Notes under the pieces: generated by a model
Seen by the model: the letters and a program-made list of their open reading frames with translations, nothing else
Database searches by the model: none
What the model was told of the DNA's origin: nothing
NCBI RefSeq assembly: GCF_019357495.1
Contig: NZ_CP079110.1
Span: 558,001 to 622,000 of the forward strand
Direction: 5' to 3'
Origin: Nosocomiicoccus ampullae
GTDB taxonomy: Bacteria > Bacillota > Bacilli > Staphylococcales > Salinicoccaceae
DNA: 64,000 bases
Shown: piece after piece, positions 1 to 64,000 of the stretch
How the letters are laid out: every line of letters begins with the position of its first letter
Numbering within the stretch: the first letter of the stretch is position 1
Position numbers and translations under genes: made by a program

Positions 1-78
1 CTTGTTTGGTCCGTTCCGACAACAATTGGTTGGGCTGTATCGGGAATTACTTTAGTTATTTTAAGCTTATTTATATAA
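1..78 (+). CDS. C-terminal end of a membrane protein (partial)
   Basis: The first reading frame is open from the window edge and stops with TAA at 76-78. The 25 visible residues are hydrophobic (ending in ITLVILSLFI), which fits the last transmembrane helix of a transporter-like protein. An intrinsic terminator follows, so this is the end of a transcription unit. The family cannot be named from so short a piece. Confidence 0.6.
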   Translation, partial: LVWSVPTTIGWAVSGITLVILSLFI

Positions 79-95
79 TTAATTATAATATGTTT

Positions 96-129
96 GCTCT
101 CTTCAAAGTATTATGAAGAGGGCTTTTTA
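96..129 (+). terminator. Intrinsic terminator
   Basis: GCTCTCTTC (96-104) pairs with GAAGAGGGC (115-123), with one G-T wobble, followed by TTTTT. It ends the transcript of the truncated membrane-protein gene. Confidence 0.8.
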
Positions 130-169
130 GTTTTCACATTATACAAAATTATTGGGAGGGGGAAATTTT

Positions 170-634
170 GTGACTGGTAAAACACATGCAAGCTGTGGAT
201 GTATGATTGGGATGTATTTTGCGAAGGACTACGGTGTGTCTTTAGAGTCTGTTGTTATTTTATCTGCAGCGGTGACTGGGGCTGTAGTTCCGGATATTTG
301 TCACACGAAAAGTTATATTGGTCGACGTCTCCCTATTGTTAGCTTTATTTTTAGCGTAATTTTTGGACACAGATCGTTTACACATTCGTTATTATTTTTA
401 TTATTAAATTTTATGATTTTAGATATTATCGGTGTGCCGACGGTGTTTATAGTGAGTTATACAGTTGGGATTTTGTCGCATCTAATATTAGATATGATGA
501 CTAAAACGGGAGTGTCTTTATTTTACCCGTTGAAAAAACGAATGTCGTTATCGATTTACTTTAAAACAGGTGGTATTGTCGATTATTTACTGTTTTTTGT
601 TTTTATCGGTATGTCTTATTACATTTTAATGTAA
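170..634 (+). CDS. YdjM-family (DUF457) membrane-bound metal-dependent hydrolase
   Basis: The 154-residue product looks like the DUF457/YdjM family of small membrane proteins predicted to be metal-dependent hydrolases; the substrate is unknown. Conserved polar residues sit at membrane edges: H6, PD at 41-42, HRSFTHS at 67-73 and HLILD at 104-108 followed by T111 and a GVSLFYP stretch. About four hydrophobic segments are visible. The start is taken as GTG 170 because a strong GGGAGGGGG lies at 154-162; an in-frame TTG at 152 lies inside that ribosome site and is unlikely. It stands alone between a terminator and the arsenic operon. Function is inferred from family pattern only. Confidence 0.75.
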   Translation: MTGKTHASCGCMIGMYFAKDYGVSLESVVILSAAVTGAVVPDICHTKSYIGRRLPIVSFIFSVIFGHRSFTHSLLFLLLNFMILDIIGVPTVFIVSYTVGILSHLILDMMTKTGVSLFYPLKKRMSLSIYFKTGGIVDYLLFFVFIGMSYYILM

Positions 635-641
635 TTTAGTA

Positions 642-669
642 TTGTCAAGGTGTTACTTATTTATTAAAT
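642..669 (+). promoter_or_regulatory. Candidate promoter of arsRBC
   Basis: TTGTCA (642-647) and TTAAAT (664-669) are separated by 16 bases and lie upstream of arsR. The -10 is weak, so this is a moderate call. Confidence 0.4.
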
Positions 670-687
670 AAAAATACATAGACAATA

Positions 688-699
688 ATCTATATAGAT
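688..699 (+). promoter_or_regulatory. Candidate ArsR operator
   Basis: ATCTATATAGAT is a perfect 12-bp palindrome 32 bp before the arsR start, with a second half-like TAATCTATTAA just downstream (701-711). Its place between promoter and arsR fits autoregulation by a dimeric winged-helix repressor released by As(III); binding is inferred. Confidence 0.5.
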
Positions 700-730
700 G
701 TTAATCTATTAACCATCAGGAGGGTGATTA

Positions 731-1048
731 ATGTCTTATAAAGAATTATCAAAAATATTAAAAGTCTTATCAGATCCAAGTCGGTTGGAGATACTAGATT
801 TACTATCTTGTGGGGAATTATGTGCTTGTGACTTGCTGGAATACTTTCATTTCTCACAACCAACACTCAGTCATCATATGAAGTCTTTAGTAGATAATGA
901 ATTAGTTACAATAAGAAAAGACGGTAACAAACATTGGTATCAACTGAATCATGATAATTTAGAAGATATTATCAAAAATTTAAATATCATTAATACATCG
1001 ACCGAAAGATGTGTATGTAAAAATGTGAAATCAGGTGATTGCTGTTGA
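731..1048 (+). CDS. arsR: Arsenic-responsive repressor ArsR
   Basis: A 105-residue ArsR/SmtB-family winged-helix repressor. The metal-sensing motif ELCACD (residues 29-34) places C31 and C33 in the same helix as the ELCVCD site of classical ArsR proteins. The recognition helix region is [12 protein letters not shown]. The C-terminus has more cysteines (CVCK and GDCC) that may also bind metal. ATG 731 is preceded by CAGGAGGGTG. The stop overlaps the arsB start (TGATG), so the two are translationally coupled. The protein is expected to repress its own operon until As(III) or Sb(III) binds. Confidence 0.93.
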
Positions 1049-2334
1049 TGATTTTAGCAATTATAATTTTCCTTTTAACTTTAACTTTTGTTATATGGCA
1101 ACCAAAAGGTTTAGATATTGGTATTACAGCTCTAATTGGGGCAGTTGTAGCTATCGTTACAGGAGTTGTAAGTTTTTCTGATGTTATAGAAGTAACAGGT
1201 ATTGTTTGGAATGCCACTCTAACTTTTGTAGCTGTTATTTTAATTTCATTAATATTAGATGAAATTGGATTTTTTGAATGGTCTGCAATACATATGGTCA
1301 GAGCTTCAAATGGTAATGGTTTAAAAATGTTTGTTTTTATCATGTTACTTGGAGCAGTTGTAGCAGCATTTTTCGCAAATGATGGTGCCGCTTTAATATT
1401 AACGCCTATTGTATTAGCAATGGTAAGAAATTTAGGGTTTAATCAAAAAGAGATTTTCCCTTTTATTATTGCTAGTGGATTTATTGCTGATACGACATCA
1501 CTCCCTTTAATTGTCAGTAACTTAGTGAATATTGTTTCTGCAGATTACTTCGATATTGGATTTATTGAATATTTTAACCGTATGATTGTTCCTAATATAT
1601 TCTCTTTAATTGCTAGTATTGTCGTTTTATGGTTATATTTCAGAAAATCTATACCTAAAACATTTAATGCAGAAAATCTACCTGATTCTAAAAATGCAAT
1701 TAAAGATCTTAAACTATTTAAGGTTTCATGGATTGTATTAATAATATTACTTGTTGGTTATCTTGTGAGTGAATTTGTTCAGATACCTGTATCTTTTGTT
1801 GCTGGTACGATTGCTATAATATTTGTGCTATTCGCTCGAAATTCTAAAGCAGTGAATACAAAACAAGTGATTACAGGTGCACCATGGAATATCGTTCTGT
1901 TTTCTATTGGTATGTATTTAGTTGTATTTGGGTTAAAAAATGTAGGTATCACAACATTTTTAGCTGAAATATTAACTAATATTACAAGTTATGGATTATT
2001 CATTAGTGTGATGGGTATGGGCTTTATAGCTGCTTTCTTATCATCAATTATGAACAATATGCCAACTGTTTTAATAGATGCAATAGCGATTGGTCAATCT
2101 AGTGCTACAGGACTACTCAAAGAGGGTATGGTTTATGCGAATATTATAGGTTCTGATTTAGGACCTAAAATTACGCCGATTGGTTCTTTAGCAACATTAT
2201 TATGGCTACATGTTTTAACACAAAAAGGTGTAAAGATTTCATGGGGAACATACTTTAAAACGGGAATTGTCATTACTATCCCAGTATTATTTGTAACACT
2301 CTTAGGATTATACTTTACACTAATCATATTTTAA
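1048..2334 (+). CDS. arsB: Arsenite efflux pump ArsB
   Basis: A 428-residue polytopic membrane protein of the ArsB type (not Acr3), which extrudes As(III) and Sb(III) across the membrane, alone or with an ArsA ATPase. The length equals the usual ~429 residues. The N-terminus reads FVIWQPKGL after the first helix, and conserved stretches include [14 protein letters not shown] and [14 protein letters not shown] 1048 overlaps the arsR stop and follows AGGTGA by about 9 nt; TTG 1045 is an alternative. No arsA or arsD is present, so the pump probably runs as a secondary transporter. Confidence 0.93.
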
Positions 2335-2349
2335 TAAGAGGCTTTAATT

Positions 2350-2748
2350 ATGAATAAGAAGACAATTTATTTTATATGTACTGGCAACTCTTGCCGTAGC
2401 CAAATGGCTGAGGGTTGGGGGAAGAAATTATTAGGTGAAGACTGGAATGTCTATTCTGCTGGTATTGAAACGCATGGTGTTAATCCTAAAGCAGTAGAAG
2501 CTATGAAAGAGGTAGGCATTGATATATCAGACCATACATCAGATTTGATTGATAATGATATTTTAAAACAATCAGATTTGGTCGTAACGTTATGCAGTGA
2601 TGCTGATGATAATTGTCCGATTTTACCACCAAATGTTAAAAAAGAACACTGGGGTTTTGATGATCCTGCGGGTAAAGAGTGGTCAGAATTCCAGCGTGTT
2701 AGAGATGAAATTAAATTAGCGATAGAACAATTTAAATTGAGACATTAA
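2350..2748 (+). CDS. arsC: Thioredoxin-linked arsenate reductase ArsC
   Basis: A 132-residue arsenate reductase with the low-molecular-weight phosphatase fold. It reduces As(V) to As(III) using a cascade of three cysteines and thioredoxin, which feeds the ArsB pump. All three catalytic cysteines are present at the textbook positions: C10 in CTGNSCRS (residues 10-17), C82 and C89. ATG 2350 follows AAGAGG. It is the last gene of arsRBC and ends at a bidirectional terminator. Confidence 0.95.
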
Positions 2749-2776
2749 AAAAGAGGCGATTAATTTCGCCTCTTTT
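2749..2776. terminator. Bidirectional terminator between arsC and glutamate dehydrogenase
   Basis: AAAAGAGGCGA (2749-2759) pairs perfectly with TCGCCTCTTTT (2766-2776). A and T tracts on both sides let it end the convergent arsC and glutamate dehydrogenase transcripts. Confidence 0.9.
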
Positions 2777-2779
2777 ATA

Positions 2780-4027
2780 TTAAGATAATCTACCTTGTAG
2801 TTTCATAGTGTTCGCAACTTTTTGAATTGAGTTTAAGTAAGCCGCTTCTCTGAATGTAACGTCGTGTTTTTCTTTTGTGTCCCATATTTCATCGAATGCT
2901 TGAATCATGCTTTGTTCTTGGCGTTCAAGTACTTCTTTTTCAGTCCAGTAGAAGCCTTGGACGTTTTGAGCCCATTCGTAGTATGACACGATTACTCCAC
3001 CAGAGTTTGTTAAGATATCTGGTACGACTGTAATTCCTCTATCTTTAAAGACAGCATCTCCTTCAGTTGTAACAGGGCCGTTTGCACCTTCGAGTACAAT
3101 ATTTGCTTTTACTAATTTCGCTACGCGCTCGTCGATTGCATTTGCGAGTGCAGCTGGTACCATAATGTCTACGTCTAATGACCAGAAGTCTTCTGGCGCT
3201 AAAATTTTAACGTTTTCCATTTCTTTAAACTTACCACGGTTTTCTTCTAACTCATCGTAAGTAAATCCTTCTTCACGGTAAATTGCGAATAATCCGTCTG
3301 GATGCCATTCCATGACTGCTTGTACTTTTGCTCCGAGTTGTTCGAAGTATTTTACAGCGTGGCTTCCTACGTTACCAAAACCTTGAACTGCAAGTGTTGC
3401 ATTTTCAAAGTGAATGTCAAATTTTTTCGCAACTTGACGACCAATGATTGAAATACCGAATCCTGTAGATTCTTTACGTCCAAGTGATCCACCATACTCG
3501 ACGGGTTTACCAGTGAATGTACCGATTTCTTGTTTACCAGATAGCTGGCAATATTCGTCAACCATCCAGCTGATCATTTGAGCACTACAGCCAACGTCTG
3601 GTGCTGGTACGTCGATTTTTTCGCCTAAATATTTGTAAATTCCACGTACATATCCACGTGCAAGTTGTTCTAATTCGTTGTCAGACATCGTTGTTGGGTC
3701 TGCAACGATTCCACCTTTACCACCACCATACGGTGTACCAGTGACTGCACATTTAAATGTCATCCAAATAGATAACGCTTTTACATCATCGTATGTAACG
3801 CTTGGGTGAATACGAATTCCACCTTTTGCAGGACCGAGTGTAGTGTTGTGTGCTGCACGGAATGCTTTAAAGCTTTTTACTGAACCGTCATCCATTTTTA
3901 CAGGGATGTTGATTTCAATCATACGTTCAACGTCTTTTAAAATTTCAAAGACTGCTGGTTCAGTATTTAAGATTTGACATGCTGATTCAACTTGTTGTTG
4001 CGCGTTAATAAATGAGTTGTTACTCAA
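2780..4027 (-). CDS. gudB: NAD-type glutamate dehydrogenase
   Basis: A 415-residue Glu/Leu/Phe/Val dehydrogenase that interconverts glutamate and 2-oxoglutarate plus ammonia, here most likely the catabolic enzyme (GudB/RocG/GluD). Substrate-binding stretches are GPAKGGIRIHP (K68) and YGGGKGG with catalytic K104. The Rossmann dinucleotide loop VQGFGNVGS is at 214-222. I place the start at TTG 4027 because AAAGGTGG lies 8 nt before it; the in-frame GTG at 4039 overlaps that ribosome site. Size matches the S. aureus enzyme. A partial CcpA site lies upstream. Confidence 0.93.
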   Translation of the reverse strand: MSNNSFINAQQQVESACQILNTEPAVFEILKDVERMIEINIPVKMDDGSVKSFKAFRAAHNTTLGPAKGGIRIHPSVTYDDVKALSIWMTFKCAVTGTPYGGGKGGIVADPTTMSDNELEQLARGYVRGIYKYLGEKIDVPAPDVGCSAQMISWMVDEYCQLSGKQEIGTFTGKPVEYGGSLGRKESTGFGISIIGRQVAKKFDIHFENATLAVQGFGNVGSHAVKYFEQLGAKVQAVMEWHPDGLFAIYREEGFTYDELEENRGKFKEMENVKILAPEDFWSLDVDIMVPAALANAIDERVAKLVKANIVLEGANGPVTTEGDAVFKDRGITVVPDILTNSGGVIVSYYEWAQNVQGFYWTEKEVLERQEQSMIQAFDEIWDTKEKHDVTFREAAYLNSIQKVANTMKLQGRLS

Positions 4028-4071
4028 AGGAAATACCACCTTTTAATAATTATGTTTCATACATATATATC

Positions 4072-4086
4072 TTAGCACGTTTACAA
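4072..4086 (-). promoter_or_regulatory. Partial catabolite-responsive (cre) site upstream of gudB
   Basis: On the minus strand the bases read TTGTAAACGTGCTAA, matching the left half of the cre consensus (TGNAANCG) and poorly the right half. It lies 45-60 bp before the dehydrogenase start. CcpA control of catabolic glutamate dehydrogenase is known in related bacteria; here it is inference. Confidence 0.35.
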
Positions 4087-4118
4087 AAATTTTAAAGAAT
4101 GATTAGTTAAAATTTACA

Positions 4119-4151
4119 ATAAAAAAGAAGTTTAGTTTGACTAAACTTCTT
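4119..4151 (-). terminator. Terminator of the XRE/DUF2975 operon
   Basis: AAGAAGTTTAGT (4125-4136) pairs with ACTAAACTTCTT (4140-4151) around a 3-nt loop, with a U tract on the minus strand. The stem includes the stop codon of the XRE gene. Confidence 0.8.
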
Positions 4152-4353
4152 CATCTTCAACATATTCTAAAATATCTCCAGGTTGGCAATCTAACGCCTT
4201 GCAAATCGCGTTTAGCGTTGTAAATCGAATTGCTTTTACTTTTCCTCGATTTAAATTTGAAAGGTTGACTACCGATATATCGACTGCTTCTGATAATTCT
4301 TTTAGCTGCATTTTTCTATCGGCAAGCATTCTATCGAGTCGTATAATTATCAT
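4141..4353 (-). CDS. Small XRE-family transcriptional regulator
   Basis: A 70-residue Cro/CI-type helix-turn-helix protein. The HTH spans about residues 14-45 (LKELSEAVDISVVNLSNLNRG) and the tail reads CQPGDILEYV, typical of the YozG-like regulators that sit after DUF2975 membrane proteins. ATG 4353 is 9 bp after the DUF2975 stop, so the two are one operon. It may control this operon through the palindrome at 5094-5116. Its target and signal are unknown. Confidence 0.85.
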   Translation of the reverse strand: MIIIRLDRMLADRKMQLKELSEAVDISVVNLSNLNRGKVKAIRFTTLNAICKALDCQPGDILEYVEDEEV

Positions 4354-4362
4354 ATTATCACC

Positions 4363-4986
4363 TTATATCGTTTGATCATATTCGTTTTTTAAAAATAGTC
4401 CATGTTTAAATGCATAACCGATTAAAATAATAATTAGTGAAGATACTAGTAATGGCATATTGACCTGGAAGATTGTAAATTCCATTGTAATATCGAGTTG
4501 ATCTAAAGTATCCTTAAACATTCTATAATACAGAAACTCACTGACGGATTCTTTTAAGCTGTAAAGTACAGTTAAAGCGATGAATAAGTAACCAATAATT
4601 TTAATACGTTGACTATTTTCTAATGTGAATATTTCATTTTCACCCATATTTTTAAATAATCGATACGTAAAATATGCAATGAATAAAATAATGGCTAAAT
4701 ATATAATCGTTGTTGAAATAAATAATAATACAGATGGTTTATCGTAAACAACGTCACTAACTTCATTAATATTTTTTATTTTAAATGATGATGATGGTTC
4801 TATAAACATATTAAATTAATTGGATTCTAACAATTGAGTGACTGTTGATTCTTTTAAAAATATTAGTGTTGCTAGTAACACGACTGAAACAGTGAGGCTA
4901 ATCGATATTCCAATAATAGCAAGTAAAGAAATCACCGATAGAATTTTTACAATTGTTCTAAAACGTTTAACATCTTTTTCATTCAT
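4363..4986 (-). pseudogene. DUF2975 membrane protein split by an in-frame TAA
   Basis: Two reading frames lie in the same frame. The first (4986 to 4816) has a strong AAAGGAG ribosome site, encodes 56 residues with one long transmembrane helix and ends in TAA at 4818-4816. Two codons later, still in frame, ATG 4809 opens 148 residues with three more helices and the DUF2975-like loop NMGENEIFTLENSQRIKIIG. ATG 4809 has no ribosome site. Removing the one stop restores a four-helix protein of about 207 residues, the expected architecture. I therefore call a nonsense-interrupted gene. A sequencing error, or reinitiation giving two polypeptides, cannot be excluded. Confidence 0.7.
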
Positions 4987-5060
4987 AATTTGGTCTCCTT
5001 TATTTTAAAATAAGTACTTTGTTAAGCGAAGGATGTATTCATATTTCCTTCCACATATTC

Positions 5061-5089
5061 AATATAATACATTAATTATTCTTTTTCAA
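5061..5089 (-). promoter_or_regulatory. Promoter of the DUF2975/XRE operon
   Basis: On the minus strand TTGAAA (5089-5084) and TATATT (5066-5061) are 17 bp apart, a good sigma-A match about 75 bp upstream of the start at 4986. Confidence 0.6.
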
Positions 5090-5093
5090 TAAT

Positions 5094-5116
5094 TAATTAA
5101 CGATTATCGTTAATTA
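5094..5116. promoter_or_regulatory. 23-bp palindrome, candidate operator for the XRE regulator
   Basis: TAATTAACGAT (5094-5104) and ATCGTTAATTA (5106-5116) are perfect inverted arms around one base. It sits 5 bp upstream of the minus-strand -35 and between the divergent rbgA and DUF2975 operons. It lacks a U tract, so it looks like a protein site rather than a terminator. Confidence 0.55.
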
Positions 5117-5164
5117 TTTTATAAAAAAGATAAAATTTAATCCTTTTAATGAAATGAATGAATT

Positions 5165-5173
5165 TGCTATAAT
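5165..5173 (+). promoter_or_regulatory. Extended -10 promoter of rbgA
   Basis: TGCTATAAT is an extended -10 element; the -35 (TTTAAT, 5145-5150) is weak. It lies 37 bp before the rbgA start. Confidence 0.6.
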
Positions 5174-5209
5174 TTAATAGAATATTAAACGTGTAAAGGA
5201 AGTGGAACT

Positions 5210-6064
5210 ATGTCTATTAACTGGTTTCCAGGGCATATGGCAAAAGCTAGACGTCAAATTGAAGAGAATTTAAATAAAGTTGACGTTATTATCGAAATTT
5301 TAGATGCACGCATTCCGTTGTCGAGTCAAAATCCGATGATGGATGAGATCGTTAAAAATAAACCACGAATCGTTATTTTAAATAAAGCGGATTTAGCAGA
5401 TCATAATAAGACTAACCGCTGGAAAGATTACTTTAGATCACTTGGACGTTATCCAGTCGCTATAGATGGTAGAAGTAATAACGTATTAAAAAGTATTGAA
5501 CCTTTAGCACTTGAAGCGACGAAAGACATTTTTGAAAAAATGGAAGCTCGTGGTATTAAACGACGTCCTGTTCGCGCGATGATTATTGGTATTCCAAACG
5601 TTGGTAAATCAACATTAATTAATAGTCTCGCAAGACGTAAAGCCGCGAGAACAGGAAATACTCCAGGTCTTACAAAATCACAACAGTGGATTAAAGCAGG
5701 AAATAATTTAGAACTACTAGACACTCCAGGTGTATTATGGCCAAAGTTTGAAGGAGATGTCGGCTTAAAATTAAGTTTAACAGGTGCAATTACTGATCGA
5801 GTGGTACATTTAGACGAAGTTGCGATTTATGGTATGAAGTTTTTAATTGAAAATGACAAAGAAAATTTCGATACGTTTTATAATATTAATCATTATGATG
5901 AAACGGACATAGTTTCAGTATTTGACGCGATTGGTAGAAGTCGTGGCATGTTAATGGCTGGTAACGAAGTCGATTATGAACAAGTGACAAATCGTGTAGT
6001 CTATGACATTCGTAACGGTAAGATTGGTAGATATACATTTGACGAGGTTATTCATGACTATTAA
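5210..6064 (+). CDS. rbgA: Ribosome biogenesis GTPase RbgA (YlqF)
   Basis: A 284-residue circularly permuted GTPase that drives late assembly of the 50S subunit. The permuted order is visible: G4 NKAD (58-61) comes before the P-loop GIPNVGKST (127-135) and G3 DTPG (171-174). The N-terminal WFPGHM with H9, used in GTP hydrolysis, is present. ATG 5210 follows AAAGGAAGTGG. The 3' end overlaps rnhB by 11 bp, the usual rbgA-rnhB pair. Confidence 0.96.
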   Translation: MSINWFPGHMAKARRQIEENLNKVDVIIEILDARIPLSSQNPMMDEIVKNKPRIVILNKADLADHNKTNRWKDYFRSLGRYPVAIDGRSNNVLKSIEPLALEATKDIFEKMEARGIKRRPVRAMIIGIPNVGKSTLINSLARRKAARTGNTPGLTKSQQWIKAGNNLELLDTPGVLWPKFEGDVGLKLSLTGAITDRVVHLDEVAIYGMKFLIENDKENFDTFYNINHYDETDIVSVFDAIGRSRGMLMAGNEVDYEQVTNRVVYDIRNGKIGRYTFDEVIHDY

Positions 6065-6812
6065 AGAAGTAAAAGAATATTTAGAAACGATTACGTCTAT
6101 TGAAGACTTAGAACAAGATGAATTAAATAATGATCGAAGAGTCGGCGTAAAAAACGCGATTAAAAGTCGTAAGAGAAAACTATTAAAAGAGTTAGAAGTT
6201 AAAAATAGATATATTAGAATGATGAGTTATGAGCATGAACTTAATGGAATTATTGCAGGAGTGGATGAAGCAGGGCGAGGACCACTCGCTGGAGAAGTTG
6301 TTGCTGGTGCTGTAATTTTAGGTGACGAGAAGTTATATGGGTTAGATGACTCAAAAAAGTTAAGTGAATCTGAAAGAAATCGCTTATATGATTTAATTCT
6401 AGACACGTGCACAGTCGGTATAGGTATCGCGACTGTGGAAGAAATTGATACATTAAATATATATGAAGCAACAAAACTTGCAATGATACGTGCAGTGAAA
6501 GATTTAAATAGAGACGTCGATCATTTATTAATTGATGCGATGGAGTTAGATGTAGATATTCATCAGCAAAGTATCATTAAAGGCGACGCCAATTCTAATT
6601 CAATTGCAGCCGCTTCAATTATCGCAAAAGTGTACCGTGACCGTTTAATGAATGAACATAGTAAAGAGTATCCGGACTATGATTTTGAAAAGAACTCAGG
6701 ATATGGAACGAAAAGTCATTTAGACGCATTAAACAAATACGGTGTGACACCGATTCATAGAAAAAGTTTTTCACCAGTTAAAGAAATGACTCACAATTTA
6801 TTCGATATTTAA
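6054..6812 (+). CDS. rnhB: Ribonuclease HII
   Basis: A 252-residue RNase HII that cleaves RNA in RNA-DNA hybrids and removes misincorporated ribonucleotides. The DEAGRGP motif begins at D71-E72; the other acidic residues lie in LIDAMELD and the AAASIIAKV region. The first ~60 residues form the extra N-terminal domain of Firmicutes RnhB. I choose ATG 6054, with GAGG 6 nt upstream; longer versions would run deep into rbgA. No terminator is visible after it. Confidence 0.95.
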   Translation: MTIKEVKEYLETITSIEDLEQDELNNDRRVGVKNAIKSRKRKLLKELEVKNRYIRMMSYEHELNGIIAGVDEAGRGPLAGEVVAGAVILGDEKLYGLDDSKKLSESERNRLYDLILDTCTVGIGIATVEEIDTLNIYEATKLAMIRAVKDLNRDVDHLLIDAMELDVDIHQQSIIKGDANSNSIAAASIIAKVYRDRLMNEHSKEYPDYDFEKNSGYGTKSHLDALNKYGVTPIHRKSFSPVKEMTHNLFDI

Positions 6813-6877
6813 TAATCACACCTTTTTATATTTTTGTATAATGAAAAACGTACAAAATATAAAGAGGTGTTGTTTAT

Positions 6878-8053
6878 TTGAAACGAATTAAAGTCGTCGA
6901 TAGTTTAAGAGGATTTAGTTTACTCGGGATATTACTTGCCAATTTACTTGTTTTTAATTACGGAATGTTTGGAAATCAATATCTAGAAGTATATGACGTA
7001 TCTAAAATTGGACAATTTTTAATACAAGCAATTCGAGTTTTATTTGAAGGTAGTACGATGCCAATATTTGCTTTTTTATTTGGATTTGGAATGTACATAA
7101 TGGCATCTAGTTTTAAACGTAAAGATCTCGGTGTAAAGCGTGGACTGATTCGTCGTGGCATGGCATTACTATTATTTGGTGCTTTGCACGCGGTGTTTTT
7201 ATTTGAGGGAGATATTTTATTTGCCTACGGCCTCATGATGTTAGTTTTATTTTGGCTACCAAATCGAAGTCTTAAAACGATGATTGTTTGTTTGATTCTT
7301 TCATTATCACTTGTTATTTTAATGCATATTGATTTTGGTGGTGTTGAGGAAAGTGTTGACGAGTCCTCTCAATATTATTCTGAAGAATTAACCGAAGAGC
7401 AAATTGAGTATTTACTCGAAGAAAAAGAGGCATATAGAACGTTAACGACATCTGAACGCCGATTGTTTTTATTTGATTCTGACAATCCGTTTTTAGGTGG
7501 AGGAATCGTTGGATATATATTTACTTACATATTAATTATATCGTTTTACGTCCCGGTTTTTATTTCGGGGATGATTGCTGCAAAGCTTAAAATGTTTGAA
7601 ACTGGAGGTATGTGGAAAAAAGCACTCGTCATACTTGTGCCAATCGGAATTATATTAAATATATATGCACTTAATAATGAAACACTTGATTTTTATATGT
7701 TCTTTATCGATACTGCACTAGCTTTTGGTTATATTGGATTATTTTATTACGTTTATAAAGAAAACTTATTTATGGATAGTTTAGCGGCTGTCGGTAAATT
7801 ATCGCTAACGAATTATATTTTACAATCAGTATTCCATTCGTTTATATATTACGGTGGAGGACTTGGCAGATTTGGTGATGGTAATTTTACGTTGTCGTTT
7901 ACTTTAGCGATCATGTTCTTTATCGTCCAAGTTATTTTTAGTCATTATTATATGAAGAAATTTAAATACGGTCCGTTAGAATATTTACTACGTATTTGGA
8001 CGTATTTCTCATTTAAACCCCACTTAAAACGCGGCAAACATCCGCAAATTTAA
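6878..8053 (+). CDS. DUF418-family membrane protein (YeiB-like)
   Basis: A 391-residue polytopic protein. The start (VDSLRGFSLLGILLANL) is the classic YeiB/DUF418 signature, and the C-terminal third (GKLSLTNYILQS) is the DUF418 domain proper. About 8-10 hydrophobic segments surround a long acidic loop near residues 150-190. The family is thought to be transport-related but no substrate is established. TTG 6878 is preceded by AAAGAGGTG at a good 8-nt spacing. It lies alone between rnhB and the sucCD promoter. Confidence 0.85.
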   Translation: MKRIKVVDSLRGFSLLGILLANLLVFNYGMFGNQYLEVYDVSKIGQFLIQAIRVLFEGSTMPIFAFLFGFGMYIMASSFKRKDLGVKRGLIRRGMALLLFGALHAVFLFEGDILFAYGLMMLVLFWLPNRSLKTMIVCLILSLSLVILMHIDFGGVEESVDESSQYYSEELTEEQIEYLLEEKEAYRTLTTSERRLFLFDSDNPFLGGGIVGYIFTYILIISFYVPVFISGMIAAKLKMFETGGMWKKALVILVPIGIILNIYALNNETLDFYMFFIDTALAFGYIGLFYYVYKENLFMDSLAAVGKLSLTNYILQSVFHSFIYYGGGLGRFGDGNFTLSFTLAIMFFIVQVIFSHYYMKKFKYGPLEYLLRIWTYFSFKPHLKRGKHPQI

Positions 8054-8081
8054 AAAATTGATGTATTAAAAGGTTGTTAAG

Positions 8082-8110
8082 TTTACAATACTGTTACAAA
8101 TTTATATAAT
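8082..8110 (+). promoter_or_regulatory. sucCD promoter
   Basis: TTTACA (8082-8087), a 17-bp spacer and a perfect TATAAT (8105-8110) lie 40 bp before sucC. Confidence 0.75.
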
Positions 8111-8150
8111 AAGTTTGAAAGCTTATTATATAACGCTTAGGAGGCAAACC

Positions 8151-9320
8151 ATGAATATTCATGAGTATCAAGGAAAACAAATTTTCCGCTCTAAAGGTGT
8201 AAACGTACCGAATGGTGACGTTGCGCGTACACCTGAAGAAGCGGTTGAAGTAGCAAAAACATTAGATTCTGATATCTATGTTGTAAAAGCACAAATTCAC
8301 GCAGGAGGACGCGGTAAAGCTGGCGGAGTAAAAATTGCGAAATCTTTAGATGAAGTTAAAGAATATGCTGAAAGCTTACTCGGCACAACTTTAGTGACAG
8401 CTCAAAACGGACCGGACGGAACTGTTGTGAACCGCTTATTAATTGAAGAAGGTTGCGACATTAAAGATGAATACTACATCAGTTTTGTTGTAGACCGTGC
8501 AACAAACCGTGTTGTATTAATGGGTTCTGAAGAAGGTGGAACTGAAATCGAAGAGGTTGCAGCAAAAACACCTGAAAAAATCTTTACAGAAGTGATTGAC
8601 CCAGCAGTTGGATTATTACCTTTCCAAGCAAGAAGACTTGCATTTAACATTAATATTCCAACAGAACTTATCAATAAAGCAGCTAAATTATTACTTGGAC
8701 TCTATGATGTGTTTGTAGAAAAAGATGCATCAATCGTTGAAATTAACCCACTTGTAACTACAGGTGACGGTCAAGTTATGGCGTTAGACGCTAAAATCAA
8801 CTTTGACGACAACGCATTATTCCGTCAAAAAGACGTTATGGAAATGCGTGACTTCGATGAAGAAGATCCAAAAGAAATTGAAGCGTCTAAATATGACTTA
8901 TCTTACATTGCACTCGATGGTAATATCGGTTGTATGGTTAACGGTGCTGGTCTTGCGATGGCAACGATGGACACAATTAACCACTTCGGTGGAAGCCCAG
9001 CAAACTTCTTAGACGTAGGTGGCGGTGCGACTGAAGAGAAAGTTACAAAAGCATTCGAACTCATCTTAAGTGATGAAAATGTTGAAGGTATTTTTGTAAA
9101 CATCTTCGGTGGAATTATGTTATGTGACGTTATTGCGAGCGGTGTAGTACAAGCAGTTAAAAACGTTGGATTAGACATTCCATTAGTCGTACGTTTAGAA
9201 GGTACGAACGTTAAAGAAGGTAAACAGATTCTTAAAGATTCTGGTTTAGCAATCACATCAGCGAGCACAATGGCTGAAGGTGCACAAAAAATTATCGCAC
9301 TCGTTGACGAAAATAAATAA
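8151..9320 (+). CDS. sucC: Succinyl-CoA synthetase, beta subunit
   Basis: A 389-residue ADP-forming succinate-CoA ligase beta subunit (TCA cycle; succinyl-CoA to succinate with substrate-level phosphorylation). The N-terminus [13 protein letters not shown], the ATP-grasp segment with AGGRGKAGG, and the C-terminal ligase domain with NFLDVGGGA and NIFGGI are all standard. ATG 8151 is preceded by TTAGGAGG. The longer frame opening at 8115 would overlap the promoter leader and lacks a ribosome site. sucD follows 18 bp later. Confidence 0.97.
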
Positions 9321-9338
9321 GATAAGGGGAAATTAATT

Positions 9339-10244
9339 GTGGCAGTATTTGTAGATAAAGATACAAAAGTAATTGTACAAGGTATTACTGGATCTACTGC
9401 GTTATTCCATACAAAACAAATGTTAGACTACGGCACAAAAATTGTCGGTGGTGTAACACCAGGTAAAGGTGGACAAGTAGTAGAGGGAGTACCTGTATTT
9501 AATACAGTAGAAGAAGCGAAAAAAGAAACTGGCGCGACAGTATCTGTCGTTTACGTTCCAGCTCCATTCGCTGCAGACTCAATTATGGAGGCAGCAGATG
9601 CTGATTTAGAACTAGTAATCTGTATTACAGAGCATATTCCAGTTCTAGACATGGTAAAAGTTGTTCGTTATTTAGAAGACAAAAATACACGTCTAGTTGG
9701 ACCAAACTGTCCAGGTATCATCACTGCAGATGAAACTAAAATCGGTATTATGCCAGGATATATTCATAAAAAAGGACACGTTGGCGTTGTATCACGTTCT
9801 GGTACATTAACTTATGAAGCAGTGCATCAATTAACTGAAGCTGGTATTGGACAAACATCAGCAGTTGGTATCGGGGGAGACCCAGTAAACGGTACGAACT
9901 TCATCGACGTATTAAAAGAATTTAACGAAGATGATGAAACTCTTGCGGTTGTTATGATCGGTGAAATCGGTGGTACAGCTGAAGAAGAAGCAGCAGAATG
10001 GATTAAAGAAAATATGACAAAACCAGTGGTTGGATTTATCGGTGGTCAAACAGCGCCTCCAGGTAAACGTATGGGACACGCTGGTGCGATTATTTCAGGT
10101 GGTCAAGGTACTGCTGAAGGTAAAATTAAAGCGATGAACGACGCAGGTATCGATACAGCAGATACACCGTCAGTTATCGGTGAGACTTTAATTGAGCGTC
10201 TTAAAAAAGACGGCCTTTATGAACAGTGCTTAACGATTAAATAA
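9339..10244 (+). CDS. sucD: Succinyl-CoA synthetase, alpha subunit
   Basis: A 301-residue alpha subunit that binds CoA and carries the phosphorylated histidine. Visible signatures are [13 protein letters not shown] (15-27), the CoA-binding Rossmann region with GPNCPGI (121-127), and GHAGAI with active-site H247. The start codon is GTG 9339 with AAGGGGA upstream. It forms the alpha-beta enzyme with SucC and ends at a strong terminator. Confidence 0.97.
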
Positions 10245-10252
10245 TATCATTC

Positions 10253-10283
10253 AAGCAGAGACTTTACGTCTCTGCTTTTTTAT
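10253..10283 (+). terminator. sucCD terminator
   Basis: AAGCAGAGAC (10253-10262) pairs with GTCTCTGCTT (10268-10277), followed by a T tract. Confidence 0.92.
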
Positions 10284-10284
10284 T

Positions 10285-10316
10285 TTGTACCATTTTTTAT
10301 ACGTTTCAATTATAAT
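10285..10316 (+). promoter_or_regulatory. dprA promoter placed for a leaderless transcript
   Basis: TATAAT (10311-10316) lies 6 bp before the dprA ATG. The best -35 (TTGTAC, 10285-10290) has a long 20-bp spacer. Transcription would begin at or next to the A of the start codon. Confidence 0.5.
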
Positions 10317-10322
10317 ACAGTT

Positions 10323-11120
10323 ATGAAACTTCACATTTTACAATTAAGCTTTGCACATGTAACAAGTAAAGAGTTTAAGTCAATTCGAAATGGTGAAGTA
10401 TTAAAAGCATCTACAATTAAAAAAATAGAAAAAGCAAAAAATATTTCTTTAACTTCTATTAAAGAAACATTAACTAAGCACGGGGTAACTTTCATCACGC
10501 AGCAATCTGAATTTTACCCACAGTTATTAAAAGAAATTTACGATCCACCATACGTTCTATATGTAAAAGGTGATTTAAAGGTTTTACAGACAAACTTTTT
10601 AGGGGTTATAGGAAGTCGAAAAGCTAGTTTTTATACGACTCATGTATTAAAACGATTATTACCAAATTTAAAAGCACTATCCATTGTCTCTGGACTTGCT
10701 TATGGTGCAGACGATATCGCCCATTATATTTCTTTAGAGAATGGTTTAAACACAGTAGGTGTTTTAGCATTTGGCCATGATATTCATTATCCAAAGTCGA
10801 CGTTTAAAACAAGAGAAAGAATGGAAGAAGTTTGTTGTACAATTAGTGAATATCCACCAGGTACACCAATTAAAAAGCATCAATTTGTTGAAAGAAACAG
10901 AATTATCGCAGGGATAAGTCACGGCGTTTTAGTTACTGAGGCTGAAGAAAAAAGTGGCAGTTTAATCACATTAGAAATGGCGATGGATGAAAATAGACAT
11001 GTCTTTTGTGTGCCTGGTAATATTACTTCTCCACTCAGTTTAGGCGTTAACGAACGACTAAAGGAAGGCGCAATTTTAGTGACAAATTCAGACGATATTT
11101 TAATTGAATTAAATGTTTAA
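10323..11120 (+). CDS. dprA: DNA-processing protein DprA (Smf)
   Basis: A 265-residue DprA, which binds incoming single-stranded DNA during transformation and loads RecA. The Rossmann-like core runs from about residue 95 (GVIGSRKAS) through SGLAYGADDIAH, FGHDIHYP, RNRIIAGIS and the EKSGSLITLEMA segment to VPGNI. The last domain seen in some longer homologues is absent, as usual in staphylococci. ATG 10323 has no Shine-Dalgarno and the frame has a stop 24 bp upstream (TAA 10299), with no better start. This suggests leaderless translation. Confidence 0.93.
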   Translation: MKLHILQLSFAHVTSKEFKSIRNGEVLKASTIKKIEKAKNISLTSIKETLTKHGVTFITQQSEFYPQLLKEIYDPPYVLYVKGDLKVLQTNFLGVIGSRKASFYTTHVLKRLLPNLKALSIVSGLAYGADDIAHYISLENGLNTVGVLAFGHDIHYPKSTFKTRERMEEVCCTISEYPPGTPIKKHQFVERNRIIAGISHGVLVTEAEEKSGSLITLEMAMDENRHVFCVPGNITSPLSLGVNERLKEGAILVTNSDDILIELNV

Positions 11121-11132
11121 AGTTTTGAAACA

Positions 11133-11162
11133 TTGACAAATTTTAAAGTAAGTGTGTAATAT
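11133..11162 (+). promoter_or_regulatory. topA promoter
   Basis: A perfect TTGACA (11133-11138) is followed after 18 bp by TAATAT (11157-11162), 39 bp before topA. Confidence 0.65.
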
Positions 11163-11200
11163 TGTTCATTGAATAATAAAACGTTAGGGAGGCAATTAAA

Positions 11201-13267
11201 GTGGCAGATAATTTAGTCATTGTAGAGTCCCCAGCAAAAGCAAAGACGATCGGTAAATATTTAGGTCGTCGCTATAAAGTTGTTGCATCAATGGGACACC
11301 TTAGAGATTTGCCCCGTAGTCAAATAGGTATTGATGTAGAAAATAACTATCAACCAAAATATATTACGATTAGAGGTAAAGGACCTTTACTTCAAGACCT
11401 TAAAAAAGAAGCGAAAAAAGCAAAGAAAATATTTTTAGCATCCGACCCGGACCGTGAAGGTGAAGCAATTGCTTGGCATTTAGCGCATGCCCTTGGTGAC
11501 GATAAGGAATATTACCGCGTCGTATTTAATGAAATTACAAAAGACGCTGTAAAAAACAGTTTTAAAGAACCAAGAGAAATGGATCAGCAACTTGTCGACG
11601 CACAACAAGCACGTCGTATATTAGACCGACTTGTTGGTTATAATATTTCACCAGTATTATGGAAGAAAGTTAAAAAAGGATTATCTGCAGGTCGCGTTCA
11701 ATCTGTAGCATTAAAGCTTATTATTGACCGTGAAAATGAAATTCGTAACTTTAAACCAGAAGAATATTGGTCAATTGAAGGTCATTTTAAATATAAAAGA
11801 TCTAAATTTACAGGTAAATTTCATAAACTAGAAAAAGATAATAAAAAAACAGAATTACCAAACAAAGAATCTGTAGACAAAGTGTTAAGTCAGTTAAACG
11901 GTGACGATTTTAATGTAGATACCGTCGAGAAAAAAGAAAAACTACGTTATCCAGCGTATCCATTCACGACGTCAACACTTCAACAAGAATCCGCGCGTAA
12001 GTTAAATTTCCGTGCACGTAAGACGATGATGCTCGCACAGCAACTTTACGAAGGTATTGACATTAAAGGTGAAGGTACAGTCGGTTTAATTACTTATATG
12101 AGAACTGACTCGACACGCGTATCAAATGAAGCAAAATCTGAGGCGTATAGTTATATTGAAGACAAATTTGGTAAAGAGTTTTTAGGCAAACGTAAAGATA
12201 AAAAATCTGAAGGACAAGATGCACACGAAGCAGTTCGTCCAACTTCAACGTTACGTACACCACAAGATATGAAACCATATTTATCTAGAGATCAATATAG
12301 ACTGTATAAGCTTGTTTGGGACCGTTTTGTTGCAAGTCTTATGGCCCCAGCTGTGTTAGATACTGTTCGCGTAGATTTAAATAACAATGGTGTTATTTTT
12401 AGAAGTAACGGTTCGACAATTAAATTTAAAGGTTTCTTACAAGTGTATGAAGAAGGCACTGATGAGAAACAAGAGAAAAATGAAAACATCATCCCAGAAA
12501 TTGCAAAAGATGACACTGTAAAATCTGAGAAAATCGAACCAAATCAGCATTTTACTCAACCACCACCACGTTACACTGAAGCAAGACTTGTTAAAACGTT
12601 AGAAGAGTCTGGTATCGGTCGTCCATCAACTTACGCACCAACGATTGAGACGATTCAAAAGCGTAACTATGTGAAACTCGATCAGAGAAGATTCGTTCCA
12701 ACTGAACTTGGTGAAATCGTATCTGAACAAGTATCAGATTACTTCCCAGATATTATCGATGTCGATTTTACAAAAGATATGGAAAAGCAACTTGATGAAA
12801 TTGCTGAAGGTAATAAAGACTGGGTAAAAGTAATCGATGAATTTTACACTGGCTTTAGACCACAAGTTGAAAAAGCTGAAGAAGAGATGGAAGAGATTGA
12901 AATTAAAGATGAACCCGCAGGTATCGACTGTGAAAAATGTGGTTCACCAATGGTTTATAAAATGGGTCGATATGGTAAATTTATGGCGTGTTCGAACTTC
13001 CCGAACTGTCGTAACACAAAACCAATCGTTAAAAAACTCGGTGTGACTTGTCCGAAATGTGAAAAAGGAGAAGTCATCGAACGTAAATCTAAAAAGGGCC
13101 GTATCTTCTATGGTTGTGACCAATACCCAGACTGTGACTTTGTATCTTGGGACAAACCAATCGGTAGAAATTGCCCGAAATGTGATCATTACTTAGTTGA
13201 GAAACGAAAAGGTAAAACAGTTAAAGTGAAATGTTCGAACTGTGATTATGAAGAAGATGCAAACTAA
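11201..13267 (+). CDS. topA: DNA topoisomerase I
   Basis: A 688-residue type IA topoisomerase that relaxes negative supercoils. The TOPRIM domain occupies about residues 4-115, with [12 protein letters not shown]. The active-site tyrosine is Y299 in [12 protein letters not shown]. Three C4 zinc-ribbon units lie at about 577-686 (CEKC...CSNFPNC, CPKC...CDQYPDC, CPKC...CSNC). The start is GTG 11201 after GGGAGG. In S. aureus and B. subtilis topA is followed by trmFO, but here a terminator and then xerC follow. Confidence 0.97.
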
Positions 13268-13302
13268 AAAAATCTAGGCTAATTGTTATAGCCTAGATTT
13301 TT
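13267..13302 (+). terminator. topA terminator
   Basis: AAAATCTAGGCTA (ending 13281) pairs with TAGCCTAGATTTT (from 13289), followed by T residues. Confidence 0.9.
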
Positions 13303-13404
13303 CATGTTTATATAGCGATCACTTAATCTTCAGAATAATATCAATTGAGTGCAATTATCTGTCAAATGTATTAAAATATTCAATGAGAATTTTTTAAGTT
13401 AGGA

Positions 13405-14295
13405 GTGCGTGAGATTAACTATATACTAGAATTTTTAGATGTATTAAATTATCAAAAGCAATATTCTCCTAAGACTATTGAAAGTTATAAGCTCGACTTA
13501 ATAGAGTTTGAGTCATTTTTAAATCGTGAACATTTGACGTTTACGACATTTAAAGCAAGTGATGCGAGAAATTATCTCGTATTTATTTATGATAAGGGTT
13601 ATAAAAAGACGACGATTGGACGTAAAATTTCAGCTGTTCGTAGTTTTTATCATTATTTAAATGAACGCTACGTCGTTGAAGAAAATCCGATGGCAAATGT
13701 GCCATTTCCTAAAAAAGAATCTAAACTTCCAGATTTCTTATATGAAAATCAGATTGACGACTTATTTCAGTCCTTAGATGAAAATAAGAAGATGTATAGT
13801 AGAGACCGAGCGCTGTTAGAGTTATTATACGGAACAGGCATACGTAGTACAGAATTATTAAATATAAAATTAGAAGATATTGATTTTGATAATCGACTAT
13901 TGAAAGTACTCGGTAAAGGTAATAAAGAACGACTCGTCCCATTTAACGAGTCAACAAAACATGCACTTATTATGTATATTGATCAGTTCCATTTAGATAT
14001 GGACCGTGCAGAAGCATTTTGGCTAAATTACAATTTATCAAAATTAACTGATCGAGGATTAAGATATATCGTCAACAAAATTATGCAAGAAAGTGCCGTG
14101 AAAGCATCTCTTCATCCGCATACGTTAAGACATACTTTTGCGACACATATGTTAAATAACGGTGCTGACATTCGAGCAGTTCAAGAACTGCTTGGTCACG
14201 AATCGTTATCAACAACACAGAAATATACCCATCTATCAAAAGAACAATTGAGACATGCGTATTTAGCATCTCATCCACAAAATAATAAGAGGTGA
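13405..14295 (+). CDS. xerC: Tyrosine recombinase XerC
   Basis: A ~296-residue tyrosine recombinase that resolves chromosome dimers at dif with XerD. An N-terminal SAM-like domain (1-90) is followed by the catalytic domain with R in [10 protein letters not shown] in [32 protein letters not shown] and the nucleophilic tyrosine in KYTH. The start is uncertain: GTG 13405 overlaps the AGGAG at 13401-13405, whereas an ATT at 13414 lies 8 nt after it and would give MNYILEF, close to the S. aureus N-terminus. It overlaps the ribosome site of hslV and begins the xerC-hslVU-codY operon. Confidence 0.93.
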
Positions 14296-14300
14296 ATGAA

Positions 14301-14846
14301 TTGGCAATTAAAGGTACAACGATATTTGCTGTTAAACATAACGGGAAAATGGCGATGGCTGGTGACGGTCAAGTGACGTTAGGAAATCAAGTCGTCATGA
14401 AACATACAGCGAGAAAAGTAAGAAGATTATATGAAGGAAAAGTAGTCGCAGGGTTTGCAGGTAGTGTTGCCGATGCGTTTACATTATATGAAAAATTTGA
14501 AGCAAGACTATATGAATATAACGGTCAACTTGAACGTGCGGCGGTTGAACTTGCCAAAGAGTGGCGTACTGATAAGATGTTACGTCAACTAGAAGCAATG
14601 CTAATTGTGATGAACAAAGATACGATGTTAATCGTTTCAGGAACTGGTGAAGTCATTGAACCAGACGACGGCATTTTAGCAATAGGATCTGGTGGTAATT
14701 TTGCACTCGCAGCAGGACGCGCGATGAAGTTACATGGTGACAATTTAGATGCTGAGACAATCGCTAAAGATGCTTTACAAATCGCAGCAGATATTTGTGT
14801 ATTTACAAATGATAATATTATCGTTGAAACTTTAGAAAGTGAGTAG
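14301..14846 (+). CDS. hslV: HslV (ClpQ) protease subunit
   Basis: A 181-residue proteasome-like peptidase that assembles with HslU. The mature N-terminal nucleophile is T6 in GTTIFAV, followed by GDGQVTLG, the conserved FAGSVADAF and the [12 protein letters not shown] stretch. TTG 14301 is chosen: AGAGGTGA lies 5-6 nt upstream and the length equals that of the usual 181-residue protein. An in-frame GTG at 14292 lies within that ribosome site. Confidence 0.95.
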
Positions 14847-14857
14847 GAGGCTATATT

Positions 14858-16222
14858 TTGAAAGTAAGTTTATCTCCAAGAGAAATTGTTACTAAATTAA
14901 ATGAAAATATCGTCGGTCAAGAAGAGGCAAAACGTAAAGTCGCGATTGCAATGCGTAATAGATATCGACGCATGAAATTAAATGACGATTTAAAAAATGA
15001 AGTCATTCCAAAAAATATTTTAATGATCGGGCCAACAGGTGTTGGTAAAACAGAAGTTGCAAGACGTATGGCAAAAATTACCGGTGCGCCGTTTACAAAA
15101 GTTGAAGCAACAAAATATACAGAAGTCGGTTACGTTGGTCGTGATGTGGAATCTATGGTGCGTGACCTTGTTGAAACGAGTGTTAAAATCGTTAAAGAAG
15201 AACTGTTTAAAGGGGTTCGAGAAGAAGCTGAAAGTCTAGCAAATGATCGCCTCGTTAAATTACTCGCACCAGGACGTTTTAAAGAAACAACATTTAATAA
15301 TCCATTTGAAATGTTTCAAAATATGGGACAACAACAAGAACCTGTTGAAGAAGTTGATGATACGGTCAGACAAAAACGTAGAGATATTCGTGAAGATTTA
15401 CTAAATGGTCGTTTAGAAGAAAAAATGGTTGAAATCGAAGTCGAAGAACGACAAATGTCAATGATGATGCCTGGTATGGATAATCAAATGGGTGATATGT
15501 TATCTAATATGATGCCTAAGAAAAAACGTAAAAAGCGTTTGCCAGTAAAGCAAGCACGTGAGCACTTAATTCGTGAGGAATCCGAACAGTTAATTGATAC
15601 AGATCTCGCGAATGATATCGCAATTGAACGCGCAGAAACGTTAGGGATTATTTTTATCGACGAAATGGATAAGATTGCGATGAGTTCAAATAACCAAGGC
15701 GGAGTTTCACGTGAAGGGGTTCAAAGAGATATTTTACCGATTGTTGAAGGTAGTGTCGTTGAAACAAAATATGGACCTGTAAATACTGAGCATATTTTAT
15801 TTATTGGTGCTGGAGCGTTCCATGTAGCTAAACCAAGCGATTTAATTCCTGAGTTGCAAGGACGTTTTCCAATTCGCGTTGAACTAAACAAATTACAAGT
15901 TGAAGATTTTAAACGTATTTTAACTGAACCTAAAAACTCATTATTAAAACAATATGAAGCACTTCTTGAAACTGAAGGAGTGACAGTGAGTTATACTGAT
16001 GAAGCAATTGAAACTCTCGCAAATATTGCTTACGACGTGAACGCTTCAACAGATGATATCGGTGCAAGACGTCTTCATACGATTATGGAAACATTACTTG
16101 AAGAATTATTATTTGAAGCGGATAATATGCACGGTGCACATGTCGAAATTACAGAAAAGTACGTGAATGATAAATTAGATAAAATTAAGAGTAGTAAAAA
16201 CTTAAGTCAATTTATATTATAG
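14858..16222 (+). CDS. hslU: HslU (ClpY) ATPase subunit
   Basis: A 454-residue AAA+ unfoldase that feeds substrates to HslV. Walker A GPTGVGKT is at 58-65 and Walker B IFIDEMD near 265-271. The intermediate I-domain between about 110 and 240 is charged and methionine-rich. The C-terminus ends with LSQFIL, the tail that docks into HslV. TTG 14858 follows TAGGAGG at a good spacing, 11 bp after hslV. Confidence 0.96.
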
Positions 16223-16241
16223 AAATGGAGTCGATCGATAT

Positions 16242-17012
16242 ATGCCGACATTATTAGAAAGAGCAAGAGAAATTAATAAGTTAATTCAAGAGAATGTAAA
16301 GTATGAAACACTCGCTGAGAAATTAAGCCGTATTTTAGACTGCAATACGTATATTGTAGCGAGTGATGGTGAATTGCTTGGATATGGAACATACCATGAA
16401 AATTTTGACGAAAATAGTCGTATGCATGAATTTTTAGAAACGAGACAATTCCCTGAATATTATATGGAACGTATTATGAAACTACGCGAAACAGAAGAAA
16501 ATGTAGATTTTAACAATAAACTGACAATCTTCCCTGAAGAAGTTGATAAATACAGCAACTCTGAAACCTGTATCATCCCGATTTTTGGGGCAGGAGACCG
16601 ACTTGGAACATTAGTCGTTGGTAAAAAAGAGCACAAATTTAACGAAGAAGATCTCGTTTTATGTGAGTATTCAAGTACTGTTGTCGGAATGGAAATGATG
16701 AACGAGCTTCAGCAAAAAGTTGAAAAGGCTGCGCGCGACAAAGCGAGCATTGCGATGGCTATTCGTTCATTATCATACTCTGAACGTGAAGCGATTGAAC
16801 ATATCTTTGAAGAATTAGGTGCAAAAGAAGGTTTACTCGTTGCATCTAAAGTTGCGGATAGAGTTGGAATCACGCGTTCAGTGATCGTAAACGCACTAAG
16901 AAAATTAGAAAGTGCAGGGGTCATTGAATCACGTTCTCTCGGTATGAAAGGGACGTTTATCCGAGTGAAAAAAGAAGGTTTCTTAAAAGAATTAGAAAAA
17001 GAAGCCTTTTAG
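16242..17012 (+). CDS. codY: Global regulator CodY
   Basis: A 256-residue GTP- and branched-chain-amino-acid-sensing repressor controlling starvation genes and, in staphylococci, virulence. The GAF domain covers about 1-155, and the winged HTH near 205-245 contains the highly conserved [20 protein letters not shown] core. ATG 16242 ends the xerC-hslVU-codY operon, the same order as in Bacillus and Staphylococcus. No terminator is visible before the rpsB promoter. Confidence 0.97.
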
Positions 17013-17044
17013 TTGAATAAATAATATAGTTATGATACTATAAT
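17013..17044 (+). promoter_or_regulatory. rpsB promoter
   Basis: A perfect TATAAT (17039-17044) with a distant TTGAAT (17013-17018, 20-bp spacer) lies 107 bp before rpsB. The -35 is uncertain. Confidence 0.55.
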
Positions 17045-17047
17045 AAA

Positions 17048-17143
17048 CGGCGAAAGGCCGATTACACACGTTAGAGCATGGAGTTAACTGGTGCCAAATG
17101 GTCGTTAACTAGCGCTTTAGCGGAGGTAAAACCAAGAGGAGGA
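17048..17143 (+). promoter_or_regulatory. Structured rpsB leader, candidate S2-binding regulatory RNA
   Basis: The leader is unusually GC-rich for this genome and foldable. CGGC (17048-17051) pairs with GCCG (17057-17060); AGTTAAC (17082-17088) pairs with GTTAACT (17104-17110); CGC (17113-17115) pairs with GCG (17120-17122) just before GGAGG. A second AGGAGG (17137-17142) serves the ATG. S2 autoregulation of rpsB-tsf leaders is known in bacteria; that this is such an element is inference. Confidence 0.5.
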
Positions 17144-17151
17144 AAATATTC

Positions 17152-17916
17152 ATGGCAGTAATTACTATGAAACAATTACTAGAAGCTGGTGTACACTTTG
17201 GACACCAAACACGCCGTTGGAACCCGAAAATGAAAAAATACATTTTCACAGAACGTAACGGCATTTACATCATCGACTTACAACAAACAGTGAAAATGGT
17301 AGACGATGCTTACGATTTCATTAAAGACGTAGCTCGTGACGGTGGTCAAGTATTATTCGTTGGTACGAAAAAACAAGCACAAGATGCAATTAAAGAAGAA
17401 GCAGAACGTGCAGGTCAATTATATGTAAACCAAAGATGGTTAGGTGGTATCTTAACAAACTACGATACTATCAAAGGCCGTATCGACAGAATTTCTGAAA
17501 TTGAAAAAATGGAAGAAGACGGACTTTTCGAAGTACTTCCTAAAAAAGAAGTTGCGGAAATCAACAAAGAATATGATCGTTTAATGAAATTCTTAGGTGG
17601 TATTCGCGACATGAAAGAAATGCCTAAAGCATTATTCGTTGTAGACCCACGTAAAGAGTCTATCGCGATTAACGAAGCTAAAATCTTAGGTATTCCAGTT
17701 GTAGCAATGGTAGACACTAACTGCGACCCAGACGAAGTAGATTACGTTATCCCATCAAACGATGACGCAATTCGTGCGGTACGCTTAATGACTTCTAAAA
17801 TGGCTGACGCTGTATTAGAAGGTCAACAAGGTGTGTCTAACGAAGACGTTGCAGCTGACCAAGATATTGATCTTTCTGAAGAAGAATCAGCTGAAGAGGC
17901 AGAAACTGAAGAGTAA
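17152..17916 (+). CDS. rpsB: 30S ribosomal protein S2
   Basis: A 254-residue S2 with the usual [22 protein letters not shown] start, the coiled-coil insert and VDPRKE and [12 protein letters not shown] signatures. The last ~30 residues are acidic and variable, as in other staphylococcal S2 proteins. ATG 17152 follows AGAGGAGG. It is followed by a hairpin and then tsf. Confidence 0.98.
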
Positions 17917-17926
17917 TAAACAATAT

Positions 17927-17959
17927 GGTGATAAGTACTAGTTATTTATCACCTTTTTT
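17927..17959 (+). terminator. Terminator/attenuator between rpsB and tsf
   Basis: GGTGATAA (17927-17934) pairs with TTATCACC (17946-17953), followed by TTTTTTT. As tsf is normally cotranscribed with rpsB, it probably acts as a partial terminator that lowers tsf expression. Confidence 0.8.
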
Positions 17960-18000
17960 AAAACATAAATTGATTTTTACTGAAACATGGAGGAATAAAC

Positions 18001-18882
18001 ATGGCTAAAATTACAGCTCAATTAGTAAAAGAATTACGTGAAAAAACAGGCGCAGGTATGATGGATTGTAAAAAAGCGTTACAAGAAACTGACGGTAACA
18101 TCGATGAAGCAATCAACTTCCTACGTGAAAAAGGAATTGCATCTGCTGGTAAAAAAGCAGACCGTATTGCTACTGAAGGTTTAATTGAAGTTGCAGTAAA
18201 CTGTAACGATGCTGCAATCGTTGAAATCAACGCTGAAACAGACTTCGTTGCACGTAACGAACAATTCCAAAACTTAGTTAAGAAAATTGCTGAGCATATT
18301 GTAAACACAAAACCAGCTGATCTTGACGAATTAAACAAATCTGAATTAGACGGACAATCTGTTGAAGAAGTTATGAAATCAGCAATTGCGACAATTGGTG
18401 AGAACATGAACATCCGTCGCTTTGAAATCTTAACTAAACCAGAAAACGGTGCATTTGGTGAGTACATCCACATGGGTGGTACAATCGGTGTAATTTCAGT
18501 AATCGAAGGTTCAACTGACGAAGAAGTTGCTAAAGACGTTGCAATGCACGCTGCAGCTTTAAACCCTAAATACGCTTCACAAGACGAAATTCCACAAGAA
18601 GAACTTGACAATGAGCGTGAAGTTCTTAAAAACCAAGCACTTCAAGAAGGTAAACCAGAAAAAATCGTTGATAAAATGGTTGAAGGTAGAATGCGTAAAT
18701 TCTTAGAAGAAATCGTTATTGGTTCACAACCATTTGTTAAAGACGGCGACAAAACTGTCGATAAATTCTTACAAGAAAATAACGCAGAATTAGTTACTTT
18801 TGTACGCTACGGACTTGGTGAAGGTCTAGAAAAACGTAGTGAAGACTTTGCTGAAGAAGTTAAAGGCCAAATGGGTCAATAA
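18001..18882 (+). CDS. tsf: Elongation factor Ts
   Basis: A 293-residue nucleotide-exchange factor for EF-Tu. The N-terminal UBA-like domain ([19 protein letters not shown]) and the exchange core with TDFVARN are standard. ATG 18001 follows TGGAGG. A UUCG-loop terminator follows directly. Confidence 0.98.
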
Positions 18883-18910
18883 GAAAAAAGACACTTCGGT
18901 GTCTTTTTTC
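18883..18910 (+). terminator. tsf terminator with UUCG tetraloop
   Basis: GAAAAAAGACAC (18883-18894) and GTGTCTTTTTTC (18899-18910) form a perfect 12-bp stem closed by a C(TTCG)G tetraloop; the T-rich arm doubles as the U tract. Confidence 0.9.
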
Positions 18911-18951
18911 TATATAATTTGATATAGAACAGTTTAAAAGGAATGAAAATT

Positions 18952-19671
18952 ATGAGTTCTTCTAAATATGAACGAATCGTTTTAAAACTTTCTGGTGAAG
19001 CACTTGCTGGTGGAGAAGGTTTTGGTATTAAACCAGACGTCATTAAAAATATTGCGAAACAAATTAAAGAAGCAAGAGAACTTGATGTTGAAGTTGCTGT
19101 AATTGTTGGTGGCGGAAACATTTGGCGCGGTAAAACAGGTAGTGATTTAGGTATGGAACGCGGAACAGCGGACTATATTGGTATGCTTGCGACTGTTATG
19201 AATTCACTTGCACTTCAAGATAGTCTAGAGCAATTAGATGTCGATACACGTGTACTGACATCAGTTGAAATGAAGCAAATTGCTGAACCTTATATTCGAC
19301 GCCGTGCAATTCGCCATCTTGAAAAAGGACGTGTTGTAATATTCGCAGCTGGTATTGGTAACCCGTACTTCTCAACAGATACAACTGCAGCACTAAGAGC
19401 AGCTGAGATTAACGCTGACGTTATTTTAATGGGTAAAAACAACGTAGATGGCGTATATTCTGCAGATCCTAAGCACGATGAAACTGCTACTAAATTCGAC
19501 ACATTAACATACATTGATATGTTAAAGAAAAATTTACAAGTGATGGACGCTACAGCGACTTCATTTTGTATGGACAATTCTATACCACTTGTGGTATTTT
19601 CAATATCAGAAGATGGCAATATCAAACGCGCAGTACTTGGCGATGATATTGGTACAACGATAACAGAATAA
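18952..19671 (+). CDS. pyrH: UMP kinase
   Basis: A 239-residue amino-acid-kinase-fold enzyme phosphorylating UMP to UDP. Signatures are [30 protein letters not shown] and [17 protein letters not shown] 18952 is preferred because AAAAGGA ends 9 nt upstream; ATG 18943 lies directly next to that ribosome site. Cotranscription with frr is likely (13-bp gap). Confidence 0.97.
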
Positions 19672-19684
19672 GAGGGAGTAAAGT

Positions 19685-20242
19685 ATGGCTAACGACGTAA
19701 TTAAACAGGCAGAAAGTAAAATGAAAGACGTAATCGATGCGCTAAATCGTAACCTTGCAGGAATTCGTACAGCAACTGCAAACGCGAGTCTATTAGACCG
19801 TGTTTACGTAAATTATTACGGTGCAGATACACCATTACAACAACTTGCGAACATTCAAGTACCTGAAGCAAGAATGCTTACAGTAACACCTTATGATAAA
19901 AGCTCAGTAGATGATGTTTTAAAAGCAATTCAAGTCGCTGATTTAGGTGTGAACCCGACTTCAGACGGAACAATGATTCGTATTACGATTCCTCAATTAA
20001 CTGAAGAAAGACGTAAAGAGTTAACACGTGATGTTAAAAGTGAAGGTGAAAACTCAAAAGTAGCAATTCGTAACGTTAGACGTGATGCTAATGACGCACT
20101 TAAAAAGCAAGAAAAAGACTCAGAAATTAGTGAAGACGAATTAAGAACACTTGAAGACGACGTTCAAGAACTCACGAACAAATACGTTGGTGAAATTGAC
20201 GAACTTGTAAAAGCTAAAGAAGCAGACATTATGGAAGTTTAA
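19685..20242 (+). CDS. frr: Ribosome recycling factor
   Basis: A 185-residue RRF that splits post-termination ribosomes with EF-G. The three-helix-bundle sequence is typical: LNRNLAGIRTATANASLLD near the start and RNVRRDANDALKK near 140. ATG 19685 follows GAGGGAG. A strong terminator follows. Confidence 0.98.
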   Translation: MANDVIKQAESKMKDVIDALNRNLAGIRTATANASLLDRVYVNYYGADTPLQQLANIQVPEARMLTVTPYDKSSVDDVLKAIQVADLGVNPTSDGTMIRITIPQLTEERRKELTRDVKSEGENSKVAIRNVRRDANDALKKQEKDSEISEDELRTLEDDVQELTNKYVGEIDELVKAKEADIMEV

Positions 20243-20247
20243 AAATG

Positions 20248-20280
20248 ACAGGTAAGCGAGAAGGCTTACCTGTATTTTTT
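20248..20280 (+). terminator. frr terminator
   Basis: ACAGGTAAGC (20248-20257) pairs with GCTTACCTGT (20264-20273), followed by ATTTTTT. Confidence 0.92.
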
Positions 20281-20291
20281 ATTCTTTTTTA

Positions 20292-20300
20292 TGGTAAAAT
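20292..20300 (+). promoter_or_regulatory. Candidate extended -10 for uppS
   Basis: TGGTAAAAT resembles the extended -10 TGNTATAAT and follows the frr terminator, 51 bp before uppS. No good -35 is visible. Confidence 0.4.
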
Positions 20301-20351
20301 GGACTAATATGTACAGACTGTATAGTTCTAATTTTATTTCGGAGGCTACTT

Positions 20352-21101
20352 ATGTTTAATGATCAGAAAAAGACTGAAAAAAATGGTCCAAACCATGTAG
20401 CTATCATTATGGATGGAAATGGTAGATACGCAGAACGTCTTGGCCTTCCACGTATTAAAGGTCACGAAGAAGGAATGGAAACTGTTCGACGTATTACGAT
20501 TGCTGCCAATCGTTTAAATATAAAATATTTAACACTTTATGCCTTTTCAACAGAAAATTGGTCGCGTCCAAAAAGTGAAGTATCGTTTTTAATGAAACTT
20601 CCAGGACTGTTTATGAATAAGTTTTTGCCAGAACTTATGAAAGAGAACGTTAAAGTAGAGACAATCGGTCATTTTGATAAACTTCCTTTACATACAAAAA
20701 AAGCAGTTTCTCATGCAAAAGAGAAAACAAAAAATAATACAGGACTTACGCTTATATTTGCATTAAATTACGGATCTAGAAGTGAGATTGTTGATGCGGT
20801 AAAAGAAATCGTAAAAGATGCTGAATCTAATAAACTCAATCATTCTGATATTGATGAGTCACTAATTAATAGATATTTATATACTAAAGATTATCCAGAT
20901 CCAGAACTTTTAATTCGTACGAGTGGAGAATGTAGGGTCAGTAATTTTTTATTATGGCAAATATCTTACAGTGAATTTTACTTTACAGACACCTACTGGC
21001 CTGAATTAACAACAGAAGAATTTAATTCAATTATTAATGAATATAGAACTCGAGAGAGAAGGTTTGGAGGGTTAAAGGAGGATAAGGTAAATGAAGACTA
21101 G
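20352..21101 (+). CDS. uppS: Undecaprenyl diphosphate synthase
   Basis: A 249-residue cis-prenyltransferase making the C55 lipid carrier for cell-wall synthesis. MDGNGRYAERLGLPRIKGH (20-38) contains catalytic D21; the usual Trp after GNGR is Tyr here. LYAFSTENWSRP and RTSGECRVSNFLLWQ are also conserved; the latter usually reads RTSGEqRlSNFL. ATG 20352 follows CGGAGG. The 3' end overlaps cdsA by 11 bp. Confidence 0.96.
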   Translation: MFNDQKKTEKNGPNHVAIIMDGNGRYAERLGLPRIKGHEEGMETVRRITIAANRLNIKYLTLYAFSTENWSRPKSEVSFLMKLPGLFMNKFLPELMKENVKVETIGHFDKLPLHTKKAVSHAKEKTKNNTGLTLIFALNYGSRSEIVDAVKEIVKDAESNKLNHSDIDESLINRYLYTKDYPDPELLIRTSGECRVSNFLLWQISYSEFYFTDTYWPELTTEEFNSIINEYRTRERRFGGLKEDKVNED

Positions 21102-21876
21102 AGTAATTACAGCAGTCATCGCCTTATTAATTTTTCTTCCGGTTGTAATATATGGTGGATTGCCGTTTTTAGCACTTGTCTATTTAATGTCATACGTTGC
21201 ATTATATGAAATATTAAAGATGAATAGAATTCATATATTTAGCGTGCCGGGAATTATGTCGATTATCGCACTATTTTTAATTCTCGGACCGAATTCAAAT
21301 TTTTTACCTGTTGTTGAAGATAACAGGGTAAATTTAATGATTGGGATGGCATTAATAATGTTGTCATTTACGGTCATTTCAAATAACCGCTTCTCATTTG
21401 TAGATATGGGATTTTGTGTAATGAGTGTCGCATACATCGGAATTGGATTTATGTATGCGTATGAAACGAGAACGGCAGGTTTAATATACTTAATGTATGG
21501 TTTATTGATTGTTTGGACGACAGATACTGGTGCGTACTTATTTGGTCGTGCGATTGGTAAGCGTAAGCTATGGCCAAGAATATCACCGAACAAAACAATC
21601 GAAGGTGCACTTGGAGGACTCTTAAGTGCTGCAGTTCTTGCAGTAATATTTTCTTCGACAGGATTACTTGAAAACAATGTGTTTTCACTCGTCATATTCA
21701 CGGTAATTTTAAGTGCATTTGGACAAATGGGAGATTTAGTAGAATCTGCATTAAAACGTCAGTTTGACGTTAAGGACTCAGGAACGATTCTTCCAGGTCA
21801 CGGTGGTATATTAGACCGTTTTGATAGTTTTATATTTGTATTACCGTTAATGAACATATTACCGATTATTATTTAG
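21091..21876 (+). CDS. cdsA: Phosphatidate cytidylyltransferase
   Basis: A 261-residue integral membrane enzyme that makes CDP-diacylglycerol for phospholipid synthesis. The C-terminal signature [18 protein letters not shown] followed by [11 protein letters not shown] is complete. About eight hydrophobic segments are present. ATG 21091 is preceded by AAAGGAGG located inside the end of uppS, so the two are translationally coupled. Confidence 0.96.
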
Positions 21877-21886
21877 AGGTGTGAAA

Positions 21887-23014
21887 ATGAAAAGAGTATC
21901 GATATTAGGTGCTACCGGCTCAATTGGTACACAAACGCTCGATGTCATTCGCTTAAATAGAGATAAGTTTATGCTTGAAGCAATTTCTGTTGGTGAAAAC
22001 ATCGATTCGTTAAGAAAGATTATTGCTGAATTTAATCCAAAACTTGTTTCAGTAAAACATGAGAAAGATGTTAAGAAATTAAAAGATGAATTTAATGACG
22101 TTTTGTTTACTTCAGGTGATAATGGTTTAATTGACGTCGCAACTTATGACGCTGACATTTTAGTTACAGCAATTTTAGGAAGTGTTGGACTTGTGCCGAC
22201 GTTACGTGCCATTGAGCAAGGAAAAAAAATAGGTCTTGCCAATAAAGAAACGCTCGTCGCTGCTGGTGATATTGTAATGAGTCACGCTAAAAAATATAAT
22301 GCTGAAATAATTCCAGTGGATAGTGAACACTCTGCGATCTTTCAATGTTTAAACGGCGAGGATCTAAAAACTGTAAAAACCTTAATTATAACCGCGTCAG
22401 GTGGAAGTTTTAGAGACTTAACGAGAGATGAATTAAAGTCAGTAACAAAAAAAGATGCGTTAAATCATCCAAATTGGTCGATGGGACAAAAGATTACAAT
22501 TGATAGCGCAACGATGATGAATAAAGGACTCGAAGTCATTGAGGCGCACCACTTATTTAATATGAATGCTGAAAATATAAAAACGTTAATTCATAGAGAG
22601 AGTATTATTCATTCGATGGTAGAATTTAACGACAATTCTATCATGGCACAAATCGGTAACAGTGATATGAGAACTGCAATTCAATATGCACTCACTTATC
22701 CGACGAGAATTGAAAAGAATAATCCATTAGATATTCATGAATTATCTACATTAAACTTTGAACCGATGGACTTTAATCGTTTTAAAATGATTCAATTTGC
22801 ATATGATGCGTTAAAAATTGGTGGGACGATGCCTGCTATAATGAATGCAGCAAATGAATATGCGGTCGAGAAATTTTTAAACGATGAAATTACATTTTTA
22901 GAAATTGAAGATATCGTCGAGTCTAGAATGAATGAACATACAGTAATAGAACATCCAGATCTAGATACAATTCTTTATTACGATAAACTTTATAAAGAAG
23001 ACTGGAGGTCATAA
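21887..23014 (+). CDS. dxr: 1-deoxy-D-xylulose 5-phosphate reductoisomerase
   Basis: A 375-residue second enzyme of the MEP isoprenoid pathway (DXP to MEP with NADPH). The nucleotide loop [12 protein letters not shown], metal-binding DSEHSA and [17 protein letters not shown] are present. Staphylococcus itself uses the mevalonate route, so an MEP gene here separates this organism from S. aureus. ATG 21887 follows AGAGGTG; GTG 21881 lies in the ribosome site. Confidence 0.96.
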
Positions 23015-23017
23015 CTC

Positions 23018-24319
23018 TTGGTAGGTATTTTATCTTTTATCGTCGTCTTTGGAGTACTTGTTACAGTACATGAGTTTGGACATTTATATTTCGCAAAACG
23101 TGCAGGTATTTACTGTCCAGAATTCGCGATTGGTATGGGACCAAAATTATTTTCTTATACACATAAAGACACGCTATATACAATACGACTTCTCCCTGTT
23201 GGAGGATATGTCCGTATGGCAAGTGCTGATATGGAAGTGAACCCTCTAAATAAAGGAATGAGTATTACATTAAAATTGAACGATTCAAATGAAGTTACAC
23301 ACGTTATTTTAGATGATAAACATAACTTCACAGATATAGAGCAAGTCGAAGTTGTTGATAACGATTTTGTTCGTAATATGACTCTTACAGCGAATCGTTA
23401 TAGTGATAATGAAGTTGTAACTTATAAAATTGCTAAAACAGCATACTTAGTTGAAAATGGACAGTTAGAAAGAATTCCGTCATATAATGAACGCTTCGAA
23501 TCTAAAACACCTTGGCAACGATTTTTAACGCTATTTGCTGGACCATTATTTAACTTTTTACTCGCATTCGTTCTATTTATATTTTTAGCATATGTCGTTG
23601 GTAAAACAGTCGACGAGCCAATCGTTGGAGAAGTTAACGAAAACTCTCCAGCTGAAGAAGCAGGGATTGAACGTGGCGATGAGATCACTGCTGTCAATGG
23701 ACATGAAGTGAACGATTGGACGAGTATGACGACAACAATCGCACAAAATGCAGATGAAGAAAATCCACTCACATTTACAGTTGCAAATAACGGTGAAGTC
23801 CGTGAAGTTGATATAACACCGACGATTGAAGAAACAGAGACTCCAACAGGTGAAGTTGAAAAACGATTAATTATCGGTGTTAGACAAATGATGGCAGAGC
23901 CAAAAAACATATTCGAGCCAATTCTCTGGGGAACTGAGAGAATGATTGAAGTGAGTACGATGTTACTCACATTACTCGGTCAATTATTCTTATCGATATT
24001 CCAAGGAGAATTTACATTTGATATGTTAAATGGACCGGTCGGTATATACAAAGTGACAGAATCTGTTGCACAACTTGGTATAATTAGTTTAATCGCATTT
24101 ACTGCGATGATTAGTGTAAACTTAGGTGTAATGAACCTACTACCAATTCCAGCATTAGATGGTGGTAGAATATTATTTGTACTATATGAAGCAATTTTTA
24201 GAAAACCTGTAAATAAAACAGTCGCAATGAATATCCAAATTGCGGGAGTATTATTTGTTTTAATGATCATGATTTTAGTGACATGGAACGACATTAAGGT
24301 ATTTTTCTTAGGAGGATAA
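23018..24319 (+). CDS. rseP: Site-2 intramembrane zinc protease RseP (RasP)
   Basis: A 433-residue membrane metalloprotease that cleaves anti-sigma factors and leftover signal peptides within the membrane. The zinc motif HEFGH is near residues 19-23; a PDZ domain follows around 200-290; the second metal motif [13 protein letters not shown] is near the C-terminus. The TTG start at 23018 has GGAGG 9 nt upstream. It sits between dxr and proS, the usual place. Confidence 0.95.
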
Positions 24320-24323
24320 TGGG

Positions 24324-26015
24324 ATGAGACAATCAAAAATGTTTATACCAACACAGCGTGAAGTACCTGCTTCAGCTGAAAGTTTAAGTCATCAATTGAT
24401 GTTAAAATCAGGAATGATTAAACAACTCGCACGAGGAGTATACACGTATTTACCAATTACAAAAATGGTATTAAAAAATATTGAAGAAATCGTCCGTGAA
24501 GAAATGAATCAGGTCGGAGGTAACGAAGTACAAATGCCAGTGCTTGCTCCAAAGGAACTCTGGGAAGAATCCGGACGTTGGGAGAAGTATGGTAAAGAAT
24601 TAATACGTTTAAAAGACCGCCACGACAGAGACTTTCTACTTGGACCAACGCATGAAGAAGTCGTTGTTGACTTAGTAAGAGATGAGTTAAAAAGCTATAA
24701 ACGTTTACCACTGACGATTTACCAAATTCAGACGAAATTCCGTGACGAATTACGTCCACGTTTTGGATTACTTCGTGGTAGAGAATTTATGATGAAAGAC
24801 GCGTACTCATTCCATGTTGATCAAGAATCATTAACAAAAACATATAATGATATGTACGGGGCATATGAAAAAATCTTTTCACGTATCGGATTAGACTACC
24901 GTGCAGTTGAAGCAGATAGTGGTGCAATTGGTGGCTCACATACGCATGAATTTATGGCACTATCTGAAATCGGTGAAGATACAATTGTATTTAGTGAAGC
25001 GAGTGATTACGCTGCAAACATTGAAAAAGCACAATGTCTACGTCCTGAAACGAAAAGTGACGAAGTGGAAAAAGATATAGAAAAAATTGAAACACCTAAC
25101 ATTAAGTCAGTTGATGAACTTGCAGAGTTACTCGGTGTTAAAGTCGAAGAAACAACAAAAACAATGGTTGTAGAAGTCGACGGAGAGTTAAAAATGATTG
25201 TTATTCGTGGAGATCATGAATTAAATACAGTTAAATTAAAAACATTTTTTAATTCAAAAACTGAACCAGAACTTGCGGATGAAACAGATATTTTAGAAGT
25301 GTTTAATGCTCACGGAGGATCTTTAGGACCAGTCAATAGTAAAATTCCAGTCTACATTGACTACCAAGTTGAAGTTATGAAAAACTTCCCAGTCGGTGCA
25401 AACGAAGACAATTATCATTTAAAAAATGTTAACTTAAAAGATTTTGAAGTCGAAGCATTTGGAGACTTTAGATTTATTACTGAAGGTGAAATGGCACCAG
25501 ATGGTAGTGGACCAGTTAAATTTAGAGAAGGTATTGAGGTTGGACAAGTATTCGAACTTGGTACTGAGTATAGTGAATCGATGAATTTAACAGTATTAAA
25601 CGACAAAGGAAAAAGTGTTCCAGTATTAATGGGATGCTACGGTATTGGTATTTCAAGAACTTTATCAGCAATTGTTGAAAAATATCACGACGATAATGGA
25701 ATTATGTGGCCTAAATCAGTCACACCATTTGATATTCACATCGTTATGATGAACGTGAAAAAAGATGAATTCGTCGAACCAGCTGAAACACTATACAATT
25801 CGCTTTCTAAAGATTTTAAAGTACTTCTTGATGATAGAGATGAACGTGCTGGCGTTAAATTTAACGACTCAGACTTAATTGGTATTCCAGTGAGAGTAGT
25901 CGTCGGGCGCGGTATTAAAGACGGTGTTGTAGAAGTGAAATTTAGAAATAGTGATGAAAAACACGATGTTAAACTCGAAGACTTAAAGTCATTCATCGAA
26001 GAACATTATGCATAA
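24324..26015 (+). CDS. proS: Prolyl-tRNA synthetase
   Basis: A 563-residue bacterial-type class II enzyme with the editing (INS) domain inserted at about residues 225-385 between the catalytic motifs. [27 protein letters not shown] and GCYGIGISR mark the class II core, and the anticodon-binding domain is C-terminal. ATG 24324 follows GGAGGATAATGGG, whose ribosome site lies at the end of rseP. No T-box leader is present because the gene is embedded in the operon. Confidence 0.97.
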
Positions 26016-26024
26016 ATTATAGAC

Positions 26025-26055
26025 AGCGTAAATCGAGAGATTTACGCTATTTTTT
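26025..26055 (+). terminator. Terminator fused to the polC ribosome site
   Basis: AGCGTAAATC (26025-26034) pairs with GATTTACGCT (26039-26048) around a GAGA loop, then ATTTTTT runs straight into AGGAG of polC. There is no room for a promoter after it, so polC depends on read-through or an upstream promoter. Confidence 0.85.
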
Positions 26056-26069
26056 AGGAGTGGAACGTT

Positions 26070-29000
26070 ATGAATTATAACGAGCAGTTTAAAATACTCT
26101 TACAACAAGCAGGCGTTGAAGAAAATGAAGCACTCAGTGACGGCGAGCTTAGAAAAGTGATCATTGACGATAAAGAAAGACTTTGGAAATTTAAACTTCA
26201 TTTCAACCAGTTAATCGATCAATCATTATTTGATAATTTATCTCAAAAAGTAAAGCATGCGTTTCAGTCGATTGCTGAAGTGAGTATTGAAATCAGTGCA
26301 GACAGATTTGAAGCACGTGATGTGTATGAATACTTAAATGATGCACTGAATATGACGAACGCGTCTGAGAATTTTAAACGACAAATTAACCGCTCAAAAG
26401 TTTTTTACAATGAAGGCGTCTTAAAATTTAGTTTTACGAGCGAAGTGACAAAAGAATGCTTTGAACGTCAATTACAGACAAATTTAATAAAAGCATATGA
26501 AGCGCTCGGAATTAAAATTACATCAATCGAAACGGATGTTGATGTAGAAGCGGTGAGTAAAAACGATGAGCAACTCGAACAAAAAATAAATGATAATACA
26601 GTTAAATTAATTAATGAACATAAAAAACAAAAAGAGGCTGAAGAAAAAGAGCCGGAAAAAGTTGTTAAACAGCTCGGTAAAAAATTATCGTTTGACGGTG
26701 TAAGACCGATGTCTAATATTGAAGATGAAGAGTTTAACGTTAGACTCGAAGGGACAATCTTTAGTAAAGATATCATCCATACGCGTACTGGAAAACAGAT
26801 TTTAAACATGAAAATTACCGATTATACTGACAGCATTCAAATTAAACGTTTTGGTAATAAAGAAGAAGAAACGAGAGTGTTTGAAGCCTTAAATGAAGGA
26901 GATTGGGTCATTGTAGAAGGTAACGTTGAATACGACGAATTCGCGAAAGACTTAGTCATGAATTTACGTGCATTAACTGAAATAAAACCACCAAAACATG
27001 AAGATAAAAGCGAAAAGAAACGTGTTGAACTTCATCTTCATACGATGATGAGTGCGATGGATGCTGTAACGACAGCTGAAGATTATATTGACCGAGCAAT
27101 TGAATATGGTCACCCTGCGATTGCAATTACTGATCACAATAACGTTCAAGCGTTTCCGAATGCTTATAACTACGCAAAAGATAAAGACATTAAAGTCATT
27201 TTTGGTATGGAAGCAAATATTGTTGAAGATGGTGCGAAACTTGCTTTTAAAGAAAGCTCAGTAAAACTAGATGATGCGACGTATATCGTATTTGACGTTG
27301 AGACGACAGGGCTATCCAGTAGGTATGATAAAATTATCGAGCTCGCAGCAGTTAAAGTGTATAAAGGTGAAATTATCGACCGATATGAAAGCTTTATAAA
27401 TCCGCACGAACCATTATCTGAAGTCATTAAAAACTTAACAGGGATTACTGATCAAATGTTAGAAAATGAACGTGAATTTGAAGAAGTGATTCCTGAATTT
27501 AGAGAGTGGGTCGGTGACGGTATATATGTTGCACATAATGCGACGTTTGATATGGGCTTTATCGACACGGCCTATACGAAACTAGGGTTTGGACCGTCAG
27601 AAAATCCAGTCATCGATACGCTAGAAATAACGAAAGTGTTAAATAAAAGTTTAAAACGTCATAACTTAGCAGCGCTCGCTAAACATTATAATGTAGAACT
27701 TGTTTCACATCACCGGGCGATTTATGACGCTGAAGCGACAGGGTTTATATTTATTAAAATGCTTCAACAACTTAAAGAAAATGATATATATACGCACGAA
27801 GCGATTAACACACTCGCACGTGAAGATGCATTTAAATTAAGTAAAACATCGCACGCAACTATTTTAGTTAAAAACCAAGCGGGACTTAAAAACTTATTTA
27901 AAATTGTGTCAGACAGTTTAACTGAAAGTTTCTATCAAGTGCCACGCGTAAGAAAGCATATGTTAGATACTCATCGTGAAGGTTTAATTATCGGTAGTGC
28001 GTGTGATAACGGAGAAGTATTTAGAACATTACTTGAAAAGTCTTATGATGAAGCATTATCTAAAGCAAGATATTATGATTATTTAGAAGTGTTCCCGAAA
28101 GATTTATATGTTCATCTTTATGAACGTGAATTAATTCGTGATGATGATATGTATGAAGAGCTTGTTTACAATATGATTAAAATCGGAGAGGAATTATCAA
28201 TACCAGTCGTTGCCACTGGTAACACACACTACTTAGATAAGAAAGATAAAATTCGACGTGAAATTATTATTAAAGGTAACCCAGGGAATCCGTTATCTCG
28301 TCAAACATTACCTCATGCTCACTTTAGAACGACGACAGAAATGCTTGAAGATTTTTCATTTTTAGGCGAAGAATTGGCTCAACAGATTGTCGTTGAAAAT
28401 ACGAACGAAATTAGTAAGAAAATCGGTGAAGTAGAAGTCATTAAAAACGGCTTATTTACTCCTGAAATTAAAAACGCGAATGACGAAGTCAAAGAATTGA
28501 CGTATTCAACAGCAAAAGAAATCTACGGTGATCCACTTCCTGAGATAATTGAAGCACGTCTTAAAAAAGAATTAGACAGTATTATTTCTAACGGTTTCGG
28601 AGTGGTTTATTTAATTTCACAAAAACTCGTAAAAAAATCGTTAGACGATGGTTATTTAGTTGGAAGTCGTGGTTCAGTAGGGTCAAGTTTAGTCGCAACT
28701 ATGATGGAAATTACAGAAGTAAACCCAATGCCACCACACTATATTTGTCCGAAATGTAAACATAGTGAATTTTTTGATGACGGTAAATATAACTCAGGAT
28801 TCGATTTACCAGATAAAGAATGTGAATCGTGTGGTATTCCGTTTATTAAAGAAGGTCAAGATATTCCGTTTGAAACATTTTTAGGATTTAAAGGAGATAA
28901 AGTTCCTGATATCGACTTAAACTTTAGTGGTGAATATCAAGCAACAGCGCATAACTACACTAAAGAACTGTTCGGTGTAGACTACGTGTACCGTGCAGGT

Positions 29001-30332
29001 ACAATTTCAACACTTGCAGATAAAACAGCGTTTGGTTATGTTAACGGTTATATGAATGACCACGGTTTAAGAAAACGTAAAGCAGAAATTGATAGATTAT
29101 CCAGTGAAAGTGAAGGAATTAAACGTACGACTGGTCAGCACCCAGGTGGTATTATCGTTATACCAGATTCTATGGACGTTTTTGATTTTACGCCAATCCA
29201 GTATCCAGCAGACGATACGACAAGTGAGTGGCGTACGACACACTTTGATTTCCATAGTATTGACGAAAACGTATTGAAACTTGATATTTTAGGTCACGTT
29301 GACCCAACGATGATCCGAATGCTTGAAGATTTAACAGGCGTTGACCCTAAAACAATTCAAATCGACGACAAAGATACGATGAAGTTGTTCGAAGGACCAG
29401 AAGTGCTTGGTGTATCCCGAGATGAGATTATGAGTAACACTGGAACATACGGTGTACCAGAATTCGGAACACCATTTGTTCGTGAAATGTTAGAAGATAC
29501 AAAACCAAATACGTTCGGTGAACTTGTTCAAATCTCTGGACTTTCTCACGGTACAGACGTTTGGCTCGGTAACGCTCAAGATTTAATTCGTAAAGGTATT
29601 TGTGACATCTCAACAGTGATTGGTTGTCGTGACGATATTATGGTAACTTTAATGTATAAAGGACTTGAACCGAGTTTAGCGTTTAAAATAATGGAAAGTG
29701 TACGTAAAGGTCGCGGTTTACAACCTGAGTGGATTGAAACTATGAAACAAAACGGTGTAGAAGATTGGTACATCGATTCATGTTTAAAAATTAAGTACAT
29801 GTTCCCAAAAGCACACGCAGCAGCATATGTTTTAATGGCTGTAAGAATTGCGTACTTTAAAGTTCATTATCCTAAAGAATATTATGCAGCTTATTTAAGT
29901 GTCCGTGCAGCGGACTTTGATTTAATGACGATGACAAAAGATAAATCGACGTTACGTACAAAAGTTAAGGAAATGAAAGGTAACTACAATGAACTGACGA
30001 AAAAAGAAAAAGATTTATTAATCGTCTTAGAAATCGTAAACGAAATGAGACATAGAAATATTGAGATGCAACCGATCGATATAGAAAAATCTCATCCTGA
30101 AAACTTTATTATTGAAGGAGATTCTTTGATTCCGCCATTTACAGCGGTACCTGGACTCGGACTAAGTGTGGCTAGAAATATCGCACAAGTAAGAGAAACT
30201 GAGAACTTCATCAGTAAAGAAGATTTAAATAAAAAAGCAGGAGTTTCACAAAAAGTCATCGACTACTTAACAGAACTTGGCAGCTTAGATCATCTCCCTG
30301 ATAAAGCACAATTATCAATATTCGACTTATAG
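26070..30332 (+). CDS. polC: DNA polymerase III PolC, replicative alpha subunit
   Basis: A 1420-residue Gram-positive replicative polymerase. After the N-terminal and OB domains (~220-310) comes a PHP domain (HLHTMMSAMD near 321), into which the DEDD proofreading exonuclease is inserted (VFDVETTG near 407). A zinc site CPKC...CESC lies near 893-925, and the palm motif PDIDLNFSG is near 948. The length is close to the ~1438 residues in S. aureus. ATG 26070 follows TTAGGAG. Confidence 0.98.
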   Translation: MNYNEQFKILLQQAGVEENEALSDGELRKVIIDDKERLWKFKLHFNQLIDQSLFDNLSQKVKHAFQSIAEVSIEISADRFEARDVYEYLNDALNMTNASENFKRQINRSKVFYNEGVLKFSFTSEVTKECFERQLQTNLIKAYEALGIKITSIETDVDVEAVSKNDEQLEQKINDNTVKLINEHKKQKEAEEKEPEKVVKQLGKKLSFDGVRPMSNIEDEEFNVRLEGTIFSKDIIHTRTGKQILNMKITDYTDSIQIKRFGNKEEETRVFEALNEGDWVIVEGNVEYDEFAKDLVMNLRALTEIKPPKHEDKSEKKRVELHLHTMMSAMDAVTTAEDYIDRAIEYGHPAIAITDHNNVQAFPNAYNYAKDKDIKVIFGMEANIVEDGAKLAFKESSVKLDDATYIVFDVETTGLSSRYDKIIELAAVKVYKGEIIDRYESFINPHEPLSEVIKNLTGITDQMLENEREFEEVIPEFREWVGDGIYVAHNATFDMGFIDTAYTKLGFGPSENPVIDTLEITKVLNKSLKRHNLAALAKHYNVELVSHHRAIYDAEATGFIFIKMLQQLKENDIYTHEAINTLAREDAFKLSKTSHATILVKNQAGLKNLFKIVSDSLTESFYQVPRVRKHMLDTHREGLIIGSACDNGEVFRTLLEKSYDEALSKARYYDYLEVFPKDLYVHLYERELIRDDDMYEELVYNMIKIGEELSIPVVATGNTHYLDKKDKIRREIIIKGNPGNPLSRQTLPHAHFRTTTEMLEDFSFLGEELAQQIVVENTNEISKKIGEVEVIKNGLFTPEIKNANDEVKELTYSTAKEIYGDPLPEIIEARLKKELDSIISNGFGVVYLISQKLVKKSLDDGYLVGSRGSVGSSLVATMMEITEVNPMPPHYICPKCKHSEFFDDGKYNSGFDLPDKECESCGIPFIKEGQDIPFETFLGFKGDKVPDIDLNFSGEYQATAHNYTKELFGVDYVYRAGTISTLADKTAFGYVNGYMNDHGLRKRKAEIDRLSSESEGIKRTTGQHPGGIIVIPDSMDVFDFTPIQYPADDTTSEWRTTHFDFHSIDENVLKLDILGHVDPTMIRMLEDLTGVDPKTIQIDDKDTMKLFEGPEVLGVSRDEIMSNTGTYGVPEFGTPFVREMLEDTKPNTFGELVQISGLSHGTDVWLGNAQDLIRKGICDISTVIGCRDDIMVTLMYKGLEPSLAFKIMESVRKGRGLQPEWIETMKQNGVEDWYIDSCLKIKYMFPKAHAAAYVLMAVRIAYFKVHYPKEYYAAYLSVRAADFDLMTMTKDKSTLRTKVKEMKGNYNELTKKEKDLLIVLEIVNEMRHRNIEMQPIDIEKSHPENFIIEGDSLIPPFTAVPGLGLSVARNIAQVRETENFISKEDLNKKAGVSQKVIDYLTELGSLDHLPDKAQLSIFDL

Positions 30333-30341
30333 TTTTTGTTA

Positions 30342-30350
30342 TGGTATAAT
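30342..30350 (+). promoter_or_regulatory. Extended -10 promoter of the rimP-nusA-infB operon
   Basis: TGGTATAAT is an extended -10 just after the polC stop. The upstream TTCGAC (30321-30326) is a weak -35. Confidence 0.65.
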
Positions 30351-30380
30351 CAAATGGAAATAAATGTTGTAGAAATGGGG

Positions 30381-30411
30381 AAAGAGCGCACTGTATGTAC
30401 GCTCTTTTCTT
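30381..30411 (+). terminator. Leader hairpin (attenuator) before rimP
   Basis: AAAGAGCG (30381-30388) pairs with CGCTCTTT (30400-30407), followed by TCTT. It lies between the operon's promoter and rimP, so it may end polC transcripts and attenuate the nusA operon; NusA-linked autoregulation of such leaders is known elsewhere, here inferred. Confidence 0.6.
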
Positions 30412-30438
30412 ACGTTTTAAGTGAGGTGAACGGTAAAA

Positions 30439-30906
30439 GTGAATAAAAGAGAACAACAGATATATGAATTAGCTGAACCCGTTGTAGAAGAATTAAATTA
30501 TTCACTGATTGAAGTTGAATATAAAAAAGAAGGAAAAGATTGGTTTTTAAGATTTTATCTAGATAAGCCGGGTGGTATTACGTTAGATGACTGTGTACGA
30601 GGTAGTGAAGTACTCGCAGATAAGCTTGACGAATGGGATATTATCGATGGTCATTACTTCCTAGATGTCTCTTCACCAGGGGCAGAGCGTCCAATTAAAA
30701 CTGAAAAAGATTTAGAGACGACGTTAAATAATGGTATATACGTAAAAACATACCAGCATATTAATGGTGAACAAGAGTGGACAGGTATACTGACAGATTA
30801 CGATGAACATACAGTAACAATTAAGTACCGTGACAAAACACGAGAAAAAACGGTTGAAGTTGACCGTAGTAAAATTGCTGTAATTCGTAAAGCTGTCTTA
30901 CTATGA
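30439..30906 (+). CDS. rimP: Ribosome maturation factor RimP
   Basis: A 155-residue RimP that aids 30S assembly. SPGAERPIKTEKDL near residues 77-90 is the family hallmark. The start is GTG 30439 with GAGGTGA 9 nt upstream. It is the first gene of the conserved rimP-nusA-ylxR-ylxQ-infB-rbfA operon. Confidence 0.95.
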   Translation: MNKREQQIYELAEPVVEELNYSLIEVEYKKEGKDWFLRFYLDKPGGITLDDCVRGSEVLADKLDEWDIIDGHYFLDVSSPGAERPIKTEKDLETTLNNGIYVKTYQHINGEQEWTGILTDYDEHTVTIKYRDKTREKTVEVDRSKIAVIRKAVLL

Positions 30907-30920
30907 ATGGAGGAATATAA

Positions 30921-32051
30921 GTGAATCAGGAATTACTGAATGCGATTGAGTACATTCAAAAAGAAAAAAATATCCCAAAAGAGGTACTCATTGAAGCAAT
31001 TGAAGCGGCGCTTTTAACCGCTTATAAAAAGAACTATAAAGACCATAAAGATGTTCGTGTAGAAATCAATATGGACACAGGGAACTACCGTGTAGTTTCA
31101 CGTAAAGACGTCGTAGAAGAAGTTGAAGATGAAACAGCAGAAATCGACTTACTGACTGCACGTGAGTACAATCCAGCATACGAAGTTGGTGATCCGTTTG
31201 ACGAAGACATTACACCTTCAGACTTTAACCGAGTCGGTGCACAAGCAGCTAAACAAGCAGTAATGCAGAGAATTAGAGATGCTGAACGTGAAATCTTATA
31301 TGAAGAATTTATCGATAAAGAAGACGAATTGCTTGTTGGTACTGTAGACAGAGTGGACAAAAGATTTGTTTACGTGACACTTGGAAACACAGATGCAGTA
31401 CTTCCAGAGTCTGAACGTATGGCAAATGAAACGTATAAGACAGGAGACAGAATTCGTGTTTACTTAAGTAAAGTAGAACAAACGACACGCGGCCCGCAAA
31501 TTTACGTTTCACGTACACATCCTAACCTTTTAAAGAGACTATTTGAAGAAGAAGTGCCTGAGATTTATGACGGAACTGTGCTAATTATGAGTGTTGCTAG
31601 AGAAGCAGGAGAGCGTTCTAAAATTTCAGTTTACGCAGAAAATGAAAACGTCGATGCAGTTGGATCATGTGTCGGTTCTAGAGGCGCTCGTGTTGAAGCA
31701 ATTGTCGAAGAATTATCGGGAGAAAAGATTGACATCGTGTTATACGATAACGATCCGAAAGTTTACGTAAAAAATGCGTTATCACCATCAGAAGTTGTCG
31801 ACGTTTTAATTGACGATGAAGAAAAATCAACGACTGTTGTCGTACCAGACAATCAGTTATCATTAGCGATTGGTAAACGTGGACAAAACGCGAGACTCGC
31901 TGCGAAATTAACAGGTTGGAAAATTGATATTATTGCTGAATCAGAATATAACGAATCTGAGGAAGCGTCAGTGACTTTAGATTCAGATATCGAAATAGAT
32001 GAAGAGTTTAAAGTAGAAGCTTTAGCTGAAGAACCATCAGAAGAAAACTAA
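30921..32051 (+). CDS. nusA: Transcription termination/antitermination factor NusA
   Basis: A 376-residue NusA that binds RNA polymerase and affects pausing and termination. It has the N-terminal polymerase-binding domain, an S1 domain at about 135-200 and two KH domains (AREAGERSKISV..., then LAIGKRGQNARLAAKLTGWKID near 315-335). It lacks the E. coli acidic repeats, as usual in Firmicutes. The GTG start follows GGAGG. Confidence 0.97.
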   Translation: MNQELLNAIEYIQKEKNIPKEVLIEAIEAALLTAYKKNYKDHKDVRVEINMDTGNYRVVSRKDVVEEVEDETAEIDLLTAREYNPAYEVGDPFDEDITPSDFNRVGAQAAKQAVMQRIRDAEREILYEEFIDKEDELLVGTVDRVDKRFVYVTLGNTDAVLPESERMANETYKTGDRIRVYLSKVEQTTRGPQIYVSRTHPNLLKRLFEEEVPEIYDGTVLIMSVAREAGERSKISVYAENENVDAVGSCVGSRGARVEAIVEELSGEKIDIVLYDNDPKVYVKNALSPSEVVDVLIDDEEKSTTVVVPDNQLSLAIGKRGQNARLAAKLTGWKIDIIAESEYNESEEASVTLDSDIEIDEEFKVEALAEEPSEEN

Positions 32052-32063
32052 GGTGTGAGAAAT

Positions 32064-32348
32064 ATGGCACGTAAAATTCCAATGAGAAAAGATATTTTAT
32101 CTGGTGAAATGTTTAAAAAGCAAGATCTTATTCGAATCGTAAAAACAAAAGACGGTGAAGTGTTCGCGGACGAAACGGGTAAGAAAAATGGTCGCGGCGC
32201 TTACGTGCAAAAAGATTTAAAACAAGTTGAACTCGCGAGAGAAAAACAAATACTTGAAAGTAAACTTGGTGTAAGTACTGATGTATTAGATCCAGTTTAC
32301 GATGAAATCATCCGTCTAATTTACCGTGAGGATATCCCGAAACGATGA
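32064..32348 (+). CDS. ylxR: YlxR (RnpM), RNA-binding protein
   Basis: A 94-residue YlxR/DUF448 protein. Typical motifs are PMRKD, ETGKKNGRGAYV and a basic surface. YlxR (RnpM) binds the RNase P RNA and modulates RNase P in B. subtilis. ATG 32064 follows AAGGTG. The last codon overlaps the next gene (ATGA). Confidence 0.92.
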   Translation: MARKIPMRKDILSGEMFKKQDLIRIVKTKDGEVFADETGKKNGRGAYVQKDLKQVELAREKQILESKLGVSTDVLDPVYDEIIRLIYREDIPKR

Positions 32349-32650
32349 GTAAAGAATTAAATTTACTCGGTATTGCGACAAGAGCCGGTAAAATTACGAG
32401 TGGAGAACCGTTAACTTTAGACGGTATGAAACAAAGAAAAGTAAAGCTCGTTTACTTAGCGAGTGACGCAGGGAATAGTACAAAAAAGAGAATACGTGAT
32501 AAAACAACGACTCAGTCCATCCCTTTAATTGAAACTTATACGACTGAAGAGTTATCAGTTGCGACAGGTGCTTATAATAGAGTCGTACTTGGTATCACGG
32601 ATAACGGCTTTAAAAAGAAGTTGTTAGAGCTGAATGAGAAAGGAACGTGA
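32345..32650 (+). CDS. ylxQ: YlxQ, L7Ae-like ribosomal protein
   Basis: A 101-residue L7Ae/L30e-family protein ([29 protein letters not shown]) that is expected to bind kink-turn RNA. Its role in the ribosome is not well defined. It starts with an ATGA overlap on ylxR and ends 4 bp before infB. Confidence 0.92.
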
Positions 32651-32654
32651 TTCA

Positions 32655-34766
32655 ATGAGTAAGATTAGAATTCATGAATACGCGAAACAACATAACTTAC
32701 AAAGTAAAGAAGTCATCAATGTTTTAAAAGATAACGGTAAAGACTACAACTCACATATGCAATCTTTAAATGATGACGATGTAAAATTACTAGATAGTAA
32801 GTTTGTAAAAAAAGATAATAATAAGAAAAACAACAAGAAAGACAACAAGAAAAACGATACTCATAAACAAAATAATAAAAAACATAAAAATAACAAAAAC
32901 AATAAAAAAAATCACAAGAAGAATAAGCATAATAACAACAACCAGAAAAACAATAAAAAAGACGACAAAAATAAGCAAGATAAACACTCTAACAACAAAT
33001 CAACTGATTCAGGTAACCGTTCATTCACTTATGAGGAAGGAATCACTGTCGGAGATCTTGCTGAAAAAATCAATGTAGACGCGTCTAAAGTTGTAAAAGA
33101 CTTATTTATGCTCGGTATTATGACAAATATTAACCAAAGCCTTGATGATGAAGCAGTTGAAATTGTCGCTGAAAACTACGGATTCACTGCTGAAAAAGAA
33201 GAAGTTATTGATGATACAGACTTAGATATTTACTTCGACTTAGAAAACGAAGAATTAACTGAAGAGCGTCCAGCGGTTGTTACGATTATGGGTCACGTTG
33301 ACCACGGTAAAACAACGTTACTCGACTCAATACGTAATGCAAACGTTACAGGTGGAGAAGCAGGTGGAATCACTCAGCATATTGGTGCATATCAAATCCG
33401 CTGGAATGATAAAGATATCACTTTCTTAGATACACCTGGACACGAAGCATTCACAACAATGCGTGCACGCGGTGCTCAAGTCACTGACTTAACAGTACTT
33501 GTTGTAGCAGCAGATGACGGGGTAATGCCTCAAACAATTGAAGCACTAAACCACGCAAAAGCTGCTGGGACACCGATTATCGTTGCGGTAAACAAAGTAG
33601 ACAAACCAACAGCAAATCCAGACCGCGTAATGACTGAGTTAGGTGAACATGGATTATTCCCAGAGGACTGGGGTGGAGATACAATCTTCGTACCACTTTC
33701 AGCATTAACAGGTGAGGGAATCGATGACTTACTTGAGATGATTACGTTAGTCAGTGAAGTTGAAGAGTTAAGCACGAAGTCTGATCGTGATGCAATCGGT
33801 ACAGTTATCGAAGCTGAACTTGACAAATCACGCGGACCTGTAGCAACGTTACTCGTTCAACACGGTACACTACATGTCGGTGATTCACTCGTCGTTGGTA
33901 ATACGTTCGGTAAAGTACGTGCGATGACAAACGATTTAGGTGAAAGAATTCAAACAGCTGGTCCATCATTACCAGTTGAAATTACTGGTCTTAATGATAT
34001 TCCTCAAGCAGGAGACCGCTTCGTCGTATTTAAAGATGACAAAAAAGCGAGAGCTGTTGGAGAAAAACGTAAAGAAGATAAAATTATGCGTGACCGCGAA
34101 TCTACAAATAAAATTAGTTTAGATAACTTATTTGAAACGCTTAAAGAAGGCGATTTAAAAGACTTAAACTTAATTCTTAAAGCAGACGTTCAAGGTACAG
34201 TTGAAGCACTTGCAGCCTCACTTATGAAAATTGACGTCGAAGGAGTTAACATCCGTATTATTCATACAGGTGTTGGAGCAATTAACGAGTCAGACGTTAC
34301 ACTTGCAAATGCATCAAACGCTATTATTATCGGATTTAACGTACGTCCAGATGCAAACGCACGTCGTACTGCTGAAAACGAAAAAGTAGATATTCGCTTA
34401 CACCGCGTCATTTATAAAGCACTAGAAGAAATCGAACAAGCAATGAAAGGTATGCTCGATCCTGAATATGAAGAGCAAGTGACTGGTTACGCAGAAGTAC
34501 GTCAAACAATTAAAGTATCTAAAATCGGTACAATTGCTGGTTCTTACGTCACCGAAGGTAAAATTACTCGAGACTCAGGTGTTCGAGTGATCCGTGAAGG
34601 TGTTGTAGTCTTTGAAGGTGAAATCGACTCACTGAAACGATTTAAAGATGACGCTAAAGAAGTCACTTCTGGATACGAATGTGGTATCACAATTAAAAAC
34701 TTTAATGACGTTAAAGAAGGCGACCAAATTGAAGCGTTCGAAATGGTTGAAGTTAGGAGAGTATAA
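32655..34766 (+). CDS. infB: Translation initiation factor IF-2
   Basis: A 703-residue IF-2 GTPase that delivers fMet-tRNA to the 30S subunit. The N-terminal IF2N domain is followed by a strikingly Lys/Asn-rich linker (residues 52-115), a second IF2N-like domain, the GTPase with GHVDHGKTT near 213-221, and domains II-IV. I choose ATG 32655; AAAGGA lies upstream and the frame's earlier ATG (32634) has no ribosome site. Confidence 0.97.
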
Positions 34767-34768
34767 TT

Positions 34769-35116
34769 ATGGCAAAGCGTAATGACCGTGTCGCAGAAGA
34801 AATTAAAAAGGTAGTTACAGAAGTCATTGATAACGAGGTAATGGATAAAGAATCATCGTTAAAACTTGTGACAGTAACTGAAGTTGAAGTTTCTGAAGAG
34901 TTAGAGTATGCGAATGTATACTTTACGACGTTAAACGAAAATAAATCAGAAGTTGAAGATATTTTAAATAAATATCGAGGTTTATTACGTACAGCAGTCG
35001 CAAAAAATATTCGACTTAGAAAAGCGCCAGAAATCTTCGTAAAATATGATCAGTCTGTAGATTATGGTAACAGAATTGAGAATATCTTAAACCAAATTAG
35101 AGACGAAGAAAAATAA
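34769..35116 (+). CDS. rbfA: Ribosome-binding factor A
   Basis: A 115-residue KH-fold factor for 30S maturation (VAEEIKKVV, VTVTEVEVSEEL, LRKAPEIFVKYDQS). The ATG lies 3 bp after infB. The intervening ylxP of some bacilli is absent. It ends the operon at a terminator. Confidence 0.96.
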   Translation: MAKRNDRVAEEIKKVVTEVIDNEVMDKESSLKLVTVTEVEVSEELEYANVYFTTLNENKSEVEDILNKYRGLLRTAVAKNIRLRKAPEIFVKYDQSVDYGNRIENILNQIRDEEK

Positions 35117-35118
35117 TC

Positions 35119-35148
35119 AAAGTGGCTAGAGTATCTAGCCACTTTTTT
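35119..35148 (+). terminator. rbfA terminator
   Basis: AAAGTGGCTAGA (35119-35130) pairs perfectly with TCTAGCCACTTT (35134-35145), followed by TTT. Confidence 0.92.
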
Positions 35149-35191
35149 CATTTTAGCTATACTTCTACATATTTTAATATCATGTAATAAA

Positions 35192-35200
35192 TGGTATATT
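35192..35200 (+). promoter_or_regulatory. Candidate extended -10 for the small membrane protein and truB
   Basis: TGGTATATT lies 30 bp before the small gene and just after the rbfA terminator; the -35 is unclear. Confidence 0.45.
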
Positions 35201-35229
35201 TAATAGAAATAATACATTGGAGGTAAGTC

Positions 35230-35424
35230 ATGACTAATAGACTGTGGTTTATAATGTATTTAATACTGCTCGGCCTAATCATTATCGGAATTGATGCACT
35301 ATTTTTCCATTTATTACCAACTGAATCGTTTAGCTCTGCATTTTTATCGCTAATATTTATAGTAGTCGTTGCAAGTATTATTGTATTTTTAATTGAAAAA
35401 TTAACAAAAGTCTTTGAAAAATAA
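35230..35424 (+). CDS. Small two-helix membrane protein of unknown function
   Basis: A 64-residue protein with two predicted transmembrane helices (about 6-26 and 36-56) joined by a short loop. I do not recognise a family. It looks real: TTGGAGG sits 8 nt before the ATG, it has its own promoter-like element, and it ends 12 bp before truB in an otherwise tightly conserved gene series. Its product is likely a lineage-specific membrane peptide. Confidence 0.65.
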   Translation: MTNRLWFIMYLILLGLIIIGIDALFFHLLPTESFSSAFLSLIFIVVVASIIVFLIEKLTKVFEK

Positions 35425-35436
35425 CGAGGTGACACT

Positions 35437-36348
35437 ATGTATCACGGAGTAATATGTGTAGATAAACCTAAAGGTATGACGAGTCATGATGTCGTATCTA
35501 AAGTAAGAAGAATCTTACATATGAAAAAAGTTGGACATACCGGTACATTAGATCCGGATGTGACAGGTGTGTTAGCAGTAGTCGTTGGTCAAGCAACACA
35601 ACTGACTGAGATTTTACAAGAAAGACAAAAAAGTTATGAAGCAGTCGTAACGTTAGGTGTATCAACAGATACAGAAGATGCTTCAGGTAAAGTGACACAT
35701 ACAAGTAACGTCTCACATATCACAGCAGAAATGATCGACGAGACAATTGAAAATTTTGAAAGAGAATATAATCAAACCGTTCCAATGTATAGTTCTGTAA
35801 AGGTTAATGGTAAAAAGTTATATGAATACGCACGTAGTGGAGAAGAAGTCACTCGTCCAAATCGCATGGTGTATATTCATGATTTAAAGCGTACAGGGGA
35901 TATTAATTTCGGTGAAACGATTGACATTCCAATTACTGTGACGTGTTCAAAAGGAACTTATATTCGAACGCTTGCGGTTGATATCGGGCGTAAACTTGGA
36001 GTAGACGCACATATGTCTTATTTAAGACGTACAGAATCATGTGGATTTACGTTAGATGATACAGTCGCATTAGACGACGTAACGAGTGATTCAATCATTC
36101 CAATACTAGACGTTTTAGACGACTTTTATAAAATAGAGTTAAAAGATAAATTAGAGGCACGCGGTCCGTTCTTTAAAACAGTCAATGGACAAAAAATGTC
36201 TCAAACTGATATGATGAAATTAACTAAAAATGAAGATGTAGAAACAGTGCTTTTTATAAAGGACAATACACCAATCGGTATTTATAAAAAGCATAAAGAA
36301 AACGAATATAAACCGTTTAAAATGTTTTTATCGTCGAATGATTTGTGA
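35437..36348 (+). CDS. truB: tRNA pseudouridine-55 synthase
   Basis: A 303-residue TruB that makes the T-loop pseudouridine of tRNAs. Catalytic D39 lies in HTGTLDPDVTG; VKVNGKKLYEYAR and KGTYIRTLAVDIG are conserved. ATG 35437 follows GAGGTG. The stop lies 7 bp before ribF. Confidence 0.96.
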   Translation: MYHGVICVDKPKGMTSHDVVSKVRRILHMKKVGHTGTLDPDVTGVLAVVVGQATQLTEILQERQKSYEAVVTLGVSTDTEDASGKVTHTSNVSHITAEMIDETIENFEREYNQTVPMYSSVKVNGKKLYEYARSGEEVTRPNRMVYIHDLKRTGDINFGETIDIPITVTCSKGTYIRTLAVDIGRKLGVDAHMSYLRRTESCGFTLDDTVALDDVTSDSIIPILDVLDDFYKIELKDKLEARGPFFKTVNGQKMSQTDMMKLTKNEDVETVLFIKDNTPIGIYKKHKENEYKPFKMFLSSNDL

Positions 36349-36355
36349 GGGTACT

Positions 36356-37297
36356 ATGGAAACATATCGATTATACTATCCAAATGACTTTGACTTACAA
36401 TTAGAACCTGTTGCTTTAGCCATCGGCTTTTTTGATGGACTACATTTAGGTCATAAAGAAGTTATTGAGAAAATGATTGAAATTGCAGATGAAAAAAACC
36501 TTAAAAAAGCAGTAATGACGTTCGATCCACATCCGTCAGTTGTGTTAAATCCAAAAGCACGTCGCACGACGTATTTAACACCGCTACTTGAAAAAGAAAA
36601 GATGCTTGAAGAAAAAGGTATTGATTATCTATTTGTCGTAAACTTCTCAAGTGATTTTGCAGCACTGTCTCCAGACACTTTCGTAAACGAATATTTAATT
36701 AAACATAACGTAAAAGAAGTAATTGCAGGCTTTGATTTTTCTTATGGCCAGTACGGAAAAGGCTCAATTACAACGTTAAAAACTTATGACGAGTTTAACA
36801 CGACAAAAGTATTGCCGTTCACTGAAGATAATGAAAAAATTTCAACCACTAAAATTAGAGAATTACTTTTATCTGACCAGTTAGAAGAGGCGAACGAATT
36901 ACTCGGTAGAGAATACGAAATTAACGGTGTCGTTGTTCAAGGTGAAAAGCGTGGCCGTACGATTGGGTTTAGAACAGCAAATATAGAACCAAATGGGCCA
37001 TACTTACTACCGTCTTTAGGAGTATACGCTGTAACGATGACAATTGGTACTGATGACACAATTTACCGAGGTGTCGCGTCAATTGGTAAAAAACCAACGT
37101 TTCACGATGATTATAAGGTAACAATTGAAGTTCATTTAATCGATTTTGACCGTACGATTTATGGTGAAGAAGTGACTGTATATCTTCACAATTTCTTACG
37201 TGGGGAAAAGAAGTTTGACGGTCTTGATGATTTAATCGAAGCGATGACAAAAGATAAAGAGAACGCAGTAAAACTGCTTGAAAAGTATAACGAATAA
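36356..37297 (+). CDS. ribF: Bifunctional riboflavin kinase / FAD synthetase
   Basis: A 313-residue enzyme converting riboflavin to FMN and FAD. The N-terminal nucleotidyltransferase has GFFDGLHLGHKEVI and TFDPHPS; the C-terminal flavokinase has RTIGFRTANIEP and GVYAV. ATG 36356 follows GAGGG; the earlier in-frame ATG (36338) lies within truB and has no ribosome site. The rpsO promoter is inside its 3' end. Confidence 0.96.
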   Translation: METYRLYYPNDFDLQLEPVALAIGFFDGLHLGHKEVIEKMIEIADEKNLKKAVMTFDPHPSVVLNPKARRTTYLTPLLEKEKMLEEKGIDYLFVVNFSSDFAALSPDTFVNEYLIKHNVKEVIAGFDFSYGQYGKGSITTLKTYDEFNTTKVLPFTEDNEKISTTKIRELLLSDQLEEANELLGREYEINGVVVQGEKRGRTIGFRTANIEPNGPYLLPSLGVYAVTMTIGTDDTIYRGVASIGKKPTFHDDYKVTIEVHLIDFDRTIYGEEVTVYLHNFLRGEKKFDGLDDLIEAMTKDKENAVKLLEKYNE

Positions 37298-37306
37298 GCT
37301 TATAAT
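37278..37306 (+). promoter_or_regulatory. rpsO promoter inside ribF
   Basis: TTGAAA (37278-37283), a 17-bp spacer and a perfect TATAAT (37301-37306) make one of the best promoters of the window. Confidence 0.8.
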
Positions 37307-37393
37307 AGTACAAGTGCGATATCTTGGTTATTAGAAACCCTAACTTTTAACTCAGGTATTAGCGAATTTTTTAATAAAAGGGAGGACTTGACT
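37307..37393 (+). promoter_or_regulatory. rpsO leader, candidate S15 autoregulatory RNA
   Basis: The ~80-nt leader can fold: GGTT (37327-37330) with AACC (37336-37339) and CTAAC with a downstream TATTAG. S15 binding to rpsO leaders is known in several phyla, including Bacillaceae. The fold here is read by eye and needs comparison. Confidence 0.45.
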
Positions 37394-37663
37394 ATGTCAA
37401 TGTCAAAAGAAAGAAAACAACAATTAATCGAAGAATACCGTGTACACGAAACGGACACTGGATCTCCAGAAGTTCAAATTGCAGTGTTAACTGAAGAAAT
37501 TAACACATTAAACGCACACTTAAAAGTACACAAAAAAGACCACCATTCACGTCGTGGACTTTTAAAAATGGTTGGTCGCCGTAAACACTTATTAAACTAC
37601 TTACGCGATAAAGACGTTACACGTTACCGTGAGTTAATTCAAAGATTAGGTTTACGTCGTTAA
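37394..37663 (+). CDS. rpsO: 30S ribosomal protein S15
   Basis: An 89-residue S15, the same length as in S. aureus, with [19 protein letters not shown] and [24 protein letters not shown] 37394 follows GGGAGG by 9 nt; TTG 37388 and ATG 37400 are less favoured. A terminator follows. Confidence 0.98.
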
Positions 37664-37672
37664 GACAACCTG

Positions 37673-37700
37673 AGCATACCATTTGGTATGCTTTTTTTTA
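37673..37700 (+). terminator. rpsO terminator
   Basis: AGCATACC (37673-37680) pairs with GGTATGCT (37685-37692) around ATTT, followed by a long T tract. Confidence 0.92.
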
Positions 37701-37759
37701 TATAAATTAATTGCTAAAAATGGTATCATAAAGAGAAGTATGTAGAGGAGAGAAAATAT

Positions 37760-39898
37760 ATGACAGAAACTAAGAAAACGTTTCAAACAGAGTGGGCAGG
37801 ACGTCCACTAATTGTTGAATACGGAGAAGTAGCTAAACAAGCGAACGGTGCAGTACTCGTTCGTTACGGAGATACTGTTGTGTTATCGACAGTCACTGCA
37901 TCTAAAGAACCTAAAGATATGGACTTTTTCCCACTGACAGTGGCTTATGAAGAAAAACTATACGCACGAGGTAAAATACCTGGTGGATTTAATAAACGTG
38001 AAGGACGCCCAAGTGAAGCGGCTACGCTTGCGAGTCGTTTAATTGACCGTCCAATTCGTCCATTGTTCCCGGACGGCTTTAGACATGACGTTCAAATTAT
38101 TTCTACAGTATTATCTGTTGATCCGGATAACTCACCAGAAATGACAGCAATGCTCGGATCTTCAATCGCTTTATCAGTATCTGATATTCCGTTTAATGGA
38201 CCAATCGCAGGGGTTCGTATCGGAATTAAAGATGATGAATTCATTATTAATCCTGATGTTGAAGCGCTTGACAATTCGGTATTAGAACTTGACTTAGCTG
38301 GAACACATGATGCAATTAACATGGTTGAAGCAGGTGCAAAAGAAGTACCTGAAGATAAAATGCTTGAAGCGATTCTTTTTGGACATAAAGAAATTAAAAA
38401 GTTAGTTGAATTCCAGCAAGAAATCGTTGATTACGTTAAACCAGAAAAAATGGAATTCGAAACGCCAGTTGACGACGAAGATATTAAACAGCTTGTCGAT
38501 GAAAAAATTGGTGAATACGACATTAGAAATTGCGTATTAACAATTGATAAACAAGAACGTGATGAAAAGTTATCTGAAATTAAAGATGCAATTATCGCTG
38601 AACTAGACGAAGAAGATGAGGAATTCGAAGAGAAAGAAAAAGAAGCGAAACGCTTATTTAACGATGTCGTCTTTGACACAGTGCGTCATTTAATTACTGA
38701 AGAAAAAATTCGTCCAGATCAAAGAAAACCAGACGAGATTCGTCCATTAAATTCACAAGTTGGAATTTTACCAAGAACACACGGCTCTGGTTTATTTACA
38801 CGTGGTCAAACTCAAGTATTATCTGTTGCGACGCTAGGTAGCTTAAGTGAGTATCAAATTATCGATGGACTTGGTGAAGAAGAAGAGAAACACTTTATGC
38901 ATCACTATAACTTCCCGCACTTCTCAGTCGGTGAAACTGGACCACTTCGCGCGCCGGGACGTCGTGAAATTGGTCACGGTGCATTAGGGGAACGTGCATT
39001 AAGTCAAGTGATTCCTTCACAAGAAGACTTCCCGTACACAATTCGAGTTGTATCTGAAGTGTTAGAATCTAATGGTTCTTCATCTCAAGCGTCAATTTGT
39101 GGTGGGACACTCGCATTAATGGATGCTGGTGTACCAATTAAAGCTCCAGTTGCTGGTATTGCGATGGGTATGATGATGAATGGCGATAACTATACAATTC
39201 TTTCAGACATTCAAGGTATGGAAGACGCATTAGGTGGCATGGACTTTAAAGTTGCAGGTACTGAAAAAGGAATTACTGCAATTCAAATGGATATTAAAGT
39301 TGACGGATTACGTGAAGATATTTTAGAAGAAGCACTAGAGCAAGCACGTATCGGAAGACTTCATATTTTAGAAAATATGCTCGCGACAATTGAAAGTCCT
39401 AGAAAAGAATTATCACCATACGCTCCAAAAGTTGAAACGATGAAAATTAATCCAGATAAGATTCGTGATGTTATTGGACCTGGTGGTAAAAAAATTAACG
39501 AAATCATCGATGAAACAGGCGTTACATTAGATATTGAACAAGACGGTACAATTTTCATTGGTGCAGTTGAGCAAGAGATGATCGACAAAGCACGTAAAAT
39601 TATTGAAGACTTAACGCGTGAAGCAAAAGTTGGAGAAATTTACATGGGTAAAGTAAAACGTATTGAAAAATTCGGTGCGTTCGTTGAATTATTCCCAGGC
39701 AAAGATGCGCTTGTTCACATTTCAAATATTGACCACAAACACATTAAAAATGTTGAAGATGTCTTAAAAGTTGGCGATGAAACACTCGTTAAAGTAACAG
39801 AAATTGACAAACAAGGTCGTGTGAATGCTTCACGTAAGGCGTTAATTGAAAAAGAAGAAAACGACAAGAAAGATAATAAAAACAATAAGGAGGGATAA
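37760..39898 (+). CDS. pnp: Polynucleotide phosphorylase
   Basis: A 712-residue 3'-5' phosphorolytic exoribonuclease. Two RNase PH domains (the second with [14 protein letters not shown]) are followed by a KH domain ([20 protein letters not shown]) and an S1 domain ([18 protein letters not shown]). An acidic, Lys-rich linker separates the two PH domains and the C-terminus ends in a Lys/Asn tail. ATG 37760 follows AGAGGAGAG. The stop overlaps rnjB (TAATG). Confidence 0.98.
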
Positions 39899-41577
39899 TG
39901 TTGGCTAAGGAAAAGAAACGTGACTCTAACGTAAAAATTATACCGCTTGGCGGTGTTGGAGAAATCGCGAAAAACATGTATATCATCGAAGTAGATGACG
40001 AGATGTATATGTTAGACGCGGGATTAATGTTCCCTGAAAATGAGATGTATGGTGTTGACGTCGTAATTCCAGATATTACGTATGTGAGAGAAAATAAAGA
40101 TCGTCTAAAAGCGATTTTTATTTCTCACGGACACGCAGATTCAATAGGAGCACTCCCATATATTATCGATGAATTAGATGCACCAATTTATGCGTCTAAA
40201 CTAACAATTGCATTAATTAAAGAGTCATTTAAAGAATTAAATATACGTAAGAAACAAAAATTCTTTACGATTAATAGCGAATCACGTATGAATTTTAAAA
40301 ATGCGAGTTTTGAATTTTTCGAAACGAGTCATAGTATACCAGATTCATACGGATGCTCGATTAATACAAAATATGGTTCGATTGTTTATACAGGTGAATT
40401 TAAATTCGATCAAAGTCTTGAAGGAGATTTCGGTTTTAACGGTGCGAAAATGTATGATCTCGCTAGAGAAAACGATTGTCTCGTTTTAATCAGTGATTCA
40501 ACTGAAGCAGAAAAACGAGGCTATAACACACCTGAAAATATTATCGAAGGCCAACTATTAACGGATTTCTTAAAATCTAAAGGACGTATTATCGTCTCAC
40601 TTTACGCTTCAAACTTTATCCGTATTCAGCAGGTATTAACAAATGCACATAAAGCAAACCGTAAAGTAACATTTTTAGGAAAAACATTAGAAGCTTCATT
40701 TAAAGTGGCGAGAAATTTAGGATATTTCGATATTCCAGACGGATTATTAATACCATCACATCAAATTAAAAATTATCCAGATAATGAAATCGTCATTATC
40801 GCAACAGGTGAACAAGGTGAACCGTTTGAAGCGTTAGGTGAAATGTCTAACGGTACTCACGAAGTTACAAATATTAAAGAGAACGATGAAGTATATATTT
40901 TAACGACACCAAGTTCTAACATGGAAGTGATTCTATATTCTACGTTAAACGACTTAACAAAAGCTGGTGCTAAAATTTACTTACCAACAAGTGGAATTCA
41001 CGCGTCAAGTCACGGTTTAAGTGAAGAGTTAAAAATGATGTTTAACATTTTTAAGCCAAAATACTTTGTACCGGTTCAAGGTGAATATAAAAACCAAATC
41101 GCGCATGCCAAACTTGCTACTGAAAGTAATATTGAACCAGAGAATATTTTCTTACTTGAAAATGGAGACGTTGTAAGTTTTGATGGTAAAGAAATGTTCT
41201 ATCAAGAAAAAGTACAAGCAGGTAACGTATTAATCGACGGTAGAGGTGTTGGTGACGTTGGTAACATCGTTTTAAGAGATCGTCGTATTTTAAGTGAAGA
41301 TGGTATATTTATTGCGGTTGTTACGATTGATCGTGAAAATAGACAAATTAAAGCAGGCCCAGAAATTCAAAGTCGCGGATTCGTATACGTAAAAGAAAGT
41401 GAAGAATTACTTTCTACTGCTGAAGCAATCGTAAAAGAAGTTGTAGAAGATTCAATTAGTACAGGTAATATGGACTGGAACGATTTAAAACAAAGCGTTC
41501 GAGAATCACTCGGCAAGTACTTATATGAAAGTACAAAACGACGTCCGATGATTATTCCAATAATATCTGAAATATAA
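39898..41577 (+). CDS. rnjB: Ribonuclease J2
   Basis: A 559-residue beta-CASP ribonuclease of the J family. The first metal motif reads SHGHADS (H77, H79, D81, S82), so the last His of HxHxDH is replaced by Ser. Such decay is a mark of the J2 paralogue, which pairs with J1 and has weak or no activity of its own; the position after pnp also fits S. aureus rnj[13 protein letters not shown] and GIHASSHG are the later motifs. ATG 39898 overlaps the pnp stop; TTG 39901 is an alternative. Confidence 0.9.
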
Positions 41578-41582
41578 ATGTA

Positions 41583-41628
41583 ATTTTGGAGATATTATAA
41601 GCGTGCTTTTAGTATCTCCAAATTTTTT
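41583..41628 (+). terminator. Terminator fused to the ftsK ribosome site
   Basis: TTTGGAGATA (41585-41594) pairs with TATCTCCAAA (41613-41622) around an 18-nt loop, then TTTTTT runs into AGGAAGGAG of ftsK. Confidence 0.75.
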
Positions 41629-41643
41629 AGGAAGGAGTTTCTG

Positions 41644-43986
41644 ATGGCGAAAAAGAAGAAAAAACGTCGTACAAAAAAGAATGAACGGCAACAATATTAT
41701 GCACTGACGAGTTTTATAATGTTATTAATTGTCTTTATATCTATTTTTCAACTCGGAACTCTCGGTGAGTTTATAGATTCTATATTTACTTATCTATTTG
41801 GCTTAAGTAGATATTTTACTTATATTATCATCGTGTTAACTAGTATTTACGTCGCCATGAATCACAACTTTCCTTTTACAAAGAGAATGTTTGGATACGT
41901 TCTTTTACAGTTTGGCTTAATCTTTTTATTTCACTCAGTCTTATATATTAAAAACCGTACATTAATTAATAACTACTATACATTTGACGAAGTGAAATCA
42001 TTAATTAGTGAAACAGGTGCGAAAAACTTCACCGGTGGTGGAGTTATTGGACAAGTATTATTTACAGCGATGAATAACACGTTAAGTTTCATCGGTACAG
42101 TGATACTTGCAGCGGTCTTTATCTATTTCTCAGTGATAATGATTCGTAATAAAAGTGTTGAAGTAGAACTACGTAAAGACTTTTCTAGAATTGGTGCACT
42201 TCTCACTTTAAGTGGAGAAAAGATTTCTACAAAAACGTCAGAACTCATTGAGAAAAATAAAGAAAACCGTAAAGAACGTCCGAAAAAAGAAAAGAAAGAG
42301 AAAAAAGCACCAGTTATTGAAACAGACGATTCTATAGAAACACCTATTGAAAAACCTTCAATTGAAGAAGAATCTGTACAAGAAACTTACGAACCAGAAA
42401 TCGTCGGTAGTGATGACTTTGAAGAAGACTCAATCGTAGAAAGTAAAGAAACTAGAAGAGACATTGAATACGAAGAAGAAGAGCTAGAAGAAACGATTAA
42501 CCAAGAATCCGTTGAAGATAATACACCACTCGACGAATTAGACGATGAAGAAATAAAAGAATTACTAGAATATAAAACACCACCAATCACTTTATTAAAA
42601 GATGCTGAAGTGACTGAAAAAATGTCTAATGATGTTGTCTTAAAACAAGGTAAAGTTCTTGAAGAAACGCTTCATAACTTTGGTGTAAAAGCAAAAGTGT
42701 CAAAAATTAGAATCGGTCCAGCAGTCACACAGTTTGAAGTCCAACCAGATATCGGTGTAAAAGTAAGTCGTATTATTAATTTACAAAATGATATTGCGTT
42801 GTCACTTGCTGCAAAAGATATTCGTATTGAAGCACCGATTCCAGGTAAGTCAGCAGTTGGTATTGAAGTGCCAAACTCTGTCGTTTCTATGGTGACATTA
42901 CGCGAAGTAATTAAACGTAAGACGAGTACAAATCCACTTGAAGTCGCACTTGGTAAAGATATTTCAGGTGCACCAATTATGGCAGAGTTAAATAAAATGC
43001 CACACTTACTCGTTGCAGGATCTACAGGAAGCGGTAAATCTGTCTGTATTAACGGAATTATTGTATCGATTTTACTAAATGCTAAACCACACGAAGTAAA
43101 ATTAATGATGATCGACCCAAAAATGGTTGAGTTAAATACGTATAATGGAATTCCGCATCTACTAAGTCCGGTTGTAACGAACCCACAAAAAGCAGCGGAT
43201 GCACTTCAAAGAGTTGTAAACGAAATGGAAAGACGATATGACTTATTTAGTGCAACGAACACGAAAAATATTTCAGCATACAATAAATATTTAGAACGTA
43301 CTGCTGAGGACCCTGACAAAGTGTCTAAAATGCCGTATATTGTCGTTATTATTGATGAATTAGCAGATCTTATGATGGTCGCAAGTAAAGATGTTGAAGC
43401 GAGTATTACACGTATCGCTCAAATGGCGCGTGCGGCTGGAATCCATTTAATTATCGCAACGCAGCGTCCATCAGTTGACGTTATAACAGGGATTATTAAG
43501 GCAAATATACCATCAAGAATTGCTTTTGCGGTAAGTTCAACGACAGACTCACGAACAATCTTAGACTCTGGTGGTGCTGAGAAACTTCTCGGTAAAGGGG
43601 ATATGCTATTTTTACCATCTGGACGTTCTAAACCAATTCGTGTACAAGGGGCATTTTTATCAGATGAAGAGGTTCATGGTGTTGTTGACTTTGTGACGAG
43701 CCAAATGAAAGCAAACTATGACAAATCTGTTATTTTAAATCAAAAAGAACCTAAAAAAGAAGAAGTTGAATCTGAAGACGAGTTATATCCAGATGCAAAA
43801 ATGTTTGTTATCAGAGAGCAGCGCGCAAGCGCTAGTTTACTACAGCGACAATTTAGGATTGGTTATAACCGTGCAGCACGACTTGTTGACGACTTAGAGC
43901 GTAACGAAATTATCGGTCCAGCTGCTGGAAGTAAACCAAGAAACGTACTCGTCACAGAAAGTGATTTGGATATGAAGGAGAGTTAA
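41644..43986 (+). CDS. ftsK: DNA translocase FtsK/SpoIIIE
   Basis: A 780-residue septal DNA pump. A very basic start ([11 protein letters not shown]) precedes four transmembrane helices (to ~residue 165), an acidic linker (~200-310), the motor with Walker [10 protein letters not shown] near 460 and [10 protein letters not shown], and the C-terminal gamma winged helix (~715-775) that reads chromosome polarity sequences. Size equals the ~789-residue S. aureus SpoIIIE. ATG 41644 follows GGAAGGAG. Confidence 0.96.
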
Positions 43987-43988
43987 TA

Positions 43989-45245
43989 TTGGATATTAAC
44001 AAAACAGTTAACGGAAATATTCCAATCGTAACAATTAATACAGATAAATTTAAAACTTTTACATTACGTATTACGTTTAGAAATGAGTTAGACGTTGAAA
44101 CAGTGACGTTAAGAAATATACTCGCACGAATGATGATTAAACGTACGAAGACGTACGACACTGAAGCGAAACTCATTCAATATTTATCAGAATATTACGG
44201 TGCACATCTGACGTATCAAACGTCAAAAATTGGATCGAGTCACCTCGTTCACTTTACGCTAGAGTTTGTGAACGAACGCTTCATCCATGAAGATCTTGAT
44301 ATTTTAGAAAACTTGTCAAAACTTTTAAATGAGCTATTAAATACACCATTTTCATACGATGAAAAGACTGTCGAGTATTTAGAAAAAGAGAAGCGCCTGT
44401 ATAAGAATCGACTAAAAAGTATGATGGATAATAGTATGCAGCGTGCGTATGTGAATTTACTAGACGAAATGTTCGGTGATAGTGCTGAAGGTGCGTTATC
44501 ATACGGTAAAATTGAAGATATCGATGACATTACAATTGACGATATTAAACGTGTACATGAGTCAATGATGAGTAATGATGAGATGATGATTTTACTATGC
44601 GGTAATATTAACGATAATACGCACGACTCATTAGAGAAAATTTACAGTCGCAAAGAAGAAATTAAATTACCATTTAGCACGTATAAAATGGATATTAATA
44701 AAGTTTTAAACTATAAAGTTGACCATGATGACGTCGAACAATCAAAGGCAATTTTAGGATTTAAAATTGATAAAGAAAATACGAGTGAAATGGCAGTACG
44801 TATATTAAATACGATGTTTGGCGGCAGTGCATCGAGCTACTTATTTAAACATTTACGTGAAGAGAGATCTCTCGCTTATCAAATTAGTTCAACAGTAGAC
44901 ATTAAAAATGGATTATTATTTGCACTCGCTGGTGTCGATCATTCACGTGTGAAAGAAACTGAAGAGCATATTTTAATTGAGCTTGAGAAATTCCAAAATG
45001 GTGATTTCACAGATGAGTTTTTAGAAGAAACGAAAAATAAAATTCTTTCAGATAGACAAAATAGTAAAGACCGCTCAAAAGCATTGATTAGTATTGTTTA
45101 TAATGAATATTTAATGGATACAAATGAACGTCAGTTTATTGAAAAAGTAAACAACATTACACGTGAGGACATTATTCAAGCAGCAAAATCTGTCCATATT
45201 GATACAGTCTATACGTTAACAGGAGGTCAAAGTGATGACAGTTAA
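43989..45245 (+). CDS. ymfF: YmfF, M16-peptidase-like EF-P modification protein
   Basis: A 418-residue M16 (insulinase) fold protein without the HxxEH zinc motif, so it is likely the inactive partner of YmfH. The C-terminal R/Y-type half (FKHLREERSLAYQISS) is retained. These proteins are linked to 5-aminopentanol modification of elongation factor P in B. subtilis. TTG 43989 follows AAGGAGAG. The gene overlaps ymfH by 11 bp. The GntR gene usually found between ftsK and ymfF is absent. Confidence 0.88.
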   Translation: MDINKTVNGNIPIVTINTDKFKTFTLRITFRNELDVETVTLRNILARMMIKRTKTYDTEAKLIQYLSEYYGAHLTYQTSKIGSSHLVHFTLEFVNERFIHEDLDILENLSKLLNELLNTPFSYDEKTVEYLEKEKRLYKNRLKSMMDNSMQRAYVNLLDEMFGDSAEGALSYGKIEDIDDITIDDIKRVHESMMSNDEMMILLCGNINDNTHDSLEKIYSRKEEIKLPFSTYKMDINKVLNYKVDHDDVEQSKAILGFKIDKENTSEMAVRILNTMFGGSASSYLFKHLREERSLAYQISSTVDIKNGLLFALAGVDHSRVKETEEHILIELEKFQNGDFTDEFLEETKNKILSDRQNSKDRSKALISIVYNEYLMDTNERQFIEKVNNITREDIIQAAKSVHIDTVYTLTGGQSDDS

Positions 45246-46512
45246 ATATTACGAAGCACTAGAAGAAACCGTCATTAGTGAAACACTTCCTAACGGTTTA
45301 GAGGTTGTCTATGTTAAAAAACCGGGGTTTAATAAAAAGTACGCAACGTACACGACAAGATTTGGGTCTAAAGATAATCATTTTACAGTCGACGGTAAAG
45401 AACATAAAATACCAGACGGTATCGCACACTTTTTAGAACATAAAATGTTTGAAAAAGAAGATGGTGACGTCTTCCATAAATTTAGTGAGCACGGCGCAAG
45501 TGCGAACGCATTTACTTCGTTTGACCGTACGAGTTATTTATTTAGTTGTACAGAAAACTTTTACGATAACTTAGAACTTTTAATGGATATGGTCGAAAAA
45601 CCTTATTTTACAGATGAGTCTGTAGAAAAAGAGATTGGTATTATTAACGAAGAAATTAAAATGTACCAAGATAATCCTGGGTTTAGATTATTCACTACGA
45701 TGATGGAGTCACTTTATCAGAAACATCCAGTGAGAATTGATATTGCTGGAACGTTAGAGTCAATTAGTGAAATTACGAAAGAAGACTTATATTTATGTCA
45801 TGATACGTTTTACGCACCGAATAACATGGTATTAATTGTCGTCGGTGATTTAAATGAAGATGAGTTATTTAGCTACGTTAAAAATCATCAGTCGAAACGT
45901 GAACACTCTAAAAAAGATTTAGTCGTCCATACGGTTTCCGAGCCTAAAGAAGTAAATGATAAAGAAAAAACAGTAAGTATGAATGTATCAGAAGATCGTT
46001 TTATGCTTGGGTATAAATTTAATAATGACTTATCAACAAAGAAATTATTAAAATTAGACTTTACGATGATGTTTGCGTTAGAAATGGTGTTTGGTCCTAA
46101 ATCAGACTACTATTATGAGTTAATAAATAATGGACTTGTCGACGATAGTTTCCAATTTGCATTTAACGGGGAAAGTGATTTTGCGCATACGTTATTCGTT
46201 TCTCACACAAATGATATTGAAAGAACAGTAAAAAGAATTAAAGAAATTATTGATGAAGTAAAGTCGACAGATTATTTCACAGAAGATATGCTACTGAGTG
46301 AAAAACGAGAAACAATTGGCGATTATTTATCGTCATTAAATTCACCAGAATATATTGCAAACCAATATACAAAATATTTCTTAGACGGTGGAAACCTATA
46401 TGAAATTTTAGACATTATCGAAGCAGTAACAATTGATGACGTAAAAGAAGCATTTGAAACAGTATTAGATGACCACTACGTCTCTCAAGTAGAGATGGTA
46501 AAAAATGCGTAA
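45235..46512 (+). CDS. ymfH: YmfH, M16-family zinc peptidase
   Basis: A 425-residue M16 peptidase with an intact zinc site HFLEH near 65-69 and the downstream glutamate in EIGIINEEIKMYQ. It is predicted to form a dimer with YmfF. ATG 45235 follows AGGAGGT by 7 nt within the ymfF end, so translation is coupled. The 3' end overlaps ymfI by 8 bp. Confidence 0.9.
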   Translation: MTVKYYEALEETVISETLPNGLEVVYVKKPGFNKKYATYTTRFGSKDNHFTVDGKEHKIPDGIAHFLEHKMFEKEDGDVFHKFSEHGASANAFTSFDRTSYLFSCTENFYDNLELLMDMVEKPYFTDESVEKEIGIINEEIKMYQDNPGFRLFTTMMESLYQKHPVRIDIAGTLESISEITKEDLYLCHDTFYAPNNMVLIVVGDLNEDELFSYVKNHQSKREHSKKDLVVHTVSEPKEVNDKEKTVSMNVSEDRFMLGYKFNNDLSTKKLLKLDFTMMFALEMVFGPKSDYYYELINNGLVDDSFQFAFNGESDFAHTLFVSHTNDIERTVKRIKEIIDEVKSTDYFTEDMLLSEKRETIGDYLSSLNSPEYIANQYTKYFLDGGNLYEILDIIEAVTIDDVKEAFETVLDDHYVSQVEMVKNA

Positions 46513-47188
46513 CGTCGTATTAGTAGGAAGTAGCGGATCGATTGGATCCGCAATACATAATGAATTAAAGTCAGAACATGTCATTAGCTTTTCAAAACAA
46601 ACACCGTCAAAATTTAATAACACACATCATTATATTGATCTTTCTCAACCAATTTCAGTTGATGAAATTAAAGAGAAGATAGATGTTGATGTGGTAGATG
46701 ATCTTATATATACACCAGGAATCGCACATTTTAATATGTTAGAAGACACACCATTAAATATTATTGATGAGCAATATAACATTCAAGTCCGTAACTTAAT
46801 CGTTTTTATACAGGCGATTTTACCAAAAATTAAAAAGAGTCCACACGGACGAATTGTTATTATTTCAAGTGTATACGGACAAGTTGGTGCGAGTTGTGAA
46901 AGTGTGTATGCATCGATGAAAGGTGCACAAAATACACTCGTTAAATCACTCGCTGTAGAATACGCAGGAACAAACGTCACAGTGAATGCAGTTGCACCGG
47001 GCGTTGTTAAAGGTAAGATGACAGATTTACTTTCTGATGTTGATTTAAAAACTTTGATTGAAGATTTACCCCAGCGTCGCCTAATTGAACCGAGTGAAGT
47101 TGCTAAACTCGTCATGTATATACTTAGTGAAGATAGCCAATCAGTTACCGGTCAAATATTTAATATAAACGGTGGATGGTACACATAG
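46505..47188 (+). CDS. ymfI: EF-P 5-aminopentanone reductase YmfI
   Basis: A 227-residue short-chain dehydrogenase. The NADPH loop is GSSGSIG (8-14) and the catalytic set is S122, Y135 and K139. In B. subtilis YmfI reduces 5-aminopentanone to 5-aminopentanol on EF-P, helping proline-rich translation. The position after ymfFH supports that role over FabG. ATG 46505 has only a weak GAGATGG ribosome site, so it depends on coupling to ymfH. Confidence 0.88.
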   Translation: MRNVVLVGSSGSIGSAIHNELKSEHVISFSKQTPSKFNNTHHYIDLSQPISVDEIKEKIDVDVVDDLIYTPGIAHFNMLEDTPLNIIDEQYNIQVRNLIVFIQAILPKIKKSPHGRIVIISSVYGQVGASCESVYASMKGAQNTLVKSLAVEYAGTNVTVNAVAPGVVKGKMTDLLSDVDLKTLIEDLPQRRLIEPSEVAKLVMYILSEDSQSVTGQIFNINGGWYT

Positions 47189-47205
47189 TAAAGAAGGGTT
47201 AGATT

Positions 47206-47955
47206 ATGAGATTAGGACCGTATTTAAGAAATATAAGAGAACAAAAAGGAATTACCCTCCGCGAAATGGAAGAGCGTTCTCTTATTCGTCGTGACATCAT
47301 ACAAATTATAGAATCTGGTCGTTTTGAAGAGTTGCCAGATAATAGTCACACAAAACATCTCGTTCGTACGTATTGTGATGCATTACAAATAGATAGTGAC
47401 GAAATTATTAATCGTTACGGTGATGAAATCCCGTCTAAAGAAAAAGTCTATAAAGAGAGAAAAGAAAATAAAGTCAATAAAGACTTACAATATTTAAAAA
47501 AGACAATTTATGCATTTTTAACAATTGTCGCTATTCTTTTTATCATCTGGCTCGTATTACTCCAAATAGGGAGTCAAGGTGATTACTTTAGAGAGTCTAA
47601 AATATACGATCAAGTTGAAACTGATACCTCTCATAATGAAGAAACGTTTAGTATTAAGCTAAATAAAGTTGAAGATAAAACTGCGCACTACGACGTTAAA
47701 ACAGCAGACGATATAAAGATTACGCTAAAAGGTGATGGTACTTTAGTAAATATTACAGATGATGAAGACCATACATATGCAAACGAAGCAGTTGAAGATG
47801 ATACGTTTTTAATTGATAATGATGCGTCACAAGTATTCGTTGCAATAGAGGATAACTCCAAACTTAGCGTTTTTGTGAATGATGTTAAACTAGAAGAAGA
47901 TGAAGTTCAAAAAGAAGGTACGCTGTTTTATCAATTTAATATTGAGAGGGATTAA
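47206..47955 (+). CDS. ymfM: RodZ-like HTH membrane protein (YmfM)
   Basis: A 249-residue bitopic protein: a Cro-like HTH at 1-70 ([21 protein letters not shown]), a charged linker, one helix at about 100-120, then an extracellular region rich in Asp and Lys (DUF4115-like position). This is the RodZ arrangement of the bacterial cytoskeleton, though in cocci the role is less clear. ATG 47206 follows GAAGGG; pgsA starts 3 bp after the stop. Confidence 0.85.
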
Positions 47956-47957
47956 TT

Positions 47958-48533
47958 ATGAATTTACCAAATTGGATTACAGTCATAAGAGTTGTTCTTA
48001 TACCTGTATTTATAATATTTGCGATTAATGACTTTTCGTTTGGAACAACTGAAGTGCTCGGCGGTCATGAGATTTTTGTAGAACAATTGATTGCAGCGAT
48101 TATTTTCGTTGTCGCTTCAATTACAGACGCTTTAGATGGTTATTTAGCACGTAAATTAAATTTAGTGACAAACATGGGGAAATTTTTAGATCCATTAGCG
48201 GATAAGTTACTCGTTGCATCTGGCTTAATTGTACTCGTTGAATGGTCAACAATTTCAAGTTGGATAGCAATCGTTATTATTGCAAGAGAGTTTGCAGTGA
48301 CTGGATTAAGATTATTACAAATCGAACAAGGATACGTGAGTGCAGCAGGTAACTTAGGTAAAATTAAAACAATCTTCCAAATGATTGCACTTACCTTACT
48401 ATTATTTGGTGATTTGTTTGTAAACTATATTGGATTTTCAATCGGTATGATTTCACTATATATTGCAGTGTTTTTCACAATCCTTTCAATGATTGAGTAC
48501 TTCTATAAAGGCAGAGAAGTATTTTTAAATTAA
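47958..48533 (+). CDS. pgsA: Phosphatidylglycerophosphate synthase
   Basis: A 191-residue CDP-alcohol phosphatidyltransferase making PGP from CDP-DAG and glycerol 3-phosphate. The whole motif is present in [10 protein letters not shown] followed by [13 protein letters not shown] 47958 follows GAGAGGG. The transcript ends at the hairpin at 48614; cinA, usual between pgsA and recA, is missing. Confidence 0.96.
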
Positions 48534-48613
48534 AAATGACTACATTTAATTTATTGCTTAAAAAATCAATATAATTTTTTAAAAACTGAAATTAATATTT
48601 TAAAAATCGACGA

Positions 48614-48649
48614 ACAAAAGACGAACATATATTCGTCTTTTGTTTTTTT
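48614..48649 (+). terminator. pgsA terminator containing an SOS box
   Basis: ACAAAAGACGAA (48614-48625) pairs perfectly with TTCGTCTTTTGT (48632-48643) around CATATA, followed by TTTTTT. The hairpin tip includes the LexA-like box at 48622-48635. Confidence 0.9.
48622..48635. promoter_or_regulatory. LexA (SOS) box upstream of recA
   Basis: CGAACATATATTCG differs by one base from the Firmicutes LexA/DinR consensus CGAACATATGTTCG. It lies 20 bp upstream of the recA -10 and covers the -35 region, the expected place for repression. Confidence 0.8.
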
Positions 48650-48652
48650 ATA

Positions 48653-48661
48653 TGTTATAAT
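48653..48661 (+). promoter_or_regulatory. Extended -10 promoter of recA
   Basis: TGTTATAAT is an extended -10; no clear -35 exists because that region is taken by the terminator and LexA box. Confidence 0.65.
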
Positions 48662-48708
48662 TTAATTACTGAAAATGATTAAACTTAAAATTCGGAGGAA
48701 TCAAATAT

Positions 48709-49755
48709 ATGGATGAAAGACAAAAAGCGTTAGAAACTGTTCAGAAAAATATGGATAAGATGTTTGGTAAAGGTGCAGTAATGAAACTTGGTGACGATCC
48801 GGGACGTAAAGTAGAAACGACGTCTTCTGGATCGATTACGCTAGACCGTGCACTTGGAGTTGGGGGATACCCACAAGGTAGAATTATTGAAATTTACGGT
48901 CCAGAATCTTCAGGTAAAACGACAGTCGCACTACATGCGATTGCAGAAGTGCAGCGCCAAGGCGGCATTGCGGCATTTATCGATGCTGAGCACGCGCTTG
49001 ATCCAGTATATGCTAAAAACCTCGGTGTAGATATTGAAAACTTATACCTTTCTCAACCAGATCACGGTGAACAAGGATTAGAAATTGCTGAAGCATTTGT
49101 ACGAAGTGGTGCAGTGGATATCGTCGTTATCGACTCAGTAGCAGCGTTAACACCTAAAGCAGAAATCGAAGGTGAAATGGGAGATACGCACGTCGGTTTA
49201 CAAGCGAGAATGATGTCTCAGGCATTACGTAAACTCTCAGCAGCAATATCTAAAAGTAATACGACTGCAATCTTCATCAACCAAATTCGTGAAAAAGTTG
49301 GAGTTATGTTTGGTAACCCAGAAACAACACCTGGTGGACGTGCACTTAAATTCTACAGTTCAGTTCGTTTAGAAGTTCGTCGTGCTGAACAGTTAAAACT
49401 CGCTCAAGATATCGTTGGTAACCGTACGAAAATTAAAGTTGTTAAAAACAAAGTCGCACCACCATTTAGAGTCGCTGAAGTTGATATTATGTATGGTCAA
49501 GGGATTTCTAGAACAGGTGAAATACTAGATCTTGGTGTAGAGTATGACATCGTCGATAAAAGTGGTGCATGGTATTCATATGAAGGTGAGCGACTCGGTC
49601 AAGGTAAAGAAAATGCAAAAGAGTACTTAACAAATAATCCGGATATTTTAGACGAAATTAACGGTAAGTTAAGAAATGTTTTAGGATTTGAAGGTACTGA
49701 TGCTGAAGAGTCAGAAGAACATACAGACGAAGAAAATAGTCTATTTGACGAATAA
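48709..49755 (+). CDS. recA: Recombinase RecA
   Basis: A 348-residue RecA with Walker [10 protein letters not shown] (64-72), the [10 protein letters not shown] stretch, Walker [10 protein letters not shown], and loop 2 ([19 protein letters not shown]). It performs homologous recombination and triggers LexA self-cleavage. The acidic tail is usual. ATG 48709 follows CGGAGG. DprA from this window loads RecA during transformation. Confidence 0.98.
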
Positions 49756-49759
49756 TTAT

Positions 49760-49796
49760 AATCAAGTATGAGACTTGTCTCATGCTTGATTTTTTA
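49760..49796 (+). terminator. recA terminator
   Basis: AATCAAGTATGAGA (49760-49773) pairs with TCTCATGCTTGATT (49778-49791), one wobble, followed by TTTT. Confidence 0.9.
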
Positions 49797-49894
49797 ATGT
49801 AAACTCTATAGAATTAATCTGTATGATAAATTATTATATTTAAAATACAATTAATACCAACACGTGAATATCATGTATTAGGGAGGTGTTTTTT

Positions 49895-51454
49895 GTGGAC
49901 ATGAAAGACATTTTCTTAATCTTACTTGGTATTATTTTCGGTGTTGTTATCGGATATTTAATCGTCAATAGAATTTTGACTAATAAACAGCAACAAGCGA
50001 GATCATCAGCTGAACATATCATCGAAGAAGCAAACAAAACAGCGATGAATCTAAAGAAAGAAAAAATGCTTGAAGCTAAAGAGTATAACCAAAAGTTAAA
50101 AGAAGAATTTGACCGTGAACAAAGTGACACGCGTCAAAATCTCCAAGCTTTTGAATCTAGATTACTTTCTCGAGAAGAAAGTCTTGATAGAAAAAGTGAG
50201 TCTCTCGACAAGAAAGACGAACTATTAGATTTAAAAGAAGCGAAAATTGAAGACAAACAGCAATCGGTAGATGCCAAGGAAGAAAAGATTAATGAGATCA
50301 TCAGTCAACAAAATGATGAATTAACTCGCATCTCCGGATTAACTCGAGCTGAAGCTAAAGACGAGATCTTTAGAGAGCTTGAAAAAGAACTGTCACACGA
50401 TATGGCTGTAATGCTAAAAGAACGTAAAGAAGAAGCGGAATATGAAGCGGACAAAAAAGCAAAAGAATTACTTGCAACAACTGTCCAAAGATACGCAGCA
50501 GAATACACGAGTGAATCTACAGTATCTGTTGTAAATTTACCAAACGATGAAATGAAAGGTCGAATTATCGGACGTGAAGGACGTAACATCCGTACAATTG
50601 AAACGTTAACAGGTGTCGATCTAATTATCGATGACACGCCTGAAGCGGTTATCCTTTCAGGATTCGATCCAATACGTCGAACAATTGCTAAAAACGCACT
50701 CGAAGACCTCGTTCTAGACGGTAGAATTCACCCAGGACGAATCGAAGAAATGGTCGATAAAGCAAGACGTAATATGGAAAGTGTGATTCGAGACGCTGGA
50801 GAACAAGCAGCGTTTGAATTAGATATCCATAATTTACATCCTGAACTTATTAAACATCTCGGTAAGATGAAGTTCCGTTTAAGTTACGGTCAAAATGTAT
50901 TAAAGCACTCAGTAGAGGTTGGATTTTTAGCAGGAATGCTTGCAGCTGAACTCGGTGAAGATGTAAGTCTCGCAAGACGCGCAGGTCTACTTCATGATAT
51001 CGGTAAATCAATCGACCACGAAGTAGAAGGTTCTCACGTTGAAATTGGAGTAGATTTAGCAAAACGTTATAAAGAAAATGAAACAGTTATAAACGCAATT
51101 GCTTCACACCATGGTGACGTTGAACCAACGAGTATTATCTCGATTATCGTCGCAGCAGCAGATGCTTTAAGTGCTGCAAGACCAGGCGCACGACGTGAAA
51201 CGCTTGAAAACTATGTGAAGCGACTTGAAAACTTAGAAAAAATAGCAGAAGGCTATGAAGGTGTAGATAAGTCATTTGCAATCCAAGCTGGACGAGAAAT
51301 TAGAATCATGGTAAGTCCAGAAGATGTAGATGATATAGAAGCATATCGCCTCGCTAGAGATATCAAATCACAAATCGAAGATGAACTGCAGTATCCTGGA
51401 CATATTAAAGTGACAGTTGTCCGTGAGATGAGGGCTGTAGAATATGCCAAATAA
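49895..51454 (+). CDS. rny: Ribonuclease Y
   Basis: A 519-residue membrane-anchored endoribonuclease that starts much mRNA decay. One N-terminal helix (5-25) is followed by a long coiled coil (~30-200), a KH domain ([20 protein letters not shown]) and an HD domain with [15 protein letters not shown] 49895 gives exactly the S. aureus length and sits 6 nt after GGGAGGTG; the GTG at 49886 is inside that site. Confidence 0.97.
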
Positions 51455-51485
51455 AGATTGGAACATTCGTTTCCAATCTTTTTTT
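51453..51485 (+). terminator. rny terminator just ahead of ymdB
   Basis: AAAGATTGGAA (51453-51463) pairs with TTCCAATCTTT (51471-51481), followed by TTTT; the stem begins at the rny stop codon and lies 18 bp before ymdB. Confidence 0.9.
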
Positions 51486-51502
51486 ATGAAAGGAATATTA
51501 AA

Positions 51503-52261
51503 TTGAGAATCTTATTTATTGGAGATATCGTCGGTAAAATTGGGCGTAGAATGGTAAAAGAAAATTTACCAAATTTAAAACGAGAATACAATATTCAGTA
51601 CACGATCGCAAACGGTGAAAATTCAGCACATGGAAAAGGAATTACAGAATCTATATATCGTGAATTGATGTCTTATGGTGTCGACTTTATAACGCTCGGA
51701 AACCATGCGTTTCATAAAGAAGAAGTGTTTAATTTATTTGAACAAAATAAGAAAATTATTCGTCCAATGAACTATCCAAAAGTAGTGTCAGGTGATGGAT
51801 ATAAAAAAGTAAACATTAACAATAAAGAATTAATGATCGTTAACTTACAAGGTCGAAGTTTTATGGAACCAATTGATAATCCATTCATGATTATCGATGA
51901 GTTATTAGAAAAAGAGACCGCTGATGAAATATTTGTCGATTTCCATTGTGAAACGACATCTGAAGCAATTGCGATGGGTCATTATTTAGACGGCAGAGTA
52001 TCTGCAGTGGTTGGTACGCATACGCACGTTCAAACAAACGACGGAGTTGTTTTAGAAAACGGGACAAAATACATAACAGATGTTGGAATGACAGGATTTA
52101 AAGATGGCATTTTAGGTATTGAAAAAGAAGCAGTCATTTCTAGATTCTTAAACCAACTACCTGCAAGGCATAAAGTGCCAGATAAAGGTAAAGGTATTTT
52201 ATCTGCAGTTGTTATAGATACAGTAAAAGACACAATTGAACCGATATTAATACGTGAATAA
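51503..52261 (+). CDS. ymdB: YmdB-family metallophosphoesterase
   Basis: A 252-residue dinuclear-metal phosphoesterase. Metal-ligand motifs GDIVG, NGENSAHG, GNHAF, DFHCETTSE and GTHTHVQTND are all present. In B. subtilis YmdB hydrolyses 2',3'-cAMP and affects biofilm and nanotube behaviour. TTG 51503 is chosen: AAAGGAA is 7-8 nt upstream, and a longer frame would begin inside the rny terminator. Confidence 0.9.
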   Translation: MRILFIGDIVGKIGRRMVKENLPNLKREYNIQYTIANGENSAHGKGITESIYRELMSYGVDFITLGNHAFHKEEVFNLFEQNKKIIRPMNYPKVVSGDGYKKVNINNKELMIVNLQGRSFMEPIDNPFMIIDELLEKETADEIFVDFHCETTSEAIAMGHYLDGRVSAVVGTHTHVQTNDGVVLENGTKYITDVGMTGFKDGILGIEKEAVISRFLNQLPARHKVPDKGKGILSAVVIDTVKDTIEPILIRE

Positions 52262-52356
52262 TCGGACATAAGTATGATTTTAATATAATAAAACAGTGTA
52301 AAACTGAATTAGATAGTTAAATTTGATATGATTTAATTGTCAGAGGAGGCACGAAA

Positions 52357-54075
52357 ATGATCAGTCAATTATCATGGAAAGTCGGTGGACAACAAGGTGA
52401 GGGAATAGAATCGACAGGTGAAATTTTCTCAACTACTCTAAATCGAATGGGGTACTACCTATATAGTTACCGCCACTTTTCATCAAGAATAAAAGGCGGG
52501 CATACGAACAATAACATTCGTATTTCTACTAAAGAAGTCCGCTCAATTAGTGACCATACAAATATATTAGTGGCTTTTGACCAAGAAACAATTGATATTA
52601 ACGCCGCTGAACTTGTAGATAACGGTGTGATTTTAGCAGATGAGAAATTTAACCCAGAAGTGGATGAGAGTTTAAATGTACAACTTATCTCAGTACCATT
52701 TACTGAAATCGCAAACGAACATGGCAGTAAATTAATGAAGAACATGGTCGCAGTCGGCGCAAGTGCTGGACTTATGCATCTTGATATCGACAAATTTAAA
52801 GATATGATCTACACGATGTTTGCACGTAAAGGTGAAGAAATTGTAAACAATAACATCGATGCGTTAAAAGATGGATTTAACTATATTCAGGAACGCTTAA
52901 ACGCTATAGAAGGCGATTTCGAGTTAGAAAAAGTAAACGAAAGAGAGTCGCTGTACTTAATTGGTAATGACGCAATTGGATTTGGAGCACTAAACGCAGG
53001 TGTTCGTTTTATGGCTGCATACCCAATCACTCCAGCAAGTGACATTATGGAATATATGATTGAACACTTACCAAAAGTTGATGGTACAGTGATTCAAACT
53101 GAAGATGAAATTTCAGCAGTGACGATGGCAATCGGATCGAACTACGCGGGTGCAAGAAGCTTTACATCAAGTTCAGGTCCAGGTCTATCACTGATGATGG
53201 AATCGATTGGTTTATCTGGTATGACAGAGACACCACTTGTAATCGTAGATACGATGCGCGGTGGGCCATCAACAGGACTTCCAACAAAACAAGAGCAATC
53301 TGACTTAATGCAAATGATTTACGGAACACATGGTGAAGTTCCAAAAATCATCTTAGCACCAGCAGATGTAGAAGATGCGTTTTACCTCACAACAGAAGCA
53401 TTTAACTTAGCGGATAAATACCAAGTTCCGGTAATTTTACTTTCAGATTTACAAATGTCTCTTGGTAAACAATCTGCAAATCCATTTGATTTATCAAAAG
53501 TTGAAATCGATAGAGGTCAAATCATTACTGAAGATATTGAAAATGACGGTGCTTACTTTGAGAGATTTAAACCGACTGAAAGTGGAATTTCAGACCGTCC
53601 GCTTCCAGGAGTAAAAGGTGGGATTCACCACGTCACAGGTGTTGAACATAATCCGAACGGTACTCCAAACGAAAGTGCCGTGAACCGTAAAGAACAAATG
53701 GATAAGCGTATGCGTAAAGTGAAAGAGTTATCAATCGACACACCATTTAAAGTGAACGGTGAAGAAGAATCAGACTTACTCGTCATTAGTTTCTTAAGTG
53801 GTAACGGTGCGGTCGATGAAGCGGTTGAAAGAGTTGGAGACAATATTACAACGATTCATATGCGTCAACTCTTCCCAGTACCTATTGAAGCACTACGCCC
53901 ATATTTAGACGGTGCTAAAAAAGTACTTGTCGTTGAACAAAACTATACAGGTCAATTATTTAACGTATTAAAAATGAATTACCATGATCACAACAAGATG
54001 GAATCATTCGGTAAATATGACGGCACTCCATTAAAACCGATGGAGATTGAAAGACATATTAAACAATTTATGTAA
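52357..54075 (+). CDS. korA: 2-oxoacid:ferredoxin oxidoreductase, alpha (fused gamma-alpha) subunit
   Basis: A 572-residue subunit. The first ~180 residues form the gamma domain (VGGQQGEGIESTGEIF) and the rest the alpha/pyrimidine domain (FMAAYPITPASDIMEY). With KorB it oxidises 2-oxoglutarate or a related 2-oxoacid to the acyl-CoA and reduces ferredoxin. ATG 52357 follows GAGGAGG. The order ymdB-korA-korB is that of staphylococci. The substrate is by analogy. Confidence 0.9.
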   Translation: MISQLSWKVGGQQGEGIESTGEIFSTTLNRMGYYLYSYRHFSSRIKGGHTNNNIRISTKEVRSISDHTNILVAFDQETIDINAAELVDNGVILADEKFNPEVDESLNVQLISVPFTEIANEHGSKLMKNMVAVGASAGLMHLDIDKFKDMIYTMFARKGEEIVNNNIDALKDGFNYIQERLNAIEGDFELEKVNERESLYLIGNDAIGFGALNAGVRFMAAYPITPASDIMEYMIEHLPKVDGTVIQTEDEISAVTMAIGSNYAGARSFTSSSGPGLSLMMESIGLSGMTETPLVIVDTMRGGPSTGLPTKQEQSDLMQMIYGTHGEVPKIILAPADVEDAFYLTTEAFNLADKYQVPVILLSDLQMSLGKQSANPFDLSKVEIDRGQIITEDIENDGAYFERFKPTESGISDRPLPGVKGGIHHVTGVEHNPNGTPNESAVNRKEQMDKRMRKVKELSIDTPFKVNGEEESDLLVISFLSGNGAVDEAVERVGDNITTIHMRQLFPVPIEALRPYLDGAKKVLVVEQNYTGQLFNVLKMNYHDHNKMESFGKYDGTPLKPMEIERHIKQFM

Positions 54076-54092
54076 TTAAAGGATGAATAGTA

Positions 54093-54959
54093 GTGGCAAA
54101 ATTTAAAGATTTTAGAAATGATGTAAAGCCAAACTGGTGTCCTGGATGTGGTCACTTTAGTATACAATCTGCCATTCAACGTGCCTCAGCAAACGTTGGA
54201 TTAGAGCCTGAAGACTTAGCACTCGTTAGTGGAATCGGATGTAGTGGACGCGTGTCTGGTTACATTCGTTCATATGGATTCCATGCAACGCACGGACGAA
54301 GTCTTCCAATCGCTCAAGGAATTAAAATGGCAAATAAAGACCTCGAAGTTATTGCAACAGGTGGAGACGGAGATGGTTTTGCGATTGGTGTTGGACACAC
54401 AGTACACTCGATTAAACGTAATATCGATATGACTTACATTGTTATGGACAACCAAGTATATGGACTTACAAAAGGCCAAACATCACCATCAAGTGCGAAA
54501 GGATTTGTAACGAACACAACGCCAAAAGGTTCAATTGAAAGTCCAATCGTTCCTGTATCAACAGCAATGGCGTCAGGTGCAACATTCGTTGCTCAAAGTG
54601 TCTCTTCAGACATTAAAGGCTTAACAGCAATTATCGAAGCTGCAATTAAGCATGACGGCTTCGCATTTGTAAACGTCTATAGTCCATGTGTCACATATAA
54701 CAAAGTAAACACATATGACTGGTTTAAAGAACACGTCACAGACATCTCAGAAATCGAAGATTATGATCACGAAGATCGTAATAAAGTAATGAATTATATC
54801 AATGAATATGAAGGTCTATTAAAAGGTATTTTATATCAAGATAAAAATTCTAAATCATATGCAAAACATATCGACGGTTATTTAGAAGAAGCAGTCGTTA
54901 ACCATGATTTAAAATTAAAAGAAGAACAATTTAATGAACTCATGAACCATTTCGCTTAG
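54093..54959 (+). CDS. korB: 2-oxoacid:ferredoxin oxidoreductase, beta subunit
   Basis: A 288-residue thiamine-diphosphate-binding subunit. NWCPGCGHF (start), SGIGCSGR and the TPP motif GGDGDGFAIGVGH are present. No extra 4Fe-4S domain is seen, as in other two-subunit enzymes. The GTG start at 54093 follows AAAGGATGA. It lies 17 bp after korA and is followed by a very strong terminator. Confidence 0.9.
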   Translation: MAKFKDFRNDVKPNWCPGCGHFSIQSAIQRASANVGLEPEDLALVSGIGCSGRVSGYIRSYGFHATHGRSLPIAQGIKMANKDLEVIATGGDGDGFAIGVGHTVHSIKRNIDMTYIVMDNQVYGLTKGQTSPSSAKGFVTNTTPKGSIESPIVPVSTAMASGATFVAQSVSSDIKGLTAIIEAAIKHDGFAFVNVYSPCVTYNKVNTYDWFKEHVTDISEIEDYDHEDRNKVMNYINEYEGLLKGILYQDKNSKSYAKHIDGYLEEAVVNHDLKLKEEQFNELMNHFA

Positions 54960-54961
54960 TA

Positions 54962-55000
54962 AAAAACGCAAATTAAGTCTACACTTAATTTGCGTTTTTA
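54962..55000 (+). terminator. korB terminator
   Basis: AAAAACGCAAATTAAG (54962-54977) pairs perfectly with CTTAATTTGCGTTTTT (54984-54999). Its bases ACGCAAA and TTTGCGTT also occur in the repeat array that follows. Confidence 0.93.
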
Positions 55001-55005
55001 TTTTT

Positions 55006-55230
55006 GTAAACGAAAATGATTGCTTTGTTAGCGTAAACTACCTAATCATCAATATAACGGAGGAGTCGTTAACGTAAACGGAGTTTGTGTTAAATAGTTT
55101 TTTATCTATTAACGATAAAGGGATTTATGTTAAAACACAACTCGTTTCGTTAACGCAAACGTCTTAATCGTCAACAAAACGAAGGACTCGTTAACGTAAA
55201 AGCAATTTGCGTTAACGAACATCTCAATTC
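55006..55230. repeat. Degenerate tandem array of GTTAACG motifs, 20.5/41-bp period
   Basis: The 376-bp gap between korB and the ABC exporter is mostly this array. GTTAACGTAAA-like words begin at 55006, 55027, 55048, 55068, 55089, 55108, 55129, 55149, 55170, 55190 and 55211, so spacing is 19-21 bp. Every second word is better conserved, giving 41-bp units at 55027, 55068, 55108, 55149 and 55190. The exact palindrome CGTTAACG occurs at 55067, 55148, 55189 and 55210. Segments 55026-55093 and 55148-55215 match at 53 of 68 positions with no gap. Mismatches show no codon bias and frames are closed, so it is not coding. Confidence 0.75.
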
Positions 55231-55285
55231 AACATGTCTAAAACAAAAAGTTCAATCATTTTTATCAGAAAGTTCTTAATAATTG

Positions 55286-55294
55286 TGCTAGAAT
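55286..55294 (+). promoter_or_regulatory. Candidate extended -10 of the ABC exporter operon
   Basis: TGCTAGAAT lies 41 bp before the first exporter gene and 65 bp after the last repeat unit; the -35 is weak. Confidence 0.45.
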
Positions 55295-55335
55295 TAGTTT
55301 AAAGTAATTCGAAAACCGAAATAAGAGGTGTCAAT

Positions 55336-57057
55336 ATGCGTACAGTCTTTAGTTATGCGCTAAAGTATAAATGGATTATTATTATCGGACTACTACTCAT
55401 GTTTGTAGAGCTTGCTGTTGAACTGATACAGCCGCTATTTATTCGCGGAGTGATTGATGACGGTATTACCGTAAGCAATTTAAATAACGTTTGGATGTAT
55501 TTAGGACTTATGTTAGCCGCTTCGATCATCTCAACAATTGCTGGGGTATTTAATACATACTTATCAAGCTATGCAACGAACGCATTTGGTAATGATTTAA
55601 GAAATGCGATTTTTAGACGAGTACAACATTTTACGTTAGAAACTCTGTCTAAATTTAATGGGTCGACATTAATCACAAGGTTGACTCAAGACGTTTTAAT
55701 TTCAGAGATGTTAGTGTTTTTTGGGATGCGTATTTTACTTCGTGCACCGCTTCTTGTAATTGGTTCTCTTGTGATGTCGTTTGTCGTTAACGTTAAGCTT
55801 GGATTTTACTTAACACTACTGACACCAATTTTATTCGTATTTTTATTTGTCACAGCGACAATAGGTGCAAAGATTTTTAGTCGTATTCAAAAACGTCTCG
55901 ATAAAATTAACCGTTTCTTCCAAGAGAATTTAAGCGGTATGTTATTAATTAAAGTAAATAACCGAGCAGAATATGAATCAGAACGATTTAGTAATATCGC
56001 AGGTAAACTCCGTGATGATATGATTTTTGGACTCCGTTTAATGGAGTCAATTTTACCCGTATTATTACTTATTATGAATGGAAGTTTACTACTTGTACTT
56101 TATATATCATCTGATTTAATTCAAACAAATAACGTTCAAGTCGGTGAAGTTGTTGCGGTCATTAATTACGCGTTAAGAATGCAAGGTGGCTTCTCAATGT
56201 TTAGTTTCTTAATTATCTCAGCAACGCGCGCAAAAGCTTCAGCAGATCGTATTAGTGAAGTACTCCATGAAGATGTTGATGAATTAGATGACGGTAGAAA
56301 GATTGAACACACTGAAGGAAGCTCGGTCGAGTTTCAAAACGTATCTTTTAAATATGTGAATAGTGTTTCGAACATATTAGAAGATGTTTCTTTTAAAGTT
56401 GATAAAAATGAAACACTTGTCATTATGGGAGCGACTGGTTCAGGTAAAAGTTCTCTCGTTAACTTAATTCCAAGACTTTACGATGCAACAAAAGGTAATG
56501 TATATGTGGATGGTAAAAATGTAAAAGATTGGAATGTGAACGAACTCAGAGATTTAATCGGTTATGTACCACAATCAGCGGTATTATTCACTGGGACGAT
56601 TTTTGAAAATATGCTCTGGGGAGATGAGTATGCGTCTCTAAATGACGTATACGACTCGACAAGAAAAGCACAAGTTCATGAAAATATTATTCGCTTTGAT
56701 CATCAGTACAACACTCAAGTCGGTCAGCGCGGTGTACAGTTATCCGGTGGACAAAAGCAACGTCTCTCGATTGCTCGAGCACTCGTGAAACGCCCATCTA
56801 TTCTAATACTTGACGACTCAACAAGTGCATTAGATGCGACAACAGAGAATAGCCTCTGGGAAGAAATGGATAACTTAAATGTCACGAGAGTAATTATTAC
56901 TCAAAAAATTTCTACTGCAAAAACTGCTGATAAAATACTTCTCCTTGAAGAAGGAAAAGTATCCGCTATTGGAACACATGACTCACTTCTTTTAGAATCT
57001 GAACTTTATCAGTCTATAGTAGAAAGTCAGAAGACAGGAGGGTCGTTTGATGATTAA
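55336..57057 (+). CDS. ABC multidrug exporter half-transporter with degenerate ATPase site
   Basis: A 573-residue type IV ABC exporter half: six membrane helices (~1-320) and one nucleotide-binding domain. Walker A is GATGSGKSS and the signature LSGGQ is intact, but the catalytic Glu after Walker B is Asp (LILDDSTS) and the switch His is Gln (ITQK). Such a half needs a partner with a normal site, here the next gene, which overlaps by 8 bp. Resembles LmrC/BmrC-type halves. The substrate is unknown. ATG 55336 follows AGAGGTG. Confidence 0.88.
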   Translation: MRTVFSYALKYKWIIIIGLLLMFVELAVELIQPLFIRGVIDDGITVSNLNNVWMYLGLMLAASIISTIAGVFNTYLSSYATNAFGNDLRNAIFRRVQHFTLETLSKFNGSTLITRLTQDVLISEMLVFFGMRILLRAPLLVIGSLVMSFVVNVKLGFYLTLLTPILFVFLFVTATIGAKIFSRIQKRLDKINRFFQENLSGMLLIKVNNRAEYESERFSNIAGKLRDDMIFGLRLMESILPVLLLIMNGSLLLVLYISSDLIQTNNVQVGEVVAVINYALRMQGGFSMFSFLIISATRAKASADRISEVLHEDVDELDDGRKIEHTEGSSVEFQNVSFKYVNSVSNILEDVSFKVDKNETLVIMGATGSGKSSLVNLIPRLYDATKGNVYVDGKNVKDWNVNELRDLIGYVPQSAVLFTGTIFENMLWGDEYASLNDVYDSTRKAQVHENIIRFDHQYNTQVGQRGVQLSGGQKQRLSIARALVKRPSILILDDSTSALDATTENSLWEEMDNLNVTRVIITQKISTAKTADKILLLEEGKVSAIGTHDSLLLESELYQSIVESQKTGGSFDD

Positions 57058-58864
57058 GTTTTTAAAAGAACCATTTGGTTTAAAGCCAATTTTAAAGAAA
57101 GAAGATATTGGTAAACAAAGTCGAGAAAATCAGCGCCGGGCATCGAATATGTCAGGGACGTTAAAACGATTCTGGAAGTTTATGAGAGATGAACGGTTTA
57201 GAATTTTACTCGTGATATGTATTGTTGTAATCACGAGTTTACTTGGAATTGTTGGGCCATTTTTAGTCGGACAAGTGATTGACAATTATCTCGTACCTAA
57301 AGAATTCGATGGATTTGTCACAGTGTTACTGATATTACTCGGTGTTTATGTGCTACATAGTATTTCGACGTTAGCACAGTCATTTATAATGGTCGGTGCG
57401 AGTCAGCGTACAGTATTCAACATGAGATATCGACTATTCAACCATATGCAGTATTTACCGATTGACTTTTATAATAAGCGCCAACAAGGTGAATTAATGA
57501 GTCGTATGACAAACGATATTGAAACGATTTCTCAGACATTAAACACGTCATTTATTCAGTTTACGACGAGTGTGATTACACTAATTGGGACAGTTTCAGT
57601 GATGCTTTACTTAAGTCCGTTATTAACTGTTCTGACGTTAACGATTATTCCATTACTCGTTATTTTAATTAAATATATTACGAATCGTACACGCCCACTC
57701 TATAGAATTCGACAAAAACGTACGGGTGAATTAAATGCCTATATTGAAGAAGTCATTTCTGGTCAAGAAATTGTGAAAGCTTTTAGTCAAGAAGATTACG
57801 TCATTGATCAGTTTGAAAAAAGAACGAGAAACTTACGTGACGTCACATTTTGGGCGAACCTTTATAGTGGGATGATTCCAAAAATCATGAATATGTTAAA
57901 CAACTTAAGTTTTACGATTGTTGCTGGAATCGGCGGTATATTAGCACTCACAACAGATACTGTGACAGTGGGTATAATCGTTGTGTTTGCTGAATACGCG
58001 AGACAATTTACGAGACCACTCGCCGATCTTGCGAACCAATTTAACCAAGTGCTTTCAGCAATCGCAGGCGCAGAGCGTGTATTTGACATTATCGATACTG
58101 AAAGAGAAAAAGATGACGGCATGATTACAAATAGAAACTTAGACGGTCATATTGAATTTAAAAATGTTGTCTTTCGTTATGACAAAGACCAAAAGTGTCC
58201 AACGATTAATAATGTATCATTTGATATAAAACCTGGTGAATCAGTCGCACTCATCGGATCGACTGGTGCTGGGAAAACAACGATTGTACAGTTATTAAAT
58301 CGTTTCTACGAAGTGGATGCTGGTGAAATTTTAATTGACGGGGACAAAATTGAAGACTATAAGCGTGACGTATTAAAAGAAAATACTGCATTTGTCTTAC
58401 AAGATCCATTTATCTTTAACGCTTCAATTAAAGATAACGTGAGATTTGGTAAACTAGACGCAACTGATGAAGAAATCATCGAAGCGTGTAAAAGTGCAAA
58501 TGCGCACGACTTTATTATGGGGCTTGAAGACGGATATGATACAGTAATTGACGGAGAAAAACAGGCACTATCTGTTGGTGAACGTCAACTCGTTTCAATT
58601 GCACGTGCATTCGTTAGAGATCCAAATATTTTACTACTAGATGAAGCAACGTCCAGTATCGATACGATTACAGAATTAAAGATTCAAGAAGCATTAGAAA
58701 GTTTAATGAAAGACCGGACATCAATTATTATTGCCCACCGTTTAAACACTGTTCGAGCTGTCGATCGTTTAATTGTGTTAGAACACGGTGAAATTATAGA
58801 AATCGGTAGCCATGAGGAATTGCTTGAACAAAAAGGAGTTTACTATAATATGGTAAACGGATAG
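57050..58864 (+). CDS. ABC multidrug exporter half-transporter with competent ATPase site
   Basis: A 604-residue half with an N-terminal cytoplasmic extension (~50 residues), six helices and one NBD. Walker A GSTGAGKTT, Walker B LLLDEATS with the catalytic Glu, and IIAHR with the switch His are normal, but the signature is LSVGE rather than LSGGQ. Together with its neighbour this gives one competent and one degenerate ATP site, the usual design of heterodimeric exporters such as LmrCD. ATG 57050 follows AGGAGGG. Confidence 0.88.
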   Translation: MIKFLKEPFGLKPILKKEDIGKQSRENQRRASNMSGTLKRFWKFMRDERFRILLVICIVVITSLLGIVGPFLVGQVIDNYLVPKEFDGFVTVLLILLGVYVLHSISTLAQSFIMVGASQRTVFNMRYRLFNHMQYLPIDFYNKRQQGELMSRMTNDIETISQTLNTSFIQFTTSVITLIGTVSVMLYLSPLLTVLTLTIIPLLVILIKYITNRTRPLYRIRQKRTGELNAYIEEVISGQEIVKAFSQEDYVIDQFEKRTRNLRDVTFWANLYSGMIPKIMNMLNNLSFTIVAGIGGILALTTDTVTVGIIVVFAEYARQFTRPLADLANQFNQVLSAIAGAERVFDIIDTEREKDDGMITNRNLDGHIEFKNVVFRYDKDQKCPTINNVSFDIKPGESVALIGSTGAGKTTIVQLLNRFYEVDAGEILIDGDKIEDYKRDVLKENTAFVLQDPFIFNASIKDNVRFGKLDATDEEIIEACKSANAHDFIMGLEDGYDTVIDGEKQALSVGERQLVSIARAFVRDPNILLLDEATSSIDTITELKIQEALESLMKDRTSIIIAHRLNTVRAVDRLIVLEHGEIIEIGSHEELLEQKGVYYNMVNG

Positions 58865-58884
58865 AATTAAAACATGATATACTC

Positions 58885-58908
58885 TATAATAGTGAGAGAA
58901 ATTATAAT
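58885..58908 (+). promoter_or_regulatory. Candidate ricA promoter region
   Basis: Two TATAAT words (58885-58890 and 58903-58908) lie after the exporter stop; -35 elements are poor. Confidence 0.4.
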
Positions 58909-58923
58909 AAAAGGTGAGAAATA

Positions 58924-59349
58924 ATGGCGACTAAAGATGAGATTGTAGCAGCTGCTAAAGATGTAGGTAAGATGATTGCCGACACTGAAGAAGTAAAATT
59001 CTTTGAAAAGGCAGAAGCTAAAATTCATGAAAATAAAGAAGTCCGTGAAAAAATGGCAAGTTTACGTTCATTACAACAACAAGCAGTAAATTTCCAAAGT
59101 TACGGTAAAACACGTGCATACGAACTTGCACAAGAAAAAATCGATGCGCTTGAAAAAGAATTAGATGATATGCCAATTGTACAGCAATTCATCGATGCAC
59201 AAGAGAATGTAAATGATATTTTACAAATGGTTTCGCACGCGATTAGTAGTTCTGTCACATACGAAGTGATTGAAAGAACTGGTGGCGATCACCTTGAAGG
59301 TGAAACAGGCGCAGGCATGAAAAATAAGGCAAGTAAAGACGTTGAATAA
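58924..59349 (+). CDS. ricA: RicA (YmcA), YlbF/YmcA-family RNA-processing regulator
   Basis: A 141-residue helical protein of the YlbF/YmcA family. In B. subtilis RicA forms an Fe-S complex with RicF and RicT that directs RNase Y to polycistronic mRNAs and aids competence and biofilm. Helical, charged sequence with EKAEAKIHENKEVREKM and IVQQFIDAQENVNDILQM is typical. ATG 58924 follows AAGGTGAG. miaB, its usual upstream neighbour, is missing here. Confidence 0.88.
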   Translation: MATKDEIVAAAKDVGKMIADTEEVKFFEKAEAKIHENKEVREKMASLRSLQQQAVNFQSYGKTRAYELAQEKIDALEKELDDMPIVQQFIDAQENVNDILQMVSHAISSSVTYEVIERTGGDHLEGETGAGMKNKASKDVE

Positions 59350-59378
59350 AAGGGAGTGACTAGAGTCACTCTTTTTTT
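59348..59378 (+). terminator. ricA terminator
   Basis: GAGTGAC (59354-59360) pairs with GTCACTC (59365-59371) around TAGA; A-rich and T-rich flanks extend it. Confidence 0.9.
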
Positions 59379-59380
59379 CA

Positions 59381-59389
59381 TGGTATAAT
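59381..59389 (+). promoter_or_regulatory. Extended -10 promoter of mutSL
   Basis: TGGTATAAT lies right after the ricA terminator, 33 bp before mutS. Confidence 0.6.
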
Positions 59390-59421
59390 TTATTAGATAT
59401 TAACGGTTAGGATGAGTGTAT

Positions 59422-61881
59422 ATGTCGAACGTAACTCCGATGATGAAACAATATTTATCGATTAAAGAAGAACATAAAGATGCGTTTTTATTTTTTAGAC
59501 TTGGAGATTTTTACGAGTTATTTTATGATGATGCAGTTGAAGCGGCAAAATTACTTGAAATCACGTTAACGTCTAGAGATAAAACGAGCAACATACCGAT
59601 GGCTGGTGTACCGTATCATTCTGCTACACGGTATATTGAAAAGCTGATTAACCACGGCTATAAAGTTGCAATTTGTGAGCAAATGGAAGACCCTAAAGCT
59701 GTGAAAGGTATGGTGAAGCGTGAAGTAGTACGCGTAATTACACCAGGAACATTAATTGATGATTTCGGAATTTCTCAAGATGAGAGTAACTATATATTAT
59801 CTTTAAATCACCGAGATGATATATATGACGTCGTGTACGGTGATATTTCTACAGGGGATATGTATTCATTTGAAACAAAAGACCTCGACACCCTTTACAC
59901 TCAGTTGTCTCGAATTAACCCTAGAGAAATTGTTGTATCTAATAATAGTGAAGCGGTACTTCATAACTTTTATAATGATCCACCACTTATTACAGTTGTT
60001 GACGGTACGTCTAGTGAAGTGCAATTACTTTCATATATTGAGTCTCAAAATAAACAAAAGCTTTCACATTTAAAAGATATTATAGAAATTAATGTCGACT
60101 CGAATTTAAAATTATCTCAATCAACCATTAGTAACTTAGAACTTGTTGAAAATTTACAGACGAAAAAACAAAAAGGATCATTGTATTGGTATTTAAATAA
60201 AACTGAAACACCGATGGGCCGAAGAAAATTAAAGCGTCTAATTGAATCACCACTTGTAAATCTTGAAGAAATTAAAAATCGTCAAGATGTTGTTGGTAAA
60301 TTACTTGAAAACTTTATAGAGCGTGAAGATATTAAAGCAGCTTTAAATAACGTGTACGATATTGAAAGATTAACAGGACGAATGAGCTTTGGAAATATAG
60401 ATGTTAAAGGTTTTATTGAACTTAGAGATTCGTTAGAAGGACTTCCGAATGTTTATAAGCTTTTATCATCTATTGGTTTAATCGATAACGTATTATTTAA
60501 AGATTTTGACGTATTAAGTGATGTATACGAAATGCTAAAAGTATTAAAATCTGACGCACCGAAGACGATTCGTGAAGGCAATATATTTGAATACGGTGTG
60601 AGTAAAGAACTAGATGAATTAAGAGATATTCAAAATAACTCTAGAGAATGGTTAGAGAATTATTTATCTAAAGAGAAAGAAAAGACAAACATAAAAAATA
60701 TGAAGATTGGATTTAATAAAGTGTTTGGATATTTCTTAGAAATCTCTAAAGGCCAAGCGGCGACGTTTGATGCAGAAAAGTATGGGTATGATCGTAGACA
60801 AACGTTAACTAACTCTGAACGCTACATTACACCAGAGTTAAAAGAGATGGAAGATAAAATTTTAAAAGCTGAAGATGAAAGTGTTATTTTAGAATACAAC
60901 ATGTTTATCGACTTAAGAGAAAAAGTAAAGGGACATACTGAAAGACTTCAGAGAACGAGTGAACAGTTATCTATACTTGATTGCTTAATTAGCTTTGCGG
61001 ACGTCTCAAATGAGTATCAACTCGTAAGGCCAGAATTCACAGAAGATGAACTAGAAATTATTGACGGTAGACATCCAATTGTAGAAAAGATGCTCGGAGA
61101 AAGAACGTACGTACCTAACGACGTTAAAATGGATGATGATACGTTTATCTATTTAATTACGGGACCAAACATGAGTGGTAAAAGTACGTATATGCGCCAA
61201 GTGGCAATCATTACGATTATGTCTCAAATTGGTATGAACGTACCTGCGGCTTCTTGTAAAATTCCGATATTTGACGCTATTTATACACGTATTGGAGCAA
61301 GTGATGACTTATCAAGTGGTAAATCGACATTTATGATTGAAATGATGGAAGCAAACGATGCACTTAAACACGCGACTAAAAATAGTCTAATTATATTTGA
61401 TGAACTTGGCCGTGGAACTTCAACATATGACGGAATGGCACTTGCTGAAGCGATGTTAAAATATATTCATAACTATATCGGTGCAAAAACTTTATTCTCA
61501 ACACATTACCATGAATTGACGGATTTAGATGCGTCGCTACATCATTTAATGAACGTTCACGTAAAAGCAAGCGAGAAAAATGGTGTGTTAGAGTTTCAGC
61601 ATAAAGTTGAAAAAGGTGCGGTTGAAAAAAGTTATGGTATCCAAGTTGCTGAGCTTGCAGATCTTCCGAGAGAAGTAACAATTGAAGCGCGTAAAGTGTT
61701 AAAACGTTTAGAAAATACGAATGACAATACTGTTGACGTTACGCAATTAGAGTTAACGTTAGATGATACGTCAGAACAAACAAGTACTATAGAAGAAAAA
61801 ATCAAAACGTTAAACATTAATCATATATCACCAATCGAAGCGTTAACGTTACTTAGTGAATTTCAAGACGAATTAAAGTAA
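59422..61881 (+). CDS. mutS: DNA mismatch repair protein MutS
   Basis: An 819-residue mismatch sensor. The mismatch-wedging F30-x-E32 lies in GDFYELF; Walker A GPNMSGKST is near residue 581 and the FDELGRGTST block follows. ATG 59422 is chosen because AGGA lies 9 nt upstream; GTG 59416 is less likely. It forms an operon with mutL (12-bp gap). Confidence 0.97.
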   Translation: MSNVTPMMKQYLSIKEEHKDAFLFFRLGDFYELFYDDAVEAAKLLEITLTSRDKTSNIPMAGVPYHSATRYIEKLINHGYKVAICEQMEDPKAVKGMVKREVVRVITPGTLIDDFGISQDESNYILSLNHRDDIYDVVYGDISTGDMYSFETKDLDTLYTQLSRINPREIVVSNNSEAVLHNFYNDPPLITVVDGTSSEVQLLSYIESQNKQKLSHLKDIIEINVDSNLKLSQSTISNLELVENLQTKKQKGSLYWYLNKTETPMGRRKLKRLIESPLVNLEEIKNRQDVVGKLLENFIEREDIKAALNNVYDIERLTGRMSFGNIDVKGFIELRDSLEGLPNVYKLLSSIGLIDNVLFKDFDVLSDVYEMLKVLKSDAPKTIREGNIFEYGVSKELDELRDIQNNSREWLENYLSKEKEKTNIKNMKIGFNKVFGYFLEISKGQAATFDAEKYGYDRRQTLTNSERYITPELKEMEDKILKAEDESVILEYNMFIDLREKVKGHTERLQRTSEQLSILDCLISFADVSNEYQLVRPEFTEDELEIIDGRHPIVEKMLGERTYVPNDVKMDDDTFIYLITGPNMSGKSTYMRQVAIITIMSQIGMNVPAASCKIPIFDAIYTRIGASDDLSSGKSTFMIEMMEANDALKHATKNSLIIFDELGRGTSTYDGMALAEAMLKYIHNYIGAKTLFSTHYHELTDLDASLHHLMNVHVKASEKNGVLEFQHKVEKGAVEKSYGIQVAELADLPREVTIEARKVLKRLENTNDNTVDVTQLELTLDDTSEQTSTIEEKIKTLNINHISPIEALTLLSEFQDELK

Positions 61882-61893
61882 AGAGGGGATTAT

Positions 61894-63699
61894 ATGGAGA
61901 GAGTCCATGTACTAGATCCAGTTATCCAAAATAAAATAGCAGCGGGTGAAGTTGTCGAACGCCCAAGTTCCATTGTTAAAGAACTTGTTGAAAACTCGAT
62001 AGATGCTCACTCAACATCTATTGAGGTCTTTATCGAAGAAAGTGGTCTTAAAAAAATTAGAGTTGTCGATAATGGTGAAGGTATTGACGATAGAGATAGC
62101 CGTTTAATATTCGAGCGTCATGCAACGAGTAAAATCGCTGAAGACTATGATTTATTTGAAATTCGCTCGATGGGATTTCGTGGTGAGGCACTTGCGAGTA
62201 TTGGTGCAGTGTCTAAAGCAACGGTTGAAAGTTATCGTAAAGACAGACAGCCATTTAAATTAGAATACAATGGTGGCAGAGAAGTTGGCTACCATGAAGG
62301 CAAATCTCGCGTTGGTACAGTAGTGACGATAGAAGACTTATTTTTTAACACACCAGCAAGATATAAATATATTAAAAGTTTAAGAACTGAAGCGGGCCGT
62401 ATTATTGATATGATGCAACGCTTTAGTTTTAACCATCCAGATATTCAGTTTAAACTCGTCTTTGATGGGAAAGTTCGATTTCAAACAAAAGGAAATGGTA
62501 ACTTAAAAGAAGTCATTGCAGATGTTTACGGGCTAAATGTTGCGAGACATAGCGTAAAAGTTGAAGGTACAACACCAGACTATAAGTTATCAGGATTTGT
62601 TGTTCGACCAGAAATTACGAGAAGTAATAAAAATTATATTAATCTTTCAATTAATTCTCGAATTATTAAAGATTTTAGACTCGTCGCGAGTGTCGTTGAA
62701 AGTTATCATACGTTACTTCCGAAAGATAAATTTCCAGTCGTCATTTTAAATATCGATATGGATCCAAAACTTGTCGATGTAAACGTACATCCTGCAAAAA
62801 CTGAAGTCCGGTTATCTAAACTTAAAGAGTTACAACGCCTAATTGAAACTACAATTAAAGATGCGCTACAGTCAGAACGTTTAATTCCAGAAATGGAGAC
62901 ACGTGAGAAAAAAGAAAAGCCAGTCATAACACAAAACGTCTTTGATTTTGCACCTAGACAAGTCAGAGATGATTATGATTACGTATCTAATAATAAAATC
63001 AATACAAGTGACTTTAGTTCAAAAGAGAGTAATGATAACAAAGAGACGTATATCGAACAAACAATTAATGATAACATCAGTCACTCTAATGAAAGTTATG
63101 ACGACTATCAAGATTCTAAATTACCGTATTTAGAAATTGTCGGACAAGTCCACGGAACGTATATATTAATGCAAAATGACTCAGGAATGTATTTAATGGA
63201 TCAACACGCCGCGCAAGAACGCATTAAATATGAATATTTCTATGAGAACATTCAAAATAGTGATGAGCGTGTGCCATTACTATTACCGTATCATTTTGAG
63301 TTTTCATATGATGACGTCATTCGTATCGATGAAAAACTCAATGATTTAAAAGCACTAGGATTTAATATTGAAAAAACAGGTATGAAGCAATATACAGTAA
63401 CGGAGTATCCATCTTGGATATTAAAAGATGATCCAGAAGGAGATATCGAGTCAGTCATTGATTTTATTTCAAACACAGAAAACTTTTCAGTGAATAAGTA
63501 CCGTGAAGATATGTCTATAATGATGAGTTGTAAACAGTCAATAAAAGCGAATCACTACTTAGATGAAAACCAAATGCGTACATTGCTAGATGACTTATCC
63601 AAATGTAAGTCACCATACACGTGTCCACATGGTCGACCAGTCATCATTAAGTGGTCGACATATGAGATTGAAAAGATGTTTAACCGTATTATGAAATAA
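61894..63699 (+). CDS. mutL: DNA mismatch repair protein MutL (endonuclease type)
   Basis: A 601-residue GHKL ATPase. N-terminal motifs are NKIAAGEVVERP, DNGEGID and MGFRGEALASI. A poorly conserved linker (~345-405) precedes the C-terminal endonuclease domain with DQHAAQERIKYE and CPHGRP. The intact DQHA(x)2E(x)4E motif means MutL itself nicks DNA, as expected without MutH. ATG 61894 follows AGAGGGG. Confidence 0.97.
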   Translation: MERVHVLDPVIQNKIAAGEVVERPSSIVKELVENSIDAHSTSIEVFIEESGLKKIRVVDNGEGIDDRDSRLIFERHATSKIAEDYDLFEIRSMGFRGEALASIGAVSKATVESYRKDRQPFKLEYNGGREVGYHEGKSRVGTVVTIEDLFFNTPARYKYIKSLRTEAGRIIDMMQRFSFNHPDIQFKLVFDGKVRFQTKGNGNLKEVIADVYGLNVARHSVKVEGTTPDYKLSGFVVRPEITRSNKNYINLSINSRIIKDFRLVASVVESYHTLLPKDKFPVVILNIDMDPKLVDVNVHPAKTEVRLSKLKELQRLIETTIKDALQSERLIPEMETREKKEKPVITQNVFDFAPRQVRDDYDYVSNNKINTSDFSSKESNDNKETYIEQTINDNISHSNESYDDYQDSKLPYLEIVGQVHGTYILMQNDSGMYLMDQHAAQERIKYEYFYENIQNSDERVPLLLPYHFEFSYDDVIRIDEKLNDLKALGFNIEKTGMKQYTVTEYPSWILKDDPEGDIESVIDFISNTENFSVNKYREDMSIMMSCKQSIKANHYLDENQMRTLLDDLSKCKSPYTCPHGRPVIIKWSTYEIEKMFNRIMK

Positions 63700-63710
63700 G
63701 AGGTGTTCTA

Positions 63711-64000
63711 ATGAAACAACAAATTGTATATACGAGAGACGAAGCAATTGATGTGAAAATTTCCGAACCAGAAAACCCGAAAGCAGCTGTATTAGTACTT
63801 CACGGAATTTCTGAACATAGTGGACGTTATGATTATTTACTTAATTTCTTTAAATCGCATGATATTTACGGTGTAATTTATGATCATAACGGTCACGGAA
63901 ATAGAGATAACGGCAATCGTGGTGAAATTGGAAGTTTTGAAAAACTCGTCTTAGATGCTAAAGACGTGTATGATTCACTACCGAATCACTTACCAAAATT
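63711..64000 (+). CDS. Alpha/beta hydrolase, monoacylglycerol-lipase-like (partial)
   Basis: The ATG at 63711 follows AGAGGTG and the frame is open to the window end (96 codons). VLHGISEHSGRYDYLL and the DHNGHGNRDN stretch are characteristic of the serine aminopeptidase S33/monoacylglycerol lipase group. The nucleophile elbow lies beyond the window. It follows mutL by 11 bp and may be cotranscribed. Confidence 0.85.
   Translation, partial: MKQQIVYTRDEAIDVKISEPENPKAAVLVLHGISEHSGRYDYLLNFFKSHDIYGVIYDHNGHGNRDNGNRGEIGSFEKLVLDAKDVYDSLPNHLPK

Follow-up and report, generated by a model that had tools for sequence, protein, structure and literature searches.

The dprA gene of Nosocomiicoccus is probably transcribed as a leaderless mRNA from a perfect -10 box that is fused to the gene and accompanied by a weak -35 element. 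The gene was analyzed in a window of 64,000 nucleotides from Nosocomiicoccus ampullae, to which all positions refer; the assembly comprises 1,551,959 bases in 2 contigs, with a chromosome of 1,549,333 bases. In the window, dprA (10323..11120, + strand) encodes 265 aa, and its ATG at 10323 coincides with the predicted transcription start. The product was identified as DprA by TIGR00732 (202.6 bits, cut-off 191.15) and PF02481 (231.6 bits, cut-off 29.6), with the DprA domain at residues 51-254; PRK10736.1 (NF008007) scored 178.1 bits, under its cut-off of 495. The close arrangement of box and start codon, its conservation in the genus, and its absence from the relatives compared are all direct observations.

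The -10 box TATAAT (10311..10316, +) matches the consensus at 6/6 positions and, as the original prediction had stated, ends 6 bp before the dprA ATG. It is followed by the 6-nt discriminator ACAGTT (10317..10322, +), which is identical in 3/3 Nosocomiicoccus genomes and would leave no room for a leader, and the first T of the box lies 12 bp 5' of the ATG in all three species. A discriminator of this length would put the predicted +1 on the A of the ATG (A10323), with T at -1. The reported lack of a Shine-Dalgarno (SD) sequence before dprA was also borne out, the duplex energy with the 16S tail being +1.0 kcal/mol. No chosen start in a sample of 424 genes has a weaker value (median -8.5 kcal/mol), a set in which starts, like those of related genes, were chosen partly by SD strength and which therefore favours SD-led starts. 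The corresponding energies in the three Nosocomiicoccus species are +1.0, +1.0, and +0.3 kcal/mol, and the 16S 3' end of the genome is standard, with 4 copies matching GGATCACCTCCTTTCT. The 5' end of the predicted mRNA is not unusually unstructured (z = 0.45), and Rfam returned no match for an RNA element in 9900-11400 at gathering scores.

Upstream of the -10 box, a weak -35-like hexamer, GTACCA (10287..10292, +), is placed at a spacer of 18 and matches TTGACA at 3/6 positions; its function as a promoter element is presumed. At this position Nosocomiicoccus massiliensis carries ATACCA, likewise 3/6, and no TG precedes the dprA -10 box. Because the -35 hexamer is poor and there is no TG, the activity of this promoter is uncertain, and dprA is likely to be transcribed weakly or conditionally, perhaps with an activator. 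The neighboring topA provides a contrast: its promoter-like site (11133..11192, +) combines TTGACA at 11133-11138 with TAATAT at 11157-11162, followed by the SD sequence AGGGAGG at 11186-11192 (SD energy -10.8) before GTG 11201. For dprA, we infer that the housekeeping RNA polymerase would use TATAAT and that the mRNA would start at the AUG or within a base or two. Such an mRNA would have neither leader nor SD sequence, and translation would begin on its 5'-terminal AUG, like that of other leaderless mRNAs.

This reading requires a correctly assigned start codon, and 10323 is almost certainly the true dprA start, because there is no ATG, GTG, or TTG before codon 167 and because the N-terminus aligns with those of relatives. 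Within codons 2-166 of the window gene none of these codons occurs in frame, and codon 167 lies inside the DprA domain; in the two other Nosocomiicoccus species, the next such codon is codon 50. The start codon is ATG in 3/3 species and, together with the peptide MKLHILQLSFA, is invariant across the genus (n=3); the N-terminus can be aligned with relatives, which start two codons further in. One supporting detail of the original prediction was wrong: the frame is not closed at 10299, where a stop codon is ruled out by the in-frame codon ATA, and the first in-frame stop 5' of the ATG is the TAA of sucD at 10242. Since no ATG, GTG, or TTG lies in frame between 10242 and 10323, the conclusion on the start codon survives this error. 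A non-AUG start, either upstream (ATA 10299, CTG 10272) or downstream (e.g., ATT at codon 5), with the real message carrying a leader, is very improbable. Such starts do seem to occur in dprA of two other genomes, G004 (L028) and G053 (L049), where an SD-like motif precedes each of them; against this, no non-AUG codon scored between codons 2 and 50 in the three Nosocomiicoccus species has an SD (nothing below -3.0 kcal/mol), the frame upstream of the ATG differs in N. massiliensis, and ATG plus MKLHILQLSFA is unchanged in the genus.

The gene order at this locus is sucC, sucD, dprA, and topA. The sucD gene ends at 10244 and is followed by a putative intrinsic terminator (10253..10277, +) that has a T run and a stem of 10 pairs, 5 of them G-C; 33 A+T-rich bases separate it from TATAAT. 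A scan for such sites found 2 against 1.9 expected, so that the score alone is weak, and the stem is kept at the same place with changed bases in the three Nosocomiicoccus species. The terminator is predicted to set dprA apart from sucCD transcription. Intrinsic terminators such as this one leak, and dprA might be expressed mostly on longer transcripts arising by read-through, or from an unrecognised upstream promoter; translation would then use an SD-less but leadered mRNA, thanks to an A+U-rich, open region, with TATAAT little used. The weak -35 element is compatible with this alternative, as is the weak folding of an 80-nt segment spanning the ATG (-3.0 to -3.8 kcal/mol across the three Nosocomiicoccus species). 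Nevertheless, we consider it unlikely, given the conserved terminator stem and the lack of any second hexamer matching at least 5/6 (with A2 and T6) in the 60 nt 5' of the ATG. Two weaker hexamers of the window gene, TACCAT and TATTTT (4/6 each), are not conserved in N. massiliensis. TATAAT and its spacing are kept exactly even as bases -28 to -13 match at 10/16.

Could the box nevertheless stand next to the ATG by chance? The sample of 424 genes covered 464 kb, or 30% of the genome, and was obtained with our own simple ORF and codon-pair caller. Among these genes, 22 were counted as SD-less because no start within their first 30% reaches -4.5 or lower (26 if genes are counted by a chosen start above -4.5), and the genome is otherwise SD-led. 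Exact TATAAT occurs 5' of the sampled genes at approximately 0.0046 per position per gene (91 occurrences; 47 positions x 424 genes), giving approximately 0.4 expected coincidences for four positions in the 22 SD-less genes. There is no genome-wide excess of TATAAT-N4-8-ATG (232 vs 296 in a backward control) and no peak of TATAAT distances at 5-8 nt in the sampled genes. A general leaderless habit of this genome was accordingly not seen in the 30% sampled. At the level of single genes, dprA alone has an exact TATAAT located 3-12 nt upstream of the start chosen (1/422; for 2/424 genes the distance could not be counted because a stretch end was too close). It is also the only one of the 22 SD-less genes in which an exact TATAAT lies 3-19 nt upstream of the starts checked; weaker 5/6 boxes lie near some of the others.

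It is the conservation of the region that settles this question. A 47-nt block (10309..10355, +), comprising 14 nt upstream and 11 codons and thus the promoter end, the predicted start, and codons 1-11, is identical between N. ampullae and N. massiliensis and also in Ca. N. stercorigallinarum, so that TATAATACAGTTATG is common to 3/3 genomes. DprA identity to the window protein is 91% for Ca. N. stercorigallinarum and 74% for N. massiliensis NP2. When N. ampullae is compared with N. massiliensis, codons 1-11 match at 33/33 nt, the only such case among 255 11-codon windows of the gene, and of the degenerate codons at shared residues, 10/10 are identical within codons 1-11 vs 101/183 elsewhere (Fisher p = 0.0033). 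The identical run across the start ranks fifth of 35 gene pairs, a count made after excluding pairs in which the alignment started beyond residue 6 or too close to the end of a contig; the four longer runs belong to genes whose proteins are 87-97% identical. Because only three Nosocomiicoccus species were compared, two of them close, the case leans mainly on one divergent pair. Judged from these comparisons, the TATAAT motif by itself is within chance, and its conservation goes beyond chance. A coincidental TATAAT, shared by descent alone, would agree with the approximately 0.4 cases expected and the missing genome-wide excess; it has next to no likelihood, in our view, since the block is identical where the remainder of dprA has diverged and TATAAT also precedes dprA in 28/28 other family members with a canonical start. 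The proposal of a leaderless dprA mRNA is supported at the level of sequence, through the conserved box and spacing, the missing SD, and the upstream terminator.

The family set comprised 33 genomes, of which 32 had a readable dprA upstream region (in G029 the gene lies at a contig edge): 3 Nosocomiicoccus, 1 without a canonical start (G004), and 28 with one. In 28/28 of the latter, the chosen start is at the same aligned codon, TATAAT lies 17-38 nt 5' of it, and the SD energy is -6.7 to -14.9 kcal/mol, in contrast to the 6 nt without SD in Nosocomiicoccus. The gap between sucD and dprA is 145-167 nt in these relatives vs 78, 78, and 87 nt in Nosocomiicoccus. The -35 elements of 29 other family dprA promoters match at best 1-4 of 6 positions depending on the spacer, and TG is absent. 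The original prediction had called leaderless messages rare in the family, and the counts agree: 0/28 among the remaining dprA genes of the family that have a canonical start, and 1/422 sampled genes. Beyond the family, an SD-like motif was seen by eye in 12/12 same-order outgroup dprA genes fetched, which represent 12/27 genomes (f3, 11/14; f2, 1/1; f4, 0/12).

Two of these genes in other genomes have odd starts. In G004 (L028, at ~1495), the SD-like AAAGAGGG is followed by no ATG, GTG, or TTG until dprA codon 48, and the family start-codon position reads ATC, which represents either an AUC start or a sequence error. In G053 (L049, after an in-frame stop at 418-420), GAGGAGG is followed by ACC-ATA, with no ATG, GTG, or TTG before the conserved N-terminus; an AUA start is possible, and this would be the second odd dprA start.

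Because 28/28 relatives have TATAAT at 17-38 nt together with an SD, the -10 box is taken to be old in this family, with the leader as the part that disappeared. A phylogeny built from sucD, dprA, and the N-terminal part of topA separates Nosocomiicoccus plus its sister genus g5 from the rest (UFBoot 100; 28 genomes, no outgroup). In g5 (2 genomes), TATAAT lies 17 nt from the dprA start, the shortest distance outside Nosocomiicoccus, and this spacing suggests a transcribed leader of approximately 11 nt with GGAGG at its beginning. Loss of the leader and SD most likely occurred once, in the Nosocomiicoccus ancestor; the leader appears to have shortened stepwise before vanishing in this genus along with part of the intergenic region. 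The path is ambiguous: either 11 nt were deleted and 6 nt inserted within the gene, or 5 nt were deleted and other bases substituted. Removal of the entire leader by a clean 11-nt deletion, starting from a sequence like that of the sister genome G006, was considered and set aside: ATAGTT after the TATAAT there fits the ACAGTT here, but the alignment gap nets 5 nt. 

A fuller scenario, offered tentatively and with low confidence, describes the birth of a leaderless gene. The leader would have passed from ~20-30 nt in the family through ~11 nt in the sister genus, with the SD at its 5' end, to zero; the coding 5' end would then have become newly constrained, and DprA, unlike comGA and most genes, would have come under leaderless initiation with its own dependence on initiation factors and free 70S ribosomes. 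If true, one gene whose close relatives have an SD leader, a very short SD leader, or none would form a natural series, suited to asking how and why bacteria drop leaders. It would also bear on start-codon annotation, which relies on the SD in Staphylococcales.

The genome also encodes what looks like a real uptake system beside dprA, since it has two ComK homologues over cut-off (G000:C1:1062054-1062494 and G000:C1:397968-398369), one ComEC, and one T2SSE ATPase, taken for ComGA. Staphylococcus aureus likewise has ComK1 and ComK2, the latter named in the title of PMC12491500. The comGA-type gene has an ordinary SD, so not every competence gene is leaderless. The suggestion that a leaderless dprA would link DNA-uptake expression to initiation by 70S ribosomes is a hypothesis only. 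In the passages of PMC9031893 considered here, recognition of the 5'-terminal AUG on leaderless mRNA is attributed mainly to 70S ribosomes, and the MazF-based switch to leaderless translation is described as not reproduced by other laboratories.

Comparable arrangements have been described elsewhere. In the genome-wide prediction of Zheng et al. (2011; PMC3160421), as far as its relevant passages go, genes that lack an SD but carry a TATAAT-like box ~12 bp upstream of the start are termed "TA-led" leaderless genes, and change between SD-led and leaderless orthologues is treated as an evolutionary process. The dprA gene resembles these genes in both respects. Among Firmicutes, 56/209 genomes had predicted leaderless genes, concentrated in Lactobacillales and Mycoplasma (PMC3160421); dprA differs from these cases in being a single gene in an SD-led genome. 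The word "Staphylococcus" is absent from the main text of that survey, whose relevant passages report no leaderless genes for the Staphylococcales (PMC3160421).

Mapped leaderless mRNAs are also found in Bacillota. According to passages of PMC7724050 and PMC6431027, 8.6% of S. pyogenes mRNAs are leaderless, 81% of those also in S. agalactiae, and leaderless mRNAs make up <1% in E. faecalis and E. faecium. These streptococcal and enterococcal cases were mapped, whereas that of dprA is predicted, and dprA is not named in the leaderless passages of either paper. In Deinococcus-Thermus, leaderless mRNA is produced from a -10 motif that lies just a few bp upstream of the ORF and works as a promoter for which the -35 is dispensable, as described in part of PMC12340547. 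The -10 box of dprA likewise stands directly before the ORF, but in Deinococcus-Thermus the mode is common, covering about a third of genes in D. radiodurans (PMC12340547). The housekeeping sigma of E. coli is reported to require a -35 as well (PMC12340547), so such a promoter cannot be presumed active in a Bacillota host. No published record of a leaderless dprA was found among the matches listed, nor, by title, a staphylococcal map of leaderless genes; the passages of PMC8254717 do not call dprA leaderless. Leaderless genes being already known, finding a single one in an SD-led Staphylococcales genome adds only modest novelty; dprA is unusual in standing alone in the sampled part of such a genome and in having relatives in an intermediate state.

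Finally, it should be noted that other genes without an SD were encountered. Three 274-codon ORFs with the same start region (L058:15434-16255, -; L067:2141-2962, +; L067:10979-11800, -) have a first start without SD, and the one scanned encodes a transposase with an integrase core. Each is presumably the second ORF of an IS3-type element, which is produced by frameshifting and would therefore need no SD of its own. In the window, a DUF2975 gene (4363-4809, -) also lacks an SD; the preceding open frame stops ~8 nt before its ATG, and translational coupling is the likely reason.

Follow-up and report, generated by a model that had tools for sequence, protein, structure and literature searches.

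A helically phased intergenic array downstream of korB in Nosocomiicoccus ampullae, its dispersed copies, and 41-bp arrays of different sequence in sister genera

The array between korB and the ABC exporter

The intergenic region between korB and a gene for an ABC exporter was analyzed in the window, i.e. the whole 64-kb stretch of DNA considered here (C1:558001-622000 of the N. ampullae genome, hereafter G000, which comprises 1.55 Mb in two contigs). Orthologs of korB are found in N. massiliensis (94%) and Ca. N. stercorigallinarum (99%). The array starts immediately 3' of the T-run of the korB terminator, and the exporter gene lies downstream, outside the element (Table 1). The four exact CGTTAACG words pointed out in the earlier note were recovered at 55067, 55148, 55189 and 55210, as was the gapless match, at 53 of 68 positions, between two 68-bp segments 122 bp apart, the first of which starts at 55027. 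The eleven lattice positions that it had described, from ~55008 to ~55213, are present; most are clear and the one at ~55050 is very weak. The sites switch orientation in turn, which defines left (L) and right (R) half-sites. CGTTAACG occurs six further times in the window outside the array, so that the word alone is not diagnostic.

Table 1. Features of the region from korB to the ABC exporter (positions in the window)
Feature	Position	Strand	Details
korB-like 2-oxoacid:ferredoxin oxidoreductase beta subunit, upstream of the array	54093..54959	+	ORF of 288 aa
korB intrinsic terminator	54961..55001	+	AAAACGCAAATTAAG-TCTACA-CTTAATTTGCGTTTTT, read in the sequence; also an inverted self-match
Extra weaker in-phase half-sites	55001..55057	.	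centres ~55008 and ~55029; ~55050 very weak
Element of eight half-sites (four inverted pairs)	55059..55227	-	nhmmer 159.6 bits; model R1 115 bits
Inverted half-site pair 1	55064..55098	.	centres 55070.5 and 55091.5, 21 bp between them
Inverted half-site pair 2	55104..55138	.	centres 55110.5 and 55131.5; 40 bp from pair 1
Inverted half-site pair 3	55145..55179	.	centres 55151.5 and 55172.5; 41 bp from pair 2; holds the conserved GTTGAC variant
Inverted half-site pair 4	55186..55220	.	centres 55192.5 and 55213.5; 41 bp from pair 3
ABC exporter half-transporter, downstream, outside the element	55336..57057	+	ORF of 573 aa

Autocorrelation of the array gave 0.631 at lag 122, 0.451 at lag 41 and 0.392 at lag 21. 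The shuffling control proposed in the earlier note did not reproduce these peaks: among 2000 Markov shuffles, none reached the values at lags 122 and 41, and two reached the value at lag 21. No 225-bp stretch elsewhere in the 64-kb window attained the lag-41 value. The description of a helically phased array of protein-type sites is supported. The statements that the array is not a CRISPR, a terminator or a coding region also hold; as to CRISPR, its units are tandem and are not separated by unique spacers.

The half-site word of the array recurs in the stem of the korB terminator, as ACGCAAAT / ATTTGCGT, and a second terminator with this word is located at G000:C1:1026502-1026546. The presence of the word in these terminators may be due to chance, or may reflect a half-site lying inside a terminator. 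A DNA-uptake-like word was considered as well and rejected, AACGCAAAT showing no over-representation in the window.

A dispersed element with constrained half-sites

The korB array is one copy of a discrete, oriented element of 163 bp, not a set of loose repeats (model R1: 115 bits, E 2e-33, G000:C1:613064-613224). The element is composed of four inverted half-site pairs, TTNACGCAAA-N5-TTTGCGTNAA, where the R half-site is close to TTTGCGTNAA(A/C)G and the L half-site is the reverse complement of R. Of 102 adjacent L-to-R distances, 101 measure 21 bp; those from R to L are mostly 19-20 bp, and the four L-R pairs are spaced by 41, 41 and 40 bp in most complete copies. Some details are specific to a position in the element, i.e. 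the GTTGAC variant and an A-rich linker. When elements follow each other in tandem, their outer pairs are mostly 121-123 bp apart, so that most tandem copies stay in phase.

A search of the N. ampullae genome identified further arrays in other intergenic regions, and its extension to relatives, as the earlier note had advised, gave about 10 loci in each of three Nosocomiicoccus genomes (model R1). The N. ampullae copies are spread over much of the chromosome, from 351 to 1482 kb. Among 157 genomes of the order, model R1 gave only weak matches outside Nosocomiicoccus, all in one sister genus. The array is kept in close relatives, and the loss of conservation that the earlier note had envisaged did not occur: arrays are present at corresponding places in two or three Nosocomiicoccus species, many of these positions being orthologous. 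The shared places, whose gene names are in part read from the proteins, are thiT/uppP, DUF554/asp23-like, GNAT/yfcC, two ykvI-like genes beside lexA, nif3/yfcC, dus, ylbF-like/NERD, korB, and opuC beside a ribosomal RNA operon.

It is the half-sites of the element that are constrained. A comparison of eight pairs of orthologous arrays from two species showed differences at 55 of 759 half-site positions (7.2%) compared to 156 of 868 other positions (18.0%; p=7e-11). Half-sites thus diverge 2.5-fold more slowly than spacers, with some ascertainment possible in these rates since the PSSM used as site mask was trained on the same arrays. Indels are rare in the eight pairs (five columns in total), and the four-fold sites of korB differ by 13.2% in the two-species comparison.

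Other arrays were noted in these genomes. In G002, which looks like Ca. N. stercorigallinarum, an array is located directly after the terminator of the tmRNA gene (L190:2530-2740). N. ampullae contains a second array family, with a site near TATCGTNNACGA (L163, L165, L166 and G000:C1:491966-492091), which lies outside the window and likewise has lags close to 20 and 41. Also outside the window, genes that are NERD-domain-like as read from their translations adjoin two arrays belonging to different families (L162:2953-3864 and L163:1603-2507); the NERD-like protein of L162 had no NCBIfam match.

Periods of 41 and 51-52 bp across genera

The sister genus represented by G003 has its own 41-bp arrays at at least 10 loci, with a different site (CGTAAAgTTGTG-n4-CACAAgTTTATG), and a sequence-blind scan of a third genus (G011) gave many 41-bp arrays of unrelated sequences. 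Periods were determined by tandem-repeat finding in stretches of ~180-200 kb from Nosocomiicoccus and these two sister genera. Of the 31 intergenic arrays in the five genomes covered, 29 repeat every 41 bp (with 42 bp and multiples) or every 51-52 bp; the other two are a 30-bp array and a 77-bp case which resembles a tRNA cluster. Three other genera, sampled in stretches of 140-200 kb, gave no intergenic tandem arrays, and no 41-bp array was recovered from 0.97 Mb of korB neighbourhoods of other Bacillales.

The arrays of the sister genera are made of near-perfect, homogenised 41-bp tandem units. In the third genus, the gap between moaB and moaC contains 41-bp arrays of differing sequence in four species (L300, L302, L303 and L305) and none in two; at other orthologous-looking places of this genus, the consensus units have retained the dyad and changed the spacer. 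The arrays are over-represented between convergent genes, with 12 of 28 in this position versus 14% of gaps of at least 100 bp (p=0.0002, an optimistic value since a few of the 28 arrays share a locus).

A second, five-turn period class is visible in N. ampullae, where two 52-bp tandem arrays with an internal dyad CACTATC / GATAGTG are located outside the window at ~1,101.0 and ~1,102.5 kb of G000:C1 (L285:1033-1278 and 2494-2847). Relatives with a 51-bp period are present in two sister genera. G003 has 51-bp arrays at L260:13300 and L269:19560. Other arrays of G003 have longer dyads, such as CTGCCAATTC / GAATTGGCAG.

Candidate explanations

The same 41-bp spacing with different letters in sister genera points to a putative protein-bound feature of the chromosome. 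We favour, with slightly better than an even chance, a reading in which the array is a lattice of predicted half-sites for a putative, probably dimeric and oligomerising DNA-binding protein, with a likely structural role at gene ends. A dimeric protein would occupy half-sites every 20-21 bp, i.e. every two helix turns. Since the half-sites alternate at this interval, all bound subunits would be on the same side of the DNA, able to contact their neighbours, and the protein would oligomerise along that side, presumably in a cooperative manner. In favour of this reading are the rigid spacing, the slow change of the half-sites, the lack of arm covariation, the dispersal to many orthologous positions, the 41- and 51-52-bp periods and the enrichment between convergent genes. 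Its role would probably be structural (nucleoid, insulation or supercoil platform), mostly at the 3' ends of genes, and not the control of a single gene; one role for all copies is a guess from their position. Of the options given in the earlier note, the nucleoid-protein site comes closest to this reading, with the binding protein itself still putative. In the sister genera, a lattice of the same pitch (41 bp, four turns) would be built from different half-site sequences. Sequence replacement at an orthologous place, as in the moaB/moaC gap, implies that such a lattice would need several proteins or a loose specificity. The homogenised tandem units of the sister genera, which are what a passive satellite would show, also count against the lattice.

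More tentatively, the feature inherited in the three genera could be the pitch (41 or 51-52 bp), with half-site sequences replaced in place and fast-changing DNA-binding proteins co-evolving with satellite-like, chromosome-organising arrays; we regard this as possible, at well under an even chance. Sequence is the usual criterion for grouping intergenic repeats. The property common to these arrays is the helical period, found across genera in unrelated sequences, so that a sequence-based repeat search would miss these arrays. No earlier description of arrays with a 41-bp pitch was found in the open-access literature searched. If the protein lattice is true, the arrays would offer a directly testable example of spacing as the organising principle of bacterial DNA, and possibly a fast-evolving family of binding proteins.

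The main rival, which we consider rather unlikely, is a bacterial satellite DNA with no host function, whose units are homogenised by unequal crossing-over and gene conversion and whose 41/51-bp periods arise from unit copying, e.g. by a helix-phased recombination or slippage step. The near-identity of tandem units in the sister genera agrees with it, as do the different sequences of the same period at one orthologous place and the 244-245-bp module duplications in Nosocomiicoccus. A passive satellite with a helix-linked unit length would explain the homogeneous units but not the slow half-sites. Half-sites change much more slowly than the spacers of the same element, and in 24 sister-genus arrays the dyad arms are half as variable as other columns (0.042 vs 0.082, p=0.006; the best dyad of many sister-genus consensus units is individually not beyond chance); copying alone predicts neither. 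The persistence of orthologous positions across species also argues against it. The "expanding minisatellite" of the earlier note suits the near-perfect 41-bp units of the sister genera but not the degenerate, spacing-conserved copies of Nosocomiicoccus. If the arrays are a passive satellite, they would be an unusual bacterial example, in which unit length follows the helix repeat.

Plasmid centromeres and origin iterons present binding sites ~20-22 bp apart, about two helix turns, in arrays. The ~20-bp spacing and alternating sites of the Nosocomiicoccus arrays can be likened to plasmid centromere iterons, and a partition- or centromere-like complex could form if several arrays on the chromosome were bound by a segregation protein, ParR-like (ribbon-helix-helix) or similar. 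We consider this improbable, as the arrays are scattered from 351 to 1482 kb and no partition gene lies beside the arrays read. They further differ from plasmid iterons in that their sites alternate, that ~10 copies are located on the chromosome and that the copies read have no neighbouring gene for partition or replication. An origin from a phage, virus or plasmid was rejected, as searches of such collections with a single exact degenerate pattern and a single blastn query retrieved no similar array.

The correspondence with known intergenic repeats was also considered. REP and BIME are intergenic, palindromic and regularly spaced, with alternating units, and are mostly located between convergent or co-directional genes (PMC3733652, PMC2817692); REP palindromes carry a GTAG or CGTC tag at one end (PMC3733652). 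The Nosocomiicoccus units are also regularly spaced, alternate in orientation and lie at gene ends. A reading of the arrays as RNA elements, i.e. BIME- or REP-like 3' UTR hairpins that stabilise or terminate transcripts, would agree with this placement and with the stability of the predicted folds (z -5.8 and -5.3), but we hold it to be very improbable because the arms lack covariation. Identity within 136 pairs of Nosocomiicoccus equals that of a within-genome permutation (z=-0.12), and in 24 distinct sister-genus arrays 93 arm changes are uncompensated vs 1 compensated. Since the arms do not covary, the half-site pairs look like DNA half-sites for a protein and not like RNA hairpins. Most of the apparent paired arm changes were contributed by the copies of N. 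massiliensis and are consistent with a shift of the site throughout that species, from GTTAAC to GTAAAA. Inspection of several loci by eye placed the array after an intrinsic terminator, which also speaks against RNA elements; the arrays may for this reason be little transcribed. Rfam gave only sub-threshold matches for the array, with no family above its gathering score.

Unlike REP/BIME, the arms of the arrays are not kept complementary, and the 41-bp pitch is constant with differing sequences in sister genera. No match to the RAYT transposase (Y1_Tnp, PF01797) was obtained in G000-G003, G005, G008 and G011, where controls matched. RAYT-mobilised REP/BIME were rejected, there being no Y1 transposase match in these genomes and no hairpin covariation.

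The STAR elements of Staphylococcus aureus are repeats of unknown function scattered in intergenic regions; at the gapR locus they consist of 14-bp motifs with 40-44-bp spacers, and STAR loci are not common to different species (PMC3532100). The Nosocomiicoccus arrays are likewise dispersed and intergenic, in a related bacterial group. They differ in that many array loci are common to the species and that sites alternate, whereas STAR motifs are direct. The STAR motif T(G/A/T)TGTTG(G/T)GGCCC(C/A), searched as TNTGTTGNGGCCC, had 0 matches in three Nosocomiicoccus genomes, and a STAR element was rejected on this basis.

The earlier note had also suggested that the array could be a cooperative operator controlling the exporter or korAB, to which its location between korB and the exporter promoter would be suited; this is extremely improbable, as about nine or ten similar elements adjoin unrelated genes and the presence of the array does not track the korB-exporter order in the genomes compared. 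A dedicated operator of either is ruled against because other genera of the family have korB followed by the exporter with a plain terminator and no array, and N. massiliensis keeps the post-korB array though it is followed there by a convergent gene for an SNF2-type helicase.
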